32,760 nucleotides of DNA from assembly GCA_016868395.1 (NCBI GenBank), contig VGGW01000007.1, forward strand, positions 1 to 32,760. Direction: 5' to 3'. Shown in pieces: positions 1 to 32,760 of this stretch. The number at the start of each line of letters is the position of its first letter. The stretch's first letter is position 1. The notes beneath the pieces are model-generated. The model saw only the letters and a list, made by a program, of their open reading frames with translations, did not search any database and was not told where the DNA came from. Origin of the DNA: Bacteroidota bacterium. GTDB lineage: Bacteria > Bacteroidota > Bacteroidia > Sphingobacteriales > Sphingobacteriaceae. The position numbers and the translations under genes are program-made.

Positions 1-272
1 GTGCTACAAATGTTGGTAATACCCTTGATTTGGTTTTGGGTTACTCTCACCATTTCGTTTTTGAATTACCAAAAGAAATCAAGGTCACTACTACCTCCGA
101 GAAAGGTAAAAATCCGGTAATCATATTGGAGAGTATCGACAAACAATTACTCGGACAGGTTGCAGCGAAAATTCGCTCATTACGTGCCCCTGAACCTTAT
201 AAAGGAAAAGGTATTAAGTTTGTTGATGAAGTATTAAGAAGAAAAGCTGGTAAATCAGCTGCTAAAAAGTAA
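1..272 (+). CDS. rplF: 50S ribosomal protein L6, C-terminal part (5' truncated by window)
   Basis: The reading frame is already open at base 3 and runs to a stop at 270-272, giving about 89 C-terminal residues of a protein that is usually near 180. The residues [15 protein letters not shown] followed by an FELPKEI stretch and the late [10 protein letters not shown]-like segment (here [20 protein letters not shown]) are the second L6 domain, which contacts 23S rRNA near the sarcin-ricin loop. A TTG at 30 is an internal codon, not the start. The gene stands five bases before rplR, in the usual spc-operon order. Confidence 0.97.
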
Positions 273-277
273 TTATC

Positions 278-631
278 ATGGCAGGAATAAAATTATCTCG
301 CAGAGAGCGAATTAAAAGAGGAATCAGAAAGAGATTGACCGGTTCTGCAGAGCGTCCACGTCTTTCTGTTTATAGAAGTAACAAAGGGATCTATGCTCAG
401 GTCATTGATGATAATATTGGTAAAACTATTGCCTCAGCCTCTTCTTTATCAAAGGATTTTACCGCAAATGGTAACAAATCAGAGCAAAGTAAAGCTGTTG
501 GTAAGGCAGTTGCTGAGAAAGCATTAGCAGCCGGCATTAGTCAGGTGGTTTTTGATAGAAATGGTTACCTGTATCATGGTCGTGTTAAATCACTGGCCGA
601 AGGTGCACGTGAAGCTGGTTTAGTATTTTAA
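278..631 (+). CDS. rplR: 50S ribosomal protein L18
   Basis: This 117-residue protein has normal L18 length. A basic N-terminus ([13 protein letters not shown]) precedes the core with [20 protein letters not shown], and it ends in the typical [24 protein letters not shown] segment (residues about 92-116). L18 binds 5S rRNA and anchors it in the central protuberance of the large subunit. The start is ATG at 278, five bases after the rplF stop, which implies co-translation. There is no Shine-Dalgarno sequence, as is normal for Bacteroidota. Confidence 0.98.
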
Positions 632-679
632 TTAACACCGATCAATTAAACCAATCGGGGTTATCATAAAACAAAGAGA

Positions 680-1198
680 ATGTCAACTATCAATATAAAA
701 AGAGTAAAATCGAGCGAGATCGAACTAAAGGATCGCTTAGTTAGCATCCAGCGTGTTGCTAAAGTTACCAAAGGTGGACGTACCTTCAGCTTTTCTGCCA
801 TTGTTGTGGTAGGGGATGAGAATGGAATTGTAGGATTTGGCCTTGGTAAGGCAAAAGAAGTTACGGAAGCAATTGCCAAAGGAATTGATGATGCAAAGAA
901 GAACCTGGTCAAAGTGCCTGTCATTAACGGAACGGTTCCGCACGAGCAAATCGGTAAATATTCCGGTGGATTCGTATTCATCAAACCTGCAGCTCCGGGT
1001 ACGGGTGTTATTGCCGGTGGTGCCATGCGTGCAGTGCTTGAAAGTGCCGGGGTACACAATGTACTGGCTAAGTCAAAAGGTTCTTCAAACCCGCACAACG
1101 TGGTAAAAGCCACAGTATTGGCCTTGTCGCAATTGCGTGATGCTTATACGGTTGCTCAGCAGCGCGGTGTGAATTTAAACAAAGTATTTAACGGATAA
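680..1198 (+). CDS. rpsE: 30S ribosomal protein S5
   Basis: This is a 172-residue S5. The N-terminal double-stranded-RNA-binding-like domain (residues about 18-80) includes [19 protein letters not shown] and [10 protein letters not shown]. The C-terminal domain holds the [20 protein letters not shown] segment (about 104-123). S5 sits at the mRNA entry side of the small subunit and influences decoding accuracy. Its order after rplR and before rpmD is canonical. The 48-base gap upstream contains a short GATCAATTAAACCAATCGGG stretch of no clear function. Long antisense frames across this gene are codon-bias shadows. Confidence 0.98.
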
Positions 1199-1203
1199 TC
1201 ATC

Positions 1204-1383
1204 ATGGCTAAAATCAAAATAACCCAGATCAAAAGCGTTATCGATAGAAGTGAGCGCCAGAAAAAAACCATGCAAGCACTAGGTTTAAAAAAGATAAACC
1301 AATCGGTGGAGGTTGAAGCTAATCCGGCTATCATCGGAATGGTGAGAAAAGTTAATCATTTAGTAGCAATAGAAAGTATCTGA
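1204..1383 (+). CDS. rpmD: 50S ribosomal protein L30
   Basis: This is a 59-residue protein beginning [20 protein letters not shown] and ending [13 protein letters not shown], the full length of bacterial L30. The motif [13 protein letters not shown] (residues about 23-35) is the conserved core. It starts five bases after rpsE and stops two bases before rplO, the universal S5-L30-L15 arrangement. It peripherally stabilises the large subunit. Confidence 0.97.
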
Positions 1384-1385
1384 TT

Positions 1386-1832
1386 ATGAACTTAAGTAAC
1401 TTACAACCTGCAGAAGGTTCAACAAAAAATAGAAAACGGATCGGCCGTGGTACCGGTTCTGGTCGTGGTGGGACTTCCACTCGCGGTCATAAGGGTGCCG
1501 GCTCTCGTTCCGGTTACAAAAGCAAGGTTGGTTTTGAAGGAGGTCAAATGCCATTGCAACGTCGCTTGCCAAAGGTTGGCTTTAATCCAATTAACCGCGT
1601 GGCTTATGTAGGTATCAATTTGGATGCTTTGCAAGCTCTTGCCGATAAGTATAACTTAACTGCAATTGATTTTGATACATTTAGAGAGCATGGTTTGGCT
1701 TCGAAGAATGATCTGGTTAAAGTTTTAGGCAGAGGCGAGGTAACTTCTAAATTGGACGTAAAAGCACATGCTTTCTCAGCATCAGCTCAAAAGGCTATTG
1801 AAGCCGCTGGTGGTGCAATTGTTAAATTATAA
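1386..1832 (+). CDS. rplO: 50S ribosomal protein L15
   Basis: This is a 148-residue L15. The Gly/Arg-rich N-terminal tail (RGTGSGRGGTSTRGHKGAG, residues about 21-39) threads into 23S rRNA. The FEGGQMPLQRRLPKVGF block (about 50-66) is the family signature, and the C-terminal half is the globular domain ending in AIEAAGGAIVKL. The start lies two bases after the rpmD stop. It is followed directly by secY, as in nearly all bacteria. Confidence 0.98.
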   Translation: MNLSNLQPAEGSTKNRKRIGRGTGSGRGGTSTRGHKGAGSRSGYKSKVGFEGGQMPLQRRLPKVGFNPINRVAYVGINLDALQALADKYNLTAIDFDTFREHGLASKNDLVKVLGRGEVTSKLDVKAHAFSASAQKAIEAAGGAIVKL

Positions 1833-1838
1833 TTATAC

Positions 1839-3167
1839 ATGAAGAAGCTTTTTACAACGCTATCCAACATCTGGAAAATTGAGGACTTAAGAGCTCGGAT
1901 TCTTTTCACGCTCTTATGTCTTTTAATTCATAGAATAGGCTCATTTATTGTAATTCCTGGAGTTGATTCAGCATCTCTTGATGATCAGCAGGCTAAAGAG
2001 GGATTACTTGGATTGCTAAACATGTTTGCCGGAGGTTCATTTTCCAGAGCATCCATTTTCGCCCTAGGTGTCATGCCGTATATTTCTGCATCCATTGTGG
2101 TACAGTTATTGGGTATAGCGGTTCCTTATTTTCAGAAACTACAAAAAGAAGGAGAGAGCGGTCGTAAGAAGATTAATCAATTTACCCGTTATCTGACCAT
2201 TGTCATCACTGCATTACAGGCTATTGGTTATGTTCGTTCACAAATCAGCCCTGATGCCCGTTTATTGTCAGAGCCCTTATTCACGATATCTTCCATGTGT
2301 ATATTGACGGCCGGAACTATGTTTGTGATGTGGTTGGGCGAGAAAATTACTGACAAAGGGATCGGTAATGGTATCTCGCTGATTATCATGGTTGGTATTA
2401 TTGCTCAATTGCCATTCGGTATACTTTCTGAATTCAATTCAAGAATGGGAGCTCAGGGGGGCTTAATTTCCTTTATTGTTGAAATTGTGGCCTTATTCCT
2501 TGTGGTAATGTTTACCATATTGATTGTTCAGGGAGTTCGAAAGATTCCTGTGCAGTATGCCAAAAAGATTGTAGGAGCAAAACAATACGGCGGTGTCAGA
2601 CAATATATTCCCTTGAAAGTGAATGCAGCGGGAGTGATGCCTATAATTTTCGCGCAGGCGATTATGTTTATTCCAACTACTATCGGTTCATTTTTTCCTT
2701 CAGCTCAATCGTCATTTCTGACATCTTTCAGCGATTATACGTCCTTGACCTACAACCTGACTTTTGCCTTAATGATTATTGCCTTTACCTTTTTCTACAC
2801 CGCCATCACTGTAAATCCGGTTCAGATGTCGGATGATATGAAAAAGAATGGAGGTTTTGTGCCCGGTGTAAAACCGGGTAAAACCACCGGCGAATACATA
2901 GATGCAGTTATTTCTAAAATTACCTTACCGGGATCTATATTTCTGGCCATTATTGCAATCATGCCTTCAATCGCGATTATCCTTGGCGTTAACAGTCAGT
3001 TTGCCAATTTCTTTGGTGGCCCCTCATTGTTGATTCTTGTGGGCGTGGTCTTGGATACACTACAACAAATAGAAAGTCATTTGTTAATGCGCCACTACGA
3101 TGGCCTTATGAAGGCAGGCAGAATTAAAGGCCGCAGTCCTGTTCAGGCCGGTGGTCCGGTAATGTAA
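1839..3167 (+). CDS. secY: Protein translocase subunit SecY
   Basis: SecY is the channel-forming subunit of the SecYEG translocon in the inner membrane. The 442-residue product has about ten hydrophobic segments. GVMPYISASIVVQLL (residues about 78-92) is the conserved helix-2 region beside the plug, KEGESGRKKINQFTRYLT is the following cytosolic loop, and VKPGKTTGEY (about 343-352) is the conserved region before helix 9. The cytosolic loop containing RKIPVQYAKK (about 234-243) is the SecA/ribosome contact. The ATG lies six bases after the rplO stop and map follows after five bases, so it is co-transcribed with the ribosomal proteins. Confidence 0.98.
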   Translation: MKKLFTTLSNIWKIEDLRARILFTLLCLLIHRIGSFIVIPGVDSASLDDQQAKEGLLGLLNMFAGGSFSRASIFALGVMPYISASIVVQLLGIAVPYFQKLQKEGESGRKKINQFTRYLTIVITALQAIGYVRSQISPDARLLSEPLFTISSMCILTAGTMFVMWLGEKITDKGIGNGISLIIMVGIIAQLPFGILSEFNSRMGAQGGLISFIVEIVALFLVVMFTILIVQGVRKIPVQYAKKIVGAKQYGGVRQYIPLKVNAAGVMPIIFAQAIMFIPTTIGSFFPSAQSSFLTSFSDYTSLTYNLTFALMIIAFTFFYTAITVNPVQMSDDMKKNGGFVPGVKPGKTTGEYIDAVISKITLPGSIFLAIIAIMPSIAIILGVNSQFANFFGGPSLLILVGVVLDTLQQIESHLLMRHYDGLMKAGRIKGRSPVQAGGPVM

Positions 3168-3172
3168 TTTGC

Positions 3173-3958
3173 ATGTCCAAAATTCATTACAAAAATCTCG
3201 AAGAGATAGAGAAAATCAGAGCAAGTGATCTTCTCGTTTCAAGAACTCTTGCTGAAGTAGCGAAGGTAATCGGGGAAGGTGTAAAGACTATCCGTCTCAA
3301 CGAATTAGCGGAGGAATTTATCCGTGATCATGGAGCAGTTCCGGCTTTTTTGAATTACAATGGTTTCCCATATTCTCTTTGCATATCCGTTAACGATCAG
3401 GTTGTTCACGGATTTCCGGGAGAGCACACCATAAAAGACGGAGATATTGTTTCTGTGGATTGTGGAGTTGTTCTGGATGATTTTGTTGGTGATTCTGCCT
3501 ATACTTTCCCAATTGGCAATGTAAATTCTGAGACCTTGAGTTTGTTGAAAGTGACAAAGGAATGTTTATTTCTTGCTATTGATAAAGCGGTTGTAGGAAT
3601 GAGAATAGGAGATATTGGATTTGCTGTTCAGCAACATGCCGAGAAGAATGGCTTCGGAGTAGTAAAAGAGCTGGTAGGGCATGGTGTTGGATTTAAACTT
3701 CATGAAAAGCCCGAAGTGCCTAATTTTGGTAAGCGTGGTTCGGGCATAAAGCTTGAAGAAGGAATGGTCATAGCAATCGAGCCAATGATTAATGGCGGGA
3801 AAGCAGGAGTTAGATTTTGGGATGACGGTTGGACCGTGAGCACAATTGATAAAAAGCCTTCTGCTCATTATGAGCATTCGGTGGCGGTAAAAAGGGGTAA
3901 GGCTGATGTTCTTTCAACATTTGATTACATTGAGGAAGTTTTGAAACAAAAACATTGA
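3173..3958 (+). CDS. map: Type I methionine aminopeptidase
   Basis: This enzyme removes the initiator methionine from nascent proteins in the cytosol. The 261-residue single-domain protein shows the full pita-bread metal site: H79 in VVHGFPGE, D96 in SVDCG, D107 in GDSAY, H170 in GHGVG, E203 in AIEPM and E234 in YEHSV. There is no N-terminal zinc-finger extension. Location between secY and infA is common in Bacteroidota; adk is not present here. The start is five bases after the secY stop. A promoter for the next genes overlaps its 3' end. Confidence 0.97.
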   Translation: MSKIHYKNLEEIEKIRASDLLVSRTLAEVAKVIGEGVKTIRLNELAEEFIRDHGAVPAFLNYNGFPYSLCISVNDQVVHGFPGEHTIKDGDIVSVDCGVVLDDFVGDSAYTFPIGNVNSETLSLLKVTKECLFLAIDKAVVGMRIGDIGFAVQQHAEKNGFGVVKELVGHGVGFKLHEKPEVPNFGKRGSGIKLEEGMVIAIEPMINGGKAGVRFWDDGWTVSTIDKKPSAHYEHSVAVKRGKADVLSTFDYIEEVLKQKH

Positions 3959-3985
3959 AAATTAAATTTTTTTTATTTAATTTTG
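3955..3985 (+). promoter_or_regulatory. Predicted housekeeping promoter for infA-rpmJ
   Basis: TTG at 3955-3957 and TAATTTTG at 3978-3985 match the Bacteroidota promoter consensus (-33 TTG and -7 TAnnTTTG) with a 20-base spacer. The -33 box lies in the last codons of map. Transcription would start near 3990, leaving a leader of about 110 bases before infA. Confidence 0.6.
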
Positions 3986-3989
3986 CATC

Positions 3990-4102
3990 CCTATTCTTTG
4001 AAGCCGAATGGATTGCCAGGCTGTTTTAAACCGATTTTTTATCGATTAAAACGAAGCAGCTCTGGTAAGGCCCACAAGAATAAGTAAAAACTTAAACACG
4101 AT
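3990..4102 (+). promoter_or_regulatory. infA leader with a hairpin
   Basis: This is an untranslated stretch of about 113 bases between the predicted start of transcription and infA. It contains an inverted repeat at about 4022-4051, where GTTTTAA plus CGAT pair with ATCG plus TTAAAAC around a T-rich loop. It could be a translational control leader for infA, but no known leader family is recognisable by eye. Confidence 0.35.
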
Positions 4103-4321
4103 ATGGCCAAACAGGCTTCAATTGAACAGGATGGAGTAATCACAGAAGCGTTGTCAAATGCAATGTTTCGGGTCGAGTTGGAAAACGGGCACGAGATTAT
4201 TGCGCACATCTCAGGAAAGATGAGGATGCATTACATCAAGATCCTACCCGGAGATAAAGTGAAGCTGGAGATGTCTCCATACGATTTGAGTAAAGGAAGA
4301 ATAACATACAGATACAAATAG
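4103..4321 (+). CDS. infA: Translation initiation factor IF-1
   Basis: This is a 72-residue protein, exactly the usual IF-1 size, and a single OB fold (S1-like). It begins [20 protein letters not shown] and contains the signatures [20 protein letters not shown] and [23 protein letters not shown]-1 occupies the A site during initiation together with IF-2 and IF-3. It has its own predicted promoter inside the 3' end of map and is followed after seven bases by rpmJ. Confidence 0.98.
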
Positions 4322-4328
4322 AGAAAAG

Positions 4329-4445
4329 ATGAAAGTTAGAGCATCCATAAAAAAACGTAGTGCTGATTGTAAGGTGATCCGTCGTAAGGGAGTACTATAC
4401 GTGATTAACAAGAAAAACCCCAAGTACAAACAACGTCAGGGATAA
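4329..4445 (+). CDS. rpmJ: 50S ribosomal protein L36, zinc-free type
   Basis: This is a 38-residue L36, beginning [20 protein letters not shown] and ending NPKYKQRQG. Of the usual C-C-C-H zinc ribbon only C14 remains. The first Cys position is Ser, the third is Asn, and the His is replaced by Tyr, so this is the zinc-independent (C-) form. The start is ATG at 4329, seven bases after infA, and the stop is TAA at 4443-4445. The order infA-rpmJ-rpsM is canonical. Confidence 0.97.
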
Positions 4446-4536
4446 AATTAATAGTTATAAGTAATAAGTTATAAGTTATAAGTCTCCGACTCTCAACTTG
4501 TAACTTAAGACTTAAAACTTACAACTTCAATAAAAT
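4446..4536 (+). repeat. AT-rich inverted repeat in the rpmJ-rpsM spacer
   Basis: The spacer is built from near-repeats of AAGTTATAAGTT on the left and AACTTACAACTT on the right. The arm at 4466-4484 matches the reverse complement of 4509-4527 in 17 of 19 positions. A transcript could form a long, weak hairpin just before rpsM. Such low-complexity self-complementary spacers resemble those I recall from other Bacteroidota genomes; the role is not known. Confidence 0.6.
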
Positions 4537-4914
4537 ATGGCAAGGATAGCAGGTATTGATTTACCAAGAAACAAAAGAGGAGAAATCGGACTTACTTATA
4601 TTTACGGTATCGGAAGGTCAACCGCTCAAAGGATTCTCAAAGATGCAGGGATTGATGTTAATGTGAAGGTCCAAGATTGGACTGACCAGCAGTTAGCATC
4701 CATACGCGGTTTCATTAACGATGAAATCAAAGTTGAAGGTGCATTGCGGTCTGAGGTTCAGCTGAACATTAAGCGTTTAATGGACATTGGTTGTTACCGT
4801 GGACTTCGTCATCGTAAGGGTTTGCCTGTTCGTGGACAGCGTACAAAGAACAACTCTCGTACTCGTAAAGGTAAACGTAAGACCGTTGCAAACAAGAAAA
4901 AAGTAACTAAATAA
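4537..4914 (+). CDS. rpsM: 30S ribosomal protein S13
   Basis: This is a 125-residue S13 in the head of the small subunit, contacting the P-site tRNA and bridging to the large subunit. It begins [20 protein letters not shown], has the helix-two-turn-helix region with [17 protein letters not shown] (residues about 23-39), and the C-terminal [19 protein letters not shown] block that reaches the tRNA. The very basic tail ([14 protein letters not shown]) is normal. It is the first gene of the alpha-operon block and is separated from rpmJ by a repeat-rich 91-base spacer. Confidence 0.98.
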
Positions 4915-5095
4915 GATCCTAGATATCCGAATGAAATCATAAATTATTTCAAATTCTGATCTCTTTAATTAATAATTTAAGCGGATATGAAGTGCCCAGT
5001 CCTTGTGATACATACTTCATGACTAAAACAAGAAATAGATAGGAGTGTCATCCTGATTATAATTCGGATAAGTCTCATGTCTCAAATCTAAACTA
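4915..5095 (+). other. Long rpsM-rpsK spacer with short inverted repeats
   Basis: The gap is about 180 bases where most bacteria have only tens. ATGAAGT at about 4987-4993 pairs with ACTTCAT at about 5014-5020. TATCCGAAT near 4924 has its reverse complement ATTCGGATA near 5062. The end (GTCTCATGTCTCAAATCTAA) resembles the spacer before rpoA. No small gene is credible here. An internal promoter or leader is possible. Confidence 0.4.
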
Positions 5096-5485
5096 ATGGC
5101 AAAAACAAAAAAAGTTACCAAAAAACGCATAGTAGTAGTTGAACCAGTTGGTGAAGCTCATGTGAATGCTACTTTCAACAACATCATTATAACGCTGACC
5201 AATCTTCAAGGTCAAACAATCAGCTGGTCTTCCGCAGGTAAGATGGGCTTTAAAGGTTCCAAAAAGAATACGCCTTATGCTGCAGGTCAGGCCGCAAGTG
5301 ATTGTGCAAAGGTGGCTCATGATCTTGGACTTCGCAAGGTTCAAGTTTTTGTCAAAGGTCCTGGTTCCGGCCGGGAGTCTGCTATCCGTACCTTACAGAC
5401 TGCAGGAATAGAAGTAACCACTATACAAGATATTACCCCGCTTCCACACAATGGTTGCCGCCCTCCGAAAAGAAGGAGAGTTTAA
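5096..5485 (+). CDS. rpsK: 30S ribosomal protein S11
   Basis: This is a 129-residue S11 on the platform of the small subunit near the E site. After a Lys-rich N-terminus come [18 protein letters not shown] (residues about 19-36), [37 protein letters not shown] and the C-terminal [18 protein letters not shown]. Each of these is diagnostic. It lies between rpsM and rpsD as in the standard alpha operon. Confidence 0.98.
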
Positions 5486-5562
5486 TAAACAATAATTAAT
5501 AAATCTTTTAAAGCTAAGATTCTCCCGGATTTGCCGAGATGATACTTTAAAAAACCAAAAAA

Positions 5563-6171
5563 ATGGCTAGATACACCGGACCAAAGTCCAAAATTGCCCG
5601 TAGATTCAGAGAACTAATTTTTGGTCCTGATAAGGCATTAGAAAGAAAAAATTATCCTCCTGGGATGCATGGAACCTCAAGAAAAAGAGGTAAACAATCT
5701 GAATATGCAGTTCAGTTAATGGAGAAGCAAAAAGTTAAATACACCTATGGTGTATTGGAACGCTACTTTGAAAATTTATTCCACAAAGCTTCTGCTAAAG
5801 AAGGTATTACTGGTGATAACCTCCTCAAGTTCCTTGAAGCTCGTCTTGATAACACGGTTTATCGCTTGGGAATTGCTCTGACTCGTTCGGCAGCACGCCA
5901 GCTCGTTGGCCATAAGCACATCACTGTAAATGGGGAGGTTGTTAACATTGCATCCTACTCTTTACGTCCTGGTGATGTTATTGCGGTACGTGAGCGTTCA
6001 AAAAGTATGGAAGCGATTTCGTATGCAGTCGCTGCCAGAACAATTAATAAATTCAGTTGGTTAGAATGGAATCCAAATACCTTGACCGGTAAATTCCTAA
6101 ACTATCCAAGCCGGGATGAGATTCCTGAAAATATTAAGGAAAATCTGATCGTCGAATTGTACTCTAAGTAA
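5563..6171 (+). CDS. rpsD: 30S ribosomal protein S4
   Basis: This 202-residue S4 begins [20 protein letters not shown]. The N-terminal region lacks the zinc-binding cysteines found in some S4 proteins, so it is the zinc-free form. [20 protein letters not shown] (residues about 92-111) and the S4 RNA-binding domain, with [14 protein letters not shown] and [16 protein letters not shown], follow. S4 nucleates 16S rRNA 5'-domain assembly and in some bacteria represses its own operon. The gap to rpsK is 77 bases. Confidence 0.98.
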
Positions 6172-6335
6172 GCTATGATATAGCAGATTGAGATTCAGAA
6201 GTATAATCTCAAATCTGGTTTCATAACTAATTAAACATGATGAGTATTGAGGTAAGATCAGGAATTTGAGTCAAGCTTAATTTAATATCTCAAATCTCAT
6301 TTCTCATATCCGTAAACAATAAACAAATTTGATAA
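6172..6335 (+). other. rpsD-rpoA spacer with GAGATT-type inverted repeat
   Basis: This is a 164-base gap without a credible gene. GATTGAGATT near 6187-6196 pairs with AATCTCAAATC near 6206-6216 to form a short hairpin right behind rpsD. Further copies of the same words (ATCTCAAATCTCATTTCTCA near 6287-6306) stand before rpoA. The hairpin could weaken read-through or protect a processed end, but no U-tract follows, so it is not a standard terminator. Confidence 0.4.
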
Positions 6336-7328
6336 ATGGCAATTTTAGCATTTCAGAAACCTGATAAAGTTATCATGCAGAAATCTACGGATTTCGACGG
6401 AACATTTGAATTCAGACCATTGGAGCCTGGTTTTGGTGTTACGATTGGCAATGCATTACGCAGAATACTTTTATCTTCCCTGGAAGGTTTTGCAATTACT
6501 TCGGTTCGTTTTTCGGGGGTATCCCACGAATTCTCCACCATCAAAGGTGTGGTAGAAGACGTAACTGAAATAATTCTTAACTTAAAGCAGGTACGCTTTA
6601 AAAAGACCGGCGATTCCGGTGATCACGAGAAGATTTTCGTCATCATTAGTGGAAGCGATCAGTTCAGGGTCGGGGATATCAGCAAGTTTTCAAATAATTT
6701 TGAAGTTCTTAACTCTGATTTTGTGATATGTAATATGGAAACTTCAGTCACTCTGGAGATCGAATTGACCGTAAACAAAGGCAGAGGTTATGTTGCCGCA
6801 GAAGAAAATAAGAATGCAGATGCCGCTTTAGGTGTCATTGCAATCGATTCAATTTATACTCCTATCAAAAATGTAAAGTATTCTATTGAAAACTTCCGTG
6901 TTGAGCAGAAGACTGACTATGAAAAATTAGTTCTTGATATCACTACTGATGGTTCAATCCACCCTGAAGATGCATTGAAAGAAGCAGCTAAAATCTTGAT
7001 CCACCACTTCATGTTATTCTCTGATGAGAATATCATGCTTGAATCTCAGGCTAAAGAGGAAACCAAAGAGGTTGACGAAGAAATTTTGCATATGCGAAAG
7101 ATCCTTAAAATGGAATTGGTTGATCTTGATCTTTCTGTACGTGCTCTAAATTGCCTTAAAGCTGCAGATATTCGTTCACTGGCTGATCTAGTATCTTACG
7201 ATGTGGCAGATATGCTCAAGTTCAGAAACTTTGGAAAAAAATCATTAACAGAAATACAGGATTTGGTTAAATCTAAAGGTTTATCTTTTGGTATGAACCT
7301 ATCCAAATTTAAATTAGACCAAGAATAA
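6336..7328 (+). CDS. rpoA: DNA-directed RNA polymerase subunit alpha
   Basis: The alpha subunit dimerises to nucleate RNA polymerase assembly. The 330-residue product has the N-terminal domain (residues about 15-230), with [20 protein letters not shown] near 24-43 and [13 protein letters not shown]. An acidic linker leads to the C-terminal domain (about 255-325), with [20 protein letters not shown] and [20 protein letters not shown], the helix-hairpin-helix part that touches UP elements and activators. It is placed between rpsD and rplQ as expected. The start is ATG at 6336. Confidence 0.98.
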
Positions 7329-7401
7329 TTATAAGCGAAATGCATAATTCCCGATCCCGAAAGGTTGATTGACGGTATGCACGTGCAAAACCCAACTAAA
7401 A

Positions 7402-8031
7402 ATGAGACACGGTAAAAAAGTAAACCATTTAAGTCGTACAGACAGTCACCGCAGAGCGATGCTGGCTAATATGGCTTCTTCGCTTATCCTACACAAGCGC
7501 ATTACAACTACACTTGCAAAAGCTAAAGCCCTACGAGTTTATGTTGAGCCAATCATCACCAAATCAAAGGATGATACCACGCACTCACGTCGTACGGTAT
7601 TTAGTTACTTACAAAACAAAGAGGTTGTTTCAATTCTTTTTCGTGATGTTGCAGCAAAAGTAGCTAATCGTCCCGGAGGCTATACCCGTATCCTGAAGAT
7701 GGGCAATCGTTTGGGAGACAATGCTTCCATGGCTCTAATTGAATTGGTAGATTACAACGAAGTTTACAAAAGCGGTGAAGCAGCTGTTGAGAAAAAATCA
7801 ACGCGTCGCCGTGGTTCTAAATCAAAGAAATCCGCCGAGACTTCTGCTGCAAAACCTACTCCGGTAATTGCGCCTCCTGCTGATACCGAACTTCAAGAAT
7901 CTTCGGCCGAGCTCGTTGAAGAAAGCCCGGTAGTTGAAACTGAGGCGGCTGTTGAAGATGCTCCTCAGGCAGAAACAGAAGCAAGGGATGAAGAATCATC
8001 ATCTGAAGCTGAAGAGAAGAAAGAAGAATAA
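7402..8031 (+). CDS. rplQ: 50S ribosomal protein L17 with acidic C-terminal extension
   Basis: [20 protein letters not shown] is the universal L17 start, so I place initiation at ATG 7402 and not at an upstream in-frame TTG at 7369. The first 120 or so residues are the ordinary L17 domain ([20 protein letters not shown], then [15 protein letters not shown]). A basic [13 protein letters not shown] linker and a tail of about 65 residues very rich in Glu and Ala follow. The total is 209 residues against about 120 in E. coli. Bacteroidota L17 proteins often have extensions. It is the last gene of the operon and a strong terminator follows. Confidence 0.96.
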
Positions 8032-8050
8032 ATTTTCTATAAAACTTAAA

Positions 8051-8078
8051 GCCTGCATGATTCATGCAGGCTTTTTTT
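8051..8078 (+). terminator. Intrinsic terminator of the ribosomal protein operon
   Basis: GCCTGCAT (8051-8058) and ATGCAGGC (8064-8071) form a perfect 8-bp stem around a 5-base loop, followed by seven T (8072-8078). It sits 19 bases after the rplQ stop. Confidence 0.93.
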
Positions 8079-8101
8079 GTTGATAAGCCCTAATAATTAA
8101 G

Positions 8102-8134
8102 CTGAGTTCAATATAAGGAAAATTAAAAAATAGC
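8102..8134 (+). repeat. Degenerate copy of the element end motif (CTGAGTTCAATATAAG)
   Basis: The motif matches the left end of the palindromic element at 8233 and the sequence at 27561: a CTGAG core, then a T/A-rich GATATAAG-like word, then an A-rich run ending TAGC/TACC/TGTC. It is probably a remnant left end of a further element copy. Confidence 0.5.
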
Positions 8135-8232
8135 CTTTAATGGATCTCATACTGCTCCGGACGCGAATAGTTTCATTTTAAAATAACCCCTTACCAAGGA
8201 GGTTTTTGCTTTCGCGTAGGGTCATTAAATAT

Positions 8233-8680
8233 CCTGAGTTCGATATATGAAAGACAAAGAAATACCCATATCATGGTTCTCAAGGCGCTCCAAATGGGTA
8301 TGATTTGATTTTGGAAAGCAATACCTGCGTGTTATCGCTTCCTTTAGTCCTTTCCTCCGGAGTATTTCCGGCAAGAAATGCTACCTGATTTCAGATGATC
8401 GGTAGCCGGAAGATACCTCCTTCGGCAAGGTTTAGTTTACCCGCTGCTGTTTTTCATTGGGAGGGGCAGTCCGCTAATAGAACCCCAGGCCCTGTGAAAC
8501 AAACCCGGGTGGCAGCTCTATCTTTTTTGCCTAACTGAATGTTAGGTGAGCGATTCAACTTTCGGCAAAAAAATAGGGCAGAACAGGGGACCAGAATAAG
8601 CCGGGAGCAACAGACCCTGCTTTCCAAAAACGGATAAAAATAATCAGCCTCCGGCAAGAGGTACTATCGATCTCAGGTTA
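8233..8680. repeat. Palindromic dispersed element, long copy
   Basis: CCTGAGTTCGATA at 8233-8245 is matched in reverse complement by TATCGATCTCAGG at 8665-8677 (12 of 13). Nested inside are a perfect 12-bp inverted repeat (TTTTGGAAAGCA at 8309-8320, TGCTTTCCAAAA at 8618-8629), a core pair (8518-8531 with 8564-8576), and an apical hairpin CCTAAC-TGAAT-GTTAGG (8530-8546). The whole unit of about 450 bp is therefore a large imperfect palindrome, like a MITE or a structured RNA gene. Bases 8300-8451 recur at 27628-27779 with 15 differences and no gap. A 67-codon antisense frame inside is not supported as a gene. The rest of 8079-9040 holds no gene. Confidence 0.75.
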
Positions 8681-8982
8681 AATGAGAGCTGATGAGCCGT
8701 TCAGCCGCTGAAAATTTGGTTTATCTTGATTAAATACACTTGATTATTGAAATTTGGTGAAATAAATAAAAACCAGATCCTGTATTTTCAAGACAAAATA
8801 TAAGAATAGGTATTCTGAAACTATTTTTTATGCCAGTGGCCATCGCCTGTCTGTTCCTTAATCATAAATTAAGGCTCCACTACATCCCTGTTTCTTCAAA
8901 TTTACTGCCATCCTGTCATTTGCTGGAATGCTGTTTTTCATATCAATTAGGATATAGTACTGTCAATTCGCGCTAGACATTG

Positions 8983-9000
8983 TTTGGCACAAGGCTTGAT
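8983..9000 (+). promoter_or_regulatory. Sigma-54-like promoter upstream of dnaK
   Basis: The sequence TTTGGCACAAGGCTTGAT fits the -24/-12 consensus TGGCAC-N5-TTGC except for the last base (TTGA). Transcription would begin about 12 bases downstream, giving a leader of roughly 30 bases before the dnaK ATG. No TAnnTTTG box with proper spacing was seen close to dnaK, and no CIRCE repeat. This is inferred from one match. Confidence 0.4.
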
Positions 9001-9040
9001 AGTTGAGGATAAATAACCTGTAACAAAATAAAATTTATAT

Positions 9041-10957
9041 ATGGCAAAAATAATTGGTATAGACTTAGGAACTACAAATTCATGCGTATCAGTAATGGAG
9101 GGTAATGAGCCTGTAGTTATTCCAAACAGTGAAGGTAAGCGTACAACTCCTTCAATTTTAGCTTTCGTAGATAATGGAGAGCGTAAGGTAGGTGACCCGG
9201 CTAAACGTCAAGCAATTACTAACCCAACTAAAACCATTTCATCCATCAAACGATTTATGGGAAATAGCTTTGGTGAGGTGACTAATGAGATTACCAGGGT
9301 ACCTTATCAAGTGGTCAAGGGAGATAATAATACACCAAGAGTAAAAATAGACGATCGTTTATATACCCCTCAGGAAATTTCGGCTATGATTCTTCAAAAG
9401 ATGAAGAAAACTGCTGAAGACTTTTTGGGTCAGGAGGTTAACGAGGCTGTGATCACTGTTCCGGCATATTTTAATGATGCTCAGCGTCAGGCTACGAAGG
9501 AAGCAGGAGAAATTGCAGGATTGAAAGTATCTCGTATTATCAACGAACCAACGGCGGCGGCCCTTGCTTATGGACTTGATAAGGCGCATAAGGATATGAA
9601 AATTGCAGTTTTCGATTGTGGTGGTGGTACTCATGATGTATCTATTCTTGAGTTAGGGGATGGTGTTTTTGAAGTGAAGTCAACTGACGGTGATACGCAT
9701 CTTGGTGGTGATGACTTTGATGCAGTAATCATTGACTGGATGGCTGATGAATTTAAAAGCGATGAAGGTATTGATCTGCGCAAAGATCCCATGGCTTTAC
9801 AGCGTTTAAAAGAGGCGGCAGAAAAAGCTAAAATTGAGTTATCAAGTTCTGCCCAAACAGAAATTAACCTGCCGTATATTTCAGCAGGTGATGGTATGCC
9901 TAAGCACCTGGTGAAATCATTGACCCGTGCTAAATTTGAGCAACTTGCAGATAACCTGATTAAGCGTACCATTGATCCTTGTAAAAAAGCACTCAAAAAT
10001 GCAGGACTTACTACATCGGATATAGATGAAATTATTTTGGTGGGTGGTTCAACCCGTATTCCGGCGATTCAGGAGGCAGTAAAAGCTTTTTTCGGAAAAG
10101 AGCCTTCCAAAGGAGTAAATCCGGATGAGGTTGTTGCCATTGGCGCTGCGATTCAAGGTGGAGTTTTAACCGGCGAGGTAAAAGACGTGTTATTACTTGA
10201 TGTTACCCCGCTCTCACTGGGAATTGAGACCATGGGTGGCGTCATGACTAAACTGATCGAAGCCAATACCACTATTCCCTCCAAAAAATCTGAGGTCTTT
10301 TCAACAGCATCGGATAATCAGCCCTCTGTAGAGATACATATCCTTCAGGGAGAACGTCCAATGGCTAATCAGAACAGGACAATTGGAAGATTCCACCTGG
10401 ATGGTATTCCACCTTCACCACGTGGTATTCCTCAGATTGAGGTTACGTTTGATATTGATGCTAATGGTATTTTACATGTAGCCGCAAAAGATAAAGCAAC
10501 GAATAAGGAGCAGAAAATTCGTATTGAGGCTTCTTCAGGCTTGACAGATGAAGAAATTAAGAAAATGAAAGATGAAGCGGAGGCAAATGCTGAGTCTGAC
10601 AAGAAAGCCCGTGAAGAAGTAGATAAACTAAATGCTGCTGATGCTTTGATCTTCTCAACCGAGAAACAACTTAAGGAGTATGGAGATAAACTGCCTGAGG
10701 ATAAAAAAGCACCTATTGAAGAAGGTTTGAAAAAATTGAAGGATGCTCATGCTGCTAAAGACTTCGCTTCAATTGATGTTGCTCAGGCTGAACTTCAGAC
10801 TGCCTGGAACGCGGCATCAGAAGAGATGTACAAAGCCTCTCAGGAAGCCGGTGCAGCTGCAGGTGCCGGAGCTGCCGATGCATCTTCTGCACAGGATGCA
10901 GGTGATCAGGTGACTGATGTAGACTTTGAAGAAGTGAAAGAAGACGATAGTAAATAA
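9041..10957 (+). CDS. dnaK: Molecular chaperone DnaK (Hsp70)
   Basis: DnaK is an ATP-dependent cytosolic chaperone that works with DnaJ and GrpE. The 638-residue product starts [20 protein letters not shown] (phosphate-1 loop). It has the phosphate-2 motif at 192-199, the adenosine-binding region [11 protein letters not shown] (about 335-345), the [15 protein letters not shown] interdomain linker and beta domain, the helical lid, and the [13 protein letters not shown] end that matches the conserved EEVKDD tail. The phosphate-2 motif reads DCGGGTHD instead of the common DLGGGTFD. The gene is monocistronic here, with its own upstream promoter candidate and its own terminator; grpE and dnaJ are not adjacent. 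Confidence 0.98.
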
Positions 10958-10975
10958 GATGAACTCTTATTTATT

Positions 10976-11014
10976 AACAAGGCTGTTCCCCATCGGGGAA
11001 CAGCCTTGTTTTAT
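10976..11014 (+). terminator. Intrinsic terminator of dnaK
   Basis: AACAAGGCTGTTCCCC (10976-10991) and GGGGAACAGCCTTGTT (10995-11010) form a perfect 16-bp stem with a 3-base loop, followed by TTATT. It begins 18 bases after the stop codon. The symmetric A-run and T-run make it potentially bidirectional. Confidence 0.9.
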
Positions 11015-11141
11015 TAAAGAGATTTAGTATCGCATACCGGGGTAGTAAACCAATTGGTTTTTATATGTCCGAGATTTCGGTGTCCAAAGATTGACAGTGA
11101 ATCGACCGACAACATTTTCCGTTTTAACTCGTTCAATAAAT

Positions 11142-12242
11142 GTGAGAAAACATTCTTCTTGCTTGGTTTTTCAGCTACTTGTTAGTATTCTATTGACTTC
11201 TATGGTCGGATTTGCCGGTAATGAACCGATAAGGCTTAGGGTTGAAAGGGTTCAAAATGGCAATTGGGATTATTTCATTGAAAAAGTTATCGATGACCGC
11301 AGTCCCGAACAAGGATTTGCAAATCTATGGCACCGGGATGGAACCGGGAAGTATAAAAGCTTCTCCTCTGAAATTAATGGCGGCAGTAAATTGGCAATTT
11401 CAAATTTCCTGATGTACGGATTGCCCCGAAACCCGGAGGCAAGACCCATGCAGATTCGTATTCTGGACTGTAAGATCAGAGAGAATAATGAGATCAAGCA
11501 TGTCTCAGGTCAGGTAAGCCTAAAAGTGCAGTTTGAAATGGAGAAAGATTGGGGAACCCAAGTTCTGACCAGCTATGCCATGAAGCTGAACTACACCCGA
11601 TCAATTAATAATCTGGAGTCTATCGAACCTCATTTACGCAAGGTTCTTGCTAATAGTTTGAAGTATATTCATCAATGGGTTAAGAAGGAGTCTGCAACAA
11701 ATATTTTGTTAGCCAAAGGGCTACAGCTGTCATTTAAGAATTACGAAGAAGAAGACACGGATACTATTTATTATCACAAAGATAGAGCACTGAGTTTTGA
11801 TGATTTTCGGGCAAAGCCTCCCAGGAATAACAAATTTCAGGCAGCTATTTTCCCATCATTCGGATATGATTTGCATCGCGAACTTAAAGAAGGATTTATT
11901 CACATTCATGTGATTCTTAAAGTTTATATGATACGAAGTGCTTCCTGGGCCTCAGCCCTGATAAAAAGCAATTATAGCCTAAACCATGAGCAGCGACATT
12001 TTGATTTAGTTAAATTAGTTTCGGAACGATTTAAGTCAAAGCTGATTTCAGAAAAATTGAATCTTGATAATTACGAGGGAATAATCAATGTTGAATACCT
12101 TGAATTCTACAGGGAAATGAACCGTTTGCAGGACAAGTATGATCAGGAAACCAATCATGGCATGAATAAACCGAAACAGGACGACTGGAATCGATGGATA
12201 GATGCAGAACTGAATATGCTGCAAACTACCCCAAATAAATAA
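11142..12242 (+). CDS. Secreted hypothetical protein with DUF922-like HExxH domain
   Basis: No characterised homologue is recognised. The start is uncertain. GTG at 11142 gives 366 residues and a good signal peptide (RKHSSCLVFQLLVSILLTSMVGFAG), whereas a TTG at 11091 would add 17 residues before it. The C-terminal half begins with LSFDDFRAKPP and holds SLNHEQRHFDLVKL, an HExxH motif at residues 282-286 (299-303 from the TTG). This layout resembles DUF922, a putative zinc peptidase family. The N-terminal half (about 30-200) has no motif I know. A role in cell-envelope proteolysis is inference only. It stands alone, between the dnaK terminator and a convergent gene. Confidence 0.75.
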   Translation: MRKHSSCLVFQLLVSILLTSMVGFAGNEPIRLRVERVQNGNWDYFIEKVIDDRSPEQGFANLWHRDGTGKYKSFSSEINGGSKLAISNFLMYGLPRNPEARPMQIRILDCKIRENNEIKHVSGQVSLKVQFEMEKDWGTQVLTSYAMKLNYTRSINNLESIEPHLRKVLANSLKYIHQWVKKESATNILLAKGLQLSFKNYEEEDTDTIYYHKDRALSFDDFRAKPPRNNKFQAAIFPSFGYDLHRELKEGFIHIHVILKVYMIRSASWASALIKSNYSLNHEQRHFDLVKLVSERFKSKLISEKLNLDNYEGIINVEYLEFYREMNRLQDKYDQETNHGMNKPKQDDWNRWIDAELNMLQTTPNK

Positions 12243-12326
12243 ATCTTGAATAAGGAGCTAGCTGCTTAATTTGCCGATTGAATCCGTCATGCAATTCCTT
12301 GCCCTCACTAATCCTGAGCCAGAAAA

Positions 12327-13241
12327 TTAGGCCCATAAATTAACCGGATATTCACCTTGTGCAACCAAGCTATCAATACATTCCTGGACAATTGGTTTAT
12401 CTTCGGCATAGGTTACTCCAAACCATTGGTTTTGTGTTGGAATGACCTTTGAGCTGGCTTTTCCTTCCCGTATTAGCCTTTCAGCAACAAGGGGAATGAA
12501 AAATTCTGCTTTCGGATTGTCTGCGTTAGCCAGTGCAAACTCGGTAAACATTCCGGCAGATAGCTCGAATATTTTTGGACTGAAGCCCCAAAAATTCATC
12601 GACACCCTGGAGTTTGACCTGATCGGATACTCACGGCCCTCTTCTTCAAAAACGATGTTTTTATTGCCGTTCTCATCGGGTTTAAAATAGACTTTAATGC
12701 GTTCGTGAATTTCAGCCAGGTTTCCGGCTTCATCTACCTCGCAAACTCCCCTCGAAACATAACCATGTTCTGAGAGTGTCTTGTCGATCTGAAAACCAAT
12801 CATAGAAAACTGAGTGTCGGAAACCCCATTCATCAGGAATTCATACATTTTCTCATAGGATTCTCTGCCATAAAAATCGTCGGCATTGATGACACAAAAT
12901 GGCTCTTTAACCGCATCTCTGGCCGCTAAAACAGCGTGTGCAGTTCCCCATGGTTTCGATCTTTCAATGGCTATGTCAATTCCAAAAGGTTTTAAGTCGA
13001 AACTTTGAAAAACATAATCCGTTTCAATTTTTCCATTCAATTTAGGCTCAAAAATGCCTTTAAAATTCTCTGCAAACTCTTCTTTTATTACAAAAGTGAC
13101 CTTGCCAAAACCTGCCTTTATCGCATCATATATGGAATATTCAATAATAGTTTCCCCATTTGGACCGAATCCATCGGTTTGTTTCATGCTGCCATATCGG
13201 CTGGCCATTCCTGCTGCCAGGATCACTAAAGTAGGTTTCAT
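12327..13241 (-). CDS. Nucleotidyltransferase family protein (sugar-phosphate NTP transferase-like)
   Basis: The 304-residue protein opens with MKPTLVILAAGMASRYGSMK, the nucleotide-binding signature of NTP transferases (LAAGxxxRxG...K). FGPNGETIIEYSIYDAI follows, and the metal-binding Asp pair appears as VINADDFYG (residues about 117-125). It has a Rossmann-like GT-A fold and would couple a sugar-1-phosphate to an NTP. The substrate cannot be read from sequence. Bacteroidota carry such a protein as a stand-alone gene. There is no fused acyl- or phosphotransferase domain. It converges with the upstream + strand gene over an 84-base gap containing nothing notable. Confidence 0.88.
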   Translation of the reverse strand: MKPTLVILAAGMASRYGSMKQTDGFGPNGETIIEYSIYDAIKAGFGKVTFVIKEEFAENFKGIFEPKLNGKIETDYVFQSFDLKPFGIDIAIERSKPWGTAHAVLAARDAVKEPFCVINADDFYGRESYEKMYEFLMNGVSDTQFSMIGFQIDKTLSEHGYVSRGVCEVDEAGNLAEIHERIKVYFKPDENGNKNIVFEEEGREYPIRSNSRVSMNFWGFSPKIFELSAGMFTEFALANADNPKAEFFIPLVAERLIREGKASSKVIPTQNQWFGVTYAEDKPIVQECIDSLVAQGEYPVNLWA

Positions 13242-13314
13242 ACTATTTGTTGAATGTAATTTTGTTCTTATCTAATTTTATCGAGTGCTACAAAGATAAA
13301 TTATTAATCTGTCC

Positions 13315-14847
13315 TTAATATCTTCCACGTGGTTTTTTACCGCTTAACATACCAAATAGACCTCTTACGATGGCGGTGCCGATTTGCCGCGTAATTGGAG
13401 CGTTAATGATTTCCTCAAATGTGCTTTTTTCTTCTTTGGAGCTTGGTTTATTTTCTATTTCCCGTTCCTTGTCAGTACTTTCTTCCTTCATTTTCTCCTG
13501 GATACGTCGGGTCAATATATCATAAGCACTTATAGGATCTATTACTTCCTGATATTTTTGATAAATCGGACTCGATTGCATCAGCGTATCACAATCTGCT
13601 TCAGACATGGGCCCCATAACTGCCCTTGGTGGAAATAAATGAGTGGCTGCAACTTCGGTAGGAATTCCTTTCTCATTTAAAACGGTAATTAAAGCTTGTC
13701 CTGTACCCAGGGAGGTAAGTACCCGATCTATTTCATAAAATTCTGACCGAGGGTAGGTATTTACTGTTTTCTTCAAGGCCTCGACATCATTAGGGGTAAA
13801 GGCCCTCAGGGCATGTTGTATTCTATTGCCAAGTTGCCCGAGCACAGAGTCGGGAATATCCATCGGACTTTGGGTACAGAAAAAAACTCCAATTCCCTTC
13901 GAACGGATCAATCTGATAATGGTTTCTATCTGTTCCAGAAAAGCCTTTTGTGAATCTTTGAAGAGTAAATGGGCTTCATCAAAGAAGAAAACAAGTTTAG
14001 GTTTTTCGATATCACCCGCTTCAGGTAGCGTATAAAAAATCTCTGCAAGTAAGCTTAAAAGGAAGGTTGAAAACAATACCGGTTGATTTTGAACGTCTGA
14101 GATATTTAAAAGACTAATGACCCCCTGGCCATCAACACGATTGAACATATCCTGAATATCAAATGATTTTTCGCCGAATATTTGAGAAAGTCCCTGTTGC
14201 TCAATGCTTACAATTTTTCGGAGGATAGTACCTGAGGTAGAGCCCGATATACTGCCATAACTTTCTTTAATCTCGGCTGCACCCGGTCCTCCCGATAGGT
14301 AAGAGATTACCTTTTTCAAGTCATTGAGATCGACCAGTTGGAGTTGATGATCATCAGCATATTTGAAGATAACTGACATTACTCCGGATTGTATTTGGTT
14401 CAAGTCTAATATCTTCGAAAGGAGAACAGGGCCAAATTCAAGCACACTGGCACGCATTTGGGCACCCTTTTTTCCGGAGAGTGAATACAACTCGACCGGA
14501 AATCCGGAAGGAGTATAACTTTTATTTAGGGCGGCAGCTCTTTCTTCAATTCTTGGATTAATGAATCCCGCCTGATTTAATCCGGAAAGGTCACCTTTGA
14601 CATCCAGCATGAAAACCGTAACACCGGAGGCAGAGAGCTGTTCTGCAAGCAGTTGAAGGGTTCGGGTTTTTCCTGTACCTGTTGCACCTGCAATTAAGCC
14701 GTGGCGATTCATCATTCTCAAGGAGAGATTTACCTCGGCTTCAGAAATAATTTCACCATCCAGCAAGGCGGCTCCTAAATATATATGCTCTCCTGTGGTA
14801 GAATATGAGGCTTTTATTTTTTCAGTAAAATTGGAAACTCTATCCAT
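13315..14847 (-). CDS. HerA-like ATPase, DUF853 (YjgR-type)
   Basis: The 510-residue P-loop ATPase has Walker A GATGTGKT at 54-61, Walker B LVFFFDEAHLLF around 285-296 (D290, E291), and a probable sensor segment FFCTQSPMDIPDSVLGQLGN. The combination of IAGATGTGKTRTLQLLAEQLS with MLDVKGDLSGL is typical of the DUF853 family related to the HerA/FtsK helicase clade. The C-terminus has a charged Glu/Lys-rich segment (about 455-480) and ends KKPRGRY. The physiological role of this family is not well known; DNA translocation is inferred from relatives. No NurA nuclease lies nearby, which argues against a HerA-NurA repair pair. Confidence 0.88.
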   Translation of the reverse strand: MDRVSNFTEKIKASYSTTGEHIYLGAALLDGEIISEAEVNLSLRMMNRHGLIAGATGTGKTRTLQLLAEQLSASGVTVFMLDVKGDLSGLNQAGFINPRIEERAAALNKSYTPSGFPVELYSLSGKKGAQMRASVLEFGPVLLSKILDLNQIQSGVMSVIFKYADDHQLQLVDLNDLKKVISYLSGGPGAAEIKESYGSISGSTSGTILRKIVSIEQQGLSQIFGEKSFDIQDMFNRVDGQGVISLLNISDVQNQPVLFSTFLLSLLAEIFYTLPEAGDIEKPKLVFFFDEAHLLFKDSQKAFLEQIETIIRLIRSKGIGVFFCTQSPMDIPDSVLGQLGNRIQHALRAFTPNDVEALKKTVNTYPRSEFYEIDRVLTSLGTGQALITVLNEKGIPTEVAATHLFPPRAVMGPMSEADCDTLMQSSPIYQKYQEVIDPISAYDILTRRIQEKMKEESTDKEREIENKPSSKEEKSTFEEIINAPITRQIGTAIVRGLFGMLSGKKPRGRY

Positions 14848-14937
14848 ACAATTGAATTAAATCAGTTCGAATAAGGAGCGGAGTTGACCATAACTCATCT
14901 ACTAAAGTAAATTAAAATGCACATATCGAGATGAGAA

Positions 14938-17367
14938 TTATTTATTCTTAACATATTTCTCCAGCCAGCTATCCATTTCCCATAGCATGTGCAACAGTGA
15001 TTCCTTAGCCTGATAGGCATGGGATTCATGGGGTAGAAGCACCAGCCGGGCAGTGGCGCCATGTCCTTTCAATGCGGTATAAAACCGCTCACTTTGCATT
15101 GGAAAGGTTCCGGTATTATTATCAGCCTGCCCATGGATCAGGAGTAGCGGAGTTTTGATCTTATGAGCATAGGAAAATGGTGACATTCGATTGTACACTG
15201 CGGGGGCTTGCCAGTAGGTACGTTCTTCCGCCTGAAAGCCAAAAGGAGTGAGCGTACGGTTGTAGGCCCCACTTCGGGCGATTCCGGCAGCAAAAAGTTC
15301 GGTATGCGCTAAAAGATTGGCAGTCATGAAAGCTCCATAGGAATGGCCGCCAATGGCAATCCGCTTACGGTCGGCAACACCCATATCCACTAAATGATTG
15401 ATAGCGGCTTCAGCGTTATATCTGATCTGTTCAACAAAGGTATCATTAGGCTCCGCATTGCTTTCCCCAACCACAGGCATGTCCGCATTATCGAGAACAG
15501 CATATCCTCTGCTTACCCAATATACAGGTGAGGCTTTCCCAATAGTACTAAATTTATGCGGAGAACCTTTGGTTTGACCTGCAGCAGCAATGGTCTTAAA
15601 TTCACGTGGGTAGGCCCAAATTAATACCGGAAGTGGAGGATCCCCCGTTTTGAAACCCGCAGGTAAGTAAAGGGTTCCGCTAAGGCTAATCCCATCCAAT
15701 CTCTGGTAACTTATCTGCTGCTTTTTAACGCCTTTCAGCATGGGATAAGGATCCCTGAAGTTCGTTAATCGGGTATAGCTTTTCTCTTCCAGATTTATTT
15801 TGAAATAATTGGGTACCGAATCACTGGATTCACGACTATTGATCATGAATTTTCCATTGTTAAAAAAAACGGGAAGTTCATAATGGGGAGAGGCAGATCG
15901 GAAAATGGTATCCATCAACTTGGTTTTGATATTGAATTTTTGGATGAAGGGTCGGGCTCCTTCGGGCGAGGCCCCATTGCTGATGGTAAAAATACCCACA
16001 TTGTCAGGGTCACTGATTCGCTTGATTGCGTTAAATTCAGTCAGTAAAACAGGTTTGTTAAATTCATTTTTACGGGTCACCAATACTCCGGGATCACTGT
16101 AGCCATCTTCATAATAACGGTCGTAAAGATTAACTCTGAAATTAACATTAGAGGGCTTAATGAAAGACCTTCTCTCAAACCTTGTCTTCCACCAACGTTC
16201 AGTCAGAATAGCGACTTTATCATCACCCCACACAATAGAGCTAAATCTAAAATAACAATCTGCGAGTTTGAGTGGATATTGGTTAAATGGTGCCGCCTGG
16301 GTGTAAACCACGTCCCGAACGGTTGCCTGCTGCGCCGGATTACCATTATCCAGTGCTTCTACCCAATAAAGTACCGCACCTTTGTCGGCACGCCAGCCAA
16401 ATGCTCTGGGGCCTTTCGGTACTCCGTCAAAACCGGCAGGTATATTTTCAGCGAGAGGAGCATCATATAGCTTTTTAATTAATTTTCCATCCTTTTCAAA
16501 AATGGAAGTGGTAAAAGGAAAAGCGTTAATCGGGACTTGATAGGAATAAGGTTTGGTGATGTTTGCCAGTAAAATAAATTTCCCGTCAGGCGAATACTCC
16601 ATCGATCTGATGATTGCAGGTTTTAATAAATTTCGTGACTCTCCAAGAAGATTGACCTCTTTTAATTGAGAGGTAAAGTAAAAATCAAAAAGTTCCTCAT
16701 CGTATGGAGTTTTCAGTAGATCCTGATAGGTAGGAACAGGAGCGGCTTTCCCTGAGGTTTCCTGAATGAGTGGGGCCTCCTGACTTGTAGATGGGGCTTT
16801 TAAGGCTGCCCTCCCGTCAGGGATAAATTTGGCGATCATACTGTTACCGTCCGGATTCCAGATCAAGGTGCTGCCGTAGGTATTGTTGAGAAAAAAATTG
16901 CTTAAACGATGGGCTTTAAAAGATGTTAAATCAGCAAGCCATAATTCAATTCCTTTTGTTCCGTTTTGCAGAAATGCAATTTTGCTTTCATCCGGAGACC
17001 AGGTAATCTCCGAAAGATCAGCATCATCGGGAAGCCCTGTCAGCGAATATTCGGTCCCGGAATGGGTGGCTATGACCCTTAAACTTTTAAATGTTTGAGC
17101 ACGACTCAGGCCATTGTTCACAGGATTTATTCGCTGCCCGGCCAAACGAAGCTCGCTTTGGGATAGTTCGGCAATGGAAGGAAGATCCTGTTTCTCAAGT
17201 AGTAGCATCCACCGGCCATCTGAACTTATTCTTACCTCTGGGATGCTTGGAGCTTCAAATAAACTGAGTATGGGTTGAGGAGGCTGTTGATATGCGCGTA
17301 TATCCTGTGCTGCAAGAAAATTGCAATTCACTAGGAATATGGTCAGCAGGATGATGATTGTTTTCAT
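14938..17367 (-). CDS. Secreted S9 family prolyl oligopeptidase-like peptidase
   Basis: This is a serine peptidase of the alpha/beta-hydrolase type, with a WD/beta-propeller-like N-terminal part (about residues 40-560) and a C-terminal catalytic domain. The nucleophile lies in GGHSYGAF, Asp in HGQADNNTG and His in HESHAYQ, at about residues 676, 749 and 783 of the product numbered here. The sequence around the serine, with SGAYNRTLTPFGFQ, resembles the glutamyl endopeptidase branch (S9D). I choose ATG at 17367 over GTG at 17397 because it directly begins a signal peptide (MKTIIILLTIFLVNCNFLAAQ), predicting export. It is probably a periplasmic or envelope peptidase. It is not tightly coupled to a neighbour. 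Confidence 0.9.
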   Translation of the reverse strand: MKTIIILLTIFLVNCNFLAAQDIRAYQQPPQPILSLFEAPSIPEVRISSDGRWMLLLEKQDLPSIAELSQSELRLAGQRINPVNNGLSRAQTFKSLRVIATHSGTEYSLTGLPDDADLSEITWSPDESKIAFLQNGTKGIELWLADLTSFKAHRLSNFFLNNTYGSTLIWNPDGNSMIAKFIPDGRAALKAPSTSQEAPLIQETSGKAAPVPTYQDLLKTPYDEELFDFYFTSQLKEVNLLGESRNLLKPAIIRSMEYSPDGKFILLANITKPYSYQVPINAFPFTTSIFEKDGKLIKKLYDAPLAENIPAGFDGVPKGPRAFGWRADKGAVLYWVEALDNGNPAQQATVRDVVYTQAAPFNQYPLKLADCYFRFSSIVWGDDKVAILTERWWKTRFERRSFIKPSNVNFRVNLYDRYYEDGYSDPGVLVTRKNEFNKPVLLTEFNAIKRISDPDNVGIFTISNGASPEGARPFIQKFNIKTKLMDTIFRSASPHYELPVFFNNGKFMINSRESSDSVPNYFKINLEEKSYTRLTNFRDPYPMLKGVKKQQISYQRLDGISLSGTLYLPAGFKTGDPPLPVLIWAYPREFKTIAAAGQTKGSPHKFSTIGKASPVYWVSRGYAVLDNADMPVVGESNAEPNDTFVEQIRYNAEAAINHLVDMGVADRKRIAIGGHSYGAFMTANLLAHTELFAAGIARSGAYNRTLTPFGFQAEERTYWQAPAVYNRMSPFSYAHKIKTPLLLIHGQADNNTGTFPMQSERFYTALKGHGATARLVLLPHESHAYQAKESLLHMLWEMDSWLEKYVKNK

Positions 17368-17471
17368 CTGTATATCAATTGTTTTTAATGGTTTCACCTA
17401 TGGTGTTTTGTTCTTACCCGATAGCTATTCGCAGGTGTTAACGGTAAATATCTCTATAATTCTTTCAAAAT

Positions 17472-17616
17472 CACAATACCCAGGCCTTGCGCATGTCCCC
17501 CTTTGGAGGGGCTAGGGGGAGGATTAGTGCATGAGGTCTTTCGGCTGGTCGGTGACAACACCGACCATAGGGAAGGCTGGTTCAAAGTCTGTGATTTTTC
17601 TAAAACCACAATCCAT
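17472..17616 (-). repeat. Palindromic intergenic element, short copy (inverted relative to 31.9 kb)
   Basis: Read on the - strand, this matches 31869-32073 in order: GTGGTTTTAGAAAAAT, GACTTTGAACCAGCCTT, CTATGGTCGGTGTTGTCACC, GACCAGCCGAAAGACCTCA, CCTCCCCCTA, then CCAAAG and ACATGCGCAAGGCC. Its centre is the perfect 8-bp-stem palindrome at 17547-17566. It lies between the start of the S9 peptidase gene and the end of the M42 peptidase gene. The copy at 31.9 kb has about 60 extra bases. Confidence 0.8.
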
Positions 17617-17633
17617 TAGGCACCTGATTAATA

Positions 17634-18740
17634 CTATTTTATCGATCTAAAATCATGGCCAACCTCAATACTTAACAAAGACTCGTAAATCAGTCGGATC
17701 ACATTATCAACATCTTCTTTGTGAATCATTTCAACCGTGGTATGCATATATCGTAAGGGGAGCGAGATCAATGCAGAAACAACTCCATCGTTAGAATAAG
17801 CGAAGGCATCCGTATCTGTACCCGTAGAACGTGAAGAAGCCTGCCGTTGAAATGGGATTTTGTTTTTTTCAGCTGCCTTGATCAATAATTTATTCAAATT
17901 GGTTTGAACCGCGGGTGCGTAGGAAACCACCGGGCCTTTTCCGCAGGCAAGATCACCCTGGGTAATCTTGTTAATCATCGGTGTTTGCGTGTCATGCGTT
18001 ACATCGGTGATAATAGCCACATTGGGCTTGATCCGATGAGCAATCATCTCTGCTCCTCGTAAACCAATCTCTTCCTGAACTGAATTGACAATGTATAAGC
18101 CAAAAGGCAGTTTTTTCTTGTTCTCCTTGAGCAAACGGGCAACTTCTGCAATCATAAATCCGCCTGCCCGGTTGTCAAGAGCTCTGCCAACATAATAACG
18201 ATCATTCAAAACCATGAACTCGTCTTCATAAGTAATGACACAACCCACATGAACGCCCAATGCCTCGACCTCTTCTTTTGTAGTACACCCGCAATCCAGG
18301 AAAATATTTTTAAGCGTTGGGGCTTCTTCTTTTTCACCATTTCGCGTATGGATTGCCGGCCAGCCAAATACGGCTTTAACAATCCCCTTGTCGGTATGAA
18401 TATTGACTCGCTTGGATGGTGCTATTTGATGATCAGATCCGCCATTTCTGATGACATATATTAATCCGTCTTTGGTAATGTAGTTCACAAACCAGGAAAT
18501 CTCATCTGCATGAGCCTCAATCACAACTTTGAATGCAGCCTTAGGGTTAATTACAGCAACAGCGGTACCGTAATTATCAACCATATAATCGTCAGAGTAA
18601 GGTTTTATATAATCAAGCCACATTTTTTGTCCGTCCCACTCAAATCCGGTTGGAGAAGGATTATTAATATACTTTTCAAAAAATTCCAGTGATTTTTTTG
18701 TCACCACCGGGATATGCTTTTGTTCCTTTTTCTTTGCCAT
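17634..18740 (-). CDS. M42 family metallopeptidase (glutamyl aminopeptidase-like)
   Basis: This is a cytosolic two-metal aminopeptidase of the TET/endoglucanase-M type, with 368 residues. The metal-binding and catalytic residues are all present: H77 and D79 in EAHADE, D189 in RALDNRAGG, E223/E224 in VQEEIGLRGA, D246 in ITDVTHD, and H333 in RYMHTTVEM. The dimetal site is therefore intact. There is no signal peptide, and a Lys-rich start (MAKKKEQKH) follows a clear ATG. M42 enzymes usually form dodecameric particles that trim peptides. The exact N-terminal amino acid specificity cannot be read here. It is transcribed alone or with the downstream S9 gene across the repeat element. Confidence 0.92.
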   Translation of the reverse strand: MAKKKEQKHIPVVTKKSLEFFEKYINNPSPTGFEWDGQKMWLDYIKPYSDDYMVDNYGTAVAVINPKAAFKVVIEAHADEISWFVNYITKDGLIYVIRNGGSDHQIAPSKRVNIHTDKGIVKAVFGWPAIHTRNGEKEEAPTLKNIFLDCGCTTKEEVEALGVHVGCVITYEDEFMVLNDRYYVGRALDNRAGGFMIAEVARLLKENKKKLPFGLYIVNSVQEEIGLRGAEMIAHRIKPNVAIITDVTHDTQTPMINKITQGDLACGKGPVVSYAPAVQTNLNKLLIKAAEKNKIPFQRQASSRSTGTDTDAFAYSNDGVVSALISLPLRYMHTTVEMIHKEDVDNVIRLIYESLLSIEVGHDFRSIK

Positions 18741-18914
18741 TTTTTTATTCTTCGTCTGTTTTAAATTTTAATCGTTTCGCTAAATTCTAAATTATACCGC
18801 TAAAATTGTAGTACACCAAGCATCAAATTGATTTTATCAGACCCTTCACTACCCTCATAGGAAGTATTGAATGGATTAATTAGGTTCGGTATAATGTACA
18901 AAAGCACGAATAAT

Positions 18915-19355
18915 TTAGTTATTAATTTTGACTGCCTGAAATTCTTGGTTTAGGATTTTCTCCATGATTACAAAATCATATCCATCTTTATAATAGGTAT
19001 GTTCTGTCTCTGTAAAACCAAACTTAGCATAAAATGTTGCTGCTCTTTTACGTGCATTACACCAGATCTTTGGATAATGTTCACCTTTGATATCATTCAA
19101 TAAATAGCTTAAAAGTTCAGACCCAAAGCCCTTACCTTGATGGTGTTCTAATGTTGCAAATTTTCTGAGTTGCAAAAATTCGCCTTTCTTGAATAAGGAA
19201 ACAACACTGATCAGTTCATTTTCATGAAACAAACCATAATGCATACCCTCTTCATCGTCCTCAAGCATGGCCTTGCCGAATTCTTGGTCCGGATACAATA
19301 CCCTCCGGCGAATACGCCAGGTTAATTCAGGGGGTATTTGTTCAATATGTGACAA
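18915..19355 (-). CDS. GNAT family N-acetyltransferase
   Basis: This is a 146-residue single-domain acetyltransferase. The acetyl-CoA pyrophosphate loop is in LRKFATLEHHQGKGFGSELL (Q-x-x-G-x-G type, residues about 63-82). The closing part, CNARKRAATFYAKFGFTETE, is the typical motif B with the A-x-x-F/Y-Y-x-K-x-G-F pattern. The acceptor is unknown. It lies 12 bases downstream of the acyl-CoA carboxylase gene on the same strand, so the two are probably co-transcribed. A functional link to the carboxylase is not established. Confidence 0.9.
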   Translation of the reverse strand: MSHIEQIPPELTWRIRRRVLYPDQEFGKAMLEDDEEGMHYGLFHENELISVVSLFKKGEFLQLRKFATLEHHQGKGFGSELLSYLLNDIKGEHYPKIWCNARKRAATFYAKFGFTETEHTYYKDGYDFVIMEKILNQEFQAVKINN

Positions 19356-19367
19356 GATTAGCAGAGC

Positions 19368-20909
19368 TTACAAAGGGATGTTCCCATGTTTTTTTCTAGG
19401 ATTATTGACCACCTTGTTCTCCAGCATTTTGAAGGCTTTAATCAGTTTTTTCCTGGTTTGGGATGGTTCAATAACTTCATCAATAAAACCTCGTTCTGCC
19501 GCCCTGTATGGATTGGCAAAGAGATCGGAGTATTCCTTTTCCTTCTCAATCCAGCGGGCATTTGGATCTTCGGCTGAGCTATTCTCTTTTTTGAATATTA
19601 TTTCAGCAGCACCCTTGGCCCCCATTACAGCGATTTCAGCACTTGGCCAGGCATAATTCATGTCGGCACCAATGTGTTTAGAGTTCATTACATCATAAGC
19701 GCCCCCATAAGCTTTACGGGTAATGACCGTAATTCTAGGGACCGTTGCTTCACAAAAGGCATACAATAATTTGGCTCCGTTACTAATGATGGCATTCCAT
19801 TCCTGATCCGTGCCGGGTAAAAATCCGGGCACATCCTCAAGGACAAGCAGCGGGATATTAAAACTGTCGCAAAAGCGAACAAAACGCGCACCTTTAACCG
19901 AAGATTTAATATCCAGTACACCCGCCAAAAAAGCAGGTTGGTTAGCCACAATACCGAGGCTTCTGCCCGCCAATCGTGCAAAGCCAACCACAATATTTTC
20001 GGCATAATCTTTATGAACTTCCAGAAAAGAACCTTCATCAGTAATTTCTGAAATTACCTCACGGATATCATAGGGCTGGGTCGTATTTTCTGGAATCAGT
20101 TCATCAAGTTTTGGTCTTAATTCATCCTTACTTTCATAGCTAAGTGCCGGAGCAAGCTCCTCACAGTTCTGAGGCATGAATGACAGCAGTTTTTTTACAT
20201 GATGGATGGCATCGAGTTCATTAGTACAGGCAAAATGGGTGACTCCTGATTTGGAAGCATGGGTGGCAGCTCCACCCAGTTCTTCTGAACTCACAATCTC
20301 ATGGGTGACGGTTTTTACCACATTCGGCCCTGTTACAAACATATAAGAGGTGTTCTCAACCATTAAGACGAAATCTGTAATTGCAGGCGAATAAACCGCC
20401 CCTCCGGCACATGGCCCCATGATTGCTGAAATTTGAGGTACAAGTCCGGAAGCCATTGTATTTCGGTAGAATATATCTGCATAACCTCCCAAAGAAACAA
20501 CCCCCTCCTGAATGCGGGCACCACCAGAATCATTTAGTCCGATGAGCGGCGCGCCGTTTTTTAGTGCAAGATCCATGATCTTGCATATCTTCTCGGCATG
20601 TGTTTCAGATAGTGAGCCTCCAAAAACTGTAAAATCTTGAGAAAATACATAAACAAGTCGGCCATTGATTGTTCCATATCCGGTCACCACCCCATCACCC
20701 GGGTAATGTTCTTTTTCCATCCCAAAATCAATCGAACGGTGAATGACCAACATTCCAATTTCTTCAAAAGAGCCTTCATCCAGCAAAAAATGCAAACGCT
20801 CTCGTGCAGTAAGTTTCCCTTTATTATGCTGACTTTCAATTCTTGCCTGACCACCTCCCAATAGGGCCTGTTCTTGTTTTTTATGTAGGAGTTGAGTTTT
20901 CTTGTTCAC
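19368..20909 (-). CDS. Acyl-CoA carboxylase beta subunit (propionyl-/methylmalonyl-CoA type)
   Basis: This is the 513-residue biotin-dependent carboxyltransferase subunit. It has two crotonase-like halves: residues about 1-250 with [32 protein letters not shown] and [17 protein letters not shown], and about 260-513 with [13 protein letters not shown] and [13 protein letters not shown], which form the acyl-CoA and biotin sites. This matches PccB/MmdA rather than AccD, since there is no zinc finger. It would carry out propionyl-CoA carboxylation, or the decarboxylase reaction of the succinate-propionate path. The biotinylated partner subunit is not in the window, so the direction and substrate stay open. 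A GNAT gene follows in the same transcript. Confidence 0.93.
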
Positions 20910-21109
20910 AATTTTGCGGATTAAATGGAAATTCAGGAACTGTGAAATTACTAAAAAATGACTAAAGCAACCTAAATCCTGAAGTTTTTATAAATTCTTT
21001 GCATCTATTTGACATTCCATTTTTGAGTAATCATTAATCCTCCAACAGAACATGAACCCATGTTAAGTTAATGTTAAATAATCCTTATTTTAGCAAAAAA
21101 AATATTCGG

Positions 21110-22306
21110 ATGTTATTATTTAGGCTATTATCATTAGTGGTTTTCTCTCTTTTATGGACGAATGTATTCGCCCAGCGGGAAAGGGATGAGCGCGCGATGA
21201 TCCATAATTTCAAGGGTTTACAGTATAAAACTCCCGATTCATCCATTTATATAAATTTTCGATTCCGTATGCAGAATCGAATTGGAGCCTTTACCACTTC
21301 GGGATCAGATCTTGGGTTTAATGAATATGAAGCAAGGGTTCGTAGATTAAGAATGCGGGTTGATGGTTTTATTATGAATCCAAAATTAACGTACAGCGTT
21401 CAATTGGCTTTTAGTCGTGGAGATCAGGATGTAGACAATACCGGAATTGCTAATATTGTGAGGGATGCCATCATTTTTTATTATTTTACTCCAAAGTTTT
21501 ACCTTGGATTTGGTCAGAATAAACTACCAGGGAACAGGCAAAGAGTGAATTCTTCAGGCCAATTGCAGTTTGCCGACAGATCCATCGTCAATGGGGCAAT
21601 GACTTTGGATCGGGATTTCGGACTCAAAGCCTATTATCACAATAAAATCGGTGAAATGGATTTTCATCTCAAAGGTGCCATTACCACAGGTGAAGGAAGA
21701 AGTGTGAATTCAACCGATAACGGACTGGCATATACCGGAAGAATAGAGTTATTGCCATTAGGCGCTTTTACAGGTGAGGGGGATTATTCGGAGGGCGACC
21801 TGGAGCGCGAACCTAAACCAAAGATTTCAATAGCAGCAGGTTATAGCATGAATAAAAAAACAAATCGGACCGGTGGGCAACTTGGGAAGGAACTTTATAA
21901 TCCTGTCGATATGGCAACCTTGATGATTGACGCCATTACAAAATACAAGGGCTGGGCTTATTCTGTGGAGTACATTAAAAGACATGTCGATAATCCGCTA
22001 AGCTTTAGCAGTTCCGGAAGCCTTAGGTATGCGTTTACCGGGAACGGCATCAATCACCAGGCATCTTATGTTTTTCCTTCTAATCTTGAATTCGCTTTCA
22101 GGTATTCGAGCTTGACACCCTCTATCAAAATCCTTGCTCAGGAAGGGAGAAAAAATATCCTGGAATTAGGGGCTACAAGATATTTGAATAAACATCGGGT
22201 AAAAATGCAGCTAAATGTGAATTATTTGGCAAATAATGGAAATTACGCCTTTAGAAATCCCGGAAATAAGTGGGGTATTTTAACTCAATTTGAACTGGGT
22301 ATCTGA
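21110..22306 (+). CDS. Outer-membrane porin, OprO/OprP-like
   Basis: This is a predicted beta-barrel protein of about 398 residues. I place the start at ATG 21110 because it begins a clean signal peptide (MLLFRLLSLVVFSLLWTNVFAQ) and a near-consensus -7 box (TATTTTAG) lies just upstream of it. ATG at 21071 would add 13 residues. Features of the phosphate-selective porin family include INFRFRMQNRIGAF, EARVRRLRMRVDGFIMNPKL, FYLGFGQNKLPGNRQRVNSS and a long alternating beta pattern to the end at FELGI. The substrate is unknown. A 6-bp inverted repeat AACATG-AACC-CATGTT (21049-21064) just upstream might be an operator. Confidence 0.86.
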   Translation: MLLFRLLSLVVFSLLWTNVFAQRERDERAMIHNFKGLQYKTPDSSIYINFRFRMQNRIGAFTTSGSDLGFNEYEARVRRLRMRVDGFIMNPKLTYSVQLAFSRGDQDVDNTGIANIVRDAIIFYYFTPKFYLGFGQNKLPGNRQRVNSSGQLQFADRSIVNGAMTLDRDFGLKAYYHNKIGEMDFHLKGAITTGEGRSVNSTDNGLAYTGRIELLPLGAFTGEGDYSEGDLEREPKPKISIAAGYSMNKKTNRTGGQLGKELYNPVDMATLMIDAITKYKGWAYSVEYIKRHVDNPLSFSSSGSLRYAFTGNGINHQASYVFPSNLEFAFRYSSLTPSIKILAQEGRKNILELGATRYLNKHRVKMQLNVNYLANNGNYAFRNPGNKWGILTQFELGI

Positions 22307-22483
22307 TCGATTCTGAATAAAATTGATGTAACGATTATAATCTCATTATAATTTTTAGTATATAATTTCAAGTTTATTTTAGATTTGTAAATTGTTATCG
22401 AAAATAAATAAATTTAGCGCTCCGATTTACTGAAGCAAGCATTCGCCAAACAGTGGTTTAGTTTCATCTTTTTATCAATCTTT

Positions 22484-22762
22484 TTGGTTAAGATGATCAT
22501 TTCCCTTGCGCCCCTGGCCTCTATTCATCTTGACAGCAAGATAATGAGCGCAGTAATCATGCAACTTGAAATCGAATCCAACTCAGGCCCCGTTGATCAG
22601 ACCAAGGATTCCATTTTAAAACATGAATACTTGAATAGTATTTTTAACTTCAACTTCGAATACGCTCAATATCTCATCTCAAGTAGAAAATATCTTGCCA
22701 TGCAAGATTTTCATATTGAGTCGTTTTTCCCATCCATACCCACTCCGCCACCTAACTGCTAG
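22484..22762 (+). CDS. Small membrane-anchored hypothetical protein (start uncertain)
   Basis: No named family is recognised. From TTG at 22484 the product has 92 residues; an ATG at 22493 is the first standard start. The frame continues upstream without a stop to 22418, and translating from a CTG at 22430 gives KQAFAKQWFSFIFLSIFLVK before MIISLAPL, which makes a convincing signal or membrane segment. The true start is therefore probably upstream and non-ATG, or the ATG was lost. The C-terminus is polar, ending PSIPTPPPNC. A TAGATTTG promoter-like box lies at 22380-22387. It stands between a porin gene and the SulP-carbonic anhydrase pair. Confidence 0.55.
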   Translation: MVKMIISLAPLASIHLDSKIMSAVIMQLEIESNSGPVDQTKDSILKHEYLNSIFNFNFEYAQYLISSRKYLAMQDFHIESFFPSIPTPPPNC

Positions 22763-22820
22763 CTTTTTGGTCTGATTCCTGATTGATAATCCTTCGGGTT
22801 TTCAGCATCAGTTCCATAGC

Positions 22821-22906
22821 TAGTTCAATTTCTTTTCCATCTTTTAAAGGATGATATTTAAACTAGTTGAATTTCTTTTCGATCTTTTAAAAGATCGGAT
22901 TTAAAC
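22821..22906 (+). repeat. Two tandem 43-bp copies, each with a palindrome
   Basis: Copies at 22821-22863 and 22864-22906 both run TAGTT-x-AATTTCTTTT ... TTTAAAC. The second holds a perfect 16-bp palindrome GATCTTTTAAAAGATC. The first has CATCTTTTAAAGGATG, which keeps pairing through a compensating C-G and a G-T pair. They lie 76-162 bases before the SulP gene, a fitting place for an operator or leader structure. Confidence 0.65.
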
Positions 22907-22982
22907 TTGAACAAGGTGACATTTCATAATGGATAGGGAAAAGGGTTAAATACCTTTATTTTTCTTCCTTTAAAATAAATTT

Positions 22983-24599
22983 ATGAACAATCTACAAAGT
23001 AATACTGCCTTCTTAGATTTTGGCCAATACTTTTCAAAAGCAAATTTATCAAGGGATTTACCCTCCAGTATTGTGGTATTTTTGGTGGCCTTGCCCCTCT
23101 GTTTGGGCATTGCTTTAGCATCCGGTGCGCCTTTGTTTGCCGGAGTACTAACCGGAATTGTTGGTGGAATTGTAGTGTCGGTAGTCAGCGGATCTCAATT
23201 GAGTGTAAGCGGGCCTGCTGCAGGCTTAACCGTAATCGTTTTTGGAGCAATTGCCTCCTTAGGTTCCTACCAGACTTTCTTGCTTGCCGTAGTTATTGCC
23301 GGAGTCATCCAGATTTTTCTGGGAATTTTAAAAGCGGGAATTATTGCAAACTATTTTCCTTCATCTGTTATAGAAGGAATACTTGCAGCCATTGGCATAA
23401 TATTGATTCTGAAGCAATTACCTCATGCCCTGGGAATAGATTCTGATTTTGAGGGGGATGAAAGTTTTTTTCAGGCAGATCATGAAAATACATTCACCGC
23501 CATTTATGGGGCAGTTAACAAACTTTCATACGGTGCAGTAATCATCAGTGTAGTTTCCTTGTTGATCATGATCTTCTGGCCTAAGATAAAAAGACTCTCA
23601 GCGATACCTGCCCCGGTAATCGTGGTGGTTCTGGGTATCGTTATGGGTGTTTTATTTCAAAATACGGGCATCGCATTAAGTTCCAAACAGTTGGTGACAA
23701 TCCCCATTGTAAGCTCCTTTGAACAATTTATAGGCTTGTTTTCATACCCGGATTTTAGTCAGGTAACGAATCAGCAAGTTTGGACGGTAGCGATTACCTT
23801 GGCAGTTGTAGCGAGCATTGAAACTCTTTTGAGTATTGAGGCGGTTGATAAAATAGATCCGCTGAAAAGAATTTCACCAACCAACAGGGAGCTTGTTGCT
23901 CAGGGTTTCGGAAATATAGCAAGTGGCATGTTAGGAGGAATGCCCATGACTTCAGTTATTGTAAGATCTTCCCTGAATGTAAATTCAGGAGGAAAAACAA
24001 AGATGTCGGCAATTTTTCATGGATTTTGGCTTTTATTATCCTTGCTTTTTATTCCGATGATCCTGAATAAAATTCCTTTGGCTTGTCTTGCGGCCATCCT
24101 TCTGATCACCGGGTACAAGCTCGCTAAAATCGATTTATTCAAGAAAATGTATCAGAGTGGTAAAGATCAGTTTATCCCCTTTTTGGTGACCGTGTTGGCT
24201 ATCGTCTTTACCGACTTATTAAAAGGTGTAGCCATCGGAATGCTGGTTGGTATTTTCTATATTTTGAAAACCAATCTTCGAAATCCTTATTTTTACAAAT
24301 TTGAGCAAAGTGACGGCAAAGATATGATCCGGATTAAACTGGCACAGGAAGTATCCTTTTTAAACAAAGCAGCCATTCAATATACCTTGAAAAATCTTCC
24401 TGAAGGCTCACATGTTATTATTGATGGTACAGAATCCATGTTTATAGACCGGGATGTACTTGAAATAATTCACAACTTTAAACATCATGCCTTTTCTAAA
24501 GGAACTGTAGTAGAAATTTTAAATGTGAAAAAGCAGTACTATATCCCAAATCTTAATGAATTAATTTATAATCCAATAAAAAATAAAGAACATGCCTAA
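22983..24599 (+). CDS. SulP family inorganic anion transporter (probable bicarbonate uptake)
   Basis: This is a 538-residue inner-membrane transporter. The N-terminal segment DLPSSIVVFLVALPLCLGIALASGAPL (about 20-46) is the SulP signature region, followed by GIVGGIVVSVVSGSQLSVSGPAAG, and about 10-12 further hydrophobic helices run to about residue 430. Residues about 440-530 form a reduced STAS-like cytoplasmic domain (VIIDGTESMFIDRDVLEII). Because its stop overlaps the start of a beta-carbonic anhydrase gene by eight bases (ATGCCTAA), bicarbonate is the likely substrate; SulP proteins fused to carbonic anhydrases are known. Sulfate or other anions cannot be excluded. Tandem palindromes stand upstream. 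Confidence 0.93.
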   Translation: MNNLQSNTAFLDFGQYFSKANLSRDLPSSIVVFLVALPLCLGIALASGAPLFAGVLTGIVGGIVVSVVSGSQLSVSGPAAGLTVIVFGAIASLGSYQTFLLAVVIAGVIQIFLGILKAGIIANYFPSSVIEGILAAIGIILILKQLPHALGIDSDFEGDESFFQADHENTFTAIYGAVNKLSYGAVIISVVSLLIMIFWPKIKRLSAIPAPVIVVVLGIVMGVLFQNTGIALSSKQLVTIPIVSSFEQFIGLFSYPDFSQVTNQQVWTVAITLAVVASIETLLSIEAVDKIDPLKRISPTNRELVAQGFGNIASGMLGGMPMTSVIVRSSLNVNSGGKTKMSAIFHGFWLLLSLLFIPMILNKIPLACLAAILLITGYKLAKIDLFKKMYQSGKDQFIPFLVTVLAIVFTDLLKGVAIGMLVGIFYILKTNLRNPYFYKFEQSDGKDMIRIKLAQEVSFLNKAAIQYTLKNLPEGSHVIIDGTESMFIDRDVLEIIHNFKHHAFSKGTVVEILNVKKQYYIPNLNELIYNPIKNKEHA

Positions 24600-25299
24600 A
24601 GAAAATAGAAATAAGAATGCTACTCAATTGCCCGAAGTTAAATCAGAAAAGCAAAAGCGGACCTACCAAGATCTGTTAAAAGGCAATAGAAATTGGGTAA
24701 AAGCCGAAACGGAAAAGGATCCCAGTTTCTTTGATAAGTTAGCCGCCGGTCAGGAGCCGGACGTTCTTTGGATCGGTTGCTCTGACAGTCGGGTGCCTGC
24801 AAATGAGGTGACCAATACTCGTCCGGGGCAAGTATTTGTTCACCGGAACATTGCCAACGTGTGCTTACATTCAGATATGAATATACTTAGTGTGCTCGAT
24901 TATGCGGTAAACGTATTGAAGGTAAAGCATGTTATTGTTTCAGGACACTATGGTTGCGGTGGGGTTGCTGCCGCGCTTAGTAATCAGCAATTTGGCCTTA
25001 TCGATAATTGGCTCAGGCATATTAAGGATGTTTATCGTTTGCATAGCCATGAACTCGACCGAATTACAGATCATCAAAGCAAATTGAATCGCCTGGTTGA
25101 ACTGAATGTGGTAGAACAGGTATACAATTTATGTAAAACCACCATCGTTCAAAATGCCTGGAGAGAACGTGATGATTTGGAATTACATGGCTGGGTTATT
25201 GATTTGAAAACCGGTCTCGTAAAAGACTTAAAGGTAACTACCAAATCAACTGAGAATGTTGGTAAGGTGTTTAAACTAGATGAATCGAAGTTAAAATAG
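24592..25299 (+). CDS. Beta-class carbonic anhydrase
   Basis: This enzyme interconverts CO2 and bicarbonate. The 235-residue product has the zinc ligands C63, H119 and C122 and the catalytic D65-R67 dyad in CSDSRVPANE and SGHYGCGG. NWLRHIKDVYRLH and VEQVYNL also belong to the beta-class fold. A charged N-terminus without a signal peptide indicates a cytosolic enzyme. The start codon overlaps the SulP stop by eight bases, so the two are translationally coupled and should act together: import of bicarbonate and its equilibration for carboxylases and pH control. A tandem-repeat array begins 14 bases after the stop. Confidence 0.96.
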   Translation: MPKENRNKNATQLPEVKSEKQKRTYQDLLKGNRNWVKAETEKDPSFFDKLAAGQEPDVLWIGCSDSRVPANEVTNTRPGQVFVHRNIANVCLHSDMNILSVLDYAVNVLKVKHVIVSGHYGCGGVAAALSNQQFGLIDNWLRHIKDVYRLHSHELDRITDHQSKLNRLVELNVVEQVYNLCKTTIVQNAWRERDDLELHGWVIDLKTGLVKDLKVTTKSTENVGKVFKLDESKLK

Positions 25300-25312
25300 A
25301 ATACAGACCACT

Positions 25313-25866
25313 CCCCCCAGTGGTCGGTGTGGTCACCGTAGCCCTGTTGTTGGTGTTGTCACCGTACCCCTGTGGTCGGTGTTATCACCATAGCCCTGTG
25401 ATCGGTGTTGTCACCGTAGCCCTGTGGTCGGTGTTGTCACCATAACCCTGTGATCGGGGTGGTCACCATAGCCCTGTGGTCGGTGTGGTCACCATACCCC
25501 TGTGGTCGGTGTTGTCACCATACCCCAGTGGTCGGTGTTGTCACCATACCCCTGTGGTCGGTGTTGTCACCATACCCCTGTGGTCGGTGTTATCACCATA
25601 GCCCTGTGATCGGTGTGGTCACCATAGCCCTGTGATCGGTATTGTCACCGTACCCCTGTGGTCGGTGTTGTCACCGTACCCCTGTGGTCGGTGTTGTCAC
25701 CGTACTACTACCCCCTGTGATCGGTATTGTCACCGTACCCCTGTGGTCGGTGTTGTCACCGTACCCCTGTGGTCGGTGTTGTCACCGTACTACTACCCCC
25801 TGTGATCGGTATTGTCACCGTACCACTACCCCCTGTGATCGGTTTTATCACCGTACCACTCCTCAA
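25313..25866. repeat. 26-bp tandem repeat array, about 20 units
   Basis: Direct head-to-tail units of 26 bases have GGTCGGTGTTGTCACCGTAC as the core; a few are lengthened to about 32-33 bases by an extra CTACTACC-like piece. Each unit can fold into GGTG-loop-CACC, and GTACC-ending units extend this to 8 bp with one bulged T. Fifteen of 20 units keep the GGTG/CACC stem while loop bases vary (TTGT, TGGT, TTAT). There are no spacers of independent sequence, so this is not a CRISPR array. Frames across it are artefacts of a 26-base period. It fills the space between two convergent genes. Confidence 0.95.
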
Positions 25867-25883
25867 AGCTCCTTTGACACTGG

Positions 25884-27518
25884 TTATTCTTTATCCAAAA
25901 ATGGATAACGATAATCTTTAGGAGGGTCAAAGCTTTCTTTAATCGTTCTTGGAGATACCCATCGTAATAAATTAATCATGGATCCGGCTTTATCATTCGT
26001 CCCCGATCCTCTGGCACCTCCAAATGGCTGCTGCCCTACCACTGCGCCTGTACACTTATCGTTGATATAAAAATTACCTGCTGCATTTTTCAAGGCATGT
26101 GTGGCCTCAGTCAGAACATAACGATCTTGTGCAAAAACCGCCCCGGTCAAGGCATAATTGGAAGTTTGATCGATGATTTTAAGTGTTTTTTCAAATTCGC
26201 TGTCTTCAAAAATGTAGATGGTAAGAATGGGTCCGAATAACTCTTCACACATCGTGACATAAAATGGATCTTTTGTCAACAAGATGGTGGGCTCAATGAA
26301 ATAGCCCTTGGTTTTGTCATAATTACCTCCGGCAATAATTTCCAGATCATTATCATTTTTTGCCCTTTCAATATAGGCGACCAGTTTATCGAATGATTTT
26401 TCATCAATGACTGCATTGATAAAGTTACCGAAATCTTCGGTCGGACCCATTTTCAGGCTAGCCAGATCCCGCATTAAAATCGAATTTATTTGAGGCCATA
26501 CGGAAGCCGCAATGTATACCCTTGAGGCTGCAGAGCATTTCTGACCCTGATATTCAAAGGCAGCTCGCAGGATAGCCGTGGCGGAGGCCTCCACATCCGC
26601 CGAACCATGCACCAGAATAAAATCTTTTCCGCCGGTTTCTCCTACAATTCTGGGGTAAGATCTGTACAAGTGAATGTGATTGCCGATTGTTTTCCAAATA
26701 TCTTGAAATACCGCTGTCGATCCGGTAAAATGAATACCTGCAAAGTCAGGGTGATTAAATATGACTTCTGCTGCAATCGGTCCCGGAACATAAACCAGGT
26801 TGATGACCCCCTCAGGTAAACCCGCTTCCTTGAAAATCTGCATCAATACATTGGCAGAATAAATCTGAGTGTTGGCCGGCTTCCAAACCACCACATTGCC
26901 CATCATAGCTGCAGAAGTAGGCAGATTTCCTGCAATGGCCGTGAAGTTAAAGGGAGTCAGGGCAAAAACAAATCCTTCAAGCGGCCTTTGTTCCACACGA
27001 TTCCAGCTACCTTTGGGCGATACAGGCGGCTGCTGTGCATAAATTTCACACATATAGCTGACGTTGAACCGCAAGAAATCAATGAGCTCACAAGCTGCAT
27101 CAATCTCTGCCTGATAGGCATTTTTTGATTGACCTAACATAGTGGCCGCATTCAGTTTATAACGATAAGGCCCTGCAATCAGGTCGGCAGCCTTTAAAAA
27201 AATGGCTGCACGTTGTTCCCATGGTAAATTTTCCCAGGCCGATTTAGCCTTTAAAGCAGTATTAATGGCCATACCAACATGTTCATGACTTCCTTCATGA
27301 TATTTCCCAAGCAAGTGCTGATGATCATGAGGAGGAAAAATATTAACCTGTTTTTGAGTTCTGACTTCTTCAGCGCCAATATACATTGGAATGTCAATCA
27401 CCCTTGAGCGAGCCGCTTCAATAGCCTCTTGTAATAATTTTCGTTCTTTAGATCCCGGTGCATAATTCAAAACCTGCTCATTCACCGGATCAGGAACATT
27501 GAAAAATCCTTTAAGCAT
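25884..27518 (-). CDS. pruA: L-glutamate gamma-semialdehyde dehydrogenase (1-pyrroline-5-carboxylate dehydrogenase)
   Basis: This is the second enzyme of proline catabolism, oxidising glutamate semialdehyde to glutamate with NAD+. The 544-residue aldehyde dehydrogenase has the catalytic Cys at 328 (FEYQGQKCSAAS), the general-base Glu at 294 (GETGGKDF), the cofactor-binding VVWKPANTQ near 210-218, and the TPFNFTAIAGNLP segment near 188-200. The opening GFFNVPDPVNEQVLNYAPGS and the length match the stand-alone P5CDH type rather than the bifunctional PutA. The 3' end lies 17 bases from the tandem array. Upstream are the short dispersed element and small array. The proline dehydrogenase gene is not in the window. 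Confidence 0.96.
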   Translation of the reverse strand: MLKGFFNVPDPVNEQVLNYAPGSKERKLLQEAIEAARSRVIDIPMYIGAEEVRTQKQVNIFPPHDHQHLLGKYHEGSHEHVGMAINTALKAKSAWENLPWEQRAAIFLKAADLIAGPYRYKLNAATMLGQSKNAYQAEIDAACELIDFLRFNVSYMCEIYAQQPPVSPKGSWNRVEQRPLEGFVFALTPFNFTAIAGNLPTSAAMMGNVVVWKPANTQIYSANVLMQIFKEAGLPEGVINLVYVPGPIAAEVIFNHPDFAGIHFTGSTAVFQDIWKTIGNHIHLYRSYPRIVGETGGKDFILVHGSADVEASATAILRAAFEYQGQKCSAASRVYIAASVWPQINSILMRDLASLKMGPTEDFGNFINAVIDEKSFDKLVAYIERAKNDNDLEIIAGGNYDKTKGYFIEPTILLTKDPFYVTMCEELFGPILTIYIFEDSEFEKTLKIIDQTSNYALTGAVFAQDRYVLTEATHALKNAAGNFYINDKCTGAVVGQQPFGGARGSGTNDKAGSMINLLRWVSPRTIKESFDPPKDYRYPFLDKE

Positions 27519-27557
27519 AATTGGTTAATTAGTTAGGTCAAAGATAAAGTTTTAGAT

Positions 27558-27779
27558 TAACCTGAGATTGATATAAGAAAGATAAAAAAATGTCATTTTA
27601 ATTGATTTCAAGATTCTGCGGACTCATATGATTTGATTTTGGAAACCAATACCTGCGTTTTATAGCTCATTTCAGCCCTTTCCTCCGGGGTATTTCCGGC
27701 AAGAAATGCTACCTGATATCAGATAATCCCTAGCCGGAAGATACCTCCTTCGGCAAGGTTTAGTATACCCGATGCTGTT
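27558..27779 (+). repeat. Palindromic dispersed element, truncated copy
   Basis: The end motif (TTAACCTGAGATTGATATAAG-like at 27558-27576) is followed by a segment at 27628-27779 that equals 8300-8451 over 152 bases with 15 differences and no gap by hand count. Similarity stops abruptly after GCTGTT, where 26-bp-type repeat units begin. The right half and right terminal inverted repeat of the 8.2-kb copy are missing. It lies in the 476-base gap between divergent pruA and lpxK. Confidence 0.8.
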
Positions 27780-27892
27780 CCCCTGTGGTCGTCCCCTGTG
27801 GTCGTCCCCTGTGGTCGGTGTTGTCACCGTACCCCTGTGGTCGGTGTTGTCACCGTACCACTTCCCCTAGAGTCAGTGTTGTCACCCTACCA
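27780..27892. repeat. Small second array of 26-bp-type units
   Basis: Two short 13-base partial units (CCCCTGTGGTCGT twice) are followed by two full units identical in core to the large array (GGTCGGTGTTGTCACCGTAC) and a degenerate unit (AGTCAGTGTTGTCACCCTAC). It starts exactly where the truncated dispersed element ends. Confidence 0.9.
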
Positions 27893-27975
27893 CGCACTCA
27901 ATCCCCAAATCAATCTTTCATCAGAAATTTCTTATGCTTGATTCTGATACCATGACTAGCTTCCAATCAATTATG

Positions 27976-27983
27976 TATTTTTG
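27976..27983 (+). promoter_or_regulatory. Predicted -7 box for lpxK
   Basis: TATTTTTG matches TAnnTTTG and lies 12 bases before the lpxK ATG. No well-spaced TTG -33 box was found, so support is partial. It would give a very short leader. Confidence 0.4.
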
Positions 27984-27994
27984 CATTAAGTTCA

Positions 27995-29077
27995 ATGATG
28001 AAATTACTCCGACTGCTCTTATTTCCATTTTCTATTCTCTATGCCATTGGAGTGATAGCCCGTAATCTGGCTTACGATCTGGGTATTTTCAAATCTCAGC
28101 AATTTGATTTGCCGGTCATTTCCATTGGAAATTTATCCGTCGGTGGTTCGGGGAAAAGTCCGATGACCGAATACCTGATCCGTTTATTGAAAGATAAGTA
28201 TAAACTCGCCACATTAAGCAGGGGTTATGGTCGGAAAACATCGGGCTTTCGACTGGTAGATTTGAATTCCATGAGTTCCGAATCGGGTGATGAACCCCTG
28301 CAGTTTAAACGTAAATTCCGGGATATTACCGTTGCCGTTTGTGAGAACAGGGTAGAGGGGATCAATCGTTTAATATCAGATCACGAACTAATCCTGCTCG
28401 ATGATGCTTTTCAGCATCGGGCCCTAAAACCGGGATTAAGCCTCCTGCTGTTCGACTATCGCACTTTGTTTGAACCACAATGGTTTTTACCTACAGGCGA
28501 TTTACGGGAGTCCATGTGGTCTGCTCATCGTGCTGATCTGATCATTATTTCAAAGTGTCCTCAAAATCTGCAAGCAGACCAAGAGCAGTTGATTCGAAGC
28601 AGATTTCAAAATAAGCAGGTGTTTTTTTCTTATTTGAGTTATGGGAATTTGAAATCAGTAGATGGGCAAATTCCCGACAAGGATCTGTATTCTATTAATA
28701 AAAAAACCAAGATTATTGTTTTAAGCGGGATCGCGAATGCGGCTCCATTACTCAATGAATTAGCCTCCTATGGGCCCGACGTGATCCATCATGAATATCC
28801 GGATCATCATCAGTTCAGCGAAAAAAATATCACTAAACTTGTAAATACATTCCATGGCCTTAGCGGGGATGATAAGTTGATCATCACCACCGAAAAGGAT
28901 GCCCAACGTTTAAACACGGAAGTATTCAGAGAAAAGTTAAAAGGAATTAACGTATATTTTCTTCCGGTTGAAGCCAGATTTAAGGAGCCTGAAAGGACGG
29001 AATTTAATAATTTAATAGAAGGATATGCATCAAAAATTGGAGGCAACTACCGAATACATCAGGAAAAAGATAGGTGA
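27995..29077 (+). CDS. lpxK: Tetraacyldisaccharide 4'-kinase
   Basis: LpxK phosphorylates the 4' position of the lipid A precursor at the inner membrane, late in the Raetz pathway. The 360-residue product has an N-terminal hydrophobic helix (LLRLLLFPFSILYAIGVIA), then the family P-loop GNLSVGGSGKSP (residues 45-56), followed by LSRGYGRKTSGF and LLDDAFQHRALKPGLSLLLF. The start is ATG at 27995, with a second ATG immediately after. Its end overlaps the next gene by 53 bases. Its presence shows that the organism makes lipid A. It heads a three-gene unit. Confidence 0.96.
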   Translation: MMKLLRLLLFPFSILYAIGVIARNLAYDLGIFKSQQFDLPVISIGNLSVGGSGKSPMTEYLIRLLKDKYKLATLSRGYGRKTSGFRLVDLNSMSSESGDEPLQFKRKFRDITVAVCENRVEGINRLISDHELILLDDAFQHRALKPGLSLLLFDYRTLFEPQWFLPTGDLRESMWSAHRADLIIISKCPQNLQADQEQLIRSRFQNKQVFFSYLSYGNLKSVDGQIPDKDLYSINKKTKIIVLSGIANAAPLLNELASYGPDVIHHEYPDHHQFSEKNITKLVNTFHGLSGDDKLIITTEKDAQRLNTEVFREKLKGINVYFLPVEARFKEPERTEFNNLIEGYASKIGGNYRIHQEKDR

Positions 29078-29840
29078 TTTTGAGCCTGAAGTCGGAATTA
29101 TTTTGGGTACAGGTCTGGGAGGTTTGGTAGATGAGATTGAAATTCAGCACAGTTTGTTGTACGCTGACATTCCTGATTTTCCGATTTCAACCCTTGAATT
29201 CCATTCCGGGAAATTAATATTTGGCATGCTGAGTGGGAAAAAGCTTGTTGCCATGCAGGGGCGTCTTCATTATTATGAAGGTTATGACATGAAGGAAATC
29301 ACCTTTCCTGTCCAGGTAATGAAGATGCTTGGCATTCAAAAATTACTTGTTTCCAATGCAAGTGGGGCCTTAAATCCGGAGTACCGAAAAGGTGATTTGA
29401 TGATTATTCATGATCACATCAATATGCAGAGTGATAATCCCTTACGTGGCAGAAATTCGGAAAGCCTGGGTCCGCGTTTCCCGGATATGAGTGAACCCTA
29501 TGACCGCGATCTTATTTCCAAGGGAATGGACATTGCAAAAAGAAACCACCTCCGATGTCATCAGGGGGTTTATGTTTCGGTAAATGGCCCAAATCTCGAA
29601 ACCAGAGCTGAATATCGGTTTTTACGAATTATTGGCGCCGATGCTGTTGGGATGAGTACTGTACCTGAGGTAATTGTGGCCAGGCACATGTCGCTCCCGG
29701 TTTTTGCCATTTCTGTATTAACCGATGAGGGTTTTCCGGATACCTTAAAACCGGTATCTCTTGAAGAAATCCTGCAGATTGCCAGGGAAGCCGAACCTAA
29801 AATGACCCAAATATTAAAAGACCTCATTCTGGAACTTTAA
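29025..29840 (+). CDS. punA: Purine nucleoside phosphorylase I
   Basis: This enzyme splits purine nucleosides with phosphate for salvage. The 271-residue product is of the trimeric PNP class: GIILGTGLGGLVDEI (residues about 24-38) is the phosphate loop, MQGRLHYYEGY is the conserved His region, VSNASGALNPEYRKGDLMII the core, GPNLETRAEYR carries the base-binding Glu, and AVGMSTVPE is the ribose-binding segment. ATG at 29025 gives the usual short N-terminus (KLEATTEYI), so the 53-base overlap with lpxK appears real. It is followed by a TAATG stop/start overlap with the porin gene. Confidence 0.95.
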   Translation: MHQKLEATTEYIRKKIGDFEPEVGIILGTGLGGLVDEIEIQHSLLYADIPDFPISTLEFHSGKLIFGMLSGKKLVAMQGRLHYYEGYDMKEITFPVQVMKMLGIQKLLVSNASGALNPEYRKGDLMIIHDHINMQSDNPLRGRNSESLGPRFPDMSEPYDRDLISKGMDIAKRNHLRCHQGVYVSVNGPNLETRAEYRFLRIIGADAVGMSTVPEVIVARHMSLPVFAISVLTDEGFPDTLKPVSLEEILQIAREAEPKMTQILKDLILEL

Positions 29841-31846
29841 TGATCAATCGCTCAGTCCTTATTTTCTTTTTTATGCTGTATCTCGCTCATACAGATGCAA
29901 TTGCGCAAAGGACAATCAGGGCGCAGGGAAGTGTTGGTTCATCAGGTATGACACGTCAAACCGGCGAGCGGGACACCTCACTCAATAAAACCAGTGATGC
30001 GGACTCCGTTTACTACTATGCCAGAGATATTCGTTATACCAACCTAAAATTACTCAAGGAAGGTACGCAGACCAGTGGACTGGATACCGCCCTGTATAAT
30101 TTCCAGAATTATAGCCCTCTGTACCAGCCGAAGATGCCTACTATCGGACTAGGGAATAATGGTATTGCTTATCGGGAGCTGCTTTTTAATCCCAGAAAAA
30201 CCATTGGATTTGATGCCGGCTTTCATAGTCTTGATCTCTATCGATTGGTTCAGGATTCCTTAAAATTTTATCGGGCTAAATCCCCCTATACGGAATTGTA
30301 TTACGTTAATGGAAGAATACATGAACAAACTTTTAAGGTTACTCACTCTCAGAACATAAAACCTAATTTAAACTTTGGGGCTCAATATAACCGCCTCTCC
30401 GGGGATGGTTTTTATGTCAATCAAAAAGCCGATCACCTAAATGCAGCCCTCTTCGTATGGTATGAATCGCCAAAAAAGCGATACAATTTGATAACGGATG
30501 TGATATTCAACACCTTGAAAGCGGCCGAAAACGGATCCACCAGGAACGATACCATTTTTAAGGCGAGTTCTCTGGATAAAAAAGCCGAGCCGGTTTATTT
30601 AAAAGCAAGCGGTGCTGACCGTCCGATGCAGACCTGGCGGCAGACTCAGTTCTTCGTGAAACAGCTTTATTATGTCGGCAGAATCGATAGTATGCAGGCT
30701 CCTGATTCTTCTCAAAGAATATTGCCCACACAACGTTTATCCCATACCTTAACCTACACCCGAGATCAGTATAAATTTTTTAGAAATGAGGAGGATGTGT
30801 TCGGTGCATTTCCTGCCCTTCCCTCCCAATCCTTTACCCTAACCAATGATTCAACGAAAGTATCAAACTTGAGGAATGAGTTTTCCTATAGTTTTTTCCT
30901 TAGACCCAAGGCCTTGAGCTTCATAAAAAATGAACTGAAATTAGATCTGGGAATCCAGAATGATTTATACCATTATGAACAACTGTCCTATAAATCCAAT
31001 TTTTCTAATACCATGCTCAAAGCCGGCCTGGGATACCGCTTTAGTGATCAGGTCAATATTGATGCTGACTTGAATCAAATTGTTCAGGGAAATAATGCCG
31101 GTGATTATTTATACGAAGCCAATACTAGTTTTCTATTGAGTAAATCGATAGGTAGAATCATTCTGGGAGCTTATACCCAGAATAAATCTCCTAAGCAAAT
31201 GTTTGAACGTGTTGATTATCAATATCATAGCTGGAACAGAAATTTTGAAAAATCAAAAATCAGTAATCTTTCCTTTTTGTATGAAAACATGAAGTATAAA
31301 CTGGCAGCAAAGGCAGAATATTTTTTAATAGGTAATTACCTCTATTATAGAGAGACTAGTCGCACAAAACAGATCAGTCCTGACCAGCTGGGTAACACGA
31401 TAAACATGCTGAAAATTAGCCTTTCAAAGGATTTTAAGTTTGGCAAGTTTAACCTTGATAACCATATTGTGTATCAAAAAACCGATTTTCAGGATATTAT
31501 TCGTACCCCCGAGATCTATACTTATAATAGTTTTTATTATTCAAGCCGATTTTTTAAGGTACTTTATACCAACTTGGGTTTTGATCTTCGTTTTAATACT
31601 CCTTTCCAAGCTCCGGCTTATGCCATTAATGTGAGTCAATTTTATAATGACAATAATCCTTTGGAATATTCCACCTACCCTGTAATGGATGTTTGGGTCA
31701 GAGCTACCTTGAAGCGGGCAAACCTCTTTCTGAAATATGATTATGTCAATCAGGGTTGGCTTTCAAGAGGGTATTATACCGTCCGGTCTTATCCCATGCA
31801 GGATCAATTATTAAAATTTGGAATTAGCTGGAAATTCTATAATTAA
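29840..31846 (+). CDS. Putative outer-membrane porin (Porin_10-like)
   Basis: This 668-residue protein has a signal peptide (MINRSVLIFFFMLYLAHTDAIAQ). A polar N-terminal segment has DADSVYYYARDIRYTN, and a long run of alternating, aromatic-rich beta strands continues to the C-terminal LLKFGISWKFYN, which ends in the aromatic pattern typical of barrel proteins. It resembles the bacteroidete putative porin family (Porin_10); substrate and role are unknown. Its ATG shares one base with the punA stop (TAATG), so translation is coupled to the lpxK-punA unit. Confidence 0.85.
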   Translation: MINRSVLIFFFMLYLAHTDAIAQRTIRAQGSVGSSGMTRQTGERDTSLNKTSDADSVYYYARDIRYTNLKLLKEGTQTSGLDTALYNFQNYSPLYQPKMPTIGLGNNGIAYRELLFNPRKTIGFDAGFHSLDLYRLVQDSLKFYRAKSPYTELYYVNGRIHEQTFKVTHSQNIKPNLNFGAQYNRLSGDGFYVNQKADHLNAALFVWYESPKKRYNLITDVIFNTLKAAENGSTRNDTIFKASSLDKKAEPVYLKASGADRPMQTWRQTQFFVKQLYYVGRIDSMQAPDSSQRILPTQRLSHTLTYTRDQYKFFRNEEDVFGAFPALPSQSFTLTNDSTKVSNLRNEFSYSFFLRPKALSFIKNELKLDLGIQNDLYHYEQLSYKSNFSNTMLKAGLGYRFSDQVNIDADLNQIVQGNNAGDYLYEANTSFLLSKSIGRIILGAYTQNKSPKQMFERVDYQYHSWNRNFEKSKISNLSFLYENMKYKLAAKAEYFLIGNYLYYRETSRTKQISPDQLGNTINMLKISLSKDFKFGKFNLDNHIVYQKTDFQDIIRTPEIYTYNSFYYSSRFFKVLYTNLGFDLRFNTPFQAPAYAINVSQFYNDNNPLEYSTYPVMDVWVRATLKRANLFLKYDYVNQGWLSRGYYTVRSYPMQDQLLKFGISWKFYN

Positions 31847-31868
31847 TTGATTTTAGTACCCAATCACC

Positions 31869-32073
31869 AATAGGGTTGTGGTTTTAGAAAAATTATAGAC
31901 TTTGAACCAGCCTTTTGTCCCCCTTTGGAGGGGGACGCGCAGGACCAGAGCGCCGGCAGGGGGAGGATTCCCCCCTATGGTCGGTGTTGTCACCGACCAG
32001 CCGAAAGACCTCAAACACCCATCCTCCCCCTACCCTCTCCAAAGGAGGACATGCACAAGGCCCTGGAATCGTG
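31869..32073 (+). repeat. Palindromic intergenic element, long copy with 60-bp insertion
   Basis: This is an inverted copy of the repeat at 17472-17616. The 20-base centre GGTCGGTGTTGTCACCGACC is at 31979-31998. About 60 bases at 31915-31974 are absent from the other copy. The insert begins with its own hairpin (GTCCCCCT-TTGG-AGGGGGAC) and continues to GGGGGAGGATT, which mirrors the right-hand arm (ATCCTCCCCC ... CTCCAAAGGAGGACATG). The element is therefore an arm-centre-arm palindrome here. It fills most of the 444-base gap between the porin and aconitase genes; the remainder (32074-32290) shows no gene. Confidence 0.82.
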
Positions 32074-32290
32074 GTGGCAGGCTATCTTAAGGGATAATTT
32101 ACCGTTTTTTGATCGAACGTTTTATATTCTGAACCTCTTTACTCCTTCATTTTCGGGTAATTGGATATTATTTTTCGGATAATGTCTAATTTTTACGTTT
32201 TCTATAGGTATGGCTATTCCTTTTTAAGGTCGTTTTATGTAACTTCGCTCGAAATTATAATTGGAATTTAATTAAGATCAAGCAAATAAG

Positions 32291-32760
32291 ATGGCATTTG
32301 ATTTGGACATGATCAAAAAGGTTTATGACAACTACGGTTCGCGGATTGCGGCTGCACGTCAAGTTGTGGGTAAGCCACTTACACTAACAGAAAAAATTTT
32401 ATACGCCCATTTATGGGATGGAAACGCAACAGAAGCCTATAAGCGCGGTGTCACTTATGTTGACTTTGCTCCCGACCGTGTGGCGATGCAAGATGCGACC
32501 GCACAAATGGCTTTATTACAGTTCATGCAGGCCGGAAGACCTACTGTGGCTGTTCCTTCGACGGTACATTGCGATCACCTGATACAGGCAAAAATTGGCG
32601 CAGACGAAGATTTGGCAACTGCAAACACTCAAAATAAGGAGGTCTATGATTTCCTCGCTTCAGTATCCAACAAATATGGTATTGGATTCTGGAAACCCGG
32701 TGCAGGGATTATTCATCAGGTAGTTCTTGAAAATTATGCATTCCCCGGTGGAATGATGAT
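32291..32760 (+). CDS. acn: Aconitate hydratase, N-terminal part (3' truncated by window)
   Basis: This is the citrate-isocitrate isomerase of the TCA cycle. The 156 visible residues begin [20 protein letters not shown] and include [18 protein letters not shown], with the substrate- and cluster-region His/Asp residues, and [20 protein letters not shown]. These features fit the mitochondrial-type aconitase rather than AcnB, whose N-terminal HEAT-like domain is absent. The start is ATG at 32291. The [4Fe-4S] cysteines lie beyond the window. A weak -7-like TAACTTCG stands about 50 bases upstream. Confidence 0.95.

Follow-up and report, generated by a model that had tools for sequence, protein, structure and literature searches.

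Between the convergent genes for a carbonic anhydrase and a dehydrogenase, the stretch of DNA analysed here, probably from a Daejeonella (Sphingobacteriaceae) MAG (the window: 32,760 nt, GenBank VGGW01000007.1, positions 1 to 32,760) carries a stack of short hairpin-forming repeats. What this stack is, and whether it serves the genes on either side, is the question it raises. Reading the window unit by unit gives 20 hairpin units of 26 or 33 bp, with 16 junctions of 26 bp and three of 33 bp; the count is read from a fragmented MAG of 320 contigs, in which the identical 85-bp blocks of the array may have been miscounted. It agrees with a preliminary description of about 20 head-to-tail units between two convergent genes. 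These are the Pro_CA gene (+) and the P5CDH-like gene (-). TRF reports a period of 26 with 18 copies at 25315-25790, followed by the 33-bp continuation up to ~25860, and the final unit terminates in a complete right arm, ...GTACCAC. The identical 85-bp blocks are a sign of recent local duplication or growth. The 21-base consensus CCTGTGGTCGGTGTTGTCACC, allowing up to three mismatches, has 24 sites in the window (0.00 expected from shuffles), and Rfam gives nothing above gathering score anywhere in it. A coding repeat was rejected for the array, a 26-bp period not being divisible by three.

Table 1. Repeats of the window and the genes flanking the array.
Feature	Position	Strand	Remarks
Pro_CA, beta carbonic anhydrase (PF00484)	24592..25299	+	3' end 15 bp before array; overlaps SulP transporter
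Tandem REP array	25315..25862	+	consensus CCCCTGTGGTCGGTGTTGTCACC(G/A)TA, 20 units; final unit with complete right arm ACCAC
Higher-order 85-bp repeat in array	25628..25824	+	2.3 copies, 100% matches (TRF)
Aldehyde dehydrogenase family, most like P5C dehydrogenase (PF00171)	25884..27518	-	convergent flanking gene
Second REP cluster	27779..27894	+	upstream of P5CDH-like gene; two 26-bp units and a single diverged one, besides 13-bp copies of the left arm only
Solitary REP	17545..17572 (consensus match at 17551)	-	perfect outer stem GGTCGGTG-TTGT-CACCGACC
Solitary REP	31973..32000 (consensus match at 31979)	+	perfect outer stem GGTCGGTG-TTGT-CACCGACC

The preliminary description held that the GGTG and CACC arms are kept in 15 of 20 units, and our recount finds both intact in exactly 15. 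It also held that changes concentrate in the loop, which the counts do not bear out: 7 of 80 loop positions are changed, against 5 of 160 arm positions (Fisher p=0.11, not significant). Several further columns are as invariant as those of the arms. Since loop changes are not significantly denser and no compensated arm change was seen among the 20 units, the array by itself gives no sign of selection for the stem. These arms are just the inner portion of a longer hairpin. The 26-bp units lack its outer right arm, so that a single unit folds only as a 5-bp stem (-5.3 kcal/mol, DNA), and the complete element forms a 10-bp stem of about -10 kcal/mol (DNA folding).

The preliminary description asked whether the unit occurs beyond this locus, and whether it then falls between convergent genes. 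The first holds. The window has three further hairpin clusters (Table 1), and the whole genome, by pattern searches, has about a dozen (contigs C5, C7, C46, C87, C91, C141, C155, C170 and C245). The second does not: by simple ORF calls, the 11 scorable clusters comprise six between co-directional genes, four between divergent genes and just one between convergent genes; none lies inside a gene. The pattern GGTCGGTGTTGTCACC, with up to one mismatch, was found in 16 of 60 relatives' genomes, all of the same family, at up to 62 copies, several congeners having 20-62; the reversed control pattern gave almost no matches in these 60. The hairpin is thus a short (20-40 bp), dispersed, extragenic palindrome present in many copies, which is what is meant by a REP element. 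Phage and plasmid origins were considered for the repeat and dropped, with no exact match in viral contigs and none in plasmids.

At full length, the element forms an imperfect stem of 9-11 bp and has the core GGTGTTNTCACC. In relatives the unit extends past the inner arms, as TCCTCTGGTcGGTG-TTGT-CACCgtACCAG, GTGGT...ACCAC or GCGGT...ACCGC. Its outer closing pair is G-C at 57 sites and C-G at 32, and two-sided changes also occur at pair 1 (T-A/C-G/A-T) and pair 4 (T-A/G-C/C-G). Around Bacteroidota RAYT genes the outer arms pair at 648 of 702 positions, where shuffles average 482 and reach at most 507; the sites were picked by the core GGTGTTNTCACC alone, which leaves the outer arms not preselected for pairing, and the shuffle leaves sequence kinship in. 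With its outer-arm pairing and two-sided changes at the outer pairs, the element is a conserved stem-loop, as a REP should be. At the hairpin stands a 5' tag, (T/C/G)CC(C)T (NCCCT/TCCT). The 5' GT[AG]G tetranucleotide, the hallmark of canonical REPs, is absent from the foot of this hairpin; REPs of subclass 2.6 (described below) likewise lack it, so that the missing tag excludes the GTAG families and not a subclass 2.6 type.

A RAYT gene of 170 aa, the sole one of the source genome, was located by reading ORFs between neighbouring repeats; it lies outside the window, between two REP clusters on another contig (C5:31661-32170). It scores 86.5 bits with NCBIfam NF047646 (REP-associated tyrosine transposase; cut-off 80), and is missed by Pfam Y1_Tnp (PF01797; 15 bits, cut-off 23). 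Its sole PDB sequence match is TnpA_REP 4ER8 (E=1.5e-6), the E. coli protein bound to a REP hairpin. For a homologue from genome G007 with 90% identity, the AlphaFold model (pLDDT 93) again has this structure as its top fold match (E=1.7e-8, probability 1.00), ranking ahead of IS608 and ISDra2 TnpA. The source protein has H53, H55 and Y129, and the HUH histidines and the tyrosine are invariant in an 18-sequence alignment; the motifs are NHMH, WE and Y[IM]HFNP in Daejeonella, NH[VIL]H and YIHNNP in relatives. As candidate transposases for the repeat, the PF01797 matches (IS200-type and other RAYT-like genes) were rejected, none being closely flanked by it at the loci checked.

The gene and the hairpin occur together. 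RAYTs of 65-91% identity were found in six other genomes (G010, G007, G019, G001, G031 and G020), the repeat is present in all six, and at all seven close loci (65-100% identity, counting the source genome) the gene stands between inverted hairpin copies. More widely, the flanking inverted-repeat match exceeds all 20 shuffles at 43 of 45 Bacteroidota RAYT loci, and the exact core is found on both strands at 45 of 80 RAYT loci. A cognate RAYT flanked by its element is the arrangement called a REPtron. Among 20 Daejeonella genomes five have a close RAYT, and all five have at least nine REP copies, as do two of the 15 without it (Fisher p=0.0014, only a guide since the species are related). The two with several copies and no close RAYT are G017 (26 copies; 87% complete) and G008 (nine copies), in which the gene may be lost or unassembled; with these exceptions REP presence is not strictly tied to a close RAYT.

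Some RAYT loci depart from the common form. The gene of G001 (L133:1501-2010) reads NNLH for NHxH, replacing the first HUH histidine with Asn, in a genome with 28 near-uniform REP copies; judged by this motif, it may have been recently inactivated. The RAYT of G030 (L139), 38% identical to the query, has a different type of hairpin on either side, TGTTGGTGTTGTCACC..., in which the core is the same and the outer arms differ. The hairpin at the flanks of more distant RAYTs (L137 and L145) is diverged, GGTCTGTGTCTTCACAGACC, which suggests that RAYT and hairpin change together.

A trace of mobility is seen in genome G007, where the spacer between the carbonic anhydrase and dehydrogenase genes holds an inverted pair of the hairpin (a REPIN) that lies within another dispersed element and directly follows GCGTT. 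In G019, G008, G011 and G017 this element has an unoccupied GCGTT site. No target duplication is evident at the G007 insertion, and none is expected of IS200/IS605-type insertion. We also noted a second dispersed element (...CCTTTCCTCCGG.GTATTTCCGGCAAGAAAT...AGCCGGAAGATACCTCCTTCGGCAAGGTTTA...) in the window at ~8250-8480 and ~27580-27785 (+) and in spacers L240, L241, L247, L248 and L249; in this element REP insertions after CTGTT or GCGTT recur.

Because inverted hairpins bracket the RAYT, the stem covaries and the predicted fold is that of 4ER8, we assign the repeat to a REP/RAYT family. Our main reading, to which we give a probability of about 0.87, is that the array repeat is a REP, a non-autonomous mobile hairpin of a Bacteroidota RAYT/TnpA_REP system, and that the array is its tandem amplification, probably a tolerated by-product. 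The preliminary idea of selection for the hairpin, or of replication based on it, fits at the level of the family, where covariation extends across species and the hairpin flanks the gene of a cognate HUH transposase; the array alone does not show such selection. The predicted RAYT, through its HUH histidines and catalytic Tyr, would recognise a single-stranded hairpin with the 5' (T/C/G)CC(C)T tag, a candidate substrate being TCCCCTGTGGTCGGTGTTGTCACCGTACCACT; it would cut near the hairpin and move REP copies between genes. Head-to-tail multimers would have arisen in this lineage and then been copied to several loci, four of which have the same 26-bp junction, and the array would have expanded in place by slippage or unequal crossing-over, a mechanism suggested by the identical 85-bp blocks. 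Most likely the array is a side product of REPs multiplying, tolerated in a 3'-3' spacer, with at most a secondary damping of read-through.

Among known systems, by host, hairpin type and size, the family appears to fit best with subclass 2.6 of the HuH/TnpA_Y1 classification, although its motifs are slightly different. That subclass is mostly from Bacteroidetes; atypical hairpins stand on the flanks of its genes, lack GT[AG]G and have copies elsewhere in the genome (PMC6006769, Quentin et al., 2018). Shared with it are the Bacteroidota host, a protein of ~170-180 aa, NHxH and YIHxNP, the non-GT[AG]G flanking hairpins and the dispersed copies. Its published motifs are NH[LIV]H, WQ and YIH[QN]NP (PMC6006769), whereas here we find NHMH, WE and YIHFNP; here, too, a hairpin consensus is given (core GGTGTTNTCACC with covarying outer arms), and copies form head-to-tail arrays. 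The E. coli TnpA_REP system with its GTAG REPs and BIMEs (4ER8; PMC8266576) resembles ours in fold (predicted here), in a RAYT bracketed by REPs, in a bulged imperfect stem and in a 5' tag by the hairpin. Our family differs in the tag, (T/C/G)CC(C)T and not GTAG, in a far lower copy number and in the lack of BIME-like inverted pairs in the source genome. For E. coli TnpA_REP, the cut sites in single-stranded REPs are CT steps that lie 5' or 3' of the hairpin (PMC8266576); the 5' tag here likewise has a CT step, which may serve as a lead to the cut site.

Tandem REPs are also known, as arrays in P. fluorescens SBW25 (PMC3116915) and as clusters in GTAG families (PMC3733652), and these have the same head-to-tail reiteration and regular spacing. 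The largest arrays described in SBW25 have 12 REPs at 72/112-bp spacing with intervening DNA (PMC3116915), whereas the present one has 20 units at 26 bp, trimmed of the 3' outer arm and without spacer DNA. The kind is therefore already known, though tandem stacks as clean as this 20-fold one are unusual in it. What is new is the family consensus, an array in which 20 REPs trimmed at the 3' side follow each other at 26 bp, and the occurrence of three organisational forms in a single genus. We found no relevant literature on Daejeonella repeats or on REPs in Sphingobacteriaceae.

The three forms are mostly singlets in G001, REPINs, that is inverted REP pairs (PMC3116915), in G007 and G017, and head-to-tail arrays in the source genome. 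Searches with the exact core gave 18 inverted pairs in G007, 13 in G017 and none in the source genome. Exact tandem pairs number 17 in the source genome and at most three in each of 300 other genomes of the family; six of the 301 have any. Four loci have the 26-bp junction, CACCGTACCCCTGTGGTC, namely two of the window and one each on C87 and C155, and 32/33-bp junctions are common to C7 and C245. Left-arm-only partial copies stand in tandem right before a complete REP, as TCCCCTGTGGTCG at 27779-27817 of the window and as TCCTCTGGTCGG in L125 near 1178, as if copying had stalled at the hairpin and then restarted.

How the tandem form arose may also be read otherwise. It is possible, at somewhat under even odds, that a single REP seeded a plain satellite, which then grew by slipped-strand replication or unequal crossing-over without a transposase; this departs from the main reading solely in the origin of the tandem form, since the seed remains a REP. 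The near identity of adjacent units, the 100% identical 85-bp blocks, the left-arm triplets TCCCCTGTGGTCG at 27779 and the short microhomology of a C-run where 26-bp units join are what such growth would leave, but the occurrence of that junction at four loci then needs either transfer of multimers or the same slippage repeated. A rather doubtful proposal is that the RAYT system itself produces and spreads head-to-tail multimers, a mode distinct from the inverted REPIN, one family taking the form of singlets, REPINs or arrays in sister species; the multimers might come from a single-strand intermediate, circular or rolling, whose joint lies at ...CACCGTA/CCCCTGTGG...

As for a function at this locus, the preliminary description saw the array as closing the carbonic anhydrase operon. 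We think it unlikely that the array has taken the place of an ordinary terminator in the spacer of the carbonic anhydrase and dehydrogenase genes and works as a functional two-way terminator or attenuator. It does begin 15 bp past the carbonic anhydrase stop, its RNA is more stably folded than shuffled sequences (z -3.05), and a scan for intrinsic terminators found a hairpin-plus-T terminator in this spacer in six congeners (G010, G004 and G015, with spacers of 63-74 bp, and G001, G012 and G013) and no canonical one in the source genome. However, G019, G008 and G011 have neither a canonical terminator here nor such an array, the hairpin of the 26-bp unit is weak and has no T-run, and the array contains no intrinsic terminator (G+C-rich hairpin with T-run) apart from one weak match on the - strand at its left edge. 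The array is absent from all 14 other Daejeonella genomes, one per species, in which the two genes adjoin. Since no orthologous spacer holds it, and since REP clusters elsewhere are mostly not 3'-3' (one of 11 convergent, four between divergent genes), there is no support for a dedicated terminator role, nor for any other locus-specific role in closing the operon. It is very improbable that the array serves as binding sites for a protein of nucleoid, segregation or gyrase type, with selection acting on the number of units. The 26-bp spacing, about 2.5 helical turns, is indeed conserved in sixteen junctions, and E. coli BIMEs are reported as gyrase targets, in a reference cited in PMC8266576; against this, the 33-bp units break the register, no congener has the array at this locus, and long arrays occur in only one species among 301. 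We thus retain the by-product of a REP/RAYT system as the best explanation of the array.

REP movement has rarely been caught, and one RAYT/REP family in three forms among sister species bears on how REPs multiply. The 26-bp junction common to four loci yields a concrete prediction for the joining reaction, and the consensus hairpin makes the poorly described non-GTRG REPs of Bacteroidetes searchable, and testable in vitro.

Two other short repeats were seen in the window. Upstream of the transporter gene there is a 43-bp dimer (22820-22907), and a tandem of the 7-bp unit AGTTATA at 4449-4483 resembles the short AGTAGTT/AAGTTAT-type tandem in the spacer of G002 (L242).
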